Positions 1 to 64,000 of a stretch of DNA of 64,000 nucleotides are shown here, one piece after another (the first letter of the stretch is position 1; each line of letters starts with the position of its first letter). The notes beneath the pieces were generated by a model. The model worked only from the letters and a program-made list of their open reading frames with translations. It had not been told where the DNA came from and ran no database searches. This DNA comes from Roseivivax halotolerans (lineage in GTDB: Bacteria; Pseudomonadota; Alphaproteobacteria; Rhodobacterales; Rhodobacteraceae), in contig NZ_FOXV01000013.1 of NCBI RefSeq assembly GCF_900115815.1, positions 1 through 64,000 on the forward strand. The letters are read 5' to 3'. Position numbers and translations under genes: made by a program.

Positions 1-135
1 GGGTCCGGGATCGATTGGCCGACCCTGAAAGCGCGGCTCGACGCGGCGCTGGTCCCCGAGGCGCAGGCGACAGGCCCCGAGGCGCTGCCCGACTTTCCCG
101 ATCCATTCCCGGCATGGCGGAAGGCTGCGGCATGA
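1..135 (+). CDS. COG0523 (CobW-type) GTPase, C-terminal fragment
   Basis: The first 44 codons are the end of a gene that starts outside the window; its frame stops at the TGA at 133-135. The tail reads LPDFPDPFPAWRKAAA. A D-P-F-P-x-W ending after an acidic linker is, as I recall, typical of the ZigA/ZagA-like zinc-chaperone GTPases of COG0523. The stop codon overlaps the ATG of the next gene (ATGA at 132-135), so the two are translationally coupled. COG0523 GTPase followed by DUF1826 is a known Zur-regulon pairing, which supports the call. Only 44 residues are visible and no GTPase motif can be checked. Confidence 0.6.
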   Translation, partial: GSGIDWPTLKARLDAALVPEAQATGPEALPDFPDPFPAWRKAAA

Positions 136-770
136 CGGTTCAACGGTTTATCGAACCCGCCAGAACCCGTAGCGTGATCAGTACGCCATCACCTCAAGGC
201 ATGCGGCAGGTCCGGGCCGCTGAGGTCGGCGGTGTCATATGGGATCGGGAAACGCTGGCTTCGTTCCAGACTTGGATTGATGGACTGAGCCCGGCAAACC
301 TGCCGCAGACACGGGTCATTTTGCGCCCCGCTGCGACCCGCGACGCGGTGACAGCAGCTTGCGTTACCGCAGGTACGCCAGATGGCCCGGAGCGGCGGCG
401 CCTGATCGATGACGTTTCTGCGCTTGCCAACATGTTCGCGGACATTATGGATGCCCGCTGGCTGCGCCTGCGACTCGACGTCGTCGATGGCAACGCCTGC
501 CGGCGCTTCCATGTGGACCGGACCACTGCGCGACTGATCTGCACCTATCGGGGCACGGGCACGCAATTCGGAGTGGCCCAAAGGGATGGCGCGGACCCCG
601 AAACGATCCAAACGGTCCCGACCGGATCGCCCCTTGTCATGCGCGGCACACTCTGGCCTGTCGAGCCCGATCCGGGGCTGCGCCACCGATCTCCCCCGAT
701 CGAGGGTAGCGGAGAAACCCGCCTCGTTCTCATCCTGGACCCGATCGACGACCCCGATGAGCCCTCATGA
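132..770 (+). CDS. DUF1826 domain-containing protein
   Basis: A 212-residue protein starting at the ATG that overlaps the upstream stop (ATGA); the frame is open further upstream but the coupled ATG is the natural start. The body contains the DUF1826 pattern I recognise: a DDVSALANMF helix, WLRLRLDVVDGNACRRFHVD, and a Cys/His-containing core ending in LVLILDP. Function is unknown. DUF1826 genes commonly sit beside COG0523 GTPases in Zur regulons, which fits the rest of this region. The motif CRRFHVD could contact a metal or cofactor, but this is inference. Its stop overlaps the ATG of the next small gene. Confidence 0.8.
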   Translation: MTVQRFIEPARTRSVISTPSPQGMRQVRAAEVGGVIWDRETLASFQTWIDGLSPANLPQTRVILRPAATRDAVTAACVTAGTPDGPERRRLIDDVSALANMFADIMDARWLRLRLDVVDGNACRRFHVDRTTARLICTYRGTGTQFGVAQRDGADPETIQTVPTGSPLVMRGTLWPVEPDPGLRHRSPPIEGSGETRLVLILDPIDDPDEPS

Positions 771-1114
771 GCCGTAACCTCACGCCACCCCTGCGCCGCC
801 GCCGGCGCGGGGACCCCATGCGCAGCTATTACCGACTGCTCCCGGCGCGCTTCAGACATGCTCGCACAATCCGCCTTGCCTTGTGGTCTCCCGCCTCGTG
901 CCTCGGGATCTGGCGCGAAGCGCGGAAAAAGTGGACGCCGATTTCAGAGATCATCGCGAACCTTGACCGATTGGAACGGGCGGCGATCGAACGTAGCTTT
1001 AGGCTTCAAAAGACGCCAAACTGTAGTGCAAATTGGGACGGAAGGATCAGCAAGAGGTCGATAGAAACCGGTACTTCTCTTCTGTTGAGATGGTCTCCAC
1101 TCGAAAGATCGTAA
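767..1114 (+). CDS. Small Arg-rich protein, DUF6525-like, probably frame-damaged
   Basis: The ATG overlaps the DUF1826 stop (ATGA at 767-770), suggesting a third coupled gene. The N-terminus (NLTPPLRRRRRGDPMRSY) and the later WSPASCLGIWREARK resemble the roughly 95-residue DUF6525 proteins I remember from Rhodobacteraceae. Between these parts the expected LAQSALP is readable only in the +1 frame (861-881), with WSPASC (884 onward) back in the original frame. This suggests two compensating indels (+1 near 857-860, +2 near 882-885). The last 30 residues look like read-through into non-coding DNA. The family assignment is from memory and uncertain. Confidence 0.4.
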   Translation: MSRNLTPPLRRRRRGDPMRSYYRLLPARFRHARTIRLALWSPASCLGIWREARKKWTPISEIIANLDRLERAAIERSFRLQKTPNCSANWDGRISKRSIETGTSLLLRWSPLERS

Positions 1115-1480
1115 GTCACTAAACGAATGCTGCGAAAGGTCGCCGTTTGCCGCTTCTGGAATGTTGAACTGCAGTACCCTCGATGCGTGCCAATGACCTT
1201 CCCCCGCGATTAGGGCCGGTTTGATCTGGAATCTACCGGTTAGGTTTGAGTGTTGAGCTGCAGCGTGGAGACCGCAAGAGCGCTCAAGCGCTGGCGCAGT
1301 GCCTCATGATCCGTTCGAGATCTCTTCGAACATTTGGTTTTCTCGCTTCTGCGCTTGCACAGTTGCTGCCAAAAACACGCTTCGAAGCTGCAGGAAAATC
1401 GCACCTTCGTGCGTTGAGTAGCAGAGCCCATCGGAGCAAGGGACCGCTGGGTCTCAAGAAATCAACGCGAACTGGCTTCG
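1115..1480. other. Intergenic stretch without a recognisable gene
   Basis: About 365 bases between the end of the small Arg-rich frame and the 3' end of the minus-strand gene at 1481. Open frames here are short and look like no family I know. Local AT content is visibly higher than in the flanks. I see no tRNA, strong terminator or obvious repeat. It may be a decayed gene or insertion remnant, but nothing in the sequence proves that. Confidence 0.4.
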
Positions 1481-2080
1481 TCAACATCGCGAAGTGGCGC
1501 CCATACGCTGATTGTCGGCAGCATTTTGATGGCTCGCAATAGCCCCCGTTTCAGACGTTCTCGGTCTAAGCCTCGAAGGGCAGCGACGAGTGATGCAAAC
1601 GATGCGGAGAACGTCGTCTGCATCCTTCAGGTATCCAAAGCTCTTGTCGGTCTTCACGGTCTTACCGGCCGTGTCAGTGAAGAAGAACCATCCCATCCAC
1701 ATGGCGGTGTTACCATCAATTAGGCTGGCGGCTGTTTCGGACCAGGTATGCCGCCATCTCCGGAGGGCGAACCCAGCGTCGAGCGGAAAATCGGGGTCGC
1801 GTCCGACGAAATAGGACAGCGCACCCTTTCTGCTCGTGCGAAAAGTCTTCTCTCCACCGCTCAGCGTCGGCTTGAACAAAACCGGCCCGATGTCGAAGCC
1901 GTAGGTCGAATCGAGCAGATCGCAAGCAATCCGTCGCGCCTCGTCAAATCCGTTTGCCTCGTGAGCCTTCGAGATCGTGACAAGCCCATCGCCCCAAGTC
2001 TCGCGCGCCGCAGCAATTTCATTATCAGTTATGCCCAAGGGTCTATCCTCGTTCACTCTTAGGGGTTTAACACGTGACAC
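1481..2080 (-). pseudogene. NTF2-like small protein with a C-terminal frameshift
   Basis: The frame gives 199 residues. The first 160 (GDGLVTISKAH, DIGPVLFKPT, GALSYFVGRDPDFPLDAGFA, NTAMWMGWFFFTD, KTDKSFGYLKDADDVLRIV) match a family of about 150-170 residues that databases often label phosphoribosyl-AMP cyclohydrolase; I think it is really a SnoaL/NTF2-like fold. After LRIV the family ends in LHHSSLP. That ending, LHHSSLPFEA then stop (1566-1568), is present but in the other frame. One base is missing in a T run near 1596-1600, so the product carries about 40 unrelated residues. It lies 54 bp downstream of thrS and may be the last gene of that operon. A sequencing error is equally possible. 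Confidence 0.65.
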
Positions 2081-2134
2081 ATGATCTGTGTCACTCGGCG
2101 CAACGGTCGCAGCGCATCGTCCGCATACAGGTTG

Positions 2135-4060
2135 TTATGTCTTGTCCGCGCAAGGATGCTGTGCCTCGCGCACGAGGCTGTCGACCGCGTCTTCGATGGC
2201 AAGTGTTCGCGTGTCCTCGGCTCCGTGCCGCCGGATCGTGACCGTCCGGTCTTCGGCTTCCCGGGCGCCGAGCGCGATCTGCACGGGCACCTTCTTCAGG
2301 GCGTGCTCGCGCACCTTGTAGCCGATCTTCTCGTTTCGCAGATCGGTCTCGACGCGCAGCCCATTCGAGCGCAGCGCTCTGGCCACATCGCGGGCCCAGT
2401 CATCCGCCGCACCGGTGACGGTCGCCACCACCGCCTGCACTGGCCCCAGCCAAAGCGGCAGGTGGCCGGCATGGTGTTCGATCAGGATGCCAGTGAACCT
2501 CTCGAGCGAGCCGAAAAGAGCCCGATGCAGCATGACTGGAGGCAGCTTGTCGCACGACGGCGCGACATAGGTTGTCCCGAAGCGTTCGGGCAGATTGAAA
2601 TCGACCTGCAGCGTGCCGCACTGCCAATCCCGCCCGATGGCGTCGCGCAGAACGTATTCGAGCTTCGGGCCGTAGAAGGCGCCTTCACCTTCGAAGATCG
2701 TGTAGGCGTGCCCGGCGGTGTCGAGCGCCGTGCGCAGCGCTTCTTCGGACCGGTCCCAGCTCTCGTCACTTCCGATCCGGTTTTCCGGGCGGGTCGAGAG
2801 CTTGATGCTGACATCCTCGAAGCCGAAGTCGCGGTAGATCGACAGCACGAGATCGTTGACCTTCAGGCACTCTTCGGCGAGTTGCTCGGGCGTGCAGTAG
2901 ATGTGGGCATCGTTCTGCGTGAAGCTGCGCACGCGCAGAAGTCCGTGAAGGGCGCCGGAGGGTTCGTAGCGATGGACCTTTCCGAACTCGGCGAGCTTGA
3001 GGGGCAGATCCCGGTAACTCTTGGTGCCCTGACCGTAAATGAGCATGTGACCGGGGCAGTTCATGGGCTTCAACGCGTAGTCGCGCTCATCCTCGGTCTT
3101 CGCGAGGAACATGTTGGCGCGGTAGTTCTGCCAATGGCCGGACGTCTCCCACAGCGTACGTTCCATGATGTCGGGTGAGTTCACCTCGACGTATCCTGCG
3201 TCTTCCTGACGCGTGCGCATGTAGCCGATCAGCGTCTGGAACAGCCGCCATCCGCGCGGGTGCCAGAAGACCGATCCGGGGGCGACCTCCTCGAAATGGA
3301 ACAGGTCCATCTCGCGCCCCAGCCTGCGGTGATCGCGCTTTTCGGCCTCGGCCATCATGGTCAGGTGGGACTCGAGGGCGGGCTTGTCGGCGAAAGCAAC
3401 ACCGTAGATCCGGCTTAGCATCCGGTTTTTCGCGTCGCCCCGCCAATAGGCCCCGGCGACATGGGTCAGCTTGAAGGCCGTGCCGGCATCGGCCGTGCTG
3501 CGCATGTGCGGGCCGCGACAGAGGTCGAGCCAGTCGCCCTGCCGGTAGATGGTGACAGGCTCACCGGCCGGGATAGCGTCGAGCAGGCCCAGTTTATAGG
3601 TTTCGCCCGCAGTCTCGAAATGCGCGCGGACCTCCGCGCGACGCCATGCCTCGCGCGCGAAGGGACGTCGCGCGGCGACTATCTCGCGCATTTTTTTTTC
3701 GATGACGGGGAGGTCTTCCGGCGTGAACGGCGTGTCGCGGTCGAAATCGTAGTAGAAGCCGTGTTCGATTGCCGGGCCGATCGCTGTCCGCGTCTCGGGC
3801 CAGAGCGTCTGAACCGCCTCGGCCAGCACATGAGCCAGGTCGTGGCGGATCAGCTCCAGAGCGCGGGGATCGTCGCGGGTGACAAGCTCTACCGCCGCAC
3901 CGTCGGGCAAGGCGGCAGAGAGGTCGGTGATCTTCCCATCGACAAGCGCGGCCACGGTCCGTTTAGCGAGGCTCGGGCTGATGGCGGCGGCGAGGTCAGC
4001 GGCGGTACTGGCTGGAGCCAGCGCTCGACTGGCCCCATCTGGCAGGCGGACATGGATCAT
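2135..4060 (-). CDS. thrS: Threonine--tRNA ligase
   Basis: A 641-residue class II synthetase of normal length. An N-terminal TGS domain (residues 1-62) is followed by the editing domain with HDLAH at 73-77 and CRGPH at 181-185, the catalytic core and the anticodon-binding domain. The three expected zinc ligands are present: Cys335 in MNCPGH, His386 in NDAHIYC and His512 in VMLHRA, so the enzyme looks zinc-dependent. The frame is open about 110 codons upstream, but the ATG at 4060 overlaps the yidD stop (ATGA) and begins with the usual MIHVRLPDG. It is the fourth gene of an overlapping minus-strand operon with a Zur box at its head, so it may be a Zur-regulated copy; whether another thrS exists cannot be seen. 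Confidence 0.97.
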
Positions 4061-4301
4061 CGCGAGGTCTTTCGGTTCGTGACAGGGGGCACCGGGTCGT
4101 ATCCGCTTCGGCCCCACGGATTGCAGCGGACAAGGCGCAGAAGTGTCAGCCAGAGGCCACGCAGGGGCCCATGGGTTTCCAGTGCCTCGATGGCGTAGAC
4201 GGAGCAGCTCGGCTGGAACCGGCAGGAATGGCCGAGCCACGGCGACAGGATCAGCCGGTAGGCCCGGATAGGCAGAATCAAGAGCCAGATGACGCTCGCC
4301 C

Positions 4302-4305
<4 letters not shown>
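4057..4305 (-). CDS. yidD: Membrane protein insertion efficiency factor YidD
   Basis: An 82-residue protein with the YidD signature: a hydrophobic N-terminus ([19 protein letters not shown]) then [18 protein letters not shown] and [17 protein letters not shown]. The conserved Cys cluster is intact. YidD helps YidC-dependent insertion of inner-membrane proteins. The start is the ATG overlapping the cysS stop (ATGA at 4302-4305), and its stop overlaps the thrS start (4057-4060). It therefore lies between two tRNA synthetases instead of in the usual rnpA-yidD-yidC context; this could be the only copy or an extra one. Confidence 0.93.
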
Positions 4306-5642
<1,337 letters not shown>

Positions 5643-5645
5643 TGT

Positions 5646-6785
5646 TCAGAATGGCATCTCGGTCGTGTCGGCCATCATGCCGTCCGTGGCCGCATCATCG
5701 TCCGTCCAGCGCATGCGCAGAGTATCAAGGCTTGCTTTCAGACCCTTCGCATCGGTGTCGCGCGCGATGACCACGACCCGGCTTGTCGTGTCGGTCCCGG
5801 ACCAGGAGCGGACCTGAACGGGCGCATCGAAGATGTGCTGCACGCCGTGGAAGACGAAGGGGAGATCCAGGCCTTCCACGTGCAGGATCCCCTTGATCCG
5901 GAGAATGTCCGGCCCCTTGAGCGCGATCAGCGTATCGAGCCAAAAATCGAAGATGCTCGCGGGGATCGGCTCCTCGACCTCGATCGATGCAGACGCGATG
6001 CGATGGTCGTGATGCGCGTGGCCTCCGGTCTGTTGCAAGGGCAGCGGGGCAGGCTTGGCGCCTGTCGGGGTGAGGCCCGACAGACCTGAAAGCGGATCGG
6101 GCTTTGACGGCTCAACACCGAGCCACTCCGAGATATCGTCCGTGGTCACGCTGGGACGCAGCGCCGAGAGGCCGAACAGCGCGCCGGGGGCAATACGTCC
6201 ACGCTCCGAATGGATGCGCCGGGCGGTCGCGTTGATGCCTTCGAGCCTCGCTTCGAACTGCGCCACCTCGCGCGGGGTGACGAGATCGGTTTTCGTCACC
6301 ACCATCAGGTCGGCCATTGCGACCTGGTGAACCGCCTCGAACTGAGTGTCGAGCGTGCGTGGCCCCAGGGCTGCGTCGGCAAGCGTCACCACGCCGTCCA
6401 TTCGATAGAAAGGAGCGGTCAGATCGTCCACGACGAGCGTGTGCAGGATCGGACCGGGATCCGCGATTCCGGTGGTTTCGATGACCACGCGGTCGAACGC
6501 CAGGTCACCGCGTTTCCGCTTGGCCATCAGTGACCGCATCGTGTTGGCGAGATCGCTCCGGATTGAGCAGCAAATACACCCCGATTGCATCAGCACGGTT
6601 TCTTCGGTGGCCTCCTCGATCAGATCATGGTCGAGCCCGACATCCCCGAATTCATTCATGATGACGGCAATGCGACCGGCCTCGGGGTCGCGTATCAGGT
6701 TGTTCAGGAGGGTTGTCTTGCCTGCTCCGAGAAATCCGGTGAGCAACGTCACCGGAACCCGGTCATCTGTGATGTCGGTCGCCAT
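5646..6785 (-). CDS. CobW/COG0523-family GTPase, probable zinc chaperone
   Basis: A 379-residue G3E P-loop GTPase. Walker A GFLGAGKTT is at 17-25, the metal-binding CxCC-type motif as CICC at 70-73, ETTG at 103-106 and the NKxD equivalent TKTD at 164-167. The His-rich stretch GGHAHHDH at 254-261 before the C-terminal CobW domain suits metal delivery. It is the first gene of the operon continuing into cysS, yidD and thrS. Its start lies 40 bp from the Zur box at 6825-6842, which it shares with the divergent hisI. Proteins of this type load zinc into client enzymes under zinc limitation; the clients here are unknown. Confidence 0.93.
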   Translation of the reverse strand: MATDITDDRVPVTLLTGFLGAGKTTLLNNLIRDPEAGRIAVIMNEFGDVGLDHDLIEEATEETVLMQSGCICCSIRSDLANTMRSLMAKRKRGDLAFDRVVIETTGIADPGPILHTLVVDDLTAPFYRMDGVVTLADAALGPRTLDTQFEAVHQVAMADLMVVTKTDLVTPREVAQFEARLEGINATARRIHSERGRIAPGALFGLSALRPSVTTDDISEWLGVEPSKPDPLSGLSGLTPTGAKPAPLPLQQTGGHAHHDHRIASASIEVEEPIPASIFDFWLDTLIALKGPDILRIKGILHVEGLDLPFVFHGVQHIFDAPVQVRSWSGTDTTSRVVVIARDTDAKGLKASLDTLRMRWTDDDAATDGMMADTTEMPF

Positions 6786-6824
6786 GCGTGCCTCTTTACA
6801 ATCCTGGTTAACTTCGACATGTGC

Positions 6825-6842
6825 GCTACGTTATTACATATC
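6825..6842. promoter_or_regulatory. Zur box between the COG0523 operon and hisI
   Basis: An 18-bp near-palindrome reading GCTACGTTATTACATATC. It matches 15 of 18 positions of the alphaproteobacterial Zur consensus as I remember it (GATATGTTATAACATATC). It lies in the 75-bp gap between two divergent starts (6785 on minus, 6861 on plus), the ideal position for repressing both arms. A zur gene is encoded 3 kb away. The site was found by eye; no matrix score was computed. Confidence 0.8.
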
Positions 6843-6860
6843 AAAATACAAGGAGCGACG

Positions 6861-7334
6861 ATGGGAAAACTTGAGTTCGCGTCACGCACCTCAGTCGAGC
6901 AGATCGAGGAGGGCTACGAGTTGGTGCCTAAGTTCGGCCCGGACGGCCTCATGCCGTGCATCACCTCCGACGCAAGCACCGGGGAGGTCCTCATGCTCGG
7001 ATGGATGAACACTGAGGCGCTCCGGCTCACGATCGAGACTGGCGAAGCACACTACTTCAGCCGCGCAAGGCAAGTGCTATGGCGCAAGGGCGCGACCTCC
7101 GGCCTTGTGCAGAACATTGTCGAAGCGCGGATCGATGATGATCAGGACGCGATCTGGCTGCGAGTCGAGGTCGCAGGGTCCGGCGCTTCGTGCCATGTGG
7201 GCTACCGGTCCTGTTTCTATCGCGCTGTACCGCTTGGGGCGAAGGCCGGGCAGCCGCTTGTGTATCTGGAAGGCGACAAGACGTTCGATCCCGGTGAGGT
7301 CTATGGCGATGTGCCAAACCCGACCCAGATCTGA
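6861..7334 (+). CDS. hisI: Phosphoribosyl-AMP cyclohydrolase paralog with altered zinc site
   Basis: A 157-residue HisI (third step of histidine synthesis, PR-AMP to ProFAR). The start ATG has an upstream AAGGAG and lies 18 bp from the Zur box. The canonical metal motif D-C-D-x-D is here DDDQD (residues 92-96): the cysteine that is a zinc ligand in characterised HisI is Asp93. The other two ligands, Cys111 and Cys118 in SCHVGYRSCFY, are kept, with two extra residues in the spacing. Zur-regulated HisI2 paralogs with changed ligands are known from other bacteria, so this is likely the low-zinc version. It overlaps the next gene by 26 bp. Confidence 0.9.
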   Translation: MGKLEFASRTSVEQIEEGYELVPKFGPDGLMPCITSDASTGEVLMLGWMNTEALRLTIETGEAHYFSRARQVLWRKGATSGLVQNIVEARIDDDQDAIWLRVEVAGSGASCHVGYRSCFYRAVPLGAKAGQPLVYLEGDKTFDPGEVYGDVPNPTQI

Positions 7335-8067
7335 TCTGCACTGGATGCGGCGGGCCCTGCGATTGGCGGGCCAAAAGCGCGGTTATGTCTGGCCGAATCC
7401 GCCGGTGGGATGCGTAATTGTCAGAGATAATCGTGTCGTCGCCGAGGCCGCGACCCACGCGGGCGGGCGGCCGCATGCGGAACGAAAGGCTCTGGATCAG
7501 GCCGGAGTAGAAGCCAGAGGTGCCACGCTTTTCGTCACACTCGAACCATGTTGCCATTGGGGCGTGACGCCACCTTGCGCCGACGCGATTGTCGACGCCG
7601 GCGTGGCCCGGGTCGTCTGCGCCGTCGGAGACCCAGACCCGCGAGTGAACGGCGGTGGATTCGAGAGGCTGCGCGCTGCCGGCGTCGACGTCGAGGTCGG
7701 CCTCTGCGCAGATGAGGCTGCGCGCGTGCTGTCGGGCTTTTTCCACCGCGTGCGGCATGGCGTGCCGGACGTCGTCGTGGTCGAACGGACCCTGGACCGG
7801 ATCCCGACCTGCGCTGATGCGCTGCTCGTATCATCCACCGGCGGGATGCGTCTCGCCACACGCAGATCAGGGACGATGGTGATCACTCCGGTTCCCGAGG
7901 ACAGGACAGACGCCGTATTGATATGGATGGGGGAGCTTGGTCTCACGACCGTGGCAGTGCTGCGAGGCGATCCCGCTTCTCACTTCATCGTACGCAGAGG
8001 TTCCAGCTCTCTCGCCGACCGATCCGAGGCTGCACCACGCGGGGCCGCAACCAGAGCTGTCTCATGA
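7309..8067 (+). CDS. RibD-type pyrimidine deaminase with degenerate reductase half
   Basis: A 252-residue protein. Residues 10-145 are a RibD deaminase domain: MRRALRLAGQKRGYVWPNPPVG, zinc-site HAE at 56-58 and EPCCHWGVTPPC at 79-90 with ligands His56, Cys81 and Cys90. The deaminase converts the diaminopyrimidine in riboflavin synthesis. The reductase half should add about 210 residues; only about 105 remain. ERTLDRIPT vaguely echoes the usual SLDGRIAT, but the NADPH-binding core is not recognisable. It overlaps the hisI end, so they are coupled and share the Zur box. It is either a deaminase-only variant or a decaying copy. An ATG at 7345 is an alternative start. Confidence 0.75.
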   Translation: MCQTRPRSDLHWMRRALRLAGQKRGYVWPNPPVGCVIVRDNRVVAEAATHAGGRPHAERKALDQAGVEARGATLFVTLEPCCHWGVTPPCADAIVDAGVARVVCAVGDPDPRVNGGGFERLRAAGVDVEVGLCADEAARVLSGFFHRVRHGVPDVVVVERTLDRIPTCADALLVSSTGGMRLATRRSGTMVITPVPEDRTDAVLIWMGELGLTTVAVLRGDPASHFIVRRGSSSLADRSEAAPRGAATRAVS

Positions 8068-8086
8068 GAACGACGCGGCGAGGTGA

Positions 8087-8347
8087 GTGGGAGTGCTGAA
8101 CAAGTCCGTTCGTGACGCGTCCAGAACCTTCTGGCACGTGCAGCGCGTCAAGCGCATGATCAGGGGGCACCTCGGACGTGGCGCACAATGTCTTGTCTCG
8201 GTGCAACAGGCATACTGCAGCGACCCTGGCTGCGAAGGATTCTTGACCGAAATCCGGATCGTGCAGCTTGGATTTCAAGAGATGCGCACGACTCTACATA
8301 AGCCGGTCGCGGACGTCTCCGAGGGCGACATCGCCGCGATCTTTTAG
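8087..8347 (+). CDS. Small conserved Cys protein in the Zur-linked operon, function unknown
   Basis: An 86-residue protein starting at GTG 8087 or GTG 8093, 19 bp after ribD and in the same direction. A basic N-terminal helix (NKSVRDASRTFWHVQRVKRM) is followed by QCLVSVQQAYCSDPGCEGF and an acidic tail. The three cysteines resemble, from memory only, small proteins with a C-x-EPGCPP-x-ET motif that accompany some COG0523 GTPases. I cannot name the family. The composition is not that of random sequence and the position points to a role in zinc limitation. It converges on znuB with a 35-bp gap. Confidence 0.6.
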   Translation: MGVLNKSVRDASRTFWHVQRVKRMIRGHLGRGAQCLVSVQQAYCSDPGCEGFLTEIRIVQLGFQEMRTTLHKPVADVSEGDIAAIF

Positions 8348-8381
8348 GTCGGCAGACCAGGTCCCGCCTGCGCGCCGAGCT

Positions 8382-9176
8382 TCAACCAGGCTGCCGTATC
8401 CGGGATGCGATGTTCGAAAGGATGAACAGCAGCGCGGTCACGCAGACGATCGTTGGACCGGTCGGCGTGTCGAACTCATAGGATGCGCGCAGCCCTATCC
8501 ACGCCGAAGTCATTCCGACGAGGGCTGCCATGATTCCCATGCGCTCGGGCGTGACGGCAAAGGGCCGTACAGTGGCCGCTGGAATGATCAGCAGCGCGGT
8601 AATAAGCAACACACCCACCACTTTGATCGCCACGGCGACTACCACCGCCAGAGCCAGTGTCAGGACGAGCTGCTCGCGTTTCGGATCGATGCCGGCGGCA
8701 AGGGCGAGTCCGTCATCCAAAGTTGCCGTCAGAAGCGCGTTCCAGCGCCAGCCAATCAACGCAAGGACCAGCGCCGCGCCGCCCCAGATCACCGCAAGAT
8801 CGCTGCGCGACACCGCCAGAATGTCGCCGAAGAGATAGGCCATGAGATCGATACGCACACCTTGGATAAAGGTCACTCCCACAAGCCCGAAGGCGAGCGC
8901 GGAATGCGCCATGACGCCAAGTAGCGTGTCCATCGCGTAGCCGCGTCCCGAGATCACAGAAACTACCATGGCCATGAAGAGCGCTATGAACAATGTCCCG
9001 ACAAAGACCGGCAGAGACGCCGCCAGCGACAGTGCCACGCCAAGGATTGCGGCATGGGCGGTGGCGTCTCCGAAATAGGCCATCCTTCGCCATACTACGA
9101 AACAGCCAAGCGGCGCGGCGGCGAGCCCCGTGCCGATCCCGGCAAGCGCGGCGCGGGTCAAGAAGTCATCAAGCAT
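8382..9176 (-). CDS. znuB: Zinc ABC transporter permease ZnuB
   Basis: A 264-residue ABC-3 family inner-membrane permease with about eight hydrophobic segments. Family features include WRRMAYFGDATAHAAILGVA near the N-terminus, the GRGYAMDTLLGVMAHSALA region and a terminal pair of helices. It partners ZnuC and ZnuA for high-affinity zinc import. The ATG at 9176 overlaps the znuC stop by one base, so zur-znuC-znuB form one minus-strand transcript. Confidence 0.95.
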   Translation of the reverse strand: MLDDFLTRAALAGIGTGLAAAPLGCFVVWRRMAYFGDATAHAAILGVALSLAASLPVFVGTLFIALFMAMVVSVISGRGYAMDTLLGVMAHSALAFGLVGVTFIQGVRIDLMAYLFGDILAVSRSDLAVIWGGAALVLALIGWRWNALLTATLDDGLALAAGIDPKREQLVLTLALAVVVAVAIKVVGVLLITALLIIPAATVRPFAVTPERMGIMAALVGMTSAWIGLRASYEFDTPTGPTIVCVTALLFILSNIASRIRQPG

Positions 9177-9928
9177 TATTCTGCGGCGTCCTGCACGTGA
9201 TCTTGGGAATGGCGATGGTCGTGATTGTGGCGGTAGAGCGCGAATGCCCCGCGCGTGCCCTCGCCGAAGAGGCGGCGGTAGTCCGGCGCATTAGCGACGA
9301 CCTCCGGCGTGCCTGCGCAGCAGACATGACCGTTAAGGCAGATCACTCGATCGGAGGCACTCATTACGACGTGCAGATCGTGGCTGATCATCAGCACACC
9401 GCAGCCCGTTTCTTCCCGGACCTCGTGGATGCGGCGGTAAAAGGCGGCCGCTCCGGGCTGGTCGAGACCTGCCGCCGCCTCGTCGAGGATCAGCAGGTCC
9501 GGCTCTTCGAGGATCGCACGTGCCAGAAGCGCCCGCTGAAACTGCCCACCCGAGAGCGCCGCCATCTGCCGCTTGCCTATCTCGGGCACGCCCGCGCGCT
9601 CCAAAGCTTCGCGGGCGCGAGACGCCGGGATTCGATGCGGGAGGGACAGAAACCGCTCGACATTCATCGGCAGAGTCGGATCGAGAACCAGCCGCTGCGG
9701 CACATAGCCAATCTGCAGGCCGGGCTTGCGCTCGATCCGCCCCGCCGAATGCTTGACCCCGCCGAGAATGGCCTTGATCAGCGTCGACTTACCCGAACCA
9801 TTGGGACCGACGATGGTCACGATCTCGCCGGGCGCGACGTCCAGGTCCACATCTCGGAGTACGGCCGCCTCGCCGTAGCGCACGGTCAGGTCGTGAACGG
9901 ACACGAGCGGCGCAGCATCGCGCATCAT
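9176..9928 (-). CDS. znuC: Zinc ABC transporter ATP-binding protein ZnuC
   Basis: A 250-residue ABC ATPase. Walker A GPNGSGKST, Q-loop in IGYVPQRL, signature LSGGQFQRA, Walker B LLILDEAAAGLD and switch HDLHVV are all intact. The C-terminus is His-rich (YRHNHDHRHSQDH), as in other ZnuC proteins. The frame runs further upstream, but the ATG at 9928 overlaps the zur stop (ATGA) and is taken as start; a second ATG follows at once. It energises ZnuB in the zinc importer. Confidence 0.95.
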   Translation of the reverse strand: MMRDAAPLVSVHDLTVRYGEAAVLRDVDLDVAPGEIVTIVGPNGSGKSTLIKAILGGVKHSAGRIERKPGLQIGYVPQRLVLDPTLPMNVERFLSLPHRIPASRAREALERAGVPEIGKRQMAALSGGQFQRALLARAILEEPDLLILDEAAAGLDQPGAAAFYRRIHEVREETGCGVLMISHDLHVVMSASDRVICLNGHVCCAGTPEVVANAPDYRRLFGEGTRGAFALYRHNHDHRHSQDHVQDAAE

Positions 9929-10416
9929 GCCACCCTCGCGCATTTGGGACAGATACCTTCGGCCTCGCGAACCATCAGCTCCACGGCGAAACCGGCGCGC
10001 TTTGCAAGACGACTTATCTCGCTCTTTCTGGAATCTGACTGAACTTCCGATACGGAGTTGCAAAGGCGGCAAATCAGGAAGACGGGGGCATGCGACGCCT
10101 CCAGATGCGAGCAGGCGACAAACGCATTGAGCCGTTCAATTCGGTGTGCGAAGCCTTGGTTGATCAGGAATTCAAGCGCGCGATAGGCCACGGGGGGTTG
10201 CGAGCCGAGACCCTCCGCGCGGAGCACGTCGAGGATGTCGTACGCGCCCATTGCCTTGTGCTCGGATAGCAGGATTTCGAGCACGCGCTTTCGAGTTCTG
10301 GTCAATTGCAATCCGCGCTCGGTGCAGATCTCCTCCGCTGTAGCCACACCACTTTCGACGCACGTTTCATGGTCATGTGCCTCAAACGCATAATGGCTCA
10401 CTGCTATCTCCCGCAC
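9925..10416 (-). CDS. zur: Zinc uptake regulator, Fur family
   Basis: A 163-residue Fur-family repressor. The winged-helix domain (LQLTRTRKRVLEILLSEHKAMGAYDILDVL, then VAYRALEFLINQGFAHRI) is followed by a dimerisation domain with CRLC at 116-119 and CPKC at 156-159, the structural zinc cysteines. Its place as first gene before znuC-znuB, and opposite znuA, identifies it as Zur and not Fur or PerR. An N-terminal extension (AHDHETC) could also bind metal. The likely targets here are the sites at 6825 and 10433. Confidence 0.94.
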   Translation of the reverse strand: MREIAVSHYAFEAHDHETCVESGVATAEEICTERGLQLTRTRKRVLEILLSEHKAMGAYDILDVLRAEGLGSQPPVAYRALEFLINQGFAHRIERLNAFVACSHLEASHAPVFLICRLCNSVSEVQSDSRKSEISRLAKRAGFAVELMVREAEGICPKCARVA

Positions 10417-10432
10417 AGATTGGGCTTGATAC

Positions 10433-10450
10433 GATATATCATAACGCTTA
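10433..10450. promoter_or_regulatory. Candidate Zur box between zur and znuA
   Basis: GATATATCATAACGCTTA matches about 12 of 18 positions of the Zur consensus; its left half is strong and the right half weak. It lies in the 70-bp gap between the divergent zur (start 10416) and znuA (start 10487). Position and a second AT-rich repeat just downstream (GTTACTTAATTAC) support Zur control of both transcripts, but the match is much poorer than at 6825. Confidence 0.5.
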
Positions 10451-10486
10451 TGCCCATAGCGTGTTACTTAATTACAGGAGTTTCGG

Positions 10487-11548
10487 ATGTCCATCAGTTT
10501 TGGAAAATCTCTGGCGGGCAGCGTGTTCGCCATCACAGCGGCCACGTCCGTCTCAGCGGACGTGCCGCAGGTCGCCACCGACATCGCGCCGGTCCATGGC
10601 CTCGTGGCTCGCGTCATGGAGGGTCTTGGTGAGCCTGACCTTGTAGTCCAGCAGGGGGCGTCTCCGCACGGCTATTCAATGCGTCCTTCTGAGGCTCGTG
10701 CGCTGGAAGCCGCGAACGCAGTTTTCTGGATCGGTCCTGAGCTTGCGCCCTGGCTCGAAGATTCTATCGGGACGCTGGCCCCGGACGCGCATGTGGTCGA
10801 GCTCCTCGACGTCGAGGGTATCACCACGCTCGAGTATCGCGAAGGCGCGACCTTCGAGTCTCACGATCACGGCGACCATGATCACGAAGGTGAAGATCAT
10901 GCAGGTCATGACCACTCCGAAGACGCGGCGCACGAAAAGCACGACCACGCAGAAGAGGCATCGCACGAGGGCGAAGAGCATGCCGAGCACGATCATGGCG
11001 GCCACGATCATGCCGGGCACAGTCACGATGGTCTCGACCCGCACGCCTGGCTCGATCCCGAGAATGGCAAGGTTTGGCTCGACGTGATCGCCGAGGAGCT
11101 CGCCGAGCTCGACCCTGAAAACGCGGACACCTACCGCGAGAATGCCGCCGCAGGGCAGGAAGAGATCGACGTTGCGATAGGCGAAGTGGAAGAGATGTTG
11201 TCGTCCACCGGCGAGATCAGCTTCGTGGTGTTCCACGATGCATATCAATATTTCGAGACCCGTTTCGACATTTCGGCCGCCGGAGCGATCTCGCTTGGCG
11301 ATGCATCGGATCCCAGCCCCGCGCGAGTCGAGGAAGTGCGCAATACAGTTACAGAACTCGGCGTCACCTGTGTCTTCTCCGAGCCGCAATTCAACCAGAA
11401 CCTCGTGCAGACAGTGACCGAGGGAACCGACGCGCAAACCACAGTGATCGACCCGCTCGGCTTCGGTCTCGATACCGGACCCGATTTTTATCCGGCGCTT
11501 ATGCGGTCTCTTGCTGAGAGCATCGCCAGCTGCGCCTCATCGTCCTGA
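10487..11548 (+). CDS. znuA: Periplasmic zinc-binding protein ZnuA
   Basis: A 353-residue cluster A-I substrate-binding protein. A signal peptide occupies about residues 1-24 (cut after SVSA). The first metal-site histidine is His61 (GASPHGYSM). A very acidic, His-rich loop fills about residues 126-182 with some twenty His, the hallmark of zinc-specific ZnuA. It is followed by DGLDPHAWLDP and FVVFHDAYQYF, which supply further ligands. It captures zinc in the periplasm for ZnuBC. An AGGAG lies 8 bp before the ATG. It is divergent from zur. Confidence 0.96.
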   Translation: MSISFGKSLAGSVFAITAATSVSADVPQVATDIAPVHGLVARVMEGLGEPDLVVQQGASPHGYSMRPSEARALEAANAVFWIGPELAPWLEDSIGTLAPDAHVVELLDVEGITTLEYREGATFESHDHGDHDHEGEDHAGHDHSEDAAHEKHDHAEEASHEGEEHAEHDHGGHDHAGHSHDGLDPHAWLDPENGKVWLDVIAEELAELDPENADTYRENAAAGQEEIDVAIGEVEEMLSSTGEISFVVFHDAYQYFETRFDISAAGAISLGDASDPSPARVEEVRNTVTELGVTCVFSEPQFNQNLVQTVTEGTDAQTTVIDPLGFGLDTGPDFYPALMRSLAESIASCASSS

Positions 11549-11570
11549 CAGGTATCTCACGCTCTGTACT

Positions 11571-11588
11571 CCGCCGCTTTGGCGGCGG
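11571..11588 (+). terminator. Hairpin after znuA
   Basis: A 7-bp GC stem (CCGCCGC/GCGGCGG, loop TTTG) 22 bp after the znuA stop. There is no T run, so it is at best a weak or Rho-assisted terminator. Confidence 0.35.
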
Positions 11589-11930
11589 GGTGCCGATATC
11601 CATAACGTGGCATTCATGCGAAGTGGAGCTCACGCAATCTCCTCAGCTATTGGCACGATTTTCGCGCGAGGCCTCGTTTCGAACGGGCAGAGCCGGCCCT
11701 GAACGGGATAATCGCTACGTGCGTTGTGCCTGCCCCGGTTCCTTGGAAATGCTGCGGTCAGGACGAGCGGCCGCTTCGGCGGACTGCCTTGCAGCATTGA
11801 GAGCGAAGGTGAATGGCAGGTAAGGTGAAGGATTTTCGATGCGGGCCGTGGTGCAACGGTGCCGGTTTGCGCGTCGTCGGCCCGCGTTGGAAATCCTCCC
11901 AAGGTGGAAGCCGCGGTGGCCAGGCGCTGT
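11589..11930. other. Non-coding gap between znuA and the IS91-type element
   Basis: About 340 bases with only short frames that look like no known protein. This is where the zinc island meets mobile DNA. I looked here for a copy of the dusA 5' sequence that would mark the left end of the integrated element and did not find one. Confidence 0.4.
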
Positions 11931-12160
11931 CTATGGGGAAAGTGGGCTGAAGTTTCCAGAGACGGCGTAGCGTGATGGGCGGTTCAAAGGCTGTCGACCC
12001 TCCCCAAGGGCGCCCTGATCTGCCCTGGTGATGATGTTCGGTATCGGGTGGCGCGTTTCATCGGCAGTTTGCGGTCGCGGCACCGCGTGAGGCACGGCTG
12101 AGCCAGTCCGGAACGGACGTGAGAACCGGAGTGATGTTCGTGACAGTGACGGGCGTTTCG

Positions 12161-13354
12161 TCATGCGGCCTGCTCCCGTGGCGGTGCGCGCGACATTGGT
12201 TTCTGGCCGCGGCGGAAGATCTCGATGATGCGCATTGGGCCGCCGCAGCATGGGCACGGTTCGCGCAGGGTGAGAGGTGCGGTCTCCGTTGGGTACTGCG
12301 CTTCCCGTTCGGGCGTACGCTGCCCGAGCAGGTCGCGGATGCGGGCGATGGCGGCCTTGCGTGTCGCGCTGGCCAGCAGGCCGTAGTGCCGGATGCGGTG
12401 GAAGCCGTCAGGGAGGACATGCATCAGGAAGCGGCGGATGAACTCCTGCGTGGACAGGCGCATGACCTTCTGCCGGTCGCCGGATTCGACGCGGTAATCC
12501 TTCCATCGAAACGCGACAGTCTGGGTGTCGGCGCTGATCAGGCGATGGTTCGAGATCGCCACGCGGTGGGTGTATCGGCTGAGGTAGGTGAGTACGGCTT
12601 CAGGCCCGCCAAAGGGCGGTTTGGCGTAGACGACCCATTTGGATTTGCGGAACGGCGCGAGCCAGGCGGCAAAGGCGTCCGTCTGCGTTAGACATTCCTG
12701 GTCGCCGTAGAAGGCCAGTTCCCCAGCGGCATGAAGCGCCAGCAGCCCGTCGAGGAACAGGCGCCGAAACAGGCGCGACAGCACCCGCACGTGCAGGAAA
12801 AACCCGGGCCTGCAGGCGACCCAGCGGGTGCCGTCCGGCGACAGGCCTCCGCCCGGCACGATCATGTGGATGTGGGGGTGATGCGTCAGCGCCGATCCCC
12901 AGGTGTGCAGCACGCTGGTCATGCCGATCCGGGCGCCAAGACGCTTGGGATCGGCCGCGATTGTTATCACCGTTTCCGCGGACGCCCGGAACAGAAGCCC
13001 ATATACCGCTCGCTTGTTCCAATAGGCGATCTGGGCGATCTCGGCCGGCAGGGTGAAGACGAGGTGGAAGTATTCCACGGGCAGCAGATCCTCGGCGCGT
13101 GCCGCCATCCAGTCGCGTGCGGCCGGTCCCTGACACTTCGGGCAATGCCTGTTTTTGCAGGAGTTGTAGCCGATGTGGCGGTGGCCGCACTTGGCACAGC
13201 CGGCCACATGCCCGCCGAGCGCCTCGGTCCGACAGGCCTCGATCGCCGACATGACCTTGAGCTGCGAGAGGCTGACATGCCCGGCATTGGCCTGCCGCCA
13301 CGCAGGACCATGGGCGCGAAAGACGTCAGCGATCTCCAGCTTGGGCCGGGACAC
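12161..13354 (-). CDS. IS91-family Y2 transposase
   Basis: A 397-residue rolling-circle transposase. A Cys-rich N-terminus (CAKCGHRHIGYNSCKNRHCPKCQG) forms the zinc-binding domain. The HUH-type metal site is in ALTHHPHIHMIVPGGG and the paired tyrosines are in YLSRYTHRVAIS. Length and motifs are normal, so the gene looks intact. It follows the recombinase by 12 bp on the same strand. It moves the element by one-ended rolling-circle transposition and can carry adjacent DNA. Confidence 0.93.
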   Translation of the reverse strand: MSRPKLEIADVFRAHGPAWRQANAGHVSLSQLKVMSAIEACRTEALGGHVAGCAKCGHRHIGYNSCKNRHCPKCQGPAARDWMAARAEDLLPVEYFHLVFTLPAEIAQIAYWNKRAVYGLLFRASAETVITIAADPKRLGARIGMTSVLHTWGSALTHHPHIHMIVPGGGLSPDGTRWVACRPGFFLHVRVLSRLFRRLFLDGLLALHAAGELAFYGDQECLTQTDAFAAWLAPFRKSKWVVYAKPPFGGPEAVLTYLSRYTHRVAISNHRLISADTQTVAFRWKDYRVESGDRQKVMRLSTQEFIRRFLMHVLPDGFHRIRHYGLLASATRKAAIARIRDLLGQRTPEREAQYPTETAPLTLREPCPCCGGPMRIIEIFRRGQKPMSRAPPREQAA

Positions 13355-13366
13355 CCCGGCGCCCGG

Positions 13367-14254
13367 TCACTCCAGACTTCGCTTCACGGCATGATCCTGC
13401 AGCTTCTCCAGCATCTCGTACGGGCTGACCGTGTCGCGGATCGTCTTGGTGGCGACATGGGTGTATTGCGCGGTGGTCGTCAGCTTGGCATGGCCGAGCA
13501 GGACCTGGATCACGCGCACGTCCGTGTTGGCCTCCAGCAGGTGGGTCGCAAAACTGTGCCTGAGCGTGTGCAATGTCGCCGGCTTGCTGATCCCGGCCAT
13601 GTGCTTAGCCGAGGTGAACGCCCGGTTCAGCTGCCGTGGCGAGATCGGATTGATCTTCGGTTTGCCCGGGAAAAGCCAGCCCTCCGGGCGTGCCTCACGC
13701 CACCAGTCACGCAGAAGGTTCAGCAAGCCGGGTGACAGCATCACCTTGCGATCCTTCCGCCCTTTGCCCTGTTCTACGTGGATGAGCATTCGATCGCTGT
13801 CGATGTCGCCAAGCTTGAGGTTGCAAACCTCGGAAGCACGCAGCCCGGCGCCATAGGAAATGCTGAGCGCCGCGCGGTACTTGAGACCCGGTCCCGGTGC
13901 CGCCATCAGGATGTCGGAGACCTCCTCGACGCTGAACACCACGGGCAGCTTCCGCGGCTGGGTGCGGAATTGCATGTATCGCTTCATGTCCTCGCGCCCG
14001 CAGGTCATCCCGAAAAAGAACCGCAGCGCGACGATGCGCACGTTGAACGTCGACGGCGTGACCCCGCTATCCGTCATGTGCAACTGATAGGCGCGCAGAT
14101 CCTCCGGTGTGGCCATGTCGGGCGATCGTCCGAGAAACGCTGCGAAGTCCTTGATTGCTCTGATGTGGGCCTTCTGCGCTTTCTCGCCCATGCCGCGAAT
14201 GCGCATGTCTTCCATCATCCGCGCGCGCAGCGGCGAAATCTTCTCCTTGGTCAT
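13367..14254 (-). CDS. Tyrosine-type recombinase associated with the IS91 element
   Basis: A 295-residue phage-integrase family protein with a SAM-like N-terminal domain and a catalytic domain. Active-site residues are visible: Arg in GAGLRASEV, the HxxR in TLHTLRHSF, His in LLGHAKL and Tyr in TTTAQYTHV. Recombinases of this XerD-like type often precede IS91 transposases. Its exact contribution to transposition is unclear. It starts just after a GGAGG and looks intact. Confidence 0.9.
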   Translation of the reverse strand: MTKEKISPLRARMMEDMRIRGMGEKAQKAHIRAIKDFAAFLGRSPDMATPEDLRAYQLHMTDSGVTPSTFNVRIVALRFFFGMTCGREDMKRYMQFRTQPRKLPVVFSVEEVSDILMAAPGPGLKYRAALSISYGAGLRASEVCNLKLGDIDSDRMLIHVEQGKGRKDRKVMLSPGLLNLLRDWWREARPEGWLFPGKPKINPISPRQLNRAFTSAKHMAGISKPATLHTLRHSFATHLLEANTDVRVIQVLLGHAKLTTTAQYTHVATKTIRDTVSPYEMLEKLQDHAVKRSLE

Positions 14255-14456
14255 GGAAACCTCCTGTCTGATGATTGAGAAGGTCCCAATCGTCAGCCAG
14301 GTCGGTCAGATCGCATAATGCGCGCCGCTATAGGCGGCTCACTCCATCAGCCAAATGCGCCAATGCCGCGGAGCGGCTTCGTCCTTGGGCCGGACGCGTT
14401 GGTTTCAAACGTTACTGCGGACCGCTCGCGGTCAACGCAAGACGAGCAAAGTTCCA

Positions 14457-14481
14457 CCCCGCCCGGTGATCCCGGGCGGGG
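14457..14481 (-). terminator. Strong hairpin downstream of the DUF736 gene
   Basis: A perfect 10-bp GC stem (CCCCGCCCGG pairing with CCGGGCGGGG) ten bases after the DUF736 stop. No T run follows on the minus strand, so it may be a Rho-dependent stop or an mRNA 3' stabiliser. Confidence 0.45.
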
Positions 14482-14491
14482 CGGTCTGCTG

Positions 14492-14830
14492 TCAGTCGCC
14501 GTTGCGGCGGGTGTTGGGGCGCGACCAGATGAGGCTGAAGGTCTCTTCACCGCCTTCGATCACCGTGTCGTCGAAGAGGTTGGCGTAGATCGGCTGGGTG
14601 AAGCTCGGGTCGTCGAGCTTGAGGCTCAGGTAGTCGCGGCCCTCGGTCGAGCGCTTGGACCAAGCGGCGCCGATCTCGGCACGGCCGACGAAGACGCGGT
14701 GGGAGGGGGCGTTGTCGTTGGGGGTGCTGTCCTCGGGGACGATGCGGACGGCTTTCGCCTGAACACTCAGGGTGACGATTTCTCCGACGTATTCGCTGCC
14801 GGTCTTCTTGAAGGTTCCGATGGTGGCCAT
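14492..14830 (-). CDS. DUF736 domain-containing protein
   Basis: A 112-residue protein starting MATIGTFKKTGSEYVGEIVT, the typical opening of DUF736, and continuing through RIVPEDSTPNDNAPSHRVFV, IGAAWSKRSTEGRDYLSLKL and a C-terminal basic tail. An AAGGAG precedes the ATG; longer upstream frames lack support. Function is unknown, but these genes are abundant on plasmids and integrative elements of Rhizobiales and Rhodobacterales. It carries a leader (family B) shared with the DUF2493 gene upstream. Confidence 0.92.
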   Translation of the reverse strand: MATIGTFKKTGSEYVGEIVTLSVQAKAVRIVPEDSTPNDNAPSHRVFVGRAEIGAAWSKRSTEGRDYLSLKLDDPSFTQPIYANLFDDTVIEGGEETFSLIWSRPNTRRNGD

Positions 14831-15472
14831 GTCATATCTCCTTTTGGCTTGTCCGAGCCCGCGCCCTTCGCGGCCTCGATGGCGATCGTCAGGACCGGGG
14901 CGATCCGCCGACGCAGCCCTGTGGCCCGCAGCGCCAGCGGAGGACGGCAAGGCCGGTCTTTCTTGCCGCGCGAGGAATGGCGGGCATCCGCCAGGGGAAG
15001 AAAGTCCGGATCGGCCGTTGCGGCCAAGGCGGTCGAGGCGTCAGCCGATCCCGGTCAGATCAGCCGCTGAGAGGCCCGCAAGGGACGCGTGGCGCAAGCC
15101 ATGGGAGAGGGAATGACAGGCTACCTTTGGGCCGCGCAAGATCCCGGCAGCATGCGTCGTGCAAAGACAGGCTATGGCGTGCAGGCGGAAACGGTGCATG
15201 TCCTGGACGTGCCTCGCTACTCCGGGATTTCCCCCTCTCGCCGTGTCTGTGTTTGTCTGCCGCGATGTTCGGTCTGCCGCCGATCCAGGTGCATGCGCGA
15301 CCGGGGCCATGCGCTATGACGTGGGTCTCAGTGATCTGGCTTTGTTCAGCCGGTCCTGCCCAACCGCAATGCTGCGATGACGGCGAGGATCGAGACCTTT
15401 TGCAGCAATCGGTTGCGGCGCACGCTGACGATGTGGCGGACAGCACGCACCGGCGCAAGCATCACAGGGCGT
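14831..15472. other. Non-coding stretch upstream of the DUF736 gene
   Basis: About 640 bases with no convincing gene. The first 130 bases are the family-B leader of the DUF736 gene. The rest holds several GC-rich inverted repeats but no recognisable protein. Short frames on both strands do not resemble any family. It may contain the remains of a gene between DUF736 and the membrane protein gene. Confidence 0.45.
14849..14956 (-). promoter_or_regulatory. Family-B conserved leader upstream of DUF736
   Basis: Two blocks here recur upstream of the DUF2493 gene. Block 1 (14849-14876) matches 16997-17024 at about 24 of 28 positions and contains a CCGCG/CGCGG-like inverted repeat. Block 2 (14931-14956) matches 17108-17133 around AGCGGAGGACGGC, with a short GGC/GCC hairpin. 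Both copies sit 5' of their gene in the same orientation. A shared operator or 5'UTR element is the simplest reading. Confidence 0.6.
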
Positions 15473-15925
15473 TCAGTGTTCGTTGAAAGACCTGTGCGGA
15501 TGCGGATCTGACATGGCGTTGACCTCGGACCAGCCGGTGACCCGCGCCCAGGCCGTGCCTCCGATGACCAACGCGCCCAGCCAAGACAGGATGGTGATGG
15601 CCGCAGCGCTCGCGCTGCCGAATTCGGCAAGGCCTTTTGCTGCATGAAAACCAGTGATCCCGGCGGGGATCGCGTAGATCAGGCCGATGGCGAGTTTGAT
15701 GGGGATGGAGCGGATGCGGTCAAAGGCGAATTCCCCGACAGCGGCGATGAAACCGCCGATGAACAGGCCCGCAATGATCGACAGAAAAACGCCTTGGCCG
15801 GACTCATACAGATACATGCCGCACGTCAGCCCGATCGCGAAGGGCAGGGCGTAGACAGCCAGATTGAACAGGATCCAGCAGAGGGCACCGAGGCCGAACA
15901 GCGTGAAGAGGGTGGATACAAGCAT
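15473..15925 (-). CDS. Small multi-span membrane protein of the mobile element, unknown function
   Basis: A 150-residue protein with four or five hydrophobic segments (STLFTLFGLGALCWILFNLA, YALPFAIGLTCGMYL, VFLSIIAGLFIGGFIAAVG, LAIGLIYAIPAGITG, AITILSWLGALVIGG) and a His-containing hydrophilic tail. A clean AAGGAG precedes the ATG at 15925, which decides the start; the frame runs on upstream without support. I do not recognise a family. It lies between DUF736 and DUF2493 in the minus-strand block. Confidence 0.75.
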   Translation of the reverse strand: MLVSTLFTLFGLGALCWILFNLAVYALPFAIGLTCGMYLYESGQGVFLSIIAGLFIGGFIAAVGEFAFDRIRSIPIKLAIGLIYAIPAGITGFHAAKGLAEFGSASAAAITILSWLGALVIGGTAWARVTGWSEVNAMSDPHPHRSFNEH

Positions 15926-16055
15926 AAGGCACTCCTTTCGAGAACAAGGATCGCGCCGCCACCTCCTCCATTGGCACGGGCAGATCATAGCAGAAAACGG
16001 CCCGCCCCGGGAGGGGCCGGCCAAGATGCAAGGCAGTGGTTCGGCGGAAATCCGG

Positions 16056-16982
16056 TCATGCCTCCGGTGCGCATTTCGGCCGGAAGTCGAAGAGGGGAAT
16101 GCCCATCGCGCGGGCCTTGTCGGCGAGATTTTCGGTAATGCCGGAGCCCGAGAAGACAATGAGGCCGATGGGCAGGGTGTCGAGCAACTGGTCATTGCGC
16201 TTGAAGGGGGCCGACTTGCCGTGCCGCGTCCAGTCGGGCTTGAAGACGATCTGCGCCACGCTGCGATTATCGGCCCAAGCGGCGGCGATGCGTTCGGCCC
16301 CGCGTGGGGCGCCGCCATGCAACAGAACCATGTCGACATGTTTCGCGTGGACGCGGTCGAGGGCTGCCCAGATGGCTGCGTGATCATTGCAGTCCAGCCC
16401 GCCGGTAAAGGCGATTTTCGTGCCCTGCGGCAGGAGCGGCTCCAGATCGGCCCGGCGCTTTGCGGCGAGGTGGTCGCGGCTGTCGATCAAGGACGCTGTC
16501 AGGGTACGGCGGTTCACATGGCTGCCTGCGCGCGGGTGCCAGGTTTGGCCAAGATGGGTCTCGAAAAATTCGGCGGCGAGATCGAGCATGGCCTCAAAGG
16601 CATTGCGGCGTTCGATCAGCGTGATGCCTTCGGCGATAAGGGTCTCGAGTTCGACTGATCGGACTTCGGACCCGTCCTGCTCGCGTTGCGACCGCTTCTG
16701 CGCTTGTTCGTTGCTGTCGAGCTCACGGTTTATTCGTGTCGATGTGCGGTGGAACAGGTTGGCCATAGACCAGAGCAGGTCTTCGAGGTCAGGCTCCAGC
16801 CGCGTGTCAGACAGGGTCGAGACGAGCGCGTCGAAGATATCAGCAATGGCAGTGCGAACGGCGTCGGGCTCCGGCAAGGGGCGGGGATCAGGCTCGTCCG
16901 TGAGAGGGCGCCAGCCGTAGAGCTGCAGTTCCTCGAGCACGACGGCGGTGGAAGATCGGGTGTGAAGGTGGGTCTCGGTCAT
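16056..16982 (-). CDS. DUF2493 (YspA/SLOG-type) protein
   Basis: A 308-residue protein. The N-terminal half is charged and helical (LEELQLYGWRPLTDEPDPRP, EQAQKRSQREQ). The C-terminal half is a Rossmann-like SLOG domain: IAFTGGLDCNDHAAIWAALD, DMVLLHGGAPRGAERIAAAWA, VFKPDWTRHGKSAPFKRN, IVFSGSGITENLADKARAMG. SLOG proteins bind nucleotides or nucleotide-derived ligands. DUF2493 genes recur on alphaproteobacterial plasmids beside Toprim and ParB-like genes, as here. It carries the second family-B leader. Confidence 0.9.
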   Translation of the reverse strand: MTETHLHTRSSTAVVLEELQLYGWRPLTDEPDPRPLPEPDAVRTAIADIFDALVSTLSDTRLEPDLEDLLWSMANLFHRTSTRINRELDSNEQAQKRSQREQDGSEVRSVELETLIAEGITLIERRNAFEAMLDLAAEFFETHLGQTWHPRAGSHVNRRTLTASLIDSRDHLAAKRRADLEPLLPQGTKIAFTGGLDCNDHAAIWAALDRVHAKHVDMVLLHGGAPRGAERIAAAWADNRSVAQIVFKPDWTRHGKSAPFKRNDQLLDTLPIGLIVFSGSGITENLADKARAMGIPLFDFRPKCAPEA

Positions 16983-16996
16983 GATGTCGTCTCCGG

Positions 16997-17133
16997 TTGT
17001 CGAAGCCCGCGCCTCTCGCGGCCTTCCCGGGCAACGGAAAAGCGGGGGCCGGACGGGTCTGCATTCTCAGGGGTCCCGTCGCGCCCGCGCGATGGGGTGG
17101 AACCGAAGCGCAGCGGAGGACGGCCATGGCCGT
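16997..17133 (-). promoter_or_regulatory. Family-B conserved leader upstream of DUF2493
   Basis: Contains the same two blocks as the DUF736 leader (16997-17024 and 17108-17133). Block 2 here includes the 14-bp perfect palindrome ACGGCCATGGCCGT at 17120-17133. The blocks are about 85 nt apart, against about 55 nt in the DUF736 copy. Confidence 0.6.
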
Positions 17134-17232
17134 TGCGGGCCCGTCCGGGCGCTGCTCCGTTTTGCCCGCTCTCGGAAGGCCGGAAGGCGTGGCTCTGATC
17201 GCGGAGGCGCTGGCCGGCTGCGCCGACTCCGA

Positions 17233-18276
17233 TCAATCGATGGCGTGGTCGAGGAAGGTCACGGCATCCTCGGGCGCCAGTTGCGGACGCAGATGCGCGC
17301 GCAACGCGTCGCGGCCATTGGCCCGCAGATCGTCATTGAAATCGCCGAGACAGGGGGAGAGGTGGATCGCGTCGATCCCGGCCTGTCTGGCCCGATGCGA
17401 CAGATGGTCCGCGGCGGACAGGCCTGCCGGGTCGGCATCGACGGCGATGTAGAGGCTGCGAAGATCGGCGGGCAGCTGCAGGGCTGCGAGATGATTGGCG
17501 GACAGAGCCGCCACCGCAGGCAACTCCGGCAGGGCCAGATGCAGGGAGAGCATGGTCTCCAGCCCTTCGCCTGCGGCCAGCACGCTGACCGGTTTGCCGA
17601 TACGAACACCATGGCCGAGGAGATTGCCCATGGCCTTGCGCGGTGGAAAGACCGGGGCCTTGTCCGCAGTGGCGGGGTCAAGCCAGGTGCGGTGCAGGCC
17701 GGTAAGCCGTCCGTCGAGGTCCGTCACCTTGGCGAGCAGGGCGGGCCAGGCCTCAGGACGGTCTGTCGGCGCGTGATCCTCGCGCAAGTAAAAGCATTTC
17801 GGGTGAAACCGGAGATTGTCGAGATAGCCCAGTCCGGTAAGGCCACGCCCCGCGAGATAGCGTTCCGTCAAGGTGCCCGACATCGGCTGGCCCATGGCCC
17901 AGAGCCGCCGCGCGGCCTCGGTTGAGCCGCGAGAAGCTGGCAGTTTGGTGGCCCGGTCCTTGTCCGTCTGCGGCAGGCTGAGAAACCTACGGGCCTCCTC
18001 CAGCGTGTCCCTCAGGGTGGTGATACCCATGTTCAGGGCGATCAGGTCCAGAAGGTCGCCATGCTGCCCGGTTGCGGAATCGGTCCACTTGCCAGCCGCA
18101 CCAAGGCCGGAGTTCGGACCGGTCAGCCGAACGTAGAGGCTGCGGCCCGGCGTATTCTGCACATCGCCTACGATCCAGTAGCGGCCCTGTTTGTTCCCGT
18201 TCGTGAGGTAGTGACGGCAGACGGCCTCGGCATCCTCGGCAAGGCGGCGGGCAATGTCGGCGGCGGGGCTATTCAT
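17233..18276 (-). CDS. Toprim-domain primase-like protein
   Basis: A 347-residue protein. The N-terminal half (CRHYLTNGNKQGRYWIVGDV, LYVRLTGPNSGLGAAGKWTD, ATGQHGDLLDLIALNMG) is the plasmid primase-helicase-like DUF7146 region. The C-terminal half is Toprim: VLAAGEGLETMLSLHLALPE supplies the catalytic Glu and SLYIAVDADPAG the D-x-D. The start MNSPAADI at 18276 is chosen because the preceding 14 residues look non-coding. It probably primes or processes replication of the mobile element. It lies 99 bp after the ParB-like gene. Confidence 0.88.
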   Translation of the reverse strand: MNSPAADIARRLAEDAEAVCRHYLTNGNKQGRYWIVGDVQNTPGRSLYVRLTGPNSGLGAAGKWTDSATGQHGDLLDLIALNMGITTLRDTLEEARRFLSLPQTDKDRATKLPASRGSTEAARRLWAMGQPMSGTLTERYLAGRGLTGLGYLDNLRFHPKCFYLREDHAPTDRPEAWPALLAKVTDLDGRLTGLHRTWLDPATADKAPVFPPRKAMGNLLGHGVRIGKPVSVLAAGEGLETMLSLHLALPELPAVAALSANHLAALQLPADLRSLYIAVDADPAGLSAADHLSHRARQAGIDAIHLSPCLGDFNDDLRANGRDALRAHLRPQLAPEDAVTFLDHAID

Positions 18277-18375
18277 GCTCTGTGCCTCCTGTCGTGGAAA
18301 GAAAAAGGGGCCCGCCATTTCTGGCGGACCCCGGCTGCCGGAACTCGGGGGAAGGAGCTCCGATCTGCTCGAAGG

Positions 18376-20505
18376 TCACTCGGCGGCTGTCTTGGCGAAG
18401 GCGTCACCGGCGACTGGCTCATCTTCGCCCAATGCTTCGGAATCTCCGATAGCCGGTTCGCCGCCATCTTCCGCCGATTGCGCTTCGCCGCTGTCGGGAT
18501 GGTCTTCCGAAGCGTCATCGTCGGCGCGGTCCGCGTCGTCGACCAGCTCGATTTCCGGTGTGTCCTCTTCCGGCAGCGGCGGCGTGCGCAACGGGTCCGG
18601 CAGCCAGCCGGTGCCCACGAGCAGGTCCTCGGCGGCCGTCACCATCTCCGCCTTCTTCAGCCCGGCGATCCGGTTGACAGCGTCCTCACCCTTCGCCTCG
18701 CGCACGGCCTCGAGGATGCGGGCCTTGGTCACGCGGCCGAGGTAGCTGTCACCCGTCGCCGTCCAGCCCGCCTTGGCCATGTCAAGCCCGACAGTCCCGG
18801 CCAGCACATCCGCATGCGCGATGGCGCGCGGGCGGCGCTGGTAGGGGTCGTGGACGGCATTTACGCTCATCGCCACGCAATGGGCGAAGAGCGCCTCGCG
18901 GCTGCAGCTGTCGAACTCGGTCAGCGCCTCCCAGAGGTCCTCGGATGCCTTCGGCAGGTTGCGCGCCCAAGTCTCGTGACGCTGGTCGATGGCCTTCGCA
19001 TAGGCCGTGTCGCCAAGGCCCGGCACCTGCGAACCAAAAGCCGCGTTGCGCGGTTCGATCTCGACGCAACTTTCGACGGCGTAGCGATAGAAGAGCCGCA
19101 GGACCATCGCGTGCAGCGCCGCGAGGAAGGCGACCTGCGGGTCCTGCGCCAGCGCATTGCGCAATGCCAGCGTGCGATGGGCCGTCAATTCCATGACGAG
19201 GCGGTCGGAGAGCGGTTTGAGGCCGTCATCTTCTTCCTCCTCGTCCACGGCAGATACGACGGTGTCGTCGGTGTCCTCAACCTGCGCCGCTTCCGGTGCG
19301 ACCTCGCCGATGTCCTCCACCTCATCGACCGGTTCATCCTCGGTCCGCACATAGCCGCGCTCGACGCGCAGCCGCCCCGAGCTGTCGATGCTGACGAAGG
19401 CCCCGGCCAGCGCGAGGTCTTCCGCCTCGAACCGGATCGGACGCGCCTCGAGTGCTTCCATCGCCTCCTCGATCTCGCCCAATCGGGAATCGACGTCGTC
19501 GGGAAGCTCGTCGGCCTCCGCATGCTCGGCCTCGAGCGCATCGTATTCGGCCTTCAGCGCCTGGTAGCTGGCGGCTTCCTCACAGGTCATCGGCACCGCC
19601 TCGCCATGGACGCGGCGCATGCCGAAGGTGTGGCCATAGGGGAACTCGGTATCGACCTCGACCCATTTCCAGCCCTCGGCACGGATGACTTCGGCCTCCT
19701 CGGCGAGCTTCTCGCGCACCATGACGTCGAGCAGGGCGGCATCCTGCAACCAGCCGCCGTCGTCCTGCTGGAACAGATCGCGCAGGATCTCGCCCCCGGC
19801 CTCGACGTAGTCGTCAAGCCCGACGAACTGCGCCCGCTTGTCGGAGGCCCGCACCGCGCCCTCGGTCAGCATGCGGCGGATCTCGTAGGGCTGCCGGGAA
19901 TAGTGCCGCTGCAACGCCTCCCAGACCTGTTCCTGCCGTGCGTGATCGGGGTTGACCGTGAAGGCCATGAGCTGGTCGAGGGTCATCTCCTCCTCGGCAT
20001 AGGCGTCGAGCAGCGAGGGTGCTGCGGCGGCGAGCTTCAGCCGCTGCTTGACCACGCTGGCCGAGACGAAGAAGGCCGCGGCGATTTCCTCCTCGGTCCG
20101 ACCTTTCTCGCGCATCGCCTGAAACGCGCGGAACTGGTCGAGCGGATGCAGCGGCGCGCGCTGGACGTTCTCGGCGAGACTGTCTTCCTCGGCGAGCCCA
20201 TCGGTGCGCACGATGCAGGGCACCAGCGCGGTCTTGTTCATCCGCTTCTGCTTGACGAGCAGTTCCAGCGCCCGGAACCGCCGCCCGCCGGCGGGGATCG
20301 TGTACATGCCGGTCTCGGCGCCGCTGTCGTCCAGCACGGGCCGCACGGTGATGGAACTGAGCAGCGTCCGCCGCGCGATGTCCTCGGCCAGTTCCTCGAT
20401 CGACACGCCCGCCTTGACGTGGCGCACGTTCGACTGGCTGAGCATCAGCTTGTTGAAGGGAATGTCGCGCGAGGCGCTGAGGGTGATTTTCTGTTGCTTG
20501 GTCAT
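18376..20505 (-). CDS. ParB/RepB/Spo0J-like nuclease-domain protein
   Basis: A 709-residue protein. The N-terminal third is a ParB domain: LSQSNVRHVKAGVSIEELAE, YTIPAGGRRFRALELLVKQK, CIVRTDGLAEEDSLAENVQR, then an HTH (RTEEEIAAAFFVSASVVKQR). The long C-terminal part is acidic, ending in a nearly all-acidic tail. This large version is not a chromosome-partition ParB; it is typical of plasmids and ICEs of Rhizobiales and Rhodobacterales and often accompanies DUF932 and Toprim genes. No parA is adjacent, so a partition role is doubtful. A family-A leader precedes it. Confidence 0.88.
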   Translation of the reverse strand: MTKQQKITLSASRDIPFNKLMLSQSNVRHVKAGVSIEELAEDIARRTLLSSITVRPVLDDSGAETGMYTIPAGGRRFRALELLVKQKRMNKTALVPCIVRTDGLAEEDSLAENVQRAPLHPLDQFRAFQAMREKGRTEEEIAAAFFVSASVVKQRLKLAAAAPSLLDAYAEEEMTLDQLMAFTVNPDHARQEQVWEALQRHYSRQPYEIRRMLTEGAVRASDKRAQFVGLDDYVEAGGEILRDLFQQDDGGWLQDAALLDVMVREKLAEEAEVIRAEGWKWVEVDTEFPYGHTFGMRRVHGEAVPMTCEEAASYQALKAEYDALEAEHAEADELPDDVDSRLGEIEEAMEALEARPIRFEAEDLALAGAFVSIDSSGRLRVERGYVRTEDEPVDEVEDIGEVAPEAAQVEDTDDTVVSAVDEEEEDDGLKPLSDRLVMELTAHRTLALRNALAQDPQVAFLAALHAMVLRLFYRYAVESCVEIEPRNAAFGSQVPGLGDTAYAKAIDQRHETWARNLPKASEDLWEALTEFDSCSREALFAHCVAMSVNAVHDPYQRRPRAIAHADVLAGTVGLDMAKAGWTATGDSYLGRVTKARILEAVREAKGEDAVNRIAGLKKAEMVTAAEDLLVGTGWLPDPLRTPPLPEEDTPEIELVDDADRADDDASEDHPDSGEAQSAEDGGEPAIGDSEALGEDEPVAGDAFAKTAAE

Positions 20506-20518
20506 CGGGATATCTCCG

Positions 20519-20589
20519 GACGGGCCAGCCGGGAGCCTCTCTCCCGACTTCCAAACCCGTCACGGAAAACCCAGCACCCCTCTTACTCT
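20519..20589 (-). promoter_or_regulatory. Family-A conserved leader, copy 1 (ParB-like gene)
   Basis: On the minus strand it ends about 14 nt before the start at 20505. It has a distal core (20551-20589) shared with 23355-23393 and 26746-26785, and a proximal hairpin (20530-20546, CGGGAG/CTCCCG with loop AGAGG) shared with the DUF932 copy only. The conserved distal core includes CCAAACCCGTCACG on the plus strand. Its closeness to the start codon suggests a 5'UTR element. Confidence 0.65.
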
Positions 20590-20718
20590 GTACGGAGCGA
20601 TGAACCGCAGACGTACGGCCCTTGGGCAGATCGTCACCCCGAAACGGTCGCGTGCACCGTAGCCGCACGCCCGTTTCCAGTGGGCGTTCGGCTCCCGTTC
20701 ATCGATGTCGCGCTGAAT

Positions 20719-21420
20719 TCATGTCGTGGCGACAAGGTCGGCCATTCGGTCACGGACCCTCAAGCCGACCGCCAACGGCGCTCCATGACCGGGACAGAGC
20801 AGATCGCCATCGGTCATCACGCCCATGAGCCGGGCGATCGAGGACAGACCTTCGGGCCGATCCTCGTAGAGGATCGGCTCTCGCATTCCGAACACGTTCA
20901 TCAGGGCATCGCCGATAATCCATGCGTTGCGTCCGTCGCCGGTCGGCACGCCAAAGCCCAGCTGTCCCTGGGAATGACCCGGTAGGGCGACAACCCGCAC
21001 TCCGCCTGCGACCTCAATGCTGTCGCCGCGGATCGGCTCGGCGCCTACAGGGGCGACGCGATCCGGGTACCTGTCGGCGACGAGCCGGGTCAGGATCCGC
21101 CCCGGCAAGGTGGGCGATGGCGTCCAGGGTCTGCGCCACGTCCCTTGCGCCAGCAACGCCGCCTCGGAGGGATGTGCGTGGAGCCGCGCCCCGGTTTCCT
21201 TCACGATGCGCGCCGCGCCGCCGACGTGGTCGTAGTGAACATGCGTCAGAAGCACGTGGCCGAGCGGCGGCAAGGCTTTCAGCGCATGAAGGAGCGGCGA
21301 CGCGAAAGACGGCTCGCCCGTATCGACCAGCACTGTCTGGCGGTCCTTCACGATCGCATAGACGTTGATGAATCGCCGATTGGCGACGTAGACGTCCGGC
21401 GCAATTTGCCTGAAGCGCAT
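20719..21420 (-). CDS. MBL-fold metallo-hydrolase
   Basis: A 233-residue metallo-beta-lactamase-fold enzyme. The metal motif HxHxDH is in LLTHVHYDHVGG, followed by VRVVALPGHSQGQLGF, WIIGDALMN and LLCPGHGAPL, which give the remaining ligands. Substrate unknown; small thioesterase, lactonase and glyoxalase-type activities are possible. ATG 21420 is 5 bp after the upstream stop; a TTG at 21429 overlaps that stop and is an alternative. It is the second gene of a MarR-linked operon. Confidence 0.88.
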   Translation of the reverse strand: MRFRQIAPDVYVANRRFINVYAIVKDRQTVLVDTGEPSFASPLLHALKALPPLGHVLLTHVHYDHVGGAARIVKETGARLHAHPSEAALLAQGTWRRPWTPSPTLPGRILTRLVADRYPDRVAPVGAEPIRGDSIEVAGGVRVVALPGHSQGQLGFGVPTGDGRNAWIIGDALMNVFGMREPILYEDRPEGLSSIARLMGVMTDGDLLCPGHGAPLAVGLRVRDRMADLVATT

Positions 21421-21425
21421 GACCG

Positions 21426-22778
21426 TCAATCGAGGGTATAGAGGTCGTGCGCCCCACGCGGCATCGGGATGCGCCGTCCAGTGGGCACGATGTCATCGCC
21501 GTCAATGGCGAAGATCTCCACCCAACCGTCGCTGCGCGGCCCGTCGTGATCCTGATAGACGACCACAGCGAGCCGGTCGCCATCGGCGTCGAAGACCACA
21601 TCCTCCGGCAGTACGCCGCGAAAGCCGACCGGGTCGCCGAGCGTTGCGACGACGCCGGTTGCGTCGTCCACACTCAGTAGCGACAGCGATGATCCGGTCC
21701 GGCCGGGCACGAGCGCGAGCGCCCCGCCGGGCAGATAGGTGCGCTCCATATTCACAGCGATCAGACGGTCGCCCGCGCGGTTCATCTCGAAGGCCTCAGG
21801 CGATTTCGAGACGGTGGCCGAGGATACGATCCCGCGCGTGTCGTCGTCGGGCGACAGCGCAAAGGAATGAATCTGTCCATCGCCGACGAACACGGCGCCC
21901 AAGGGCGTCGGCCCCCATTTCACGTCGGCGACGAGGAAATGATCCCCTGCGCGGGTCCAGCGTCCCACGGTGAGCCAATCGCCCTCCTCGACCGGAGCTT
22001 CGGCGTCGGCCGCTATGGGCACGCCGTCGTCGCCGAGGGTGAAGCGCACAAGGCCGACACCGAGGTTCGACAGAACATAGCCCGCGGCCGCGCCGGTGGG
22101 ATGGATCATGGCGTAGGTCAACCCATCGTCGATATCGGGGCGGGCCGCGATATCCGGCAGGTCGAGGTCGAAGCTGCGCACTGTCCTCGGCTGGCCGCCT
22201 TCTAGCGGAGCGACCGCGAGTTCGGCGTCCGGATCTCCGCAGGCGATGAGCAGCCAGCCACCCGTCGGCGCGATGTCGATGCTGTTGGGGCGACGACAGA
22301 CCGGGACGGAGGAGACGACCGCCCCGCTGTCGAGATCGACCGTCGTCAGCAGCGTGCCGACCGGCATCTCGTCGTGGACGCTCGCCATGCGGTCGGTCCC
22401 CGGCTGGGGCGGCGTCCGCCCCTCTATCACATAGGCGAAGCGGCCCGATGGGTCGGCGGTCATGGCGCCGGGCCAGCCCATGACGGTGTTGGAAGCCGGG
22501 ACAGTGCGGCGTTCAGATTGCGGGTTGTTCGGCTCATCGAGGATGACGAGAAGATCCTGTGCGCCCTCGATGGGATGGAGACGCCCATCCGCATAGGCGG
22601 TGGCGGCCATGTCCCCGTCCACCAGGACGAGCAGGCGGGAAAGGTTGAGGCCGTCAGCCTCAGCCCGAGGTTCTGCGATCGGCGGGGCGCGGTCGATCAC
22701 GTTCCACAGGCCCACCGCGGCGGCGAGACCGGCAATGACGGCGGCCAATCCCGTCGCGACCCACCTGACACTGCGCAT
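21426..22778 (-). CDS. Membrane-anchored or secreted beta-propeller protein (YncE/lactonase-like)
   Basis: A 450-residue protein with an N-terminal signal anchor (WVATGLAAVIAGLAAAVGLW) and repeated beta-rich units: MTADPSGRFAYVIEG, TTVDLDSGAVVSSVPV, SIDIAPTGGWLLIACGD, DVVFDADGDRLAVVVYQDHD. These are typical of seven-bladed YncE/lactonase propellers. It is followed at once by the MBL hydrolase, so the pair could be secreted-substrate sensing plus hydrolysis, but the substrate is not evident. A MarR-type operator lies 35 bp upstream. Confidence 0.75.
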   Translation of the reverse strand: MRSVRWVATGLAAVIAGLAAAVGLWNVIDRAPPIAEPRAEADGLNLSRLLVLVDGDMAATAYADGRLHPIEGAQDLLVILDEPNNPQSERRTVPASNTVMGWPGAMTADPSGRFAYVIEGRTPPQPGTDRMASVHDEMPVGTLLTTVDLDSGAVVSSVPVCRRPNSIDIAPTGGWLLIACGDPDAELAVAPLEGGQPRTVRSFDLDLPDIAARPDIDDGLTYAMIHPTGAAAGYVLSNLGVGLVRFTLGDDGVPIAADAEAPVEEGDWLTVGRWTRAGDHFLVADVKWGPTPLGAVFVGDGQIHSFALSPDDDTRGIVSSATVSKSPEAFEMNRAGDRLIAVNMERTYLPGGALALVPGRTGSSLSLLSVDDATGVVATLGDPVGFRGVLPEDVVFDADGDRLAVVVYQDHDGPRSDGWVEIFAIDGDDIVPTGRRIPMPRGAHDLYTLD

Positions 22779-22812
22779 GCCGTCACTCCTCTGGTTCCGA
22801 GGAGCAAGATAT

Positions 22813-22825
22813 TACGAATATCGTA
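22813..22825. promoter_or_regulatory. MarR-type operator upstream of the propeller gene
   Basis: TACGA-ATA-TCGTA is a perfect 5+5 inverted repeat lying in the 49-bp gap between marR and the propeller gene. The identical half-sites with the same 3-bp spacer recur at 23285-23297 upstream of marR itself. Two identical sites flanking a MarR gene strongly suggest the MarR operator. Confidence 0.72.
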
Positions 22826-22827
22826 GT

Positions 22828-23274
22828 TTACAAGTCTCGTCTTCGAGAAACATGGTCCGCGATCCGGGTCATCTTCCGCACGAAATCGGCGCGCTCCTCG
22901 GGGTCGAGCGCATCCAGCATGATTTGCATCGTCGCGCGCTCCTCCGCTTCGAGCCGCCCGAAGGTGTCGCGACCGTCCACGGTCAGATGAAGCGCGACGG
23001 CGCGCCGGTTCGTATCGGGCCGGTCCCGTCTGAGCAAACCGCGCTCCACCAGCCTGTCGACAAGGCTGCTTGCGGTCGTGGGCACGATGCCGAGATACTC
23101 CCCGAGTTCCGACAGCTTGCAGCCGTCCTTGCCCGACACGAAGCGCAGCGTCTGGATTTCGGCTGGGGTGAAACTGAACTCGTTGTGCGCGATGCGCAGC
23201 TTCGTCTCGGCGATCTTCAACGCCCGCATGAGCGTTGCGACGGCATGGTGCAGGTCATCGACATCCTTGGTCAT
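22828..23274 (-). CDS. MarR-family transcriptional regulator
   Basis: A 148-residue winged-helix regulator. KLSELGEYLGIVPTTASSLVDRL is the recognition helix region, followed by the wing LLRRDRPDTNRRAVALHLT. The start is the ATG at 23274; the upstream extension is leader DNA. It probably represses itself and the downstream propeller-MBL operon through the two TACGA-N3-TCGTA sites. MarR proteins usually respond to phenolics, oxidants or other small toxic molecules; the inducer is unknown. Confidence 0.9.
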   Translation of the reverse strand: MTKDVDDLHHAVATLMRALKIAETKLRIAHNEFSFTPAEIQTLRFVSGKDGCKLSELGEYLGIVPTTASSLVDRLVERGLLRRDRPDTNRRAVALHLTVDGRDTFGRLEAEERATMQIMLDALDPEERADFVRKMTRIADHVSRRRDL

Positions 23275-23284
23275 GGTCGGACGA

Positions 23285-23297
23285 TACGAGTTTCGTA
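23285..23297. promoter_or_regulatory. MarR-type operator upstream of marR
   Basis: TACGA-GTT-TCGTA, a perfect 5+5 inverted repeat 11 bp from the marR start codon. Same half-sites and spacing as the site at 22813. The position suits autorepression. Confidence 0.72.
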
Positions 23298-23343
23298 AGG
23301 TTCTTGGAAGGGGCCGGAAGCTGGGCATTGGCACCGATGTACA

Positions 23344-23393
23344 GTGACGGGCCTCCAAACCCGTCACGAAAAACCCGGCCGCCCTCTCACTCT
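23344..23393 (-). repeat. Family-A leader, orphan copy 2
   Basis: The distal core of the family-A leader (23355-23393) is nearly identical to 20551-20589, yet the proximal hairpin half is missing and no core element gene follows; marR comes instead, about 80 nt away. The edge forms a perfect 8-bp inverted repeat GTGACGGG/CCCGTCAC at 23344-23367. This looks like a recombination scar where cargo joined the element core. Confidence 0.6.
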
Positions 23394-23459
23394 ATGAACA
23401 AAGGGCCGCGATCGCGTCACCCGGGGTGACTGCCGAGCGGGACGGGACGGTTGTTGATG

Positions 23460-24074
23460 TCAAGAAAGGGCCGAGCCGATCGCCCATAGGCCAAATGCGA
23501 TAAGCACGACGCCCGACAGGCGCGAAACCCATGCCGCAAATGTTTCGGGCAGGCGGTGCCGGGCGAGCGCCACACCACCGCTGAGAATGCCCCACAATAG
23601 CATCGAGCCGGCGAAGACGCCGGAGACAACGAGCAGGGCACTTGTCGCCCCCGATCCCGAGGCGAGTCCGAGACCGGCGAAGACCGCGGCGAACGACAGG
23701 ATCGTTAGCGGGTTCGTGATCGTGAGAACGAATGTAGACGCCGTTGTTCCGATCAGATCCCGCGCCGAGACCTTCGCCGCCATGCGGGGCGGGCTCGGGG
23801 TCAGACCTTTCCAGCCGAGCCACAGCATGAAGGTGCCCCCCACCAGCCGAAGCGGTATATCGATGACGCTCAGAATGCTCGAGAACGCCGCGAAGCCGAA
23901 GGCGGCCAAGGCCGCATAAACGCCATCTGCCAGAGCCGTTCCAAGGCCACCAGCGACACCAGCGACGAAGCCACGCTCCAATGTCCGATTGATGCAAAGC
24001 GCCCCGATCGGTCCGAGCGGAGCGGCGATCGCCAGCCCGATGATCAGGCTCTTTCCGAAAAGCAAGAGATCCAT
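23460..24074 (-). CDS. LysE/RhtB-family amino acid exporter
   Basis: A 204-residue membrane protein with six hydrophobic segments and the LysE motif GLAIAAPLGPIGALCINRTL near the N-terminus, then GFVAGVAGGLGTALADGVYA and the conserved FVLTITNPLTILSF. It exports amino acids or similar metabolites. The start overlaps the Lrp stop by one base, so the two are coupled; Lrp-type regulators commonly control adjacent LysE exporters in response to the exported amino acid. Confidence 0.92.
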   Translation of the reverse strand: MDLLLFGKSLIIGLAIAAPLGPIGALCINRTLERGFVAGVAGGLGTALADGVYAALAAFGFAAFSSILSVIDIPLRLVGGTFMLWLGWKGLTPSPPRMAAKVSARDLIGTTASTFVLTITNPLTILSFAAVFAGLGLASGSGATSALLVVSGVFAGSMLLWGILSGGVALARHRLPETFAAWVSRLSGVVLIAFGLWAIGSALS

Positions 24075-24526
24075 CAGGATGAACCCTTCTGTACAAAAGC
24101 CCCCGAGACCGAAGAAGACAGCGCAATCAGCGTCTCGGTTCGGCCGAGAAATTTCCGTGCCTTGAGGTCGGTCAGAAACCCTTCGATCTCTGGCGCAGCA
24201 ACGACGCGGAGCTTGATTAGATAGGACCAGCTACCCGTGACGTGGTGGCATTCGAGGATTGCCGGGTTCGTCTCGGCAAAATCGCGAAAGGAAGCTTCGT
24301 CGGCGTCTTCACGCAGAGCGATCCAGACGAATACAAGGGTTTCCAGCCCCATGGCGGCCGGGTCCAGATCGACCGTGAAGCGCTTGATGACACCCGATGC
24401 GGTAAGGCGGCGGATACGCTCGTTCACGCTGGATGGAGACAGGCCAACAGTGCCGCCGATGTCCGCCAATGAGCGCTTGGCATCCAAAGACAGCAGATCA
24501 ATGATTTTCCGGTCAATTTCATCCAT
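24074..24526 (-). CDS. Lrp/AsnC-family transcriptional regulator
   Basis: A 150-residue regulator. The N-terminal HTH (MDEIDRKIIDLLSLDAKRSL, ADIGGTVGLSPSSVNERIRR) is followed by a RAM/ligand-binding domain (LVFVWIALREDADEASFRDF, ECHHVTGSWSYLIKLRV). The translation overlap with lysE suggests it senses the amino acid exported by LysE. A CCGCA-N5-TGCGG repeat right before its start is a candidate autoregulatory site. Confidence 0.93.
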   Translation of the reverse strand: MDEIDRKIIDLLSLDAKRSLADIGGTVGLSPSSVNERIRRLTASGVIKRFTVDLDPAAMGLETLVFVWIALREDADEASFRDFAETNPAILECHHVTGSWSYLIKLRVVAAPEIEGFLTDLKARKFLGRTETLIALSSSVSGAFVQKGSS

Positions 24527-24528
24527 GG

Positions 24529-24543
24529 CCGCAGATTATGCGG
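24529..24543. promoter_or_regulatory. Inverted repeat at the lrp start
   Basis: CCGCA-GATTA-TGCGG, a perfect 5+5 repeat ending 3 bp from the start codon at 24526. Its form is like Lrp/AsnC half-sites and its position suits autorepression. No binding evidence exists. Confidence 0.5.
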
Positions 24544-24774
24544 CATGTAGCGGAATAACAAGAGATTCTTTCGGTTACACAGACAGAAGGCCGCATCTGG
24601 CACGATAGAGGGGGCGTCGTGCCTTGTGATTCCGAGCTCATTCGTGGAAGAGAAGGCTTCTCGGAACGGCGGCACGACAATCATGCCGCCGACGAAATCG
24701 TCGTTCCTGAGCACAAATGTTAAGACGCCGGCAAACGAGTGCCGGGCCATCCCAGTGGACGGCCCGGTTCTTCG

Positions 24775-25242
24775 TCAGAGATGCTTCCAGTAGATGACCT
24801 TGTCGCCTCCTGGCTCGTAGAACTCGCGGATGCGGGCTTCCTCCACATAGCCGTTCGTGCGGTAGAAGGACCGGGTGCGCTCGAAGGCTGGCGTGCCAAG
24901 GGTCTCCACGATCAGGATGCGTCCGCCCGCTGCGCGGAGAAGGTCCTCGAGGTGACGCATCATTGCCGCGCCGATGCCTTGTCCGCGGCAGTCGTCGAGG
25001 ATGCCGATGGCCAGCAGGTTCCACGTGCCACTCGTCATGCGCTCGGGTTCGCAGAACCCGAAACCGATGAGACGGTCGCCGGTGAGAGCAACGAACCACA
25101 GGTCGTTGCTGGTCCGGTCGAGATAGCCGGTCATCATGTCTTTGAGCGTCTCGGGAGGGAAGAGTTCGGCGTTCTCCGCCACGGACTTTATGGCGGCGAT
25201 GTCCAGCCGCTCGGCAGGACGGATCGTCAGGTCAATGGTCAT
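24775..25242 (-). CDS. GNAT-family N-acetyltransferase
   Basis: A 155-residue acetyltransferase. The acetyl-CoA-binding motif A is in IGILDDCRGQGIGAAMMRHL, followed by ILIVETLGTPAFERTRSFYR and NGYVEEARIREFYEPGGDKV. The last stretch is characteristic of amino-acid-type GNATs. Substrate unknown. It is separate from the Lrp-LysE pair (248-bp gap). A perfect 18-bp palindrome lies 45 bp upstream. Confidence 0.9.
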   Translation of the reverse strand: MTIDLTIRPAERLDIAAIKSVAENAELFPPETLKDMMTGYLDRTSNDLWFVALTGDRLIGFGFCEPERMTSGTWNLLAIGILDDCRGQGIGAAMMRHLEDLLRAAGGRILIVETLGTPAFERTRSFYRTNGYVEEARIREFYEPGGDKVIYWKHL

Positions 25243-25286
25243 GGTGTGTTGAGCTTTCGTCTGCTCGGCGAGATGACCGGCAGCAA

Positions 25287-25304
25287 CTGACTGGATCCAG
25301 TCAG
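25287..25304. promoter_or_regulatory. Perfect 18-bp palindrome upstream of the GNAT gene
   Basis: CTGACTGGATCCAGTCAG is its own reverse complement over all 18 bases and lies 45 bp upstream of the GNAT start. A perfect match of this length is unlikely by chance at one chosen promoter. It could be an operator for a dimeric regulator; no matching regulator is adjacent. Confidence 0.5.
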
Positions 25305-25508
25305 GCGCCGTTCTCGCCAGTGATGTTGGATTGCCACACTCAGAGCTGCGGGCAGTCGCTCTCGCGGCCGCCAGCGTCTTCCGTGTTCAGCGCCCTCGGA
25401 TCAGGAAGCGCGGTGACCCGCAATCGTAGACATCAAAGCTCCATGCCGCGCGGGTGCGCGGCTGGAGCCTCAATGCCACGACGGCGGGCGATCGGCAATG
25501 TCCCGCGA

Positions 25509-26701
25509 TCAGATCGCACGCTCCAGGAGCACCTTCGCGCGCGTCTCCATGGTGAGCCTTGCATCCTGCTGCGGCTTGCTTCGCGCGACAGCCGTGATGC
25601 CCTGCACGAAGTCGAAGACGCTCTCGGGCGGTCGGCCTTCCTCGGCCAGAACCGTTTCGACGATCTTCGCCGTCTCGGCTTTCGAGAAGCCGCGTTTCTT
25701 CAGGAAATCTTGCCGGTCCTCGTCCGACCGCGCGACGATCTTCTCCCGCGCCGCGCGGATGCCGTCGATGAACGGCGCGGGCGAGGACTCGGCGAAGCGG
25801 CTCAGCGCCGGGGCGGCCTCGTGGGCGAAGCGGGAAGCGGCGTATTTCGAGTGCCGGATCGTGATCTCCTGGAAATCCTCGACGCCCCAGAGGTTGCGGT
25901 TCTGGCACACGGCCCGGAGATAGAAGCTGGCGATGCCGAGCGTCTTGGCGCCCACCTCGGAATTCCAGCAGTAGAACCCCGGAAATAGAGGTCGGGCGAG
26001 CCGTCGGGCAGCAACCCCGCCTCGATGGGGTTCAGGTCATCGACGAGAAACAGGAAGACGTCGCGGTCGGAGGCGTAGAGCGTCGTCGTCTCCTTCGTCA
26101 CGTCCACGCGCGGGTTGTAGATACCGGTGGACCAGTCGAGCACGCCCGGCACCTTCCAACGAGTGTCGCCAATGCCGTTTCCGGCGATGCGCTGGACGGC
26201 GGAGACAAGTTCGTGGTCGTAGATGCGGCCATAGTCCGGACCGGTCACGGCACGCAGTTCGGTGCGGCCATTTCCGGTTTCCAGCGTCTTGATCTGTTCG
26301 GCACGGTGGTTGGTCAGCCCATATTGCAGGTTGATGCCGGCCAGCGGTGCAGGGAGCTGGCGCAGTTAGGCCGCAGGAGCGCCCACGAGGCTGGCGAGTT
26401 GGCCGAAGGACCAATGCGTCGGCGCGATGGGTTCATCCGCGCCCGGCAGGACAAGGCCCAACTTCTCGGGCTTGTCACGATGCGCGTCGACCCGGATCGC
26501 CGCGCTCTCCACCGTGCGCGTCCGGCTCCGCTCCGCCCGGCCCTTGACCGAGGCGAAGAGATCATCGAGCGACAGATAGCGCTCGTCATCCGGTCGCGAG
26601 AACCATTCAGATGACACGCGGTCCACATTCGTGCCGCGAGACACATCCACCTTGTAACCGCCGCTGGTGTCACGCCCGGCATCGAAAATCTCGGTATTCA
26701 T
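25509..26701 (-). pseudogene. DUF932 gene, disrupted by a stop codon and a frameshift
   Basis: The start MNTEIFDAGRDTSGGYKVDV at 26701 opens a DUF932 protein, about 397 residues when rebuilt. It is broken twice. A TAA at 26366-26368 interrupts SLVGAPAA/LRQLPAPLAG where a Tyr codon is expected. The same frame then continues through GPDYGRIYDHELV to LYFRG near 25977. There one base is missing in a G run, and the rest (YCWNSEVGAKTLGIASFYLR to VLLERAI) is in another frame. DUF932 genes are standard companions of the ParB-like and Toprim genes on such elements. A family-A leader precedes it. The two lesions suggest real decay, although a sequencing indel could explain the frameshift. Confidence 0.85.
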
Positions 26702-26714
26702 GGTTTTCTCCCGC

Positions 26715-26785
26715 GACGGGCGGCCGGGAGCCTCTCTCTCGACCTCCAAACCCGTCTCGGGCCGGAACGGCTCCCCTCTGACTCT
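26715..26785 (-). promoter_or_regulatory. Family-A conserved leader, copy 3 (DUF932 gene)
   Basis: The proximal hairpin half (26726-26744, GGGAGCCTCTCTCTCGAC on the plus strand) and distal core (26746-26785) match copy 1 upstream of the ParB-like gene with the same order and spacing. It ends 14 nt from the DUF932 start, as in copy 1. One stem position is mismatched compared with copy 1. Confidence 0.65.
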
Positions 26786-26789
26786 CGGG

Positions 26790-27878
26790 TCACTCCGCTG
26801 CGAGATCCCCCAGCGGAGAGGGGCCGCGCGATGCGGCCAGCCGGTGCAGTGCCTCCGGGCGGATATGGGTGTAGCGGCGCAGCATCTTCCAATCCTTGTG
26901 GCCGGTGACCAGCGAGACCTGTTCGATCGCGAATCCGGCCTCGAACAGGCGGCTTGTGCCCTCATGGCGCAAATCGTGGAAATGCAGGTCCTTTACTCTG
27001 ACCTCGACGCAGGCGCGCCGGAAAGCCGTTCCGACCGATCTCGAGTTGTAGGGAAAGATCCGGCCTCTTGCGTGCCCGAGTTCCTTTGCCTGATCGGTGA
27101 CCAACGCCCAGGCATCGAACTCCGTGGCGGCGAAGAGCGGAATCCGCTGGTCGTTCCCGGTCTTGTTGCGCGGGTCCTTCCTGTCGCGGATCATGAGCAT
27201 CCGGCGGTCGACGTCGAGATCGGTCCATGCGACGCGGCAGATCTCATCGAGCCGCATGGCCGTGGCCACGGCGAACTTCACGATCCGTGTCATCGGCAGG
27301 GTCAGGCGTTCGTTGTCATCGAAGCAGCGGAAGAGGCGGTTCAGCTCGTCCGTGGTGGGGCGGCGGTCCCGCTCGGTGCCTTTGCCGATGAGGCCGAGCC
27401 GCTTGAGCGCGACACGCGCCAGATCAACGGGTTCGGGAGAAATGTCGAGCCCGTGCACGGCTGCAGCGTGGGTGATGATCATCTTGATCACGCCAATGTC
27501 GATCCCAAGGGTCACTGGTCCCGCGCCCTGGTCTGCACGCATCTTCCCGTAGTCGATCAGCTTCTGCCGATCGAGGTGACCGATCCGTTCCTTTCCAAGA
27601 TCGCGCTTCAGCGTCGTGAGTGTCGCGGCCTTGCTGCGACGCGGCGGTTTCCCTACCTCGCACATATCGGTTATATGAAGGTCGATGAGGTCGCCAAAGG
27701 TCTGGAGGCGGGAGACGGACGACTTGTTCGGCGCCAGCCCCTGATCGACCCGGGTCTCAGCTTGGCGGGCCCAACGATGGGCGTCGTCGCGGCGGAGGAA
27801 CGTCTCGCTCGCGTAGCGGCCCTTTCGTCTGATCTGAACCCGGTAGGCACCGGAGGGGAGCTTGGTGATGGAGGCCAT
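26790..27878 (-). CDS. Tyrosine-type integrase, dusA-associated
   Basis: A 362-residue phage-type integrase. The N-terminus MASITKLPSGAYRVQIRRKG is the usual Arm-binding domain, followed by a SAM-like domain and the catalytic domain: Arg in ATAMRLDEIC, HxxR in FHDLRHEGTSRLF, His in LVTGHKDWKML and Tyr in RRYTHI. ATG 27878 is preferred over the longer frame because it begins the canonical domain. It reads away from dusA and lies 114 bp from its start, exactly the layout of integrases that target the dusA 5' end. It appears intact. Confidence 0.93.
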   Translation of the reverse strand: MASITKLPSGAYRVQIRRKGRYASETFLRRDDAHRWARQAETRVDQGLAPNKSSVSRLQTFGDLIDLHITDMCEVGKPPRRSKAATLTTLKRDLGKERIGHLDRQKLIDYGKMRADQGAGPVTLGIDIGVIKMIITHAAAVHGLDISPEPVDLARVALKRLGLIGKGTERDRRPTTDELNRLFRCFDDNERLTLPMTRIVKFAVATAMRLDEICRVAWTDLDVDRRMLMIRDRKDPRNKTGNDQRIPLFAATEFDAWALVTDQAKELGHARGRIFPYNSRSVGTAFRRACVEVRVKDLHFHDLRHEGTSRLFEAGFAIEQVSLVTGHKDWKMLRRYTHIRPEALHRLAASRGPSPLGDLAAE

Positions 27879-27991
27879 TTTCGTGTGCGCTGTATGTGCA
27901 ATGAGTCGTCGTAGAGGGGCAAATTCGGGGATATTGGGGCGTATTCCAGCGTAGCAGCATCCGCCGCCAACAGTTTGAAGATACACAAAAA

Positions 27992-28987
27992 ATGCAAATA
28001 AATCAACACGCTAGATTATCCTGCGCCCCTATGATGGACTGGACCGATCGGCATTGCCGGTATTTCCATCGGCTGCTGTCACGGCAGGCGCTGCTCTATA
28101 CCGAGATGGTGACGGCGCCGGCCTTGGTGCGCGGCGGGGCTTTACACCTTCTGGATCACGCGCCCGAAGAGCATCCGGTCGCCTTGCAGCTCGGCGGAAG
28201 CGATCCGGACGAGCTTGCCGAGGCGGCGCGGCTGGGGCAGGCGGCCGGGTACGACGAGATCAATCTCAATGTCGGCTGTCCGTCGGATCGCGTGCAGTCG
28301 GGCACGTTCGGCGCGGTTCTGATGAAGGATCCCGCGCTCGTCGCCCGTGCCGTGGCCGCCATGCGGGCGGAAGTCGATGCGGAGGTCACGGTGAAGTGTC
28401 GTCTCGGTGTCGACGAACAGGAGGCCGAAGAGGTGCTTCCCGCATTCATCGAGGCTGTTGCGAGCGCTGGCTGCGAGCGGGTCATCATCCACGCGCGGAA
28501 GGCCTGGCTGCAGGGGCTGAGCCCGAAGGAAAACCGGGACTTCCCGCCGCTCGATTACGGGCTGGTGCTCCGCATGAAGACGCGGTTTCCGCAGATGCAT
28601 GTCTCGGTGAATGGCGGCATTGCCGATCTCGAAACCGCGCGGGAGTTTCTCGATGCCGGGCTCGACGGGGTCATGATCGGACGGGCAGCCTATCACGCTC
28701 CGTGGGACGTGCTGGCCGATGCGGATCGCGTGATCTTCGCGACCGGGCGCCCCGCGCCCGAGGCGCGCGACATCGCGCTCGAGTTGATCCCCTATATCGA
28801 CGATCATATCGCGGCGGGCGGCAGGCTGCACCAGGTCACGCGCCACATGCTGGGGCTTTTCGCGGGGCGTCCCGGTGCGCGGGTCTGGCGGCGCGTCTTG
28901 TCCGAGAACGCCACCAAGAGAGGCGCGGATTCGTCGCTGATCCTGCATGCGCTCGACGAGATGGATGCAGCACAGCGCGCCGCCTGA
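27992..28987 (+). CDS. dusA: tRNA-dihydrouridine synthase A
   Basis: A 331-residue FMN enzyme reducing U20/U20a in tRNA. Family motifs: CAPMMDWTDRHCR, YTEMVTA, VALQLGGSDP, INLNVGCPSDRVQSGTFGA with the catalytic Cys, HARKAWLQGLSPKENRD and VNGGI, DGVMIGRAAY. The start ATG at 27992 lies in AT-rich DNA probably supplied by the integrated element, so the first residues may differ from those of close relatives. It remains full length, so the insertion should not destroy function, although its promoter is now element DNA. Confidence 0.95.
   Translation: MQINQHARLSCAPMMDWTDRHCRYFHRLLSRQALLYTEMVTAPALVRGGALHLLDHAPEEHPVALQLGGSDPDELAEAARLGQAAGYDEINLNVGCPSDRVQSGTFGAVLMKDPALVARAVAAMRAEVDAEVTVKCRLGVDEQEAEEVLPAFIEAVASAGCERVIIHARKAWLQGLSPKENRDFPPLDYGLVLRMKTRFPQMHVSVNGGIADLETAREFLDAGLDGVMIGRAAYHAPWDVLADADRVIFATGRPAPEARDIALELIPYIDDHIAAGGRLHQVTRHMLGLFAGRPGARVWRRVLSENATKRGADSSLILHALDEMDAAQRAA
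28010..28050. other. Probable att site in the dusA 5' end
   Basis: The junction between AT-rich integrase-side DNA and the conserved dusA codons APMMDWTDRHC. In dusA-targeting elements the att core lies in these codons and the 5' end of the gene is rebuilt by the element. Here the first eight codons (MQINQHAR) are AT-rich and unlike the rest of dusA, as expected after such an insertion. The second att copy was not found in this window. Confidence 0.55.
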
Positions 28988-29141
28988 GGGATCGCAAATA
29001 AGGCGCAAACATGGCGCAATCGGGTAGCTTGGGCGTCATTGTTTCCCATCCTGCAGCAATCGCTGAAATTCCTTCCTATTCGACCGAATATCGGCAAACC
29101 TTCATGCCGGGGATTTCTGTGTTTCTGCCTGGGGGATTGTG

Positions 29142-30131
29142 ATGATCTGGCTCCTGACGCTGCTGCCTTTCCTTGCCCTGTCGGCCTTTGTCGACTTTGG
29201 TGGTGACGACGACGATGATGACGACAACGACACCGCGCCGACGGATGGATCGGATAGCGGCGACAATGGTGATGACGGGGACGACGGCGATGACGGCGAA
29301 GAGCCGCCGCTCAGTTCCGGCGAAGACGAAGACATAACTCTGACCGAAGGGGATGACCGGTTCGACGGCTCCACTGGCAACGACACACTGCGCGGGCTCG
29401 GGGGCGACGACTTCCTGGAGGGCAGTTCGGGTGACGACTCGCTCGAGGGCGGGCCCGGCGATGACACGCTGGTCGGCCAGGGCGGTCAGGACACCGCGAT
29501 TGGGGGCACGGGCGACGATTCCATAGAAGGCGGCGACGGCGACGACTTTGCCAAGGGCAATGACGGCGACGACACGATCCGTGGCAATGACGGGAACGAC
29601 ACCTTGCTCGGAGGCCTTGGCGAAGATTCCCTGCGCGGCGGCGACGACGACGATTACGTCGAGGGCGGTGCCAATGATGACCAGGTGCTCGGCAATGACG
29701 GCGACGACACGCTTCTCGGACTCGACGGCAACGACACGCTGAACGGTGGCGAGGGCGAGGACAGTCTGAACGGCGGTCCGGGCATGAACGTGCTGACCGG
29801 CGGCGCAGGCGCTGACAGCTTCACCATCGACCTGACGCGCGAAGACGGCGAAGACATTCCGGCGATGTCGGCAACGATCACCGAATTCGCGGTCGAGGGC
29901 GAGGAGGAGGATGTGCTTCTCCTGATGCTCGACGATCAGGATGATGGCCTTGCTGTAGGCGTGACCGAGGACGGGGACGATGCGCTTCTGACGCTCGGAG
30001 AGGGTGAGGATGCGGTCACGCTGGCGCGGATCATCGACGGTGCCCTGAACGGGTTCAGCCTCGAGAACGTGGTAACGGTCGCGGGCGATGATGGCTCGCC
30101 GGATACGATGGAGCCGCCCGTCGCGGCTTGA
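29142..30131 (+). CDS. Short RTX-type calcium-binding repeat protein
   Basis: A 329-residue protein. An N-terminal hydrophobic segment (MIWLLTLLPFLALSAFVDF) is followed by a run of seven Asp and a low-complexity acidic linker. RTX nonapeptides of the GGxGxDxLx type follow over about residues 70-210 (GGDGDDFAKGNDGDD, GNDGNDTLLGGLGED, LDGNDTLNGGEGEDS). The last 120 residues are an acidic beta-rich tail. Calcium-dependent folding is expected outside the cytoplasm. Type I substrates normally lack an N-terminal hydrophobic segment, so it may be membrane-anchored. No catalytic domain is recognisable. A GTG at 29139 is an alternative start. Confidence 0.8.
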   Translation: MIWLLTLLPFLALSAFVDFGGDDDDDDDNDTAPTDGSDSGDNGDDGDDGDDGEEPPLSSGEDEDITLTEGDDRFDGSTGNDTLRGLGGDDFLEGSSGDDSLEGGPGDDTLVGQGGQDTAIGGTGDDSIEGGDGDDFAKGNDGDDTIRGNDGNDTLLGGLGEDSLRGGDDDDYVEGGANDDQVLGNDGDDTLLGLDGNDTLNGGEGEDSLNGGPGMNVLTGGAGADSFTIDLTREDGEDIPAMSATITEFAVEGEEEDVLLLMLDDQDDGLAVGVTEDGDDALLTLGEGEDAVTLARIIDGALNGFSLENVVTVAGDDGSPDTMEPPVAA

Positions 30132-30137
30132 TCGACG

Positions 30138-30386
30138 CTAGCTTTTCGCGGCCAGCTTGCTGGCCCTGCCGCCGCGCCTCTTCTTGAGGCGCGGTGCGCG
30201 TTCGGGAAGGGTCTCCATGATCTCTGCGCGTTCCTCGGATGTCATGCGGGACCAGCGCGTGATCTCGTCGATGGAGCGGTAGCAGCCGACGCAGATGCGT
30301 TCTTCGGGATGCACGACGCATAGCTGCACGCAGGGGCTTTCGATCCCCGCGCTCCGTGCGCGTTGCTGTCCTGACTTGTCCGCCAT
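30138..30386 (-). CDS. DUF1289 domain-containing protein
   Basis: An 82-residue protein with the DUF1289 core IESPCVQLCVVHPEERICVGCYRSIDEITRW, four cysteines in a Fe-S or zinc-like arrangement, and a basic tail. Function unknown. It follows ruvX by 22 bp on the same strand, a common arrangement in alphaproteobacteria. ATG 30386 is chosen; the frame upstream is not conserved-looking. Confidence 0.9.
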   Translation of the reverse strand: MADKSGQQRARSAGIESPCVQLCVVHPEERICVGCYRSIDEITRWSRMTSEERAEIMETLPERAPRLKKRRGGRASKLAAKS

Positions 30387-30408
30387 GCTGCTCGTTTGCC
30401 TCTTGGCC

Positions 30409-30882
30409 TTACCCTTGGCGAATATGCCTAATCCGGTCGAGAGCACCCTGCAAGATGTAGGATGCAGCGACATTGTCGATGCGCTCCGCGCGACGCATAC
30501 GCGATGTATCGGCTTCGAGTAGCGCACGTTCTGCGGCCACGGTGGACAGCCGCTCGTCCCAGAAGGTGATCGCCCCGTCCCAAAGCCGTGAGAAATTGCG
30601 GGCGAAGGCCCTCGTCGATTGGCAGCGCGCGCCTTCGCTGCCATCCATGTTGCGCGGCAGGCCGAGTACGACGCCGCCGATCTCGCGCCCGTTCAGGATC
30701 TCGATCAGACGCTCGGCATCCTGCGTGAACTTCTTGCGCCGGATCGTCTCGAGCGGCGTCGCAACAGACAACAGCCTGTCGGACACCGCCACACCGATCG
30801 TCTTGTCGCCAAGATCGAGCCCCGCAATGGCTCTCATCGGGGGAAGAGCCGGCAGGGCCTCGTCGAGAGTTTCGTGGATCAT
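30409..30882 (-). CDS. ruvX: Holliday junction resolvase-like protein / pre-16S rRNA nuclease
   Basis: A 157-residue RNase H-fold protein (YqgF/RuvX). Motifs: AIAGLDLGDKTIGVAVSD, VVLGLPRNMDGSEGARCQST, ITFWDERLSTVAAERALLEA and the terminal D in RIDNVAASYILQ. The E. coli protein processes the 5' end of 16S rRNA. Its ATG overlaps the ccmI stop (ATGA at 30879-30882). Confidence 0.94.
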   Translation of the reverse strand: MIHETLDEALPALPPMRAIAGLDLGDKTIGVAVSDRLLSVATPLETIRRKKFTQDAERLIEILNGREIGGVVLGLPRNMDGSEGARCQSTRAFARNFSRLWDGAITFWDERLSTVAAERALLEADTSRMRRAERIDNVAASYILQGALDRIRHIRQG

Positions 30883-32111
30883 TCCTCAACCCCGGCGGAT
30901 CGAGCCGCCTCGCGCACCGTTGTCAGCGCCGCCTCGTCACCGAGGAACACCTCTTCGGCGTTCTGCAGGATCGCGCGAGCCTGGTCGAGATTTCCCAGAA
31001 CGCCATAGGCCGAGATCAGCCGCGCCCATTCCTCGGGGCTGCCGCCTTGCGTCGCGAGCCGGTCAGAAAGCCGCGCGACCATGCCTTCGATCATGCCTTG
31101 ACGGTCTTCTTCGCTAAGCTCGCCCGCAGCCTCGAGGTCGTCCGCGGTCGGGCCGGGCAGGGCGGTCTGCGGTACGGGCGGGCTGTAATCGTTGACGCCG
31201 GCGCGCCAGGCCATGTCCTCGATCTGACTCATGATCGGCGCGACCCAGGCATCCTCCGCTGTCGAGCGGCGCAGAAGATTGTCCCAGATGCGAAAGGCGC
31301 GATCCGGCCGGCCCGTTTGTGCCATGCTCAGCCCGGCATAATAGGAGGCGACACCATTCTCGGGATCGCGGTTCAGCGCGCTCTCGACTGCGGCCTCGGC
31401 TTCGGGCGAGACGTATCCGCCGGCGGCGAGCACCATCATGTCGGCGAGATCGGCGTAATCCTCCGCCGTCGCCTCCTCGCCCTTGAGCTCGATGATCCGT
31501 TCCTGGGCGCGATAGGCGGCGCGATAATTGCCCAGCGCTGCCTCGGAGCGCGCAAGAAGCTGGAAGCCCTGCACATCGTTCTGCCGCTCTGCGACGGTGG
31601 CGCGCAGACGCTCGACCAGCGCTTGGTATTCGGGGTTCGGAGCCTCAGCCGGGGCAGAAGCCGCATCGCTTTCGGCCTCGCTTTGCGCGGGGCGGTTCTG
31701 CCGGGCCTCCTCGGCCCGCGCGATGCGGTCGGAGAGGCCGAGATCGCCGTAGCCTGGCGCACCAAGGCTTGCATAAAGGTAGATCGACCCGGACACGAGG
31801 AAGAGCGCGATGAGAAGCGCCGCGACGCGCGAGACCGGCTTCGGCTCCGACCCGGCGGCGGTTTCGGACGCGTCCTTGGCATCGGCCGCCAGTAGACGGC
31901 GCGACACCTCGGTCCGCAGCCGCTGGGCTTCTTCGGGGCCGACCGTGCCACGCTCTTCATCGCGGTCGATCTCGCGCAGCTGGTCGCGATAGACACCGAT
32001 ATCGGACGCCACGGCGTCCTGCGCCGAGCGCCGCCCGCGCAGAAGCGCCAAGACGATCACCGCGCCGACCAGCAACGCCATCGCGGCACTCAAGATCCAG
32101 AAGGCGATCAT
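30879..32111 (-). CDS. ccmI: c-type cytochrome biogenesis protein CcmI
   Basis: A 410-residue membrane protein that, in this group, delivers apocytochrome c for heme attachment. Two N-terminal membrane helices (IAFWILSAAMALLVGAVIVL; RVAALLIALFLVSGSIYLYA) flank a cytoplasmic loop with DQLREIDRDEERG, followed by a periplasmic TPR region (YRAQERIIELKGEEATAED, LNRDPENGVASYYAGLS). ATG 32111 is preferred over upstream ATGs at 32123 and 32144 because GGGAG lies 6 nt before it. Other ccm genes are not adjacent. Confidence 0.9.
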   Translation of the reverse strand: MIAFWILSAAMALLVGAVIVLALLRGRRSAQDAVASDIGVYRDQLREIDRDEERGTVGPEEAQRLRTEVSRRLLAADAKDASETAAGSEPKPVSRVAALLIALFLVSGSIYLYASLGAPGYGDLGLSDRIARAEEARQNRPAQSEAESDAASAPAEAPNPEYQALVERLRATVAERQNDVQGFQLLARSEAALGNYRAAYRAQERIIELKGEEATAEDYADLADMMVLAAGGYVSPEAEAAVESALNRDPENGVASYYAGLSMAQTGRPDRAFRIWDNLLRRSTAEDAWVAPIMSQIEDMAWRAGVNDYSPPVPQTALPGPTADDLEAAGELSEEDRQGMIEGMVARLSDRLATQGGSPEEWARLISAYGVLGNLDQARAILQNAEEVFLGDEAALTTVREAARSAGVEE

Positions 32112-32296
32112 GCCGTCTCCCATCCATTCATCCCGTGCAGACATATCCATCCCGGCCCCTGACAAAAAGGCAAAAAACCCGGTGGCGCGAGCATGTCGCA
32201 ACTGCGCGGTAATGTGACGGGTCTCGGCATGGCGGGCGATGCCCGCCCGTGCGACGAGGGCCGGACAGGGACGCTTATTCGGGAATCGCCGCCGAT

Positions 32297-33541
32297 ATGA
32301 AACGCTACTCCGCCTTCGCACTCGCTCGGGAAGCATTTCGCAACCACCAGGGGTGGGAGCGTGCCTGGCGCGATGCCCAGCCGAAAAAGCATTACGATGC
32401 GATCATCGTCGGTGCCGGAGGGCATGGTCTTGCATCCGCGTATTACCTCGGCAAGAACCACGGCATCCGCAACGTCGCGATCATCGAGAAGGGCTGGCTC
32501 GGCGGCGGGAACACGGGTCGGAATACGACCATCATCCGCTCGAACTATCTGCAGGATCCCTCTGCCGCGATATACGAGAAGTCCCGCTCGCTCTACGAGA
32601 CGCTGAGCCAGGATCTCAACTACAACATCATGTATTCGCCGCGCGGCGTGATGATGCTGGCGCAGACGGAGCACGAGGTGCGCGGCTACCGGCGCACGGC
32701 ACATGCCAATGCGCTGCAAGGCGTCGACACCACCTTCATCAGCCCAAAGAAGGTCAAGGAGCTGGTGCCGATCATCGAACTCAAGGGCCCGCGCTACCCC
32801 GTCCTCGGCGCGCTCTGGCAGGAGCGCGCAGGGACCGCCCGTCACGACGCCGTTGCCTGGGGCTATGCACGGGCGTGCTCCGACATGGGCATGGACGTGA
32901 TCCAGAAATGCGAAGTGACCGGCATCCAGCGCGAGGGCGGCCGCGTCACGGGCGTGTCGACCACGAAAGGCGATATCGGCTGCAACAAGCTCGGCATCGT
33001 TGTCGCGGGTCATTCGGGGCATCTTGCCGAGATGGCCGGCTTCCGGCTGCCGATCGAGAGCGTCGCGCTGCAGGCGCTTGTCTCCGAGCCGATCAAGCCC
33101 TGCATGGACGTCGTCGTCATGGCCAACACCGTGCACGGCTACATGAGCCAGTCCGACAAGGGCGAGATGGTGATCGGCGGCGGCGCGGACGGCTACAACA
33201 ACTACACCCAGCGCGGCTCTTTCCACCATATCGAGGAGACGGTGCGCGCGCTTTGCGAGACCTTCCCGATGATCTCGCGCCTCAAGATGCTGCGGCAATG
33301 GGGCGGCATCGTGGACATGACCGGCGACCGCTCGCCGATCCTGTCGAAGACGCCGGTCGAGAACGTGTTCATCAATTGCGGCTGGGGCACCGGCGGATTC
33401 AAGGCGATCCCGGGCTCGGGCTGGGGGTTTGCCGAACTGATGGCCAAGGGGCATTCGCCGCTTACCGAGGCCTTCGGCCTGGAGCGCTTCCGCGAGGGCC
33501 GTTTTGTCGACGAGTCGGTCGCCGCCGGCGTGGCACATTAA
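32297..33541 (+). CDS. soxB: Sarcosine oxidase subunit beta
   Basis: A 414-residue FAD subunit of heterotetrameric sarcosine oxidase. The dinucleotide-binding motif is in AIIVGAGGHGLASAYYLGKN, and GGNTGRNTTIIRSNY surrounds the region for covalent FMN and FAD in this family. It oxidises sarcosine; the enzyme gives glycine, H2O2 and 5,10-methylene-THF. The start MKRYSAFALAREAF is the usual one. It heads soxBDAG and is divergent from ccmI across 185 bp. Confidence 0.96.
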   Translation: MKRYSAFALAREAFRNHQGWERAWRDAQPKKHYDAIIVGAGGHGLASAYYLGKNHGIRNVAIIEKGWLGGGNTGRNTTIIRSNYLQDPSAAIYEKSRSLYETLSQDLNYNIMYSPRGVMMLAQTEHEVRGYRRTAHANALQGVDTTFISPKKVKELVPIIELKGPRYPVLGALWQERAGTARHDAVAWGYARACSDMGMDVIQKCEVTGIQREGGRVTGVSTTKGDIGCNKLGIVVAGHSGHLAEMAGFRLPIESVALQALVSEPIKPCMDVVVMANTVHGYMSQSDKGEMVIGGGADGYNNYTQRGSFHHIEETVRALCETFPMISRLKMLRQWGGIVDMTGDRSPILSKTPVENVFINCGWGTGGFKAIPGSGWGFAELMAKGHSPLTEAFGLERFREGRFVDESVAAGVAH

Positions 33542-33554
33542 GGAGATACGGGAC

Positions 33555-33884
33555 ATGCTGATCCTTGAATGCCCCTATTGCGGCGTCAAAGCCGACGAGA
33601 CCGAACTGCATCCCGGCGGCGAGGCGCACCTGACGCGCTTCGGGCCCGGATCGTCCGATGACGCGTTCGAAAGCTACCTTTTCATGCGCGCGAACCCCAA
33701 GGGCGTGCATTTCGAGCGCTGGCGGCACGCGCATGGCTGCGGCAAGTGGTTTCACGCCGCGCGCTGCACCGTGACGCTCGAGGTCTTCGGCACTTATTCG
33801 GCCCAGACCACGGAGCCCCCGTCCGACATTATCGAGAAGATCGCGGCCCGCCGTCCCGGCTGGGCGAAGGAGAGCCAGGCATGA
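33555..33884 (+). CDS. soxD: Sarcosine oxidase subunit delta
   Basis: A 109-residue subunit with the zinc-binding pattern MLILECPYCGVKADETEL and HAHGCGKWFHAARC, a Cys/His cluster typical of SoxD. AGGAGA lies before the ATG. It follows soxB by 13 bp and its stop overlaps the soxA start (ATGA). Confidence 0.96.
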   Translation: MLILECPYCGVKADETELHPGGEAHLTRFGPGSSDDAFESYLFMRANPKGVHFERWRHAHGCGKWFHAARCTVTLEVFGTYSAQTTEPPSDIIEKIAARRPGWAKESQA

Positions 33885-36800
33885 GCACGCGCCTTGCGAA
33901 GGGCGGTCGCCTGATCGACCGCGCCACCACGCACCGTTTCACGTTCAACGGCCGCCAGATGCAGGGCTATGCGGGCGACACGCTGGCCTCTGCCTTGCTG
34001 GCGGGCGACCAGATGCTGGTCGGTCGGTCCTTCAAGTATCACCGCCCGCGCGGCATCGTGGCGAGCGGCGCCGAAGAGCCCAATGCCCTCGTCGGCCTCG
34101 GCTCCGGCAACACGTTCGAGCCGAACCAGCGCGTCACCGTCACCGAGCTGTTCGACGGGCTCGAGGCGCAGTCGCAGAACCACTGGCCGAGCCTCGAGTT
34201 CGACGTCGGCGCGATCAACGCGAAGCTGTCGCGCTTCCTGCCGGCGGGCTTCTACTACAAGACATTTATTCATCCCCGTCCGTTCTGGAAACACGTCTAC
34301 GAGCCCTTCATCCGAAAGTCGGCAGGTCTCGGCAAGGCGCCGGACAAAGAGGCGCGCGACCCCGACACCTACGAGCATTTCTACGCTCACGTAGACGTTC
34401 TGGTGATCGGCGGCGGAGTGGCGGGACTTCAGGCGGCCAAGGTCGCGGCGCAGTCGGGCGGGAAAGTCCTGCTGATCGAGCAGAACGCTCATTGGGGCGG
34501 CCGCGCGCCAGTGGATGGCGGCACTGTCGACGGAGCAGAGGCGGATGCCTGGGTCTCGGCCACGCTTGAAGAGCTCGAAGGCATGGCCAATGTCACGCTG
34601 CGGGCGCGGACGATGGGCGCGGGTCTATACGATCACGGCTATGCCACGGCCTATGAGCGCGTCTCGGATCATGCGCCGGGCTCCGATGCGCCGCGTCATC
34701 GTCTCTGGCGGATCCGGGCAGGGCAGATCGTGACCGCGACCGGCGCGATAGAGCGTCCGCTCTCTTTTGCGGGCAACGACATTCCGGGCGTCATGCTGGC
34801 GTCCGCGGCGCGAGACTTCGCGGTGAACTACGCGGTCTCGCCGGGTGACCGGACGGTAGTCGTGACCAACAACGACGATGCTTACCGCACGGCGCTCGCG
34901 CTCAAGTCTTTGGGTCTCTCTGTCCCGGCGGTGATTGACGCGCGGGCGAATGGCGGGGGCGCGCTGATGGCCGAGGCCGAGGCGCAGGGCATCCGCGTTC
35001 TCAAGGGCAAGGGCATCGCCAAGGTCCAGGGCGGCGCGCGCGTCACCGGTGTCGAGATCTGCGCCCAGGCGGGCGAGGGCGCGACGCAGGAAACCATCGC
35101 CTGCGACGCCGTCGCCATGTCGGGTGGCTGGTCCCCGGTCGTGCATCTCTGGTCGCATATCGGCGGCAAGCTGACATGGGACGAGACCGAGAACTTCTTC
35201 CGCCCCGATCCCGAGCGCGCGCCGATCACCCATGACGGCTCCGCCATCGTGACCGCGGTTGGCGCGGCGAACGGGCATCTGGGTCTGTCGGAGATCGTCA
35301 GCGACGCAACGAGCGGCACAACCTCCGCGCTCAAGCGGATCGGCCTGTCGGTTGATGCGGCCGCGCCCGAGGCCAGCCCACGCGACGAAGCACCGATGGA
35401 GCCGGTCTGGCTGATGCCGCAGGGCGCCAAGCGCGCGCTCAGGGCGAAGGCCTGGCTAGACTTCCAGAATGATGTGAAGGTGACAGACGTTCAGCTTGCC
35501 GCACAGGAAGGCTATGTCTCGGTCGAACATACCAAGCGCTACACCACGCTTGGCATGGCGACGGACCAGGGAAAGCTGAGCAACATCAACGGCCTTGCGA
35601 TCCTGTCTCAAGCATTGGGTGAAGGCATTCCGCAGGTCGGCACAACGACGTTCCGCCCGCCCTACACACCGATTTCGCTGGCCTCCATCGCCGGAGAGGC
35701 AAAGGGCGAGCTGTTCCAGCCGATCCGCCGCACCGCTCTGCATTCCTGGCACGAGGAAAACGGCGCGGAATGGGAGCCGGTCGGCCATTGGCGGCGCCCC
35801 TTCGCCTACAGAAAGCCGGGCGAGAGCACCCATGACGCGGTGACGCGCGAATGCGTCGCAACGCGGGAGAGCCTTGGCCTGCTCGACGCCTCGACGCTGG
35901 GCAAGATCCTCGTCAAAGGGCCTGATGCCGGGCGCTTCATGGACATGCTCTATACCAACATGATGTCGTCGCTGAAGCCGGGCTTCTGCCGCTACGGGCT
36001 CATGTGTTCCGAAAACGGCTTCCTCATGGATGACGGTGTCGTGGCGCGGATCGATGAGGACACGTTCCTATGCCACACGACCACCGGTGGCGCGGAGCGC
36101 ATCCACGCCCATATGGAGGAATGGCTCCAGACCGAATGGTGGGACTGGAAGGTCTGGGTTCTGAACGTGACCGAGCAGTACACCCAGATCGGCGTTGTCG
36201 GCCCCAAGTCCCGCGCGGTGCTGGAAAAGCTCGGCACGGAAGGCATCGGCAAAGACGACCTGCCGTTCATGCGCTGGATCGATGGCAATGTCGGGGGCAT
36301 CCCCGCGCGGATCTTCCGGATCTCCTTCTCGGGTGAATTGTCCTTCGAGATCGCGGTCGCGGCAAACCGGGGCCGGGAGCTCTGGGGCAAACTGATCGAG
36401 GCGGGCCAAGAGTTCAACGTCACCCCCTATGGCACTGAAGCGATGCACGTTTTGCGCGCCGAGAAGGGCTTCATCATGATCGGGGAGGAGACCGACGGGA
36501 CGATCATTCCGCAGGATCTCGGACTGCACTGGGCGATCTCCAAGAAGAAGGAAGATTACATCGGCAAGCGCGCGCAGGAGCGGTCCTTCATGGACAATCC
36601 CGAGCGCTGGCAACTTGTTGGTCTGGAGACGACGGACGGCTCCAAACTGCCCGACGGGGCCTATGCGGTCGCGCCGGGCAATAACGCCAACGGCCAGGTG
36701 AACACGCAAGGGCGAGTAACGTCGAGCTATCATTCCGCCGCGCTTGGCCGTCCGATCGCGATGGGCCTTGTCCATAACGGACCCGACCGGATGGGTGAAG

Positions 36801-36895
36801 TGATCGAGTTCGCCATGACCGATGGCAGCCGTGTCCCGGCCAAGATCACCGGCACCATTTTCTTCGATCCCGAGGGGGAAAAGCAGAATGTCTGA
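33881..36895 (+). CDS. soxA: Sarcosine oxidase subunit alpha
   Basis: A 1004-residue subunit of normal length. It has an N-terminal 2Fe-2S-like fold (FTFNGRQMQGYAGDTLASAL), an NAD-binding pyridine disulfide-type domain (VDVLVIGGGVAGLQAAKVAA) and a C-terminal GcvT-like folate domain (GLLDASTLGKILVKGPDAGR; HVLRAEKGFIMIGEETDGT). The GcvT part passes the formaldehyde unit to tetrahydrofolate. It overlaps soxD and soxG. Confidence 0.97.
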   Translation: MSTRLAKGGRLIDRATTHRFTFNGRQMQGYAGDTLASALLAGDQMLVGRSFKYHRPRGIVASGAEEPNALVGLGSGNTFEPNQRVTVTELFDGLEAQSQNHWPSLEFDVGAINAKLSRFLPAGFYYKTFIHPRPFWKHVYEPFIRKSAGLGKAPDKEARDPDTYEHFYAHVDVLVIGGGVAGLQAAKVAAQSGGKVLLIEQNAHWGGRAPVDGGTVDGAEADAWVSATLEELEGMANVTLRARTMGAGLYDHGYATAYERVSDHAPGSDAPRHRLWRIRAGQIVTATGAIERPLSFAGNDIPGVMLASAARDFAVNYAVSPGDRTVVVTNNDDAYRTALALKSLGLSVPAVIDARANGGGALMAEAEAQGIRVLKGKGIAKVQGGARVTGVEICAQAGEGATQETIACDAVAMSGGWSPVVHLWSHIGGKLTWDETENFFRPDPERAPITHDGSAIVTAVGAANGHLGLSEIVSDATSGTTSALKRIGLSVDAAAPEASPRDEAPMEPVWLMPQGAKRALRAKAWLDFQNDVKVTDVQLAAQEGYVSVEHTKRYTTLGMATDQGKLSNINGLAILSQALGEGIPQVGTTTFRPPYTPISLASIAGEAKGELFQPIRRTALHSWHEENGAEWEPVGHWRRPFAYRKPGESTHDAVTRECVATRESLGLLDASTLGKILVKGPDAGRFMDMLYTNMMSSLKPGFCRYGLMCSENGFLMDDGVVARIDEDTFLCHTTTGGAERIHAHMEEWLQTEWWDWKVWVLNVTEQYTQIGVVGPKSRAVLEKLGTEGIGKDDLPFMRWIDGNVGGIPARIFRISFSGELSFEIAVAANRGRELWGKLIEAGQEFNVTPYGTEAMHVLRAEKGFIMIGEETDGTIIPQDLGLHWAISKKKEDYIGKRAQERSFMDNPERWQLVGLETTDGSKLPDGAYAVAPGNNANGQVNTQGRVTSSYHSAALGRPIAMGLVHNGPDRMGEVIEFAMTDGSRVPAKITGTIFFDPEGEKQNV

Positions 36896-37451
36896 CATTG
36901 CACGCGATGGCGCACGCGCCGCTGGGTCGGTGACCGTCGACTCCCTCGGCCCGCAAGGCATGATCTCGGTTCGCGCGAAGATGGATGATCCGGCGCTGGC
37001 CTCAGCCCTGACGGAGCTTGGCGGCCTGTCGGTGCCCGGACCGCTTTCCATGTCGCGCAGCGGCGAGATGGCCGTGCTGTGGATGGGGCCGGACGAGGTG
37101 ATGGTGCTCTGCGCCTATAACGCCGCCCAGCTTCTGTCCGAAAAGCTGTCTGCGTCGCTGTCGGGCGCTCATGCGCTTGCCGCGAATGTCTCGGACGCAC
37201 GTGCGATGTTCCGCCTGACCGGTCCCGAGAACGAGGTCCGCGAGGCGCTGGCAAAGCTCACGCCGGCCGATTGCGCGCCCGATGCGCTGCCCGAAGGCCG
37301 GGTGCGCCGCACGCGGCTGGCCCAGGTCGCGGGAGCCATCTGGATCGAAGAGGGCGCGGCGAATGTCATCGCCTTCAGATCAGGTGCGGATTACGTCTTC
37401 GGTCTTCTGAAGACGGCCGCAGCGGACAGCGCGAGAGTCGGCTATTTCTAA
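36888..37451 (+). CDS. soxG: Sarcosine oxidase subunit gamma
   Basis: A 187-residue GcvT-like small subunit (PLSMSRSGEMAVLWMGPDEV, ARAMFRLTGPENEVREALAK, RLAQVAGAIWIEEGAANVIA). It overlaps the soxA end by 8 bp and closes the operon. glyA and folate genes, often next to sox operons, are not in view. Confidence 0.95.
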   Translation: MSDIARDGARAAGSVTVDSLGPQGMISVRAKMDDPALASALTELGGLSVPGPLSMSRSGEMAVLWMGPDEVMVLCAYNAAQLLSEKLSASLSGAHALAANVSDARAMFRLTGPENEVREALAKLTPADCAPDALPEGRVRRTRLAQVAGAIWIEEGAANVIAFRSGADYVFGLLKTAAADSARVGYF

Positions 37452-37612
37452 GGTCCTGTTGCGGGGCGGTTTCTTTCGCGGATCGCGGAACCCTCACCGC
37501 TCCGTGACGTTGATTTCCAGATTGCGCCAGTTGCGCTCTTGACGCTTGCGGCTTGTCAGCGCACCAACGGCGCTATGTCGCAGATTATACTCTGAATAGA
37601 ACGAGGACCGTC

Positions 37613-38221
37613 ATGGCATTTGAACTTCCCGACCTTCCGTATCCCCACGACGCGCTCGCCTCGAAGGGCATGTCGCAGGAAACGCTCGAGTTCCACCACG
37701 ACATTCACCACAAGGCCTATGTCGACAACGGCAACAAGGCGATCTCGGGCACCGAGTGGGAAAACAAGTCCGTCGAAGAGATCATCAAGGGCACGTACGA
37801 CCCGAACGCGGTCGCGCAGTCCGGTATCTTCAACAACGCGTCGCAGTACTGGAACCACAACCAGTTCTGGGAAATGATGACCCCGGAAAACAAGGGCATC
37901 CCCAGCGAGCTTGAAGCTGCGCTGACCGAGAGCTTCGGCTCCGTCGACAAGTTCAAGGACGAGTTCGCCGCGGCCGGCGCAGGTCAGTTCGGCTCCGGCT
38001 GGGCATGGCTCGTGAAGGACACCGATGGCGGTCTCAAGGTCACCAAGACCGAGAACGGCGTCAATCCGCTTTGCTTCGATCAGACCGCGCTTCTTGGCGT
38101 CGATGTGTGGGAACACTCCTACTACATCGATTTCCGCAACAAGCGGCCGGCCTATCTGTCGAACTTCCTCGAGAACCTTGTGAACTGGGAAAACGTTGCC
38201 GAGCGCCTGTCTAAGGCATAA
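37613..38221 (+). CDS. sodB: Superoxide dismutase, Fe type
   Basis: A 202-residue Fe/Mn superoxide dismutase. Metal ligands are in LEFHHDIHHKAYV, NNASQYWNHNQFW and LGVDVWEHSYYIDFRNKRP. The Ala-Gly-Gly/Gln pattern (GQFGSGWAWLV) favours iron. The start MAFELPDLPYPHDALA is canonical. It has its own terminator. Confidence 0.96.
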   Translation: MAFELPDLPYPHDALASKGMSQETLEFHHDIHHKAYVDNGNKAISGTEWENKSVEEIIKGTYDPNAVAQSGIFNNASQYWNHNQFWEMMTPENKGIPSELEAALTESFGSVDKFKDEFAAAGAGQFGSGWAWLVKDTDGGLKVTKTENGVNPLCFDQTALLGVDVWEHSYYIDFRNKRPAYLSNFLENLVNWENVAERLSKA

Positions 38222-38248
38222 GCTTCGCCTCCCAAGCGATTGAAATTG

Positions 38249-38283
38249 AACGCCTCGACCCATCCGGTCGGGGCGTTTTTCTT
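38249..38283 (+). terminator. Rho-independent terminator of sodB
   Basis: A 12-bp stem (AACGCCTCGACC with GGTCGGGGCGTT, one G-T wobble, loop CATCC) followed by TTTTTCTTT, 28 bp after the sodB stop. Confidence 0.9.
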
Positions 38284-38349
38284 TGCCCCGAGGAACGCCC
38301 GACCGGGCGGCGCGTTCATCCTGTGAAAGGCAACAAACGGAGGCATCTT

Positions 38350-38580
38350 ATGGCCGAGCGTAAGAGATCGAACGATGGGCATCGCGAGACCGAAGAGGTT
38401 CTCGGCGAGAAGCCCGAGAACCTTCCCGAGAGCCCTGACCATGCCGGCAGTGCCGGCGGCGAGTTGAACCGGAAGGTCGGCAAGCGCGACGAGGAAAAGC
38501 AGGTCGACGACACGTCCGCCGGAAACACACGGCCCAAGGCGCAGGACACCGACGATAGCGGCGACAAGGAGAAGGTGTGA
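38350..38580 (+). CDS. Small very hydrophilic protein, unknown function
   Basis: A 76-residue protein almost without hydrophobic residues (MAERKRSNDGHRETEEVLGE to DTDDSGDKEKV), probably disordered and similar in style to stress-type hydrophilic proteins. The ATG has GGAGGC upstream. Its TGA overlaps the ATG of the host-attachment gene, so both are coupled and likely work together, perhaps in stress response. I do not recognise a family. Confidence 0.7.
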   Translation: MAERKRSNDGHRETEEVLGEKPENLPESPDHAGSAGGELNRKVGKRDEEKQVDDTSAGNTRPKAQDTDDSGDKEKV

Positions 38581-39035
38581 TGGCCGAACTCACTCACGGA
38601 ACTTGGGTGCTCATCGCAGACGGTGAGAAGGCGCTGTTTCTTCGCAATGATCTGGACGAGCACAATCCGGATTTGAACGTCGTGCGCGAAGAGGAGCAGG
38701 ACAACCCGTCCGACTTCGACCAGTCTGCCAACAAGCCCGGCCGCAAGGGCGATACAGGCATCGGCCAAAGCTCCGCGATGGATGATACGGACTGGCATGA
38801 GCTGGCGAAGGAACGCTTTGCCGACGATCTTGCCGACTTGCTTTACAAGCAGGCGCATAAGCACAAGTTCGAGCGGATCGTGATCGTCGCGCCACCGCAA
38901 ATCCTGGGTGAGCTTCGTAAGCAGATTCACAAGGAGGTGGCTTCAAAGGTCATCGCCGAGATCCCCAAGACGCTGACCAACCATCCGCTGGACAAGGTTG
39001 AAGAGATGCTGCGCGACGAGCTCGCAGAGGCATAA
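38580..39035 (+). CDS. Host attachment family protein
   Basis: A 151-residue protein of the 'host attachment' family (AtsA-like): THGTWVLIADGEKALFLRND, a charged linker, WHELAKERFADDLADLLYKQ and IVIVAPPQILGELRKQIHKE, then LTNHPLDKVEEMLRDEL. The fold resembles eRF1 domain 2. The family name comes from a plant-associated case; the general role is unknown. ATG 38580 overlaps the upstream stop. Confidence 0.88.
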   Translation: MAELTHGTWVLIADGEKALFLRNDLDEHNPDLNVVREEEQDNPSDFDQSANKPGRKGDTGIGQSSAMDDTDWHELAKERFADDLADLLYKQAHKHKFERIVIVAPPQILGELRKQIHKEVASKVIAEIPKTLTNHPLDKVEEMLRDELAEA

Positions 39036-39042
39036 GATAGCG

Positions 39043-39068
39043 AGGCTCGGGTTTGTGCCCGGGCCTCA
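39043..39068 (+). terminator. Hairpin after the host-attachment gene
   Basis: A 10-bp stem (GAGGCTCGGG with CCCGGGCCTC, one wobble) 8 bp after the stop; only ATT follows, so termination strength is uncertain. Confidence 0.5.
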
Positions 39069-39125
39069 TTGCGCCGGCCCTCACGCTCTGGCAAAGCTCT
39101 GTTGGCAAGGGCAGGGGGACCGCAA

Positions 39126-40043
39126 ATGCAGGAGCAACGGATCGGCGTTCTCGCCATGATCGGCGCTTGCTCCATCTGGGGATTGTCCCCGCTTTACTAC
39201 AAACTGCTCGCCGATGTGCCGCCTCTCGAGGTCTTGGCGCATCGCACGCTGTGGTCGATGTTGTTCTTCGCCGGTGTCCTCTTGGTGCAAGGGCGGCTCG
39301 GCGCGTTGCGGGACGCGCTATCGACGCCTCGCAGGATCGCTGCCATCGGCTTCGCCGCGATCATGATTTCCTGCAACTGGTTCCTGTTCATCCTCTCCAT
39401 CCAGATCGAAAGGGCGACGGAAGCCAGCCTCGGCTATTACATCTTTCCACTGGTCGCGGTTCTGTTGGGCGTTCTGTTCTTTCGCGAACGACTGGGGCGC
39501 GCGCAGATGGTGGCCGTGGGATTGGCGACGATCGCGGTTCTCATATTGTCGGTGCAACTCGGTCATCCGCCTTGGGTGTCTCTCATCATCAGCCTGACCT
39601 TCGGCCTTTACGGCGTTGCGAAGAAACGACTTTCTGTCGGACCGGTGGTCTCGGTCACGGGCGAGGTGTTGCTGCTGACGCCATTGGCACTCGGCTGGCT
39701 CTGGCATCTGCACGGTGTCCGCGGCACGGGTCTCTTCGGTCAGGATGGAGGTGTGTCGGCACTCTTGATCGTGTCTGGCCCGCTTACCGCTTTGCCGCTC
39801 ATCTTGTTCAGCTTTGCATCCCAGCGCGTCAATCTATCAAGCATCGGGCTCATCCAGTACTTGAACCCTACACTGCAATTCCTTGTCGCAACGCTGGTTT
39901 TCCGCGAACCCTTCGGCACGGTCCAGGCCGTGGCCTTCGCGCTGATCTGGACAGCTTTGGCGATCTATTCGACGGCGACGCTTCGGGCCGAAAGCGCGCG
40001 GCGCAAAGCCGCGATCGTACCCGACGCATCCGGCGAGACCTGA
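39126..40043 (+). CDS. rarD: RarD-type EamA permease
   Basis: A 305-residue membrane protein with ten hydrophobic helices. RarD features include IGACSIWGLSPLYYKLLADV, EVLAHRTLWSMLFF, NWFLFILSIQIERATEASLG, GYYIFPLVAVLLGVLFFRER and LIQYLNPTLQFLVA. Likely an exporter of small metabolites; E. coli RarD was linked to chloramphenicol sensitivity. It overlaps the convergent LOG-family gene by 79 bp. Confidence 0.92.
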   Translation: MQEQRIGVLAMIGACSIWGLSPLYYKLLADVPPLEVLAHRTLWSMLFFAGVLLVQGRLGALRDALSTPRRIAAIGFAAIMISCNWFLFILSIQIERATEASLGYYIFPLVAVLLGVLFFRERLGRAQMVAVGLATIAVLILSVQLGHPPWVSLIISLTFGLYGVAKKRLSVGPVVSVTGEVLLLTPLALGWLWHLHGVRGTGLFGQDGGVSALLIVSGPLTALPLILFSFASQRVNLSSIGLIQYLNPTLQFLVATLVFREPFGTVQAVAFALIWTALAIYSTATLRAESARRKAAIVPDASGET

Positions 40044-40537
40044 ACGTTCTCGACAATGTCGCTCCCGGCGAAGCCTTGATCGACGACGTGATGCATCAGC
40101 GCGATCAGCGGATCCCAGTAGCCTTCGACGTTCATCAGCACGATGGGTTTGTCATGCAGACCGAGCTGCCGCCAGGTCAGCACCTCGAAGAATTCGTCGA
40201 GCGAGCCCGCACCGCCCGGAAGAACGGCGATGGCATCGGCGTTCATCAGCATGACTTTCTTGCGCTCGTGCATGGTCTCCGTGACGACGAAGGTCGTCAG
40301 ATCGCGTTTCCCGACTTCCCATTTCACAAGGTGATCCGGGATCACGCCGAAGGTCTGGGCGCCCGCGTTCTGGGCAGACCGGGCCACGCGGCCCATCAGA
40401 CCCACGTCGCCCGCACCGTAAACGAGCCGCCAGCCGGCCGCGCCGATTTCCTTGCCAAGCGCCTCGGCAGCCGCCGCGTAGGCCGGGTCGGAGCCGTCGC
40501 GCGCCCCGCAATACACGCAGATCGAGATTTGTTGCAT
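39965..40537 (-). CDS. LOG-family nucleoside 5'-monophosphate phosphoribohydrolase
   Basis: A 190-residue TIGR00730/LOG protein. Motifs: SICVYCGARDGSDPAY, WRLVYGAGDVGLMGRVA, MHERKKVML with the catalytic Arg and LPGGAGSLDEFFEVLTW, the PGGxGTxxE signature with S for T. These enzymes cleave cytokinin ribotides or AMP/GMP-type nucleotides. The C-terminus overlaps rarD tail to tail. Confidence 0.93.
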   Translation of the reverse strand: MQQISICVYCGARDGSDPAYAAAAEALGKEIGAAGWRLVYGAGDVGLMGRVARSAQNAGAQTFGVIPDHLVKWEVGKRDLTTFVVTETMHERKKVMLMNADAIAVLPGGAGSLDEFFEVLTWRQLGLHDKPIVLMNVEGYWDPLIALMHHVVDQGFAGSDIVENVQVSPDASGTIAALRRALSARSVAVE

Positions 40538-40659
40538 CGCGACAACTCCATGCTTGCGCGGCTTTGACCGGTGTTAGCGCTGTTGATATACGTTCTCAAC
40601 CGGCTGCGGCGCGTAAAGATCTGCCTGTGCGCACGCAGCCTTACGGGGATGGACCAAAG

Positions 40660-42177
40660 ATGACGACCAAATCCTCCATGTCCGGGCCGGTCGGGGCGGT
40701 CCTGGGCGTGACCGCGCTGTTTGGCGCGGCATTGGCCGGGCTTTATGCCACGGGCCAGTTGGACGATGTTCTCGCCCGCGGCGGGGACGCGCCCGAGGCT
40801 GTCGAGGACACAGCGGCTCTGCCGCAACCCGCGCCGGGTACGGACACCATTCCCGAGCCGCAACGCGATATGACAGCGCCTGAGACGGCGACCACAGGGT
40901 CGGAGCCTGTTCTCGCGGCCCGCACGCCCGATGCGCCGGAGGTTGCGACAGAGCCCGCAGCGCCGCTTGAAAACGCTGAGGAGGCCGATCGCGCCGATGC
41001 CGAGAGCGTAGCAACCGCGCCCGAAGCGTTGGACGCTGACACCGAAGAAGAAACCGCGCCCAGTTTCGACCTCGTTCGGGTTTCGCCCGACGGTAACGCG
41101 GTGATCGCCGGGCGCGGGACACCGGGTGCGAGGGTCCGCGTCCTTCTCGACGATGCCGAGGTCGCGGAAACCGAGATCGACGCGAGCGGCAGCTTCGTCC
41201 TTCTTCAGCCGCTCGGGACAAGCGCCTCGCCGCGCGTCATCACGCTTGCCGAGCGGATGGGGGACGCAGAGCGGATCGGCGCGGAAGAGATTATTCTCGC
41301 CCCGTCGCCGGAGGCTCCCGAGGCCCAAGTGACCGCCTCTGCGGAAAATGGCGAAGAGATGGCGGCTGGTCCCGTCGGCGCTGACGACGCAGGCGACGCT
41401 CCGACCGAAACCGCGGCCATCGAAATTGACGCGGCACCGGAAACCCCGCCAAGCGAGGCTCCGAGCCAACAAGCGGCACTCCCTGACGCTGAGGAACCCG
41501 GTATCGAGCCGGGTAGCGAGTCCAGCGAACCGACCGCCGCGAGTGACGCACCGAGTGAGACCGCCGCGCTCGATCCTGCCGCCGGCAGCGCGGTACCGGA
41601 TCTGCCGGACCTCGCTCCGCCGGAAGCGGCTCCGCAACCGACCGCTGTGCTCCTGTCCGGCCCCGAAGGCGTCGATGTCGTCCAGCCCGCGACCGAGCCT
41701 GCAGATCTGCCGGACGGCGATTTCGTGGCGCTCGACGCGATCAGTTACGACGACGGGGGAGACGTCTCGCTTTCCGGGCGCGCGACTCCCGGCGGATCGG
41801 TCCGCATTTACGTCGACAATTCTGAAGTGACGCTAACCGATGTCTCCGAAGGAGGCCGCTGGCGCACAGGCCTGCCGAGCACGGAGCCGGGCACCTACAC
41901 GCTCCGCCTAGACCGGGTCGATGCCGAAGGGCGCGTTCTGGCGCGGATCGAAAGCCCGTTCCGCCGGGAAAGCCGCGCCGCGATCGAGGCGGCGGCGCCT
42001 GAAAGCGGCGGGCCGGTCTACGCGGTCACGGTCCAGCCCGGCAATACGCTGTGGGGTATTTCGCGCGAACGCTATGGCGAGGGGCTGCTCTACGTGAAGG
42101 TGTTCGAGGCCAATCAAGACCTCATTCGCGATCCCGACCTTATCTATCCCGGCCAAGTCTTCGCGCTCCCCGATTGA
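40660..42177 (+). CDS. LysM-domain envelope protein with long acidic linker
   Basis: A 505-residue protein. An N-terminal membrane anchor (AVLGVTALFGAALAGLYATG) is followed by long Ala/Pro/Glu-rich disordered stretches, with two short beta domains containing the repeated motif AxAGRGTPGARVRV/SLSGRATPGGSVRI (about residues 145-190 and 370-420). The C-terminal LysM (YAVTVQPGNTLWGISRERYG) ends in LIYPGQVFALP. It probably links the inner membrane to peptidoglycan. ATG 40660 is chosen because it precedes the anchor directly. Confidence 0.85.
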   Translation: MTTKSSMSGPVGAVLGVTALFGAALAGLYATGQLDDVLARGGDAPEAVEDTAALPQPAPGTDTIPEPQRDMTAPETATTGSEPVLAARTPDAPEVATEPAAPLENAEEADRADAESVATAPEALDADTEEETAPSFDLVRVSPDGNAVIAGRGTPGARVRVLLDDAEVAETEIDASGSFVLLQPLGTSASPRVITLAERMGDAERIGAEEIILAPSPEAPEAQVTASAENGEEMAAGPVGADDAGDAPTETAAIEIDAAPETPPSEAPSQQAALPDAEEPGIEPGSESSEPTAASDAPSETAALDPAAGSAVPDLPDLAPPEAAPQPTAVLLSGPEGVDVVQPATEPADLPDGDFVALDAISYDDGGDVSLSGRATPGGSVRIYVDNSEVTLTDVSEGGRWRTGLPSTEPGTYTLRLDRVDAEGRVLARIESPFRRESRAAIEAAAPESGGPVYAVTVQPGNTLWGISRERYGEGLLYVKVFEANQDLIRDPDLIYPGQVFALPD

Positions 42178-42180
42178 GGC

Positions 42181-43107
42181 TCAGCGCGGCAGCGGATCGT
42201 CCTCGCCCTGCGCCTCGCCAGCCAGCCAGTCCCGGAATTCTGAAAGGGCCGGGGTCACCGGACGATCGGTGGGCCAGGCCAGGTGATAGGCGCCAAGGCT
42301 CGTCGGCTCGGCGTCATGCGCGACGACAAGACGTTTTCGCGCGAGCGCTTCCTCGGTCAGGTAGTCAGGCAGCAAGGCCACGCCAAGCCCGTGAAGCGCG
42401 GCCTCGAGGATCGTCGTGAACTGATCGAAGGATGTACCGGGCAGGGGGCCTGTCTCGCGACCCTGGGCCGCGAACCAATCCTCCCAGGCCGTGGGCCGCG
42501 TGTCGATGTGGAGAAGCGGAAGTTGCGCCAGTGTCTTGAGTCCGACAGGCCCATCCTTGAGCACGCTTGGTGCGGAAACGGGCAAGACCCGTTCGGGACG
42601 CAGGAGCAGCCGGTTCGTGCCGGGCCGCGCTGCCATGCCGAATTCGATGGCCGCATCGAAGGCTTCGGCCGCGAAATCGGGCGGCCTGAGGCGCGTCGTG
42701 AAGTTGATCGTCACTTCAGGGTGGCGCCGGGTGAAATCCGGAAGGCGCGGCACGAGCCAGCGCATCCCGAAGGACGGAAGCACCGACAGCGACAGGGAGC
42801 CCGCGCGCGACGGCATCCTGAGGCTCAGCGAGGCTTGCGCGATGCGGTTGAGTGCGGCGCGGACCTCGGCGGCATAGGCGCGCGCTTCGGGTGTGAGGCT
42901 GAGGGCGCGGGACTCGCGGCTCGCCAGCGTCACCCCAAGCTGATCCTCGAGCGTGCGGATCTGCCGGCTGATCGCGGATTGGCTGAGATCGAGCTCTCTC
43001 GCGACCGCCGCTGCGGTGCCGAGCCGATCCAGCGCCTCGAGCGCGCGCAAGGCGGGCAGGGGCGGCAGAAGGCGCCGCGATAAGGGGGATGCTTGCATTT
43101 CTTGCAT
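42181..43107 (-). CDS. LysR-family transcriptional regulator, GcvA/GcdR-like
   Basis: A 308-residue regulator. The HTH ([40 protein letters not shown]) is followed by a substrate-binding domain ([33 protein letters not shown]). It is divergent from glutaryl-CoA dehydrogenase with a 78-bp gap, as in GcdR-gcdH of Pseudomonas, so glutarate or glutaryl-CoA control is likely. ATG 43107 and ATG 43098 are both possible. Confidence 0.9.
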
Positions 43108-43185
43108 GGATTCTTGCGGTATTGTCGCTGTTCGATGACGCTGGCGCAAGTTATCTTCTCTCCAAGCGAATTTGGAGGACACGTC

Positions 43186-44415
43186 ATGAAAGACCTCGAT
43201 GACAAGCCTGTACTGAAAGCAAAAGACGCGCCCAACCTGGGATCGTTTGACTGGGAAGACGCTTTCCGCCTGACGGACCAGCTCGAAGAAGATGAGCGCA
43301 TGATCGCCGATAGCGCGCGCACCTTCGCGCAAGAGAGCCTGCAGACCCGGGTGACTCAGGCATTCGAAGAGGAAACCGTCGAGCCTGAGATTTTCCGGGA
43401 AATGGGCGAGATGGGGCTTCTTGGCGTCACCGTGCCCGAAGAATATGGCGGGCTCGGCTCGTCCTACGTGGCCTACGGGCTCGTCGCGCGCGAGATCGAG
43501 CGCGTGGATTCCGGCTATCGCTCTATGATGTCGGTGCAATCGAGCCTCGTCATGTATCCGATCTACGCTTACGGCACCGAGGAGCAGCGCAAGAAATACC
43601 TGCCGAAGCTCGCCTCGGGTGAATGGATCGGCTGTTTCGGCCTGACAGAGCCCGATGCGGGCTCCGACCCGGCGGGCATGAAAACGCGCGCCGAGAAAAT
43701 CGACGGCGGCTATCGTATCTCGGGCTCCAAGATGTGGATCTCGAACTCGCCCATCGCGGACGTATTCGTGGTCTGGGCCAAGTCCGACGCGCATGACGGC
43801 AAGATCCGCGGCTTCGTGCTTGAGAAAGGCATGAAAGGTCTGTCGGCGCCGAAAGTCGGTAACAAGCTGTCGCTTCGCGCCTCGGTGACAGGCGAGATCG
43901 TCATGGATGGCGTCGAGGTCGGTGAGGACGCGCTGTTGCCGCATGTCGAGGGCCTGAAAGGTCCGTTCGGCTGTCTCAACCGTGCGCGTTACGGCATTGC
44001 CTGGGGCGTCATGGGTGCAGCCGAGTTCTGCTGGCATGGGGCGCGGGCTTACGGCCTCGACCGCAAGCAGTTCGGCAAGCCGATCGCGCAGACGCAGCTT
44101 TTCCAGAAGAAGCTCGCGGACATGCAGACCGAGATATCGCTGGGTCTTCAGGCGTGCCTGCGGGTTGGTCGCCTCATGGACGAGGCCAAGGCCGCGCCCG
44201 AGATGATCTCGCTCATCAAGCGCAACAATTGCGGCAAAGCCCTTGATATCGCTCGCATGTCCCGCGACATGCATGGCGGAAACGGCATTTCAGCGGAGTT
44301 CCAGGTGATCCGCCACATGGTGAACCTCGAAACGGTGAACACCTATGAAGGCACGCATGACATTCATGCGCTGATCCTTGGGCGCGCGCAGACCGGCTTG
44401 CAGGCATTCTTCTGA
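43186..44415 (+). CDS. gcdH: Glutaryl-CoA dehydrogenase (acyl-CoA dehydrogenase)
   Basis: A 409-residue FAD acyl-CoA dehydrogenase. Motifs: [80 protein letters not shown] and the catalytic Glu in [25 protein letters not shown] and the N-terminal FDWEDAF are typical of the glutaryl-CoA enzymes, which oxidise and decarboxylate glutaryl-CoA to crotonyl-CoA in lysine and tryptophan breakdown. GGAGG precedes the ATG. Confidence 0.92.
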
Positions 44416-44427
44416 TACGAGGCGCTT

Positions 44428-44448
44428 GGGGCTCTTGCGGCCCCTTTT
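44428..44448 (+). terminator. Hairpin after gcdH
   Basis: A 5-bp GGGGC/GCCCC stem with a 7-base loop followed by TTTT, 12 bp after the gcdH stop. Short but properly formed. Confidence 0.55.
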
Positions 44449-44520
44449 CGCGAAGGCCAAGGTCACGCAAAGGCGCGGGATCCATCCGATCTCGCGCCTG
44501 CCGTCGAGCGGGAGAGCGAC

Positions 44521-46677
44521 ATGGACGCAAGCCAACGGGTGCACGAGACGTTTCTGGAGCGGGTGAAGGCCGGCGATCTGCCGAGCCTCGATCCGTTGGA
44601 GATCGACCAGGAACTTCTTCGGCAGCTGTGGCGCGCGCAGCTCATCTCGCGGCACATGGACCGGGCAGGGCGCTGGCTGCAATCCCAAGGGCAGGGCTTC
44701 TACACGATCGGCTCCTCGGGGCATGAAGGTATGGCAGGCGTCGCACTGGCGCTCTCCGTCGAGGATCCGGCCTTTCTGCATTACCGCGACGGCGCGTTTC
44801 AGGCGGCGCGGGCGCTGCAGGCCGGTCAGGATCCGATCATGGACTTCGCGCTGTCCTTCGCCGCCTCGTCCGACGATCCGATCTCGGGCGGCCGACACAA
44901 GGTTTTGGGCTCCAAGGATCTGAACATCCCGCCGCAAACCTCTACGATTGCGAGCCATTTGCCGAAATCCGTGGGTACCGCCTTCGCCCTTGGCCTCAAC
45001 AAGCGGCGCGGTCTGACGGAAGAGCGGCTGGCGCTCTGTTCCTTTGGCGACGCCTCGCTCAACCATTCCACAGCGCAAGGCGCGCTCAATACCGCCGGAT
45101 GGACCGCCTGGCAGGGCGCGCCTCTGCCGCTGATGTTCGTCTGCGAAGACAACGGTATCGGCATTTCAGTGAAATCACCCGAAGGCTGGGTGCGCGCGGT
45201 GCTGCAATCGCGGCCCGGTCTCGACTATGCCGAGGCCGATGGCTGTGATGTCGTGGCGGCTTATCGCGCGGCTCGCAATATGGCAGAGCGCATCCGCAAG
45301 ACACGTCGGCCCGGACTTCTGCACCTCACTTGCGTGCGGCTCTACGGCCATGCCGGCGCGGACGTTGAAAGCACGTATCGCCCCGAGGCCGAGATCGCGG
45401 CTGCGGAAGCGCGCGACCCGCTGCTTTACACGGCGCGCCGTTTGCTTGATTCAGGACATGAAGAAGCCGATATTATCGAGCAATATGAAAGCGTTGAGGC
45501 GGAATGTTATCGTGCCGCAGAGCAAGCGATGACGCGCCCGCGGCTTAGCTCCGCCGCAGAAGTCGCAGCCTCGATCCTGCCGCCGAAAGCCAAGGCTCCG
45601 ATCCCGAATGCGCCAGACCCCGAGGCGCGCGAGGCGGCGTTCGGGCCGGCCGATCTGCGCGCGCTGAAAGAGCCGCAAGCAATGAACAAGCTCATCAATC
45701 TGGGGCTGACGGACCTCATGCTGAGCTATGAAAACATCGTGCTCGCAGGCGAGGATATCGGTCGCAAAGGCGGCGTTTACGGTATCACCAAGGGTCTCCA
45801 GAACCGGTTCGGAGCGACCCGTGTCACGGACACGCTGCTGGACGAGCAGTCGATCCTCGGGCTCGCGATCGGTCTTGGCCAACAAGGATATATTCCGATC
45901 CCGGAAATCCAGTTCCTGGCCTATCTGCACAACGCCGAAGACCAGATCCGGGGCGAAGCCGCGACACTGCCGTTCTTCTCCAATAGGCAATATGCCAACC
46001 CGATGATCGTGCGGATCGCGGGGCTTGGCTATCAGAAGGGCTTCGGCGGCCATTTCCACAACGACAATTCGCTGGCCGTCCTGCGGGATATCCCGGGCAT
46101 CGTGATCGGCTGTCCGTCGGATGGCGCAGAGGCCGTGAGGATGTACCGCGAAGCCGTGCGGCTTGTGCGGGAGGAAGGGCGCGTCGTCGTCATGGTCGAA
46201 CCGATCGCGCTCTATCCCATGCGCGACCTCATGGAGCCGGGCGACGGGCTGTGGACGCGCCGTTATCCCGAGCCGGGCGAAACAGCGCCGCTCTCGAGTC
46301 TCAGAACGCTGGGCGAGGGTACCGATCTTGCGATCCTGACCTATGGCAACGGTGTCTATCTGTCGGAACAAGCGCGGCATGACTTGAACGCGTCTGGCAT
46401 TGCAGCGCGCGTGATCGACCTGCGCTGGCTCACGCCGCTTGATGAAGCCGCGATCCTCAAGGCCGTTGGTACATGCGAGAAGGTTCTGGTCGTCGATGAA
46501 TGCCGTCGCACAGGCTCGCAATCCGAAGCCTTGTGCACGCTGCTTGCCGAAAGATCGGACCGCCCATTCGCGCGCGTGACAGCCGAGGATTGCTTCATCG
46601 CGACCGGACCGGCTTACGCGGCCACATTGCCATCGCGGGAGGGGATCGTGGCAGCGGCGAAGGACTTGATGGCCTGA
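44521..46677 (+). CDS. Fused 2-oxoacid dehydrogenase E1 alpha-beta subunit
   Basis: A 718-residue protein joining an E1-alpha (residues 1-345; GSSGHEGMAGVALALSVEDP, CSFGDASLNHSTAQGALNTA with the ThDP site, CEDNGIGISVKS) to an E1-beta (residues 390-718; ENIVLAGEDIGRKGGVYGIT, GFGGHFHNDNSLAVLRDIPG, KVLVVDECRRTGSQSEAL). It resembles branched-chain or acetoin-type E1 that is usually two genes. No E2 or E3 follows because an IS element lies 30 bp downstream. It follows gcdH, so it may use a 2-oxoacid from the same amino acid pathway. Confidence 0.9.
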   Translation: MDASQRVHETFLERVKAGDLPSLDPLEIDQELLRQLWRAQLISRHMDRAGRWLQSQGQGFYTIGSSGHEGMAGVALALSVEDPAFLHYRDGAFQAARALQAGQDPIMDFALSFAASSDDPISGGRHKVLGSKDLNIPPQTSTIASHLPKSVGTAFALGLNKRRGLTEERLALCSFGDASLNHSTAQGALNTAGWTAWQGAPLPLMFVCEDNGIGISVKSPEGWVRAVLQSRPGLDYAEADGCDVVAAYRAARNMAERIRKTRRPGLLHLTCVRLYGHAGADVESTYRPEAEIAAAEARDPLLYTARRLLDSGHEEADIIEQYESVEAECYRAAEQAMTRPRLSSAAEVAASILPPKAKAPIPNAPDPEAREAAFGPADLRALKEPQAMNKLINLGLTDLMLSYENIVLAGEDIGRKGGVYGITKGLQNRFGATRVTDTLLDEQSILGLAIGLGQQGYIPIPEIQFLAYLHNAEDQIRGEAATLPFFSNRQYANPMIVRIAGLGYQKGFGGHFHNDNSLAVLRDIPGIVIGCPSDGAEAVRMYREAVRLVREEGRVVVMVEPIALYPMRDLMEPGDGLWTRRYPEPGETAPLSSLRTLGEGTDLAILTYGNGVYLSEQARHDLNASGIAARVIDLRWLTPLDEAAILKAVGTCEKVLVVDECRRTGSQSEALCTLLAERSDRPFARVTAEDCFIATGPAYAATLPSREGIVAAAKDLMA

Positions 46678-46706
46678 GCGCGGGGGCGCCTAATGGCGCC
46701 TGTCCG

Positions 46707-48242
46707 TGTTGCAACCAAGTAGAAATGTCACCGGGTTTGCAAAGCAGAAGTGTCACCATAAGCGCTGAGGTGAGCAAAGCCTGACAGGGCGGAGACCTCA
46801 ATTATCGCAGCCCTGGCTGGCTTTGCGGGCCGCGTTTCGCTTTCGGTCTGCGAGGGTGTTCCAGCCGTTGTTGCGGCGTCCGTTCTTCCGGTATCCGTTT
46901 CTGGCACTTTCCGGGCGCACCTCGGCGCTGGCGGCGGTCCTGTCCTGCTCGGCCTTGATATGGGCAAGGACGGCACTGAGATGCTTGTTGTCCGTTATCG
47001 CCGCGTGTGTGACGCGCTGCTGATGCGGATCGAAGATGGTGCAGGGCAGGGCGATGCCTTTGTGACGAACCTGGATGCGCCCATCGGGGAATTCGTAGGT
47101 ATCGGCATATTTGCCAACCAGACCGCGCGTCAGATCGTTGACTTCCAGCCGGATGCGCTTGTGGTCGTATTTCAGGGTCAGATCCTTGCTGACATAGCGT
47201 TTGTTGCGCAGACAGAAGATCTCGGCCAGCCGATCCAGTGCGACGTTCAACGCACGATGCAAATTATCCGGACGGGCAGCGGGCTTGGCGAACCTGTCGT
47301 TATAGCGCTCCATGAAGCCAGGGAGGAAGGTATTTGCAGCCTGCATATCCGAGATTCCAGCAATGCGCAGTTCTTTGACCAGGCGGTCCTGTAGTGTCCG
47401 GTTCGCCCGTTCCACGCGGCCCTTGGCCTGGCTGGTATTGGCGCAGAGAATCTCGATCTGCAGCTCTGCCAGAGCACGCCCGAACTGGGTCATGCCGGTC
47501 ATGTGCTCGCTGGGTTTTGGCACGCGAAAGACCGTGTGTTTGTCGCTGTAGAACGCAACGGGGCGGCCATGCGTCGTCAGATAGCGCTCCAATGCTTCAA
47601 AATAGCTGAAGGTGCTCTCTGACCTGACGAAGCGCAGTTCCATGAGCGTGCTGGTGGCATCGTCGATGAAGACGAGCAGGGTGCAGGGATCGCCCCGATC
47701 CTCGAACCAGCGGTGCTCCGAGCCGTCAATCTGTATGAGCTCGCCAAAGCACTCTCTGCGCAATCTCGGCTGATGAAATGTCCGACGTTGTTTGCGCGAG
47801 AGCCAAAGGTCGGCTTCCTGCATCCATTTGCGAACCGTCTCTCGCGACACCTTGAACCCATGATGCTCGGCCAGCATCTCAGCCGCCAGCGTCGGCCCGA
47901 AGTCGGGATAGTTCTCCTTGATCAGCGACAGCGCGTAATCCCGTTTGGCTTTGTGGATGCGATTGTTCGGAGGTTTGCCGCGCGCCTTGTGCCGGATCGC
48001 CGACGCGCCATCCTGACGATAAAGCTTCAACAACCGGAAAATCTGCCGACGCGTCAGTGCCAGCATGCTCGAAGCATTGTCGACGCTCAACCGTCCATCA
48101 TCGACCTGCGCCAAAACCTCCACGCGTTTCAACTCGCGCTCGCTCATAACCACCCATCCCATGCCCAATCTCCCTCAACTTCGGAAGGGAGAGTGACATT
48201 CCTGAATTGCTCATGGGTGACATTTTAGCTTTGCAGTTACAA
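46707..48242 (-). mobile_element. ISNCY-type insertion sequence with 5-bp target duplication
   Basis: A 1536-bp element. Its ends begin TGTTGCAACCAAGTAG on the left and TTGTAACTGCAAAGCT on the right (read inward), both running into AAATGTCACC; about 18 of 26 end positions agree. Each end has a second TGTCAC repeat further in. GTCCG flanks both ends (46702-46706 and 48243-48247), a likely target duplication that implies recent, intact insertion. It sits between the E1 gene and the LuxR gene. Confidence 0.78.
46798..48168 (-). CDS. ISNCY-family transposase
   Basis: A 456-residue DDE transposase. The N-terminal HTH (LTRRQIFRLLKLYRQDGASA) is followed by the catalytic core: GELIQIDGSEHRWFEDRG with the first Asp, LLVFIDDATSTLMELRFV with the second, and ANTSQAKGRVERANRTLQDR with the Glu. 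The C-terminus is basic. It is complete and probably active. Confidence 0.94.
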   Translation of the reverse strand: MGMGWVVMSERELKRVEVLAQVDDGRLSVDNASSMLALTRRQIFRLLKLYRQDGASAIRHKARGKPPNNRIHKAKRDYALSLIKENYPDFGPTLAAEMLAEHHGFKVSRETVRKWMQEADLWLSRKQRRTFHQPRLRRECFGELIQIDGSEHRWFEDRGDPCTLLVFIDDATSTLMELRFVRSESTFSYFEALERYLTTHGRPVAFYSDKHTVFRVPKPSEHMTGMTQFGRALAELQIEILCANTSQAKGRVERANRTLQDRLVKELRIAGISDMQAANTFLPGFMERYNDRFAKPAARPDNLHRALNVALDRLAEIFCLRNKRYVSKDLTLKYDHKRIRLEVNDLTRGLVGKYADTYEFPDGRIQVRHKGIALPCTIFDPHQQRVTHAAITDNKHLSAVLAHIKAEQDRTAASAEVRPESARNGYRKNGRRNNGWNTLADRKRNAARKASQGCDN

Positions 48243-48362
48243 GTCCGATAATCGCATAATCAGTATTATGTTAAAAACCGTCACGGTGAGATCTGTAATT
48301 ATGGACAGAGCTTAGCGCGATCTCGTAATCTGCTGCCGCTGTATCTTCGGGTTCCCGCATCC

Positions 48363-49157
48363 ATGTCGTCCGATCCGAACACCAACGCCGTTTCGGAGGC
48401 GCTTGAAGGCCGGCTTCTGCGGCTGACCCTGTGCGATACGATCGAGCAAGCCTGGTCCACGCATTGCGCTACGATGGCGGAATACGGGTTCACGCGGCTC
48501 CTCTATGGCTTCACACGGTTCTGGTCCGGTGCATCGCTTGGCGATCCAGAGGACTTCCTCGTTCTGACGAACCTCGAAAAGAAGTACACCGACCGTTTCA
48601 TCGGGGACGCCATGTATCGGGACGCACCGATGGTTCGCTGGTCTTTGGAGAACGAAGGCGTCGTGTCGTGGCGGATCCTTGGCCAGATGCAGGCATCGGG
48701 CGTTCTCACTGAAGCGGAGCGCAAGGTTGTCGCGTTCAACCGCTCGCAAGATGTGACCGCCGGATATTCGATCTCGTTCCGGTCAGTGTCGCGACGGGCC
48801 AAGGGCGCGATCGCTCTCATGGCGCGTTCGGGTCTTGAACAGGACGAGGTGGACGAGATCTGGAACCGGCATGGCGCTGCGATCGAGCTGTTCAACAACA
48901 TCCTGCATCTCAAGATCCTCACCCTGCCCTATACGCCGCAAAATCAGAGCCTGACGCCGCGCCAACGCGAAGCGCTCGAATGGGTTGGTGACGGAAAGAC
49001 AACGGCCGACATCGCCGCGCTCATGGGATTGACGGCAGCGACCGTCGAAAAACATCTCCGGCTCGCGCGCGCCGCGCTCAATGTCGAAACCACGGCGCAG
49101 GCCGTGCTGAAAGCCGCGTTTCAGAACCAGATGTTCGTTCTGGACCTCCGGGGCTGA
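48363..49157 (+). CDS. LuxR-family regulator with autoinducer-binding domain
   Basis: A 264-residue protein. Residues 20-180 resemble the autoinducer-binding fold (EYGFTRLLYGFTRFWSGASL, YTDRFIGDAMYRDAPMVRWS, SFRSVSRRAKGAIALMARSG), followed by a GerE HTH (LTPRQREALEWVGDGKTTAD, IAALMGLTAATVEKHLRLAR). No luxI gene is in the window, so it may be a LuxR solo or pair with a distant synthase. The IS element inserted 120 bp upstream may have altered its promoter. Confidence 0.88.
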   Translation: MSSDPNTNAVSEALEGRLLRLTLCDTIEQAWSTHCATMAEYGFTRLLYGFTRFWSGASLGDPEDFLVLTNLEKKYTDRFIGDAMYRDAPMVRWSLENEGVVSWRILGQMQASGVLTEAERKVVAFNRSQDVTAGYSISFRSVSRRAKGAIALMARSGLEQDEVDEIWNRHGAAIELFNNILHLKILTLPYTPQNQSLTPRQREALEWVGDGKTTADIAALMGLTAATVEKHLRLARAALNVETTAQAVLKAAFQNQMFVLDLRG

Positions 49158-49447
49158 CTGCAGCGACGGTCAGGAATTCCGGACTTACCTAACGCAAAGT
49201 AAACTGTCAGCTTGAACACGTTCCACGCGTGTTGGCTTTCAGAGGCCCGGAACGTCGATGATGCCGTATACCCCTGATATTGCAGGGCTCTGCGACATAG
49301 TTGAGTGTGAGTATCGGTGCAGACTCCAAATTTTCGGAGTGTGTATTCGGAAGGCCCGGCAGGCCCCAACTCTCATCCCCAAATGTCTTGGGGGCAATGC
49401 CGGGTCTCATTTAATGAAGGTTTGATTTCAACAGCTTGTTTTAGAAC
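49158..49447. other. Non-coding gap between luxR and tsf
   Basis: About 290 bases, with AT-rich tracts, between the convergent luxR and tsf genes. I looked for a tRNA around 49315-49385 because of short stem-like repeats, but no cloverleaf with a T-arm can be formed. No protein is recognisable. The tsf terminator lies at its right edge. Confidence 0.5.
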
Positions 49448-49474
49448 GAAAAAGGCCGCCCCTAGAGGCGGCCT
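49448..49474 (-). terminator. Rho-independent terminator of rpsB-tsf
   Basis: On the minus strand an 8-bp stem AGGCCGCC/GGCGGCCT with a 6-base loop followed by TTTTTC, 25 bp after the tsf stop. Confidence 0.9.
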
Positions 49475-49498
49475 AATTCATTCCCGATCCGAAGAGGT

Positions 49499-50377
49499 TC
49501 AGCCGCCCTGTGCCGCTTTCGCGACTTCGGCTGCGAAGTCCTCTTCTTTCTTCTCGATGCCTTCGCCGACCTGCATACGCACATAGCCGGTGATCTCGAC
49601 GCCTGCATCAGCGGCGGCCTGCGCCACGGTCTTGTCCGGGTCGATGACGAAGGCCTGACCGAGCAGCGTGATCTCGGCGAGGTACTTCTTCATGCGGCCT
49701 TCGATCATCTTCTCGATGACCTGCTCGGGCTTGCCCGACTGGCGCGCGATGTCGATCTGGACCTGGCGCTCTTTCTCGACGATCGAGGGCTCGAGGTCGT
49801 TCTCGCTGAGCGATGCGGGGTTCGCCGCGGCGATGTGCATCGCCACCTGACGGCCGAACGCTTCGTCATCGCCAGTGATCGCAACGAGCACGCCGATATT
49901 GCCCATGCCGTCGCCAGCCGCGTTGTGGACGTAGGACACGACCTTGTCGCCTTCGATCTTCTGCATCCGGCGCAGGGTCATGTTCTCGCCGATCTTGGCG
50001 ATCTTGTCGGTCAGGACGTCCTTGACCTTCTTGCCCTGGATCTCGGCTTCAGCCAGCGCGGCAACGTCGGATTCTTTCAGCGCGGCTTTCGAAATATCGC
50101 CAACCATTTCCTGGAACTCGGCGTTCTTGGCGACGAAGTCGGTCTCGGCATTCACCTCGACGGCAACGCCCGTGCCGCCTTCGACAGCCACGGCCACGAG
50201 GCCCTCGGCCGCGGTCCGGCCGGATTTCTTCGCAGCTTTCGCAAGGCCCTTGGTGCGCAGCCAGTCGACGGCGGCATCCATGTCGCCCTCGGCCTCGGTC
50301 AGCGCCTTTTTCGCATCCATCATGCCTGCGCCAGTCATTTCGCGCAGTTCTTTCACCTGTGCAGCAGTGATCGCCAT
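49499..50377 (-). CDS. tsf: Elongation factor Ts
   Basis: A 292-residue guanine-nucleotide exchange factor for EF-Tu. The N-terminal domain ([40 protein letters not shown]) and the TDFVAKN motif are typical. It follows rpsB on the same strand, the usual order. The 113-bp gap includes a small GCCCC/GGGGC hairpin (50413-50427). Confidence 0.97.
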
Positions 50378-50490
50378 GTCGGCTCTCCTCAATGTCGGAT
50401 CAAACTCCGGGCCGCCCCGATATGGGGCGTCGCCCGGTCAATGCAACCATCGCGTGACAGCGCCATGACAGCGCTGCCCGCTGGGGCCAA

Positions 50491-51288
50491 TCAGAACTGG
50501 GCCGCTTCCGCGTCGCCCTGCCCTTCGGCGGCGTCCTCGGCCACGGCGGCCTCGGTCGGCGTTTCCTCGAGCGCGCCGAGGTCGACACCAGCCGCTTCCA
50601 TCTGGCCGGACATGCCGTCGAGCGCGGCGCGCGAGGCGAGATCGCAATAGAGCGAGATCGCGCGGGCCGCGTCGTCGTTGCCCGGGATGATGTAGTCGAC
50701 GCCGTCAGGCGAGCAGTTGGTGTCGACAACGGCGACCACCGGGATGCCCAGCTTGTTGGCTTCGGCGACGGCGAGCTGTTCTTTCTTGACGTCGATGACG
50801 AAAAGCAGGTCAGGCAGGCCGCCCATCTCGCGGATGCCGCCGAGGGACGCGGTCAGCTTCTCCTGTTCGCGCTCCATGCCGAGGCGTTCTTTCTTGGTCA
50901 GGCCTTCCGCGCCGGCATCCATCTGCTCGTCGATGTTCTTGAGGCGCTGGATCGACTTGGAGACGGTCTGCCAGTTGGTGAGCGTGCCGCCGAGCCAGCG
51001 GTGGTTCATGTAGAACTGCGCGCATTTCTCTGCGGCTTCCGCGATCGGCATCTGCGCCTGGCGCTTGGTGCCGACAAAGAGGACCGAGCCGCCCTTGGCG
51101 ACGGTTTCGCGAATGACGTTCAGCGCCGCGTCCAGCATCGGGACGGTCTGCGTCAGATCCATGATGTGGATGCCGTTGCGCTCGCCGTAGATGAACTCGC
51201 CCATGCGGGGGTTCCAGCGCTGCGTCTGGTGGCCGAAGTGAACGCCAGCCTCGAGGAGCTGACGCATGGAGAACTCGGGAAGAGCCAT
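50491..51288 (-). CDS. rpsB: 30S ribosomal protein S2
   Basis: A 265-residue S2 with an acidic C-terminal extension ([20 protein letters not shown]) common in alphaproteobacteria. Core motifs: [74 protein letters not shown] 51288 begins [15 protein letters not shown]; longer frames upstream are leader. Confidence 0.97.
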
Positions 51289-51513
51289 GCCTTTTCCTTT
51301 CCGGTTTACGCCTTGGCGGGGGTGAGGGCGCGGATTGCGCCAACCGGTGGACGTCTGGGGATGTCTCCCCCAAAGGCCCGACCCCGCCTGCGGGATTTCA
51401 GTGAGCGCGCGTATAGAGCGGGTGCTCGCCAAGCGCAAGCCCCCTGCCCTTTGGATTGGTCCAAATACCGCGGGGAGCGCGAGGGGCTGGCCCCTCGCCG
51501 CCCATCCTCGCCT

Positions 51514-52365
51514 TCAGAGAAACACCCGTTCCACGAACCAGTAGGCTCCCACGAGCCCGATCGCGGCAGAGGCCGAGATCGCGACATAGGTCCGGTATGC
51601 GCCGAGCTTGTCGACATTCGTCGCCGCCAGAAGACACAGCAGCGACAATCCGGCGAGTGGCAGCAGGAACAGCGGCGCGGAGACCTCGAAGCCCGCCAGC
51701 GCGTTGCCCTCGAGGGCGAGGAAACTGAGCGCCACCAGGGCCAGCGCCAGGACGCCGTAGAACACCTGCCCGGTCCGCTCGCTATAATCGAGCGCGTCGA
51801 CCCGAAGCGCGACCCAGACCACGAGAAACATCGCGGCGATGATCGCAATCTGACCGATCTCGACGCCGACATTGAAACCGACAAGCGCCGCACCGAACTG
51901 TCCATCAGGCAAGCCGAACTCGCTCAGCACGCTGGCAAAGCCGAGCCCGTGCAAGAGGCCGAACAGGAAGATGACCCCGATCCGCCAGCCTGTGACGCGG
52001 CGCGCGAACATGTTCTCGGCAGCCACGAAGACGATGGAGGCGGCGATGATCGGCTCAACGATGCTGCCGGGTATGCTGACGATCCCGAATGCGCCGAGCG
52101 CCAGCGTGACCGAATGGGCCAACGTGAAGATCGTGATCTGAAGGATCAGCGGACCGACATTCGGTGTCATGAAAAACAGCGCGAGCACGAACAGGATGTG
52201 ATCGAGACCGAGCGGCAGGATATGCGCGAAGCCGACCGGCACATAGGCAAGCGCCGTGCTGAGCCAGCCCGTTCCCGCCGCTTCGGAAACGGCCATCTCC
52301 GTCTCCGCCGCAAGAAGGGCGGAGGCCGGGAAGACACAACAGAAAACCAGGAAGACACGTAACAT
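51514..52365 (-). CDS. HupE/UreJ-family membrane protein
   Basis: A 283-residue protein with a signal peptide (MLRVFLVFCCVFPASALLAA) and about seven membrane helices. The metal-type motif GFAHILPLGLDHILFVLALF and later TLAHSVTLALGA and FGLLHGLGFASVL are typical of HupE/UreJ-2, a nickel/cobalt-permease-like family. Whether it carries metal is unproven. It stands alone and is divergent from psuK. Confidence 0.85.
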   Translation of the reverse strand: MLRVFLVFCCVFPASALLAAETEMAVSEAAGTGWLSTALAYVPVGFAHILPLGLDHILFVLALFFMTPNVGPLILQITIFTLAHSVTLALGAFGIVSIPGSIVEPIIAASIVFVAAENMFARRVTGWRIGVIFLFGLLHGLGFASVLSEFGLPDGQFGAALVGFNVGVEIGQIAIIAAMFLVVWVALRVDALDYSERTGQVFYGVLALALVALSFLALEGNALAGFEVSAPLFLLPLAGLSLLCLLAATNVDKLGAYRTYVAISASAAIGLVGAYWFVERVFL

Positions 52366-52501
52366 AAAGCAATCCCTCGGCGGCGGCATAGGCTCTGTCA
52401 GCACGTGGGGCGGCGTCCTGAATGTCAAGGGTCGCGGGCATGGCCTTTCGCTTGACGGCATCTCGCTTGCGGATGGCCGCGCCGCGCGCCAAAAGGAGCG
52501 C

Positions 52502-53395
52502 ATGACCGACACGCCCGACATCCTTTGCATCGGCTCCGTCCTATGGGACGTGATCGGCCGCGCGCCGTCGCATATGGAAAAGGGCGCAGACGTGCCGGGC
52601 CGGATCATCCGCCTGCCAGGCGGCGTCGCGCTCAATATCGCGATGACGCTCGCGCGCTTCGGGATGCGCCCTGCGCTTCTGAGCGCGGTCGGCCGCGACC
52701 CCGAGGGCAACGAGCTCCTGGCGCAATGCCGTGGGTTCGGCCTCGAGACGTTGCATGTCTACCGCTCCGAGGATCTGCCGACCGACCGCTACATGGCCGT
52801 GGAAGGCGCGAACGGGCTGATCGCGGCCATCGCCGACGCGCATTCGCTGGAAGCTGCCGGCGCGAAGATCCTGCGCCCCCTGCGCTCCGGCGCGCTCGGG
52901 GAAAAGGATGCGCCCTATGCCGGGCCCATCGCCATCGATGGCAACCTGACCGAACGGCTTCTCGAAGAGATCGCGCATGATCCGTCGCTCGCCGCGGCCG
53001 ATCTGCGGATCGCGCCCGCCTCTCCCGGCAAGGCTGAGCGGCTCTTGCCGTTCCTTCGCGCCGGGCGCGGCACGCTCTACGTCAATCTCGAGGAGGCCGG
53101 GATCCTTTGCCAGACCCGGTTCGACCGGGCCGAGGACGCGGCCCGCATGCTCTGCGAGCGCGGCGCGGCACGCGCTCTTGTCACGGACGGCTCGAACATG
53201 GCCGCAGATGCAACCTCCGAGGAGTGCATCACCGCCGATCCGCCGCGCGTCCTCGTCACGCGCGTAACCGGCGCGGGCGACACCTTCATGGCTGCCCATA
53301 TCGCAACCGAAGCCCGCGGCGCCGCGCGCGCCGACGCACTGACCCGCGCGCTTGCTGCCGCGGCGCAATACGTCTCAGGAGAAACCCCATCATGA
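52502..53395 (+). CDS. psuK: PfkB-family carbohydrate kinase, probable pseudouridine kinase
   Basis: A 297-residue PfkB-family kinase: ILCIGSVLWDVIGRAP, IRLPGGVALNIAMTLARFGM, LLSAVGRDPEGNEL and the C-terminal signature TRVTGAGDTFMAAHIA with catalytic Asp. Its overlap with psuG (ATGA at 53392-53395) identifies pseudouridine as the likely substrate. AAGGAG precedes the ATG. Confidence 0.9.
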   Translation: MTDTPDILCIGSVLWDVIGRAPSHMEKGADVPGRIIRLPGGVALNIAMTLARFGMRPALLSAVGRDPEGNELLAQCRGFGLETLHVYRSEDLPTDRYMAVEGANGLIAAIADAHSLEAAGAKILRPLRSGALGEKDAPYAGPIAIDGNLTERLLEEIAHDPSLAAADLRIAPASPGKAERLLPFLRAGRGTLYVNLEEAGILCQTRFDRAEDAARMLCERGAARALVTDGSNMAADATSEECITADPPRVLVTRVTGAGDTFMAAHIATEARGAARADALTRALAAAAQYVSGETPS

Positions 53396-54306
53396 GCCTT
53401 GTGACCCTGTCCCGCGCGGTTTCCGATGCCCTCGATAAAGGCCGGCCCGTTGTCGCGCTCGAATCGACGATCATCACCCATGGTCTGCCGCAGCCGCAGA
53501 ACCTCGAGGTGGCGCGCCGCATCGAGGCTACGATCCGCGAGAACGGCGCGGAGCCTGCGACGATCGCTGTGATCGAGGGCGTGCTCTGCGTCGGGCTTGA
53601 AGACGCGCAGCTCGAATATCTGGCCGCCGCCGAGCGTGTCGCCAAGCTGTCGCGCGCCGACATGGCGGTCTGCATGGCCGAGGGCCGGACCGGCGCGACC
53701 ACGGTTGCCGCCACGATGATCGCCGCGCGGATGGCCGGCATCGAGGTCTTCGCCACGGGCGGCATTGGCGGCGTGCATCGCGGCGCGGAGACGAGCTTCG
53801 ACGTCTCCGCCGACCTTCAGGAACTCGCACGCTCTCCCGTCACGGTGGTCGCGGCCGGGGCCAAGGCGATTCTCGATCTGCCGAAGACACTCGAAGTCCT
53901 GGAGACGCTTGGCGTGCCGGTCATTGCCCACGGACAGGACATGCTGCCCGCCTTCTGGTCGCGCTCCGCAGGCCTTCGGGCACCCTTGCGGATGGACGAT
54001 CCCGCTGCGATGGCCCGCGCGCACCGGATGCGCCGACAGATGGGGCTCGATGGCGGCCAACTCGTCGCCAACCCGATCCCTGAAGAGGCCGAGATCCCCC
54101 GCACCGAGATGACGCCGATCATCGGCCGCGCCATGCAGGACGCGGCCGACCACGGAATTTTCGGCAAGGATGTCACGCCCTATCTTCTCCAGCGCATCTA
54201 CGAGCTGACGGAGGGCCGGTCGCTCGAGGCGAACGTGGCGCTCGTTCTCAACAATGCCGTTCTCGCGGCCCGGATTGCATCGGAATTGGTCGAACTGCCC
54301 GCCTGA
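53392..54306 (+). CDS. psuG: Pseudouridine-5'-phosphate glycosidase
   Basis: A 304-residue PsuG: VVALESTIITHGLPQPQNLE, TIAVIEGVLCVGL, GRTGATTVAATMIAARMAGI, VFATGGIGGVHRGAETSFDV and VANPIPEEAEIP are signature stretches. It cleaves pseudouridine 5'-phosphate to uracil and ribose 5-phosphate. Translationally coupled to psuK. Confidence 0.96.
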   Translation: MSLVTLSRAVSDALDKGRPVVALESTIITHGLPQPQNLEVARRIEATIRENGAEPATIAVIEGVLCVGLEDAQLEYLAAAERVAKLSRADMAVCMAEGRTGATTVAATMIAARMAGIEVFATGGIGGVHRGAETSFDVSADLQELARSPVTVVAAGAKAILDLPKTLEVLETLGVPVIAHGQDMLPAFWSRSAGLRAPLRMDDPAAMARAHRMRRQMGLDGGQLVANPIPEEAEIPRTEMTPIIGRAMQDAADHGIFGKDVTPYLLQRIYELTEGRSLEANVALVLNNAVLAARIASELVELPA

Positions 54307-54386
54307 CGGGCAGAAACCCGGCGAAACCCGTTGTAGTTGCCGCTTGCGCGTCATAGCACTTGAACACGACAGACCGCGTGGCAGCC

Positions 54387-55082
54387 ATGAGCGAACCTTT
54401 CGATCCAAAACCGCCGAAACCCGGCCTTTTTTCCGCGTTCCGGACCTCGTTCCTGACCGGGATCGTGGTGATCGCACCGGTCGGACTGACGATCTGGCTG
54501 ATCTGGACGGTCATCGGATGGATCGACGCCTTCGTGCTGCCGCTGGTGCCGTCGCGCTTCAATCCCGAGGAATATATCGGGATCAACCTGCGCGGCATTG
54601 GCGTCATCTTCCTTTTGCTCTTCACGGTCTTCGTGGGCTGGGTCGCCAAGGGCCTGATCGGGCGCTCGCTCATCCGCTGGGGTGAGAGCGTCGTTCTCAG
54701 GATGCCCATCGTGCGCTCGGTCTATTCCGGCGTGAAACAGATCGCCGAGACCGTTTTCGTCCAGTCCGAGCGCAGCTTCGAGAAAGCCTGCCTCATCGAG
54801 TACCCGCGCAAGGGAATCTGGGCGATCGGCTTCATCTCGACCGACACGAAGGGCGAGGTATCGCGCAAGGCGGTGACATCGGGCGGGCTCGTTTCGGTCT
54901 TCGTGCCCACAACGCCGAACCCCACGTCGGGCTTCCTGTTGTTCTTCCCCGAGGAGGACGTGATCGAGCTTGAGATGTCGCTCGAGGATGCCGCGAAACT
55001 GGTGATTTCGGCCGGTCTTGTTTATCCCAATCCGAAGGATCCCTCCCAGCCTTTGGCCGAGCCAGCGCGGGCCGCGGAATAA
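54387..55082 (+). CDS. DUF502 membrane protein
   Basis: A 231-residue protein with two membrane helices (SFLTGIVVIAPVGLTIWLIW; GIGVIFLLLFTVFVGWVAKG) and the DUF502 hallmarks GESVVLRMPIVRSVYSGVKQ, SGGLVSVFVPTTPNPTSGFL and EDVIELEMSLEDAAKLVISA. Function unknown. ATG 54387 is preferred over the TTG at 54360. Confidence 0.92.
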   Translation: MSEPFDPKPPKPGLFSAFRTSFLTGIVVIAPVGLTIWLIWTVIGWIDAFVLPLVPSRFNPEEYIGINLRGIGVIFLLLFTVFVGWVAKGLIGRSLIRWGESVVLRMPIVRSVYSGVKQIAETVFVQSERSFEKACLIEYPRKGIWAIGFISTDTKGEVSRKAVTSGGLVSVFVPTTPNPTSGFLLFFPEEDVIELEMSLEDAAKLVISAGLVYPNPKDPSQPLAEPARAAE

Positions 55083-55176
55083 TTCTCGCGCCGCACTTGC
55101 GGCGGGTTGGGCGGCGCACGATCTGACACGAACGACAGGACGCGCGGCATCGGGCTGCGCGTCACAAGGACACTTC

Positions 55177-56085
55177 ATGGATCTTCTTCTCGCAGCGGCA
55201 GGACTTGCCGCCTTGTTCTTCGGCGGTGATCGTTTCGTCGGCGGCTCGGTCGCCATCGCGCGCCGGTTCAATGTCTCCCCGATGGTGATCGGCCTCACCC
55301 TGGTCGGTTTCGGCACCTCGCTGCCAGAACTCGTGACCTCGCTCCGCGCCGCCGAGCAGGGCGTGCCGGGCATCGCCCTTGGCAACGTCGTTGGCTCGAA
55401 CATCGCCAATATCCTTCTGATCCTGGGCCTCGCCGCCCTCTTGTCGCCGATCGCGGTCGACCGGATCGGGTTCCGGCGTGACGGCGCGTGGCTGATGGCG
55501 GCGACGCTGTCCGCGCTCTTCCTCGCCTTCGTGCCGGTGATGGGGCGCGGTTTGGGGCTGGCCTTCGTCGCGGGACTTGCCGCGTTCCTGATCGCGTCCT
55601 TCCGCAGCGGTGCAGCGCCCGAGGAGGCGCCGGAGACCGACGCCAAATTGCCCCGCGCCGCCTTCGATACCGCGCTCGGGCTCGGACTTACCATCGCGGG
55701 CGCCGTGATGCTGGTTCCGGGCGCGACGGGCATCGCGCGCGGGCTCGGCGTCTCTGAGACGGTGATCGGCCTCACGCTCGTCGCGGTGGGCACCTCCCTG
55801 CCCGAGCTCGTGACCTCCGTGGTGGCCGCGCGCAAAGGTCAGGCAGAGATCGCGTTTGGCAACGTCATCGGCTCCAACATCTTCAACCTCTTCGGTATCC
55901 TTGGCGCCACTGCGCTCTACAAGCCGCTGCCCATAGATCCGGGCATCGCGTCCCGCGATATCTGGGTGATGCTGGCGGCGACCGTCGCGCTCGTGGCTGT
56001 GGCCTTCGCCGCCGGACGCATCGGGCGGATCGCCGGCGGCGCGGCGCTTCTTGTCTATGTCGGATATTGCGCCGCGATCAGTTGA
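55177..56085 (+). CDS. CaCA-family Na+/Ca2+ exchanger-like protein
   Basis: A 302-residue membrane protein with two alpha repeats: VIGLTLVGFGTSLPELVTSL with GNVVGSNIANILLILG, and VIGLTLVAVGTSLPELVTSV with GNVIGSNIFNLFGILG. These are the YrbG-type exchanger repeats that carry the ion-binding acidic residues. It converges on the patatin gene with an 8-bp overlap. Confidence 0.94.
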   Translation: MDLLLAAAGLAALFFGGDRFVGGSVAIARRFNVSPMVIGLTLVGFGTSLPELVTSLRAAEQGVPGIALGNVVGSNIANILLILGLAALLSPIAVDRIGFRRDGAWLMAATLSALFLAFVPVMGRGLGLAFVAGLAAFLIASFRSGAAPEEAPETDAKLPRAAFDTALGLGLTIAGAVMLVPGATGIARGLGVSETVIGLTLVAVGTSLPELVTSVVAARKGQAEIAFGNVIGSNIFNLFGILGATALYKPLPIDPGIASRDIWVMLAATVALVAVAFAAGRIGRIAGGAALLVYVGYCAAIS

Positions 56086-57118
56086 ACATCGACACGAGGT
56101 CTGCGGTCTGACGCAGGTTGAGGTCTTCCTTGTGTCCGGCAAGGAAGGCCTCGGCCGTCTCGCGCCCGGCTTGTTTGAGCTGGGCGATGATGGACGGCAC
56201 CGGAACCATCTTGGTTGCGACCGAGAGATCGTTCATCAAGTCGTCATCCGCGATCATGTGCACCAGCACGTTCTTCATGTGCCCAGGCGTGACGGCACCG
56301 TCCCGGATGAGGCGCTGCACGAACTCGATCGCGCGCAGCTCTTTCAGGAGCGCCGAATTGAAGCTGATCTCGTTGATCCGGTTCTGGATCTCGGGCGCGG
56401 TCTGCGGCACCTCTTCGCGGATCAGCGGATTGATGTTCACGATCACCACGTCATCCGGCAGATCCTTGGCATAGAGCGGGAACAGCGGCGGATTGCCGGA
56501 ATACCCGCCGTCCCAGCAGGACACGCGGTCTCCGGTCAGCGGGCAGTCCACCTCGACGGCTTGAAAGAGCGTCGGAAGGCACGCCGAGGCCATGATCGCT
56601 TCGGAGGTGATGTTCTCGCCCGAGAAAACCCGGATCTTGCCGTCACTCACCGCCGTCGCCCCCACGAAGAGACGCGGCCCCCCTGCCCCGCAGACCGCGT
56701 CGAAATCGAGCGCGGCGACGATCGGCTCGAGCGGATTGCGGTAGACCGGCCCCCAGGCATAAGGCGAGACCACGCGGCTGGTCGTGTCCGCGATTGCGAA
56801 GGCGGGCGAATAGGACATCGCGAGCGAGGTGAGGCCCAGATGCGGCAACCATGCGTTCATCCAGTCCGGCAAGGCCAGAGATTTGACCTGCGCCACCTCG
56901 TGCCAAAGCCAGTCGAGCGCGGCACGCGCGCCCTCGCGACCGCCCTTCTGCCATCCTGACTTGATCGCCGCGCCGTTGAGCGCCCCGGCCGACGTGCCCG
57001 AAATCGCCGCGATCTCGATCTCCTCGTCCTCGAGCAGCCGGTCGACCACACCCCAGGTGAACGCGCCATGCGCTCCGCCGCCTTGCAGGGCCAGGTTTAT
57101 GCGTTTGGTCAAAGTCAA
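56078..57118 (-). CDS. Patatin-like phospholipase
   Basis: A 346-residue protein with the patatin oxyanion motif ALQGGGAHGAFTWGVV, the nucleophile GTSAG (IAAISGTSAGALNGAA) and the catalytic Asp in CWDGGYSGNPPLFPL. It is a cytoplasmic Ser-Asp lipid hydrolase; substrate not known. No signal peptide is seen. Confidence 0.93.
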   Translation of the reverse strand: MTLTKRINLALQGGGAHGAFTWGVVDRLLEDEEIEIAAISGTSAGALNGAAIKSGWQKGGREGARAALDWLWHEVAQVKSLALPDWMNAWLPHLGLTSLAMSYSPAFAIADTTSRVVSPYAWGPVYRNPLEPIVAALDFDAVCGAGGPRLFVGATAVSDGKIRVFSGENITSEAIMASACLPTLFQAVEVDCPLTGDRVSCWDGGYSGNPPLFPLYAKDLPDDVVIVNINPLIREEVPQTAPEIQNRINEISFNSALLKELRAIEFVQRLIRDGAVTPGHMKNVLVHMIADDDLMNDLSVATKMVPVPSIIAQLKQAGRETAEAFLAGHKEDLNLRQTADLVSMFN

Positions 57119-57184
57119 AGCTCCGTCACACCGTGTCCGGTGCAGAGCCTAATGCTGCGACGCAGCATTGCAAGCCCGCCTTCG

Positions 57185-57874
57185 TCAGCCGAGTGCGTAG
57201 CCTGCGCCGCGGACCGTCCGCAGCACGTCGGTGCCACCGTGCTGCGACAGCGCTTTCCGAAGACGCCCCACATGCACGTCGACTGTCCGGGTGTCGACAT
57301 AGACGTCGCGGCCCCAGACCCGGTCGAGCAGTTGCTCGCGGCTCCAGACACGGCCCGGCTTTTCCATGAAGGTCGAGAGCAGTCGGAATTCGGTCGGTCC
57401 GAGCTTCAGCGGCTTGCCTTCGCGCGTCACCCGATGCGTCTCGGAGTCGAGCAGGATGCCCTCGAACTCGAGCTGCTGGCCCGCCGAAGCCGGCCGGGTC
57501 CGCCGCAGCTGCGCGCGCACACGCGCCATGAGCTCGATCACCGAATACGGCTTCACCACGTAGTCGTCCGCGCCCGTCTCGAGCCCCCGCACCCGGTCCA
57601 CCTCTTCGGAGCGGGCCGAGAGCATGATGACGGGCACGCCCCGGCTTTCCGGTCGGATCTTGATCTGGCGGCAAACCTCGATGCCCGAAAGCTTGGGCAG
57701 CATCCAGTCGAGGATCACGAGATCGGGCCGCTCTTCCTCGAAGAGCATGATCGCCTCTTCCCCGTCCTCTGCGCGCGCGACGTGAAATCCTTCCGCTTCG
57801 AGATTGTAGCTCAGGACTTCGCGTTGCGCGGCCTCATCCTCGACAACGAGCACAGTGGGTCTTGCGCCGGTCAT
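57185..57874 (-). CDS. phoB: Phosphate regulon response regulator PhoB
   Basis: A 229-residue OmpR-class regulator. The receiver phosphoacceptor is Asp56 in LVILDWMLP, followed by a winged helix (LGPTEFRLLSTFMEKPGRVW, VDVHVGRLRKAL). It follows phoU by 6 bp at the end of the pst operon. phoR is not adjacent. It should act on the Pho boxes at 63434-63487. Confidence 0.94.
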   Translation of the reverse strand: MTGARPTVLVVEDEAAQREVLSYNLEAEGFHVARAEDGEEAIMLFEEERPDLVILDWMLPKLSGIEVCRQIKIRPESRGVPVIMLSARSEEVDRVRGLETGADDYVVKPYSVIELMARVRAQLRRTRPASAGQQLEFEGILLDSETHRVTREGKPLKLGPTEFRLLSTFMEKPGRVWSREQLLDRVWGRDVYVDTRTVDVHVGRLRKALSQHGGTDVLRTVRGAGYALG

Positions 57875-57880
57875 CCGTTC

Positions 57881-58615
57881 TTACTCCTCGGAATCCTGAA
57901 CCGAGTATTTCGGATCGAAGGATGTGCGGTCTACCTTCTCGCGCGGCAGATCATCGGCTGCGCCCGTCACCACGAAAATCACCTGCTCGGCGATCGAGGT
58001 GACGTGGTCGCCCATCCGCTCGATGTTCTTGGCGATGAAATGCAGATGCATACAGGCCGTGATGTTGCGCGGATCTTCGAGCATGAAGGTCAGGATCTCG
58101 CGGAAGAGCGTGTTGTACATCCGGTCGATCTCGGAATCGCGCGCGATCACGTCACGCGCCAGCTCCGCATCACGCTGGATATAGGCGTCGAGCGAATCCT
58201 TCAGCATCAGCTCCACGTCGCGGGCCATGCGCCGCAGCGAGGAGGCCGAGCCGTTCACCGGCTGAAGCTGCGACAAGACGCTCGTGCGCTTGGCCATGTT
58301 TTTTGCCAGGTCGCCGATCCGTTCGAGGTTCGCCGACATCCGCATGACCGAGAGAACCACGCGCAGGTCGGAGGCAGCGGGGGCGCGCAGCGCGATGACG
58401 CGGGCCGCTTCCTCGTTGAGGCTGTCCTCGAGCGCATCGACCGCCTTGTCGCCTTGGCGGACCTGCTCGGCCAGCTCCTCGTCGCGCGTCTCAAGGCTCT
58501 TCGCGCCGTCGCGGATCTGGGTTTCCACCAGACCGCCCATTTTCATGATCATCGCCTGGATGCCTTCGAGATCGCGGTCGAAGGCCGAGAGGATGTGCCG
58601 GTTCATGTCGCTCAT
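57881..58615 (-). CDS. phoU: Phosphate transport regulator PhoU
   Basis: A 244-residue double-PhoU-domain protein of helical bundles: HILSAFDRDLEGIQAMIMKM, LVVLSV-type helix ASDLRVVLSVMRMSANLERI, GDLAKNMAKR and the second E-R-x-G-D (NIERMGDHVTSIAEQVIF). It damps PhoR-PhoB signalling and PstSCAB. ATG 58615 lies 4 bp after the pstB stop region. Confidence 0.95.
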   Translation of the reverse strand: MSDMNRHILSAFDRDLEGIQAMIMKMGGLVETQIRDGAKSLETRDEELAEQVRQGDKAVDALEDSLNEEAARVIALRAPAASDLRVVLSVMRMSANLERIGDLAKNMAKRTSVLSQLQPVNGSASSLRRMARDVELMLKDSLDAYIQRDAELARDVIARDSEIDRMYNTLFREILTFMLEDPRNITACMHLHFIAKNIERMGDHVTSIAEQVIFVVTGAADDLPREKVDRTSFDPKYSVQDSEE

Positions 58616-58619
58616 AATA

Positions 58620-59420
58620 TCATCCGATCCGGCCGGTAATGTAGCTTTCTGTCCGGCTGTCCTGTGGGTTTGTGAAAATCTTGTCGGTATCACCGTACTC
58701 GACGAGGTTGCCGAGGTGGAAAAATGCCGTTTTCTGGCTGACGCGGGCCGCCTGCTGCATCGAGTGCGTGACGATCACCACCGAGTAATCCTGGCGCAGC
58801 TCGTCGATCAGTTCCTCGACCTGGCCCGTCGCGATCGGGTCGAGCGCGGAGCACGGCTCGTCCATCAGGAGAACCTCGGGCTCGGTCGCGACCGCGCGTG
58901 CGATACACAGGCGCTGCTGCTGACCGCCCGACAGACCCGTTCCGGGCGCATCGAGGCGATCCTTCACCTCGTCCCAGATCGCGCCGCGTCGCAGAGCCTT
59001 CTCGACGATCTCGTCAAGCTCGGCCTTGTTCTTGGCGAGGCCGTGGATTTTCGGGCCGTAGGCGACATTGTCGTAGATCGACTTCGGGAACGGGTTCGGC
59101 TTCTGGAACACCATGCCGACCTTTGCACGCAGCTGCACCGGATCGACGCGGCGGTCATAGATGTCCTCGCCGTCGATCTCGATCAGGCCCTCGATGCGGG
59201 CGATGTCGATGGTGTCGTTCATCCGGTTGATACACCGCAGGAACGTGGACTTGCCGCAGCCCGACGGGCCGATGAACGCGGTCACGGTTTTGTCGAGGAT
59301 ATCGACCGACACGTCTTTGATCGCATGGGTGTCGCCGTAATAGACCTGCACCTCGCGGGCGGCGATCTTTGTATCTTTTGCGCTCACATCTCTCTCCGCA
59401 CGGAATGGGGTATCGTACAT
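58620..59420 (-). CDS. pstB: Phosphate ABC transporter ATP-binding protein PstB
   Basis: A 266-residue ATPase: [18 protein letters not shown], Walker [30 protein letters not shown], signature LSGGQQQRL, Walker [14 protein letters not shown] and the switch His in IVTHSMQQA. Complete. Confidence 0.97.
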
Positions 59421-59435
59421 TTTTTTCTAACCTCC

Positions 59436-60779
59436 TTACCAGCGACGCTCAAACCGGCGGCGCAGGAGAATGGCGATCGCGTTCATCGCGAACAGGAAGA
59501 CAAGCAGGATGATGATCCCGCCCCAGGCTCGCTCGTAATAGGCCGGGTCGGCGCGCTTGGCCCATTCGTAGATCTGGGCGGGCATCGCCGAGTTGGGGTC
59601 GAGGAAGCCCGACGCGATGCCATCTGGATAGTTCGTCGCGATATAGCCGACCATGCCGATCAGCAGCAGCGGCGCGGTTTCGCCGAGCGCCTGAGCCAGG
59701 CCGATGATCGTGCCCGTGAGAATGCCCGGCAGGGCCAGGGGCAGCACATGGTGGAAGACCGACTGCATCTTCGAGGCACCGACGCCGAGCGCCGCCGCCC
59801 GGATCGAGGGCGGCACCGATTGCAGCGAGGCACGGGTCGAGATGATGATCGTCGGCAGCGTCATCAGCGTCAGCACGAGCCCACCCACGAGTGGGGCCGA
59901 TTGCGGCAGGTGCATGAACTGGATGAACACGGCAAGGCCGAGGATACCGAAGACGATGGACGGCACCGCCGCGAGGTTCGAGATATTCACCTCGATGAGG
60001 TCGGTGAACTTGTTCTTGGGAGCGAATTCCTCAAGGTAGATCGAGGTCGCAACGCCGATGGGCAGCGACAGGCCGAGCACCACCAGCATCATGAAGAAGG
60101 AGCCCAGCATCGCAACGCCGATGCCGGCCTGCTCGGCACGGCTTTCGGACGCGTCCGTGCCGGTGATGAAGTCCCAGTTGAAGACCTTCCGGATCGAGCC
60201 GTTTTCCTGCATCGCATCCACGAGCTCGAGATGCGCGACATCGATATTGCGGTCGCGGGACGCGGAGTCGCGGTCGACGCGCCCTTTCAGGTAGCCGTCC
60301 ACACGGCTGCCGGCGAGGATACGCACGTCGATCGTCTCGCCGATGAGGTCGGGATTGGCGATCACGCGGTCGCGGATGATCGCGGCGGCGGAGGCCGAGA
60401 TCAGCGGCGACATGCCCCCCTCGTCTTCGAACTCGTCGCCGAAGCCGAGCTCCTGTGCGCGCTCCCAGACGGCCTCCGCGATGAGCGGATTATAGGTGAA
60501 GGTCGTGGCCGAGCTCGGGTTCTCGCGGTCGAGCCGCTCGGGATCGAGGTAGACCGGGACTTCGAGATAGGTCTGCTGGAAGGCGCTGACGCCGTTCCAG
60601 AGGATCGAGCCCAGAAGAACGACCAGGAAGAAGACGCCCGTCGCGATGGCGGCGATACCGTAATACTTGAACCGCTTCTCGGACGCGTTGCGCTTCTTGG
60701 TGCGCGCATCGACCGTGTGGATCGACCGGGCGCCGTTGTTCGAAGCGGCGGGGCTGGCCGGATTTGCTGCGTCGCTCAT
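59436..60779 (-). CDS. pstA: Phosphate ABC transporter permease PstA
   Basis: A 447-residue permease, longer than E. coli PstA because of a periplasmic insert of about 150 residues between the first and second helices, normal for alphaproteobacteria. The EAA-like loop is in IRAAALGVGASKMQSVFHHV, with LPLALPGILTGTIIGLAQAL. Its ATG overlaps the pstC stop. Confidence 0.95.
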   Translation of the reverse strand: MSDAANPASPAASNNGARSIHTVDARTKKRNASEKRFKYYGIAAIATGVFFLVVLLGSILWNGVSAFQQTYLEVPVYLDPERLDRENPSSATTFTYNPLIAEAVWERAQELGFGDEFEDEGGMSPLISASAAAIIRDRVIANPDLIGETIDVRILAGSRVDGYLKGRVDRDSASRDRNIDVAHLELVDAMQENGSIRKVFNWDFITGTDASESRAEQAGIGVAMLGSFFMMLVVLGLSLPIGVATSIYLEEFAPKNKFTDLIEVNISNLAAVPSIVFGILGLAVFIQFMHLPQSAPLVGGLVLTLMTLPTIIISTRASLQSVPPSIRAAALGVGASKMQSVFHHVLPLALPGILTGTIIGLAQALGETAPLLLIGMVGYIATNYPDGIASGFLDPNSAMPAQIYEWAKRADPAYYERAWGGIIILLVFLFAMNAIAILLRRRFERRW

Positions 60780-62239
60780 TCGTACTGCTCCCGGTACTTG
60801 CGGACGATGTAGAGGGCGAAGACATTCAGCCCCAATGTGATGACGAAGAGCGTCATGCCGAGGGCGAAGGCGACCAGCGCTTCGGGGCTCTGGAAGTCGG
60901 CATCGCCCGTCAACTGGCTGACGATCTTGGCGGTGACGGTGGTCATGGCCTCGAAGGGGTTGCCGGAGATCCGCGCGGCCGCGCCCGCCCCGAGAACCAC
61001 GATCATCGTCTCGCCGATGGCGCGCGAGGCCGCGAGCAGGATCGCGCCCACGATGCCCGGCAGCGCCGCCGGCAGGATGACCTGCTTGATCGTCTCGGAC
61101 TTTGTTGCGCCCAGTCCGTAGGAGCCGTCACGCATCGATTGCGGCACCGCGTTGATGATGTCGTCGGACAGCGAGGAGACGAAGGGGATAAGCATGATCC
61201 CCATCACGAGGCCCGCGGTCATGACCGCCGTACCTGCACGCATCCAGCCAAGCCCGCCATCGCCGAAGACGCTGAGGAGCAGCGGGCCGACTGTCAGAAG
61301 GGCGAAGAGACCGTAAACGATAGTCGGGATACCGGCGAGGATCTCGATCGCGGGCTTGGCAACGCCGCGTACCTTCTTGGAGGCGTATTCCGACAGGTAT
61401 ACCGCCGCGAAAAGGCCAATGGGCACGGCGACCAGAAGCGCGATCAGGGAGATGTAGAACGTGCCCCAAAGGAGCGGGAGGATGCCGAGCTCCGAGCCGC
61501 CGCCGAAGGAGGGCGACCAGGTCGTCGAGAAGAAGAACTCGGTGGCGGGATAGACCCGGAAGAATTCAATCGTGTTGAAGACGAGGCTCAGAATGATGCC
61601 GATGGTCGTAAGGATCGCGATGCAGGCGGCGGTGATAAGCAGGTAACGGACGCCGGTCTCGACGGTGTTCCGCGCCCTGAAATCCGGCGTCGACTCCCGC
61701 AGGGCATAGAGGAAGCCTCCAACAGCGAGCAAAAGAACAAAGCTGGTGCGCGCGATGTCACCGATCGCCGAGAAGCCCCGGTAGCGTTGCGCCGCCTCCA
61801 GAACGTTGGAATTGACCGCCGAACCGAGGGCAACGCCCGCTTCCGCGAGACGCTCGCGCACATCGGTGAACTCGGTGCGCATGTTCGCGGCGCGTTCGCG
61901 GGTGATGACGCCGCGCTCGATGGCGGTGTCGAGACCGTTCGCGACACGGCGCACGTCCGACATCACGAGGCTGATCGGACGTTCGGAACGTTCCGCCTCT
62001 TCCGCGAGATCGGCGCGGATCGTCGTCTCGACCGCGAGGGGCTGAAGGATCAGCCAGGCTGCGAGCGCGATCAGCGCCGGGACGGCCACCTTCATCGCGA
62101 CGTTGGAGCCGTAATAGGAGGGCAGAGAATGAAGCTTGCGGTTGTCGCCCCCTGCCCCGGAAAGCGCTCGCTGCCGGCCGAGGACGTAGCCTACTGCAGC
62201 AAGTGCCAGGACGATGAGGACCAGCCAGGACGTGGGCAT
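60776..62239 (-). CDS. pstC: Phosphate ABC transporter permease PstC
   Basis: A 487-residue permease with an N-terminal extension, as usual in alphaproteobacteria. Conserved parts: LPLLWGTFYISLIALLVAVP, IEILAGIPTIVYGLFALLTV and YGLGATKSETIKQVILPAAL, followed by the final helices. It forms the membrane channel with PstA. Confidence 0.95.
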   Translation of the reverse strand: MPTSWLVLIVLALAAVGYVLGRQRALSGAGGDNRKLHSLPSYYGSNVAMKVAVPALIALAAWLILQPLAVETTIRADLAEEAERSERPISLVMSDVRRVANGLDTAIERGVITRERAANMRTEFTDVRERLAEAGVALGSAVNSNVLEAAQRYRGFSAIGDIARTSFVLLLAVGGFLYALRESTPDFRARNTVETGVRYLLITAACIAILTTIGIILSLVFNTIEFFRVYPATEFFFSTTWSPSFGGGSELGILPLLWGTFYISLIALLVAVPIGLFAAVYLSEYASKKVRGVAKPAIEILAGIPTIVYGLFALLTVGPLLLSVFGDGGLGWMRAGTAVMTAGLVMGIMLIPFVSSLSDDIINAVPQSMRDGSYGLGATKSETIKQVILPAALPGIVGAILLAASRAIGETMIVVLGAGAAARISGNPFEAMTTVTAKIVSQLTGDADFQSPEALVAFALGMTLFVITLGLNVFALYIVRKYREQYE

Positions 62240-62268
62240 GATCGGATCCGTTCGGATTGGAGGGAGAG

Positions 62269-62300
62269 AAAAAGGGCGGCGATAACACGGCCGCCCTTTT
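62269..62300 (-). terminator. Attenuator hairpin between pstS and pstC
   Basis: An 11-bp perfect stem (AAAAGGGCGGC with GCCGCCCTTTT, 9-base loop) followed by TTTTTC on the minus strand, in the 86-bp pstS-pstC gap. It should stop part of the transcription so that PstS is made in excess of the membrane subunits. Confidence 0.85.
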
Positions 62301-62325
62301 CCGTCAGGTCAGAGGCGAGGGCGGC

Positions 62326-63363
62326 TTACGAGCCAGCGCCCATGGTCTCTTCGTTCTCGATCTTGGACTGGGTCGCGGCCAGTTCCGGATCGGGCACGAG
62401 GCCGTAATTGGCGAGCGGGCCGCCCGGGCCTGCGATCTCGTCGGAGACGAAGAAGGATGCGTATTCCTTCAGGCCGGGGATGACGCCGATATGTGCCTTC
62501 TTGATGTAGAAGAACAGCGGGCGGGAGACCGGGTACTCACCCGACGCGATGGTCTCGGTGGAAGGCTCGACGCCGCCCATCGTGGCCACTTTCAGCGTGT
62601 CGGTGTTGTTCTCGTAGAACGCCAGGCCGAAGACGCCGATGCCGTCGGGGTTGCTGTCGATACGCGCGAGCGTCTCGGTGTAGTCGCCGTCGATGTCGAC
62701 GGATGCGCCGTCGGTGCGGACTGCCATGCACGCCGCTTCCGCGTCGTCCTCGGACATGCCCATTTCCATCATGGCTTCCATTGCGCCGGTGTCTTCGCAG
62801 CCCTGCAGAAGGACGTTCTCTTCGAAGACTTCACGGGTGCCGTGCTTGGTGCCCGGGATGAAGGCAGCGATGTCGACGGAGGGCAGATCGCCGTTCACGT
62901 CGGCCCAGGTCTGGTTCGGGTTGGCGACCATCTCGCCGTCCTGCGGGATCTCGGCGGCCAGGGCGCTGTACCAGTCGGAGGGTTCGAACGCGGTAAACTC
63001 GGGACCGTCGATCTGGCTTGCGAAGACGATGCCGTCATAGCCGATGCGAACCTCGATGATCTCTTCCACGCCGTTTGCGGCGCAGGTCTCGATCTCGCCT
63101 TCACGGATCGCGCGCGATGCGTTCGCGATGTCGATCGAGTTCTCGCCGACGCCTTCGCAGAAGCGCTTGAGGCCAGCGGAGGAACCGCCCGATTCCACGA
63201 CCGGGGTCGGGAAGTCAAAGTTTTCGCCGAACGCTTCGGCGACGATCGACGCGTAGGGCAGCACGGTCGAGGAGCCGGCAACCTGCACGTTGTCACGGGA
63301 CTGTGCGAAGGCCGGAGCCGCAACGGCAAGCGCCAGCGCGGAAACGGTAAGTGTCTTGGTCAT
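62326..63363 (-). CDS. pstS: Periplasmic phosphate-binding protein PstS
   Basis: A 345-residue substrate-binding protein. The signal peptide is about residues 1-20 (cut after APAFA), then NVQVAGSSTVLPYASIVAEA with the phosphate-binding Ser/Thr, VVESGGSSAGLKRFCEG and DIANASRAIREGE. It is the first gene of the operon and lies behind Pho-box repeats. Confidence 0.96.
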   Translation of the reverse strand: MTKTLTVSALALAVAAPAFAQSRDNVQVAGSSTVLPYASIVAEAFGENFDFPTPVVESGGSSAGLKRFCEGVGENSIDIANASRAIREGEIETCAANGVEEIIEVRIGYDGIVFASQIDGPEFTAFEPSDWYSALAAEIPQDGEMVANPNQTWADVNGDLPSVDIAAFIPGTKHGTREVFEENVLLQGCEDTGAMEAMMEMGMSEDDAEAACMAVRTDGASVDIDGDYTETLARIDSNPDGIGVFGLAFYENNTDTLKVATMGGVEPSTETIASGEYPVSRPLFFYIKKAHIGVIPGLKEYASFFVSDEIAGPGGPLANYGLVPDPELAATQSKIENEETMGAGS

Positions 63364-63433
63364 GGATCACTCCATTCGAGTGTATGGGTTCAGTTCGTCC
63401 GAGCGCCCCCGGGGGAGCGAACTCGGGGGCAGG

Positions 63434-63487
63434 CCTAATGACAGGGCACAAAGCTTTTGTGACGGCGACGTAACGGTTTTATGACAA
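63434..63487 (-). promoter_or_regulatory. Pho-box repeats upstream of pstS
   Basis: On the minus strand, TTGTCATAAAACCGTTACG (63469-63487) matches the Pho-box consensus at about 15 of 19 positions. CCGTCACAAAAG and CTGTCATTAGG follow, spaced about 11 bp (one helical turn) apart. This is the pattern bound by PhoB dimers. The repeats lie 70-125 bp upstream of the pstS start. Confidence 0.8.
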
Positions 63488-63639
63488 CCGAAGCTCACTT
63501 GGCGTCAAGCCGCGCTCACGATCCCGGCAGGCCTCTTCCGCCGCCCGCTGGAGACGCTAAGTGTTTTCAGGAACACATGCCGCAATCTTGACCCTAGGAG
63601 CCCGGAATTCCGCCCGGTTTCTTTGCTAGGATACATTTC

Positions 63640-64000
63640 ATGTTCCGCGATCTGACATATTGGGGTGCCGCCCTTCACGGCGGCGAACCTCTGAGCTTCC
63701 GGGCCTGGGCGGCGGATGCGCTGGTCAATATCGCAGGGCTGATTCTCGCTCTTGTCGGCGCCGGACTGCTTCTGGCGCAGGGAATCAGCGCCGGAAGCTC
63801 GGTCTTGACGATCCTCGCGCTATCGCTCTACTCGGCGGCGATGGTCGCGAGCTTCCTCGCCTCGCTCGTCTACAACTCAGGACCGTGGCACGAGGCGCGT
63901 CCGCTTCTGCGGCGGCTCGATCACGCGGCGATCTACATCAAGATCGCAGGGACCGGCACGCCCTTCGCGGCAATGATCGCAACGCCTTTCGCGCTCTCGA
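63640..64000 (+). CDS. Hemolysin III / TrhA (PAQR-type) membrane protein, 5' part
   Basis: The first 120 codons of a gene cut by the window end. It has hydrophobic helices (ALVNIAGLILALVGAGLLLA) and the PAQR/HlyIII signature ASLVYNSGPWHEARP then LLRRLDHAAIYIKIAGTGTP. The family includes Fe/Zn-type hydrolase-like membrane proteins concerned with membrane homeostasis. It is divergent from pstS. Confidence 0.85.
   Translation, partial: MFRDLTYWGAALHGGEPLSFRAWAADALVNIAGLILALVGAGLLLAQGISAGSSVLTILALSLYSAAMVASFLASLVYNSGPWHEARPLLRRLDHAAIYIKIAGTGTPFAAMIATPFALS

What the first reader, a model, noticed from the sequence alone, without database searches (positions are those of the whole stretch)
1..11548. 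Compact Zur island: regulator, importer, two COG0523 GTPases and possible low-zinc copies of CysRS, ThrRS, HisI and RibD
In 11.5 kb the window has zur, znuABC, two COG0523 GTPase genes, DUF1826, and a divergent pair of operons on one strong Zur box that contain cysS-yidD-thrS and hisI-ribD-86aa. COG0523 genes with copies of zinc enzymes in Zur regulons are established in other bacteria, but finding cysS, yidD and thrS overlapping in one transcript with a COG0523 GTPase is unusual. It implies that translation enzymes are re-supplied, or loaded by the GTPase, during zinc famine.
Basis: partly seen in the sequence, partly recalled or inferred. Interest (0 to 1): 0.8.

Follow-up and report, generated by a model that had tools for sequence, protein, structure and literature searches.

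The report
Zinc-famine island of spare zinc enzymes
An alphaproteobacterium of the Rhodobacter/Roseobacter kind carries an island, apparently switched by zinc, with second copies of several zinc enzymes, two of which charge transfer RNAs; it is a richer variant of a known zinc-starvation strategy, and one unexpected member (YidD) may point to an unrecognised zinc protein.

Summary
The island has zur, znuABC, DUF1826, one intact COG0523 GTPase, the last 44 residues of another cut by the contig start, and divergent operons COG0523-cysS-yidD-thrS and hisI-ribD'-86aa. thrS, cysS, hisI, ribD and yidD each have another, 47-62% identical copy in the genome. A Zur-box matrix trained on 17 other loci finds two strong sites in 64 kb: between the operons and between zur and znuA. 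None lies beside the other copies. Sixteen other alphaproteobacterial loci share the divergent COG0523/hisI core; one (Salibaculum) has the full set.

ThrRS2 and CysRS2 are not local duplicates: both fall outside the Rhodobacterales housekeeping clades. PS1 and Rhodobiaceae have a cluster thrS-yidD-iscU-cysS <> folE-hisI of the same layout. CysRS2, ThrRS2 and RibD' keep their zinc ligands, so they are zinc-using spares. HisI2 has Asp for one of three zinc cysteines. RibD' keeps only the zinc half of RibD.

The principle (Zur, COG0523 and paralogs of CysRS, ThrRS and HisI) was published in 2009. New here: the alphaproteobacterial kit, its likely model, half-RibD and YidD. Repression by Zur, response to zinc and loading by the GTPase are untested.

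The parts
1..135 (+). C-terminal 44 residues of a COG0523-like GTPase, cut by the contig start
   Evidence: 42-64% to C-termini of COG0523 genes in 5 loci; no Pfam/NCBIfam hit (7, 8)
132..770 (+). DUF1826 protein
   Evidence: PF08856 1.4e-54
2135..4060 (-). thrS2, second threonyl-tRNA synthetase, zinc ligands kept
   Evidence: TIGR00418 667.6 bits; aligned to 1QF6; other copy 57%
4057..4305 (-). yidD2, second YidD, three conserved cysteines kept; ATGA overlaps with cysS2 and thrS2
   Evidence: PF01809 4e-29
4302..5642 (-). cysS2, second cysteinyl-tRNA synthetase, zinc ligands kept
   Evidence: TIGR00435 463.8 bits; aligned to 1LI5; other copy 51%
5646..6785 (-). COG0523 (G3E) GTPase with CxCC motif (GCICCS), first gene of the cysS2-yidD2-thrS2 operon
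   Evidence: PF02492 + PF07683; motif
6826..6844 (.). Zur-type box in the 75-bp divergent promoter
   Evidence: matrix score 17.0 bits; a similar palindrome in the 18 upstream regions printed
6861..7334 (+). hisI2, PR-AMP cyclohydrolase of the Asp-for-Cys (DDD) subfamily
   Evidence: PF01502 3.7e-29
7309..8067 (+). ribD', deaminase (zinc) half of RibD with a short unmatched tail; alternative ATG at 7345
   Evidence: TIGR00326 matches model 1-144 of 343 only
8087..8347 (+). 86-aa protein with conserved CxDPxC motif
   Evidence: no Pfam/NCBIfam hit; 14-row alignment with invariant C44 and C49
8382..9176 (-). znuB, zinc ABC permease
   Evidence: PF00950 2.9e-66; best NCBIfam ZnuB 245.4, cut-off 284
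9176..9928 (-). znuC, zinc ABC ATPase
   Evidence: PF00005; best NCBIfam ZnuC 267.9, cut-off 306
9925..10416 (-). zur, Fur-family zinc regulator
   Evidence: PF01475 1.5e-08; best NCBIfam Zur 126.9, cut-off 167
10426..10447 (.). Zur-type box(es) between zur and znuA
   Evidence: matrix scores 18.7 and 16.5 bits
10487..11548 (+). znuA, zinc-binding protein with His-rich loop
   Evidence: PF01297 5.5e-62; best NCBIfam ZnuA 204.4, cut-off 268

Best explanation
This is a Zur-controlled zinc-famine kit acquired from other alphaproteobacteria. With enough zinc, Zur sits on the box at 6826-6844 and silences both divergent operons. In famine Zur lets go. One transcript then makes the COG0523 GTPase with CysRS2, YidD2 and ThrRS2 (tightly coupled, ATGA overlaps). 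The other makes HisI2, a deaminase-only RibD and an 86-aa CxDPxC protein. ZnuABC imports zinc. The spares keep translation (Cys-tRNA, Thr-tRNA), histidine and riboflavin synthesis running when the housekeeping zinc copies fail. Most of the spares still use zinc, so the kit must supply or prioritise zinc for them; the COG0523 GTPase is the obvious candidate loader. Shown by sequence: gene content, second copies, the boxes, ligand retention, and that ThrRS2 and CysRS2 fall outside the Rhodobacterales housekeeping clades. Inferred: repression by Zur, co-transcription, activity in famine, and loading by the GTPase.
For: Second copies of all five genes. The boxes are the only two strong sites in 64 kb and are absent from the 5 other-copy loci held with 1.5 kb on each side; no site of 13 bits or more in 260 kb of relatives' thrS, yidD and cysS loci. 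A site of 13 bits or more lies within 1 kb of the hisI2 operon in 19 of 23 genomes with two or more HisI and 0 of 24 with one; leaving out the 13 loci used for training, 6 of 10 against 0 of 24, p = 1.6e-4 (threshold and distance were set after seeing the data). An Acetobacter plasmid not used in training has thrS-zur-x <> folE-hisI-COG0523 (the last scores above the ZigA cut-off) with a 35.6-bit box. ThrRS2 (11 rows, 100/100) is sister to ThrRS of S. meliloti and Anderseniella (98/96), apart from 10 Rhodobacterales housekeeping rows. CysRS2 is across a 100/100 branch from 22 rows that include the own housekeeping copy. RibD' keeps only the zinc-dependent half.
Against: No expression or binding data were available. 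The window box is the weakest of those compared. In Paracoccus denitrificans RNA-seq the passages seen name COG0523, znu and azt; 'tRNA synthetase' and 'HisI' occur 0 times in the text (PMC5387054); whether that species has the island was not tested. ThrRS2 reads in two pieces in 3 of the 9 core loci that have it (L043, L045, L117) and RibD' is broken in 3 of 11 relatives checked: assembly error or decay. Four loci with box and hisI2 lack COG0523 in the stretch held (L042, L044, L049, L054). The CysRS of the Paracoccus sp. MA plasmid (L019) does not group with the window's, and the ThrRS of one Rhizobiales-type cluster (L151, Afifella) does not group with the island's sister. The island lies beside an IS91-type transposase and a phage-type integrase, so some genes may be passengers.
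Confidence: 0.72

Rival explanations
1. Dosage only: the spares are ordinary zinc enzymes whose extra expression compensates for loss of active housekeeping enzyme; the GTPase serves other clients.
For: Zinc ligands are kept in CysRS2, ThrRS2 and RibD'. Haas 2009 offers the same alternative (PMC2770081, passages). Anabaena ThrRS T2 needs zinc and does not bind it more tightly (PMC4787780, passages). Four loci have box and hisI2 without COG0523 in the stretch held.
Against: COG0523 is the first gene of the window's operon and tightly packed with cysS2; in 17 of the 22 loci with a box just upstream of hisI2 it shares that promoter region. Making more zinc protein in famine is wasteful without targeting (inference).
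Confidence: 0.35
2. Metal switch: the spares work with another metal (Co, Fe, Mn) or with fewer zinc ions, HisI2 through its Asp-for-Cys site.
For: HisI2 has Asp in place of the DCD cysteine, a catalytic zinc ligand in the plant enzyme (PMC8102479, passages), in the island copies whose motif could be read. DDD-type HisI is the only HisI found in 24 of 47 genomes, so it is presumably functional.
Against: The other three spares keep their zinc ligands. Only zinc supported Anabaena T2 among the metals tested there.
Confidence: 0.25
3. Passenger synteny: yidD2 (and perhaps thrS2) is there only because the donor locus had iscU-yidD-thrS; no zinc role for YidD.
For: Apparent housekeeping iscU-yidD-thrS in Anderseniella and Afifella, and with two genes between yidD and thrS in S. 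meliloti; thrS-yidD-iscU-cysS in PS1/Rhodobiaceae. ThrRS2 is sister to S. meliloti/Anderseniella ThrRS, and an island+Rhizobiales YidD clade is not rejected (p-AU 0.44). YidD2 is in only 4 of 17 core loci, one with a lost cysteine.
Against: YidD2 is intact in the window, L043 and L045 and in the window overlaps both neighbours; a YidD also sits with hisI in a mercury-resistance island.
Confidence: 0.5

Closest known systems
Zur-regulated COG0523 clusters with zinc-enzyme paralogs (Haas et al. 2009, PMC2770081)
   Same: COG0523, zur, znu, DUF1826 (figure legend) and paralogs of HisI, CysRS and ThrRS under predicted Zur control; [quoted passage not shown]
   Different: That passage covers gamma- and betaproteobacteria; 'RibD' and 'YidD' occur 0 times in the text. 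Here HisI2 has Asp for one zinc cysteine, and RibD', YidD and the 86-aa protein are added.
Anabaena PCC 7120 thrS2 operon with COG0523 all4722 (PMC4787780)
   Same: Zur-repressed second ThrRS that uses zinc, co-transcribed with COG0523, needed for Thr-tRNA charging in zinc famine (passages).
   Different: No CysRS, HisI or YidD in the passages seen. The editing state of the window ThrRS2 was not analysed beyond presence of the tRNA_SAD domain.
Pseudomonas protegens Zur regulon with hisI2, yciC, folE2, pyrC2 (review PMC6103462)
   Same: Zur-linked HisI2 with COG0523 genes (passages).
   Different: The table row seen lists no tRNA synthetase, RibD or YidD for that species.
Cluster thrS-yidD-iscU-cysS <> folE-hisI of PS1 (L094) and Rhodobiaceae (L113-L115)
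   Same: Same genes and same divergent layout.
   Different: The only HisI and only ThrRS found in those genomes (ThrRS in pieces in L115), no site of 13 bits or more in the stretches, no COG0523 hit beside it, and folE and iscU present.

Membership tests
Zur-regulated zinc-paralog cluster (Haas 2009 kind) | paralogs of zinc enzymes, with another copy elsewhere | tested here: met
Zur-regulated zinc-paralog cluster (Haas 2009 kind) | Zur-type box in the shared promoter, same type as at zur/znuA | tested here: met
Zur-regulated zinc-paralog cluster (Haas 2009 kind) | COG0523 gene in the cluster | tested here: met
Zur-regulated zinc-paralog cluster (Haas 2009 kind) | repression by Zur and induction in zinc famine | not testable with these tools
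   needs RNA-seq/EMSA
COG0523 metallochaperone GTPase | cobW nucleotide-binding domain, CobW_C domain, CxCC metal motif | tested here: met
   (GCICCS)
ZigA zinc metallochaperone (NF038288) | score above curated cut-off | tested here: not met
   121.9 bits against 600
PRK11537 GTPase (NF008578) | score above curated cut-off | tested here: not met
   194.4 against 361
ThrRS / CysRS | family score above cut-off and zinc ligands at E. coli positions | tested here: met
   ligand numbers (C334/H385/H511; C28/C209/H234/E238) recalled, mapped on 1QF6 and 1LI5
PR-AMP cyclohydrolase HisI | three zinc cysteines (Cys126/142/149 in the plant enzyme) | tested here: not met
   two of three; the first is Asp. 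NF000768 score 143.9 is above its cut-off of 126
bifunctional RibD | deaminase and reductase domains | tested here: not met
   only model positions 1-144 of 343 match; 8 intact relatives are equally short, 210-259 aa

The most novel reading that the evidence does not exclude
YidD is an unrecognised zinc (or soft-metal thiol) protein, its metal held by three near-invariant cysteines, and it fails early in zinc famine; this is why a spare yidD is kept in a Zur operon between two zinc-dependent tRNA synthetases, why a yidD travels with hisI inside a mercury-resistance island, and why yidD sits among zinc-enzyme genes in other alphaproteobacteria.
Probability: 0.18. Interest if true: 0.72.

Novelty: new variant of a known kind. 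Interest (0 to 1): 0.5.

Why it matters
It extends the Zur-paralog strategy to a coupled pair of tRNA synthetases in the Rhodobacter/Roseobacter group. It also shows a likely model for the kit: a housekeeping cluster of unrelated zinc enzymes (folE, hisI, cysS, thrS) in other alphaproteobacteria. The half-length RibD, which keeps just the zinc domain, is a natural control arguing that the kit is selected for zinc dependence. Because the spares still carry zinc sites, the island is a compact system for the open question of whether COG0523 GTPases load particular clients. YidD in the kit makes a zinc role for that protein directly testable.

Tried and rejected

2. 'Recent local duplication': rejected for ThrRS2 and CysRS2 by trees. 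The YidD tree is too short (74 columns) to decide.

3. 'HisI2 lost a zinc ligand as a famine adaptation': weakened. DDD-type HisI is the only HisI found in 24 of 47 genomes (many are draft or metagenome genomes of unstated completeness), so the change is a subfamily trait. The 80 loci were found partly with a pattern that contains RIDDD, so the 84 of 89 DDD count says nothing on prevalence. Copies first found through other genes (L017, L018, L019, L022, L030) are all DDD. The second HisI of most of the 23 two-copy genomes was not read; of the second or housekeeping-type copies looked at, L007 (own), L023, L150 and L151 are DCD.

4. 'YidD duplicates are common': 17 of 244 genomes of the window's order gave two hits, but only G000 and G145 have two strong ones; the other 15 second hits score 22.9-37.3 bits, 14 of them over the cut-off. 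One of G145's two strong copies lies in the same kind of island. cysS2 in 390 genomes (388 with a match, a capped list of places): the best non-self hits are 57-59% and not set apart.

5. 'YidD generally keeps zinc company': of 58 plasmid records with a YidD match I read the context of 11: four rnpA type, three with no zinc neighbour, two of the mer lineage, one S. meliloti cluster, one Anoxybacillus COG0523 neighbour. Not a general rule.

7. Genome-wide pattern GTTATNNNATAAC with one mismatch: 14 places against 9 for the reversed control, so the simple pattern alone is weak evidence; by the matrix four of the 14 score 17 or more (C29, C36 and the two window sites) and one on C37 scores 14.3 (not followed).

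8. Literature: yidD+Zur+zinc, hisI+yidD, yidD+conserved cysteine, Zur+ribD+COG0523 (15 of 83 papers listed), Zur+Alphaproteobacteria+cysteinyl-tRNA synthetase+zinc (none) and Zur regulon+cysS/thrS/hisI/ribD: in the listings I saw none that puts RibD or YidD in a Zur regulon. Only open-licence papers are held. A Burkholderia cenocepacia zinc-starvation paper was searched (PMC10563805, passages): no cysteinyl, hisI or tRNA synthetase.
Full report
What is there. The window begins at the first base of contig C38 of a 3.77-Mb, 45-contig, 99.8% complete genome. Of its 10 plasmid DNA relatives, 7 are Rhodobacterales. The leftward operon COG0523-cysS-yidD-thrS is very tight: 3 bp between COG0523 and cysS, and ATGA overlaps between cysS/yidD and yidD/thrS. 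The rightward operon is hisI-ribD'-86 aa. A 75-bp gap separates the two. The second COG0523 gene is only a 44-residue C-terminus cut by the contig end. Contigs C43 and C36 each end in the N-terminus of another COG0523 gene with a Zur-type box upstream (17.3 and 21.4 bits); which one, if either, joins C38 was not resolved. The divergent ORF on C43 has the zinc chaperone AztD as its best NCBIfam model, 341.5 bits against a cut-off of 400.

Spare copies. thrS, cysS, hisI, ribD and yidD each have one other clear copy in the genome, at 57, 51, 49, 47 and 62% identity (a further weak thrS hit at 23% is probably another synthetase). The other yidD sits in the usual rpmH-rnpA-yidD order. A second zur-znuA pair (best models Zur and ZnuA, both below cut-off) lies on C29 with a 28.5-bit box, so the island also duplicates the regulator and at least part of the importer.

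Zur box. I printed the region upstream of hisI2 from the window and 17 other loci; by eye each has a GTTATnnnATAAC-like palindrome. A 19-bp matrix trained on the 17, without the window, scores 18.7 at 10426 (zur/znuA) and 17.0 at 6826 (COG0523/hisI2); the next separate site in 64 kb scores 5.2, and five Markov-simulated windows reach at most 5.6. None of the own other-copy loci of thrS, cysS, hisI, ribD and yidD reaches 1 bit within the 1.5 kb held on each side. Across 260 kb of relatives' thrS, yidD and cysS loci no site reaches 13 bits. In the 47 genomes a site of at least 13 bits lies within 1 kb of the hisI2 operon in 19 of 23 with two or more HisI genes (misses L061, L082, L099, L110) and in 0 of 24 with one. 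Leaving out the 13 training loci: 6 of 10 against 0 of 24, Fisher p = 1.6e-4. Threshold and distance were chosen after the scan. An Acetobacter pasteurianus plasmid, not used in training, has thrS-zur-x <> folE-hisI-COG0523 (the COG0523 scores 612.9 against the ZigA cut-off of 600) with a 35.6-bit site in the divergent gap.

Conservation. Counting the window, 17 loci have COG0523 divergent from hisI2 with a gap of 76-109 bp between matches (L030 and L045 are the same place; 14 are Rhodobacterales by title, the window by inference, L039 is an Anderseniella and L051 a Rhodospirillaceae metagenome genome). thrS2 is in 9 (in L041 it lies 4 kb away), the 86-aa gene in 11, ribD' or a remnant in 6, yidD2 in 4 (window, L041, L043, L045), cysS2 in 4 (full in the window and L043; pieces in L039 and L053). 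The whole string occurs in 2 of 17, the window and Salibaculum halophilum (L043, whose thrS2 reads in two pieces). A further four loci (L042, L044, L049, L054) have box and hisI2 but no COG0523 in the stretch held, and L050 has cysS2 in its place with COG0523 elsewhere. Core loci also lie on plasmids of Phaeobacter and Tritonibacter (unannotated, read through); a Thioclava plasmid has thrS2 and hisI2 with a box before thrS2 but in another layout.

Origin. ThrRS tree (43 rows): 11 ThrRS2 rows (9 core loci plus L017 and L050) form one clade (100/100) whose sister is ThrRS of S. meliloti and Anderseniella (98/96); 10 Rhodobacterales housekeeping rows (two of them the same own gene) form another clade (100/100). 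Afifella (L151), also with yidD-thrS, groups instead with PS1/Rhodobiaceae (93/80) on a long branch. CysRS tree (45 rows): window, L043 and L050 group (100/99); together with rows from Rhodospirillales, PS1, Rhodobiaceae, other Zur-linked loci, two genomes labelled Marinimicrobia and one Xanthomonas plasmid they lie across a 100/100 branch from 22 rows that include the own housekeeping copy. The CysRS of the Paracoccus sp. MA plasmid (L019) does not join the window's group. In PS1 and Rhodobiaceae thrS-yidD-iscU-cysS <> folE-hisI form one cluster with a single HisI and a single ThrRS (in pieces in L115) and no box. In Anderseniella the order is hisI-folE <> iscU-yidD-thrS, in Afifella thrS-yidD-iscU <> folE-hisI, in S. 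meliloti the same set with two genes before thrS. L057, L059, L075 and L098 combine zur and a COG0523 gene with folE and/or hisI, with a box in the gap; L057, L059 and L075 have at least two ThrRS. The simplest reading is that a clustered set of zinc enzymes was copied, put under Zur and spread sideways; the direction of events is inference.

Ligands. ThrRS2 and CysRS2 keep the zinc ligands (E. coli residue numbers recalled). In the motif check the island rows passed except L043 ThrRS, whose hit is only part of the gene; two other ThrRS rows (L110, L155) and ten CysRS rows outside the island group failed one loose pattern each and were not examined further. RibD' keeps the HAE and PC...C zinc motif but lacks the reductase; the same short form is intact in 8 of 11 relatives checked and broken in L017, L039 and L042. 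The reductase does not need zinc (recalled), so the spare keeps only what famine would disable. HisI2 has D-D-D where the plant enzyme and the DCD copies have D-C-D; that cysteine is a ligand of the catalytic zinc in the plant enzyme, and the paper, citing D'Ordine et al., calls the metal ligands universally conserved (PMC8102479, passages). Readable island copies are DDD, but so is the only HisI of many genomes, so the change is a subfamily trait.

YidD. Of 43 YidD rows, 42 keep three cysteines (the script's strict pattern counted 41; L176 has SC for RC); the exception is the island copy of L041, which has other odd changes. Besides the islands, YidD sits in mer-hisI-yidD-sufE on Pseudomonas plasmids (two regions read; 8 records at 99% or more, so one lineage), and beside a COG0523 and a zinc-binding-protein gene on an Anoxybacillus plasmid, where an exact Bacillus-type box lies after yidD, not before it. 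Four other plasmid contexts read were the ordinary rnpA type and three had no zinc neighbour. This is suggestive, not proof; passenger synteny is the stronger rival.

Known and new. Haas et al. 2009 already list HisI, CysRS and ThrRS paralogs with COG0523 and Zur and say that their zinc ligands are kept (PMC2770081, passages). Anabaena has a Zur-repressed ThrRS2 with a COG0523 partner whose interaction could not be shown (PMC4787780, passages). The finding is therefore a new variant: the alphaproteobacterial kit, its housekeeping model, half-RibD, YidD and the 86-aa partner.

Noticed in passing
L025:5477-6699 and L133:3477-4699 (Pseudomonas plasmids): A mercury-resistance (mer) region carries hisI-yidD-sufE; 8 plasmid records share it at 99% identity or more, one lineage. 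HisI in L025 is the ordinary DCD type.
   Followed up: partly
L094:4605-10462, L113, L114, L115: Unrelated zinc enzymes (ThrRS, CysRS, FolE, HisI) cluster with yidD and an IscU/NifU-like gene as apparently single-copy housekeeping genes.
   Followed up: partly
window 8087-8347 and relatives (alignment A2), L041:617-829, L118:18836-19102: Small CxDPxC protein family often beside COG0523 genes; the window member has no Pfam or NCBIfam hit; predicted helix-three strands-helix.
   Followed up: partly
G000 C43 (L035:1-1437) and C36 (L036:1-160): Two more COG0523 genes cut at contig ends, each with a Zur-type box upstream; the ORF divergent on C43 has zinc chaperone AztD as best model (below cut-off).
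   Followed up: partly
G000 C29:185553 (L119): Second zur-znuA pair with a stronger Zur box than the window's.
   Followed up: yes
G000 C37:68181 (L130): A further site of 14.3 bits by the Zur matrix; neighbours not read.
   Followed up: no
HisI loci L060-L116: Large HisI subfamily with Asp in place of a zinc cysteine described as universally conserved; the only HisI found in 24 of 47 genomes searched.
   Followed up: partly
window 12161-14254: IS91-type transposase and phage-type integrase next to the island, suggesting mobility; the contig further on looks like ordinary chromosome (ORF starts read by eye).
   Followed up: partly
G000 C38:89241-90781: A DUF1007 gene followed by an ORF of NicO-like look (recalled), as beside azt genes in L019, about 80 kb from the island.
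   Followed up: no
15 Rhodobacterales genomes: A divergent YidD-like second ORF (23-37 bits) of unknown role recurs.
   Followed up: no
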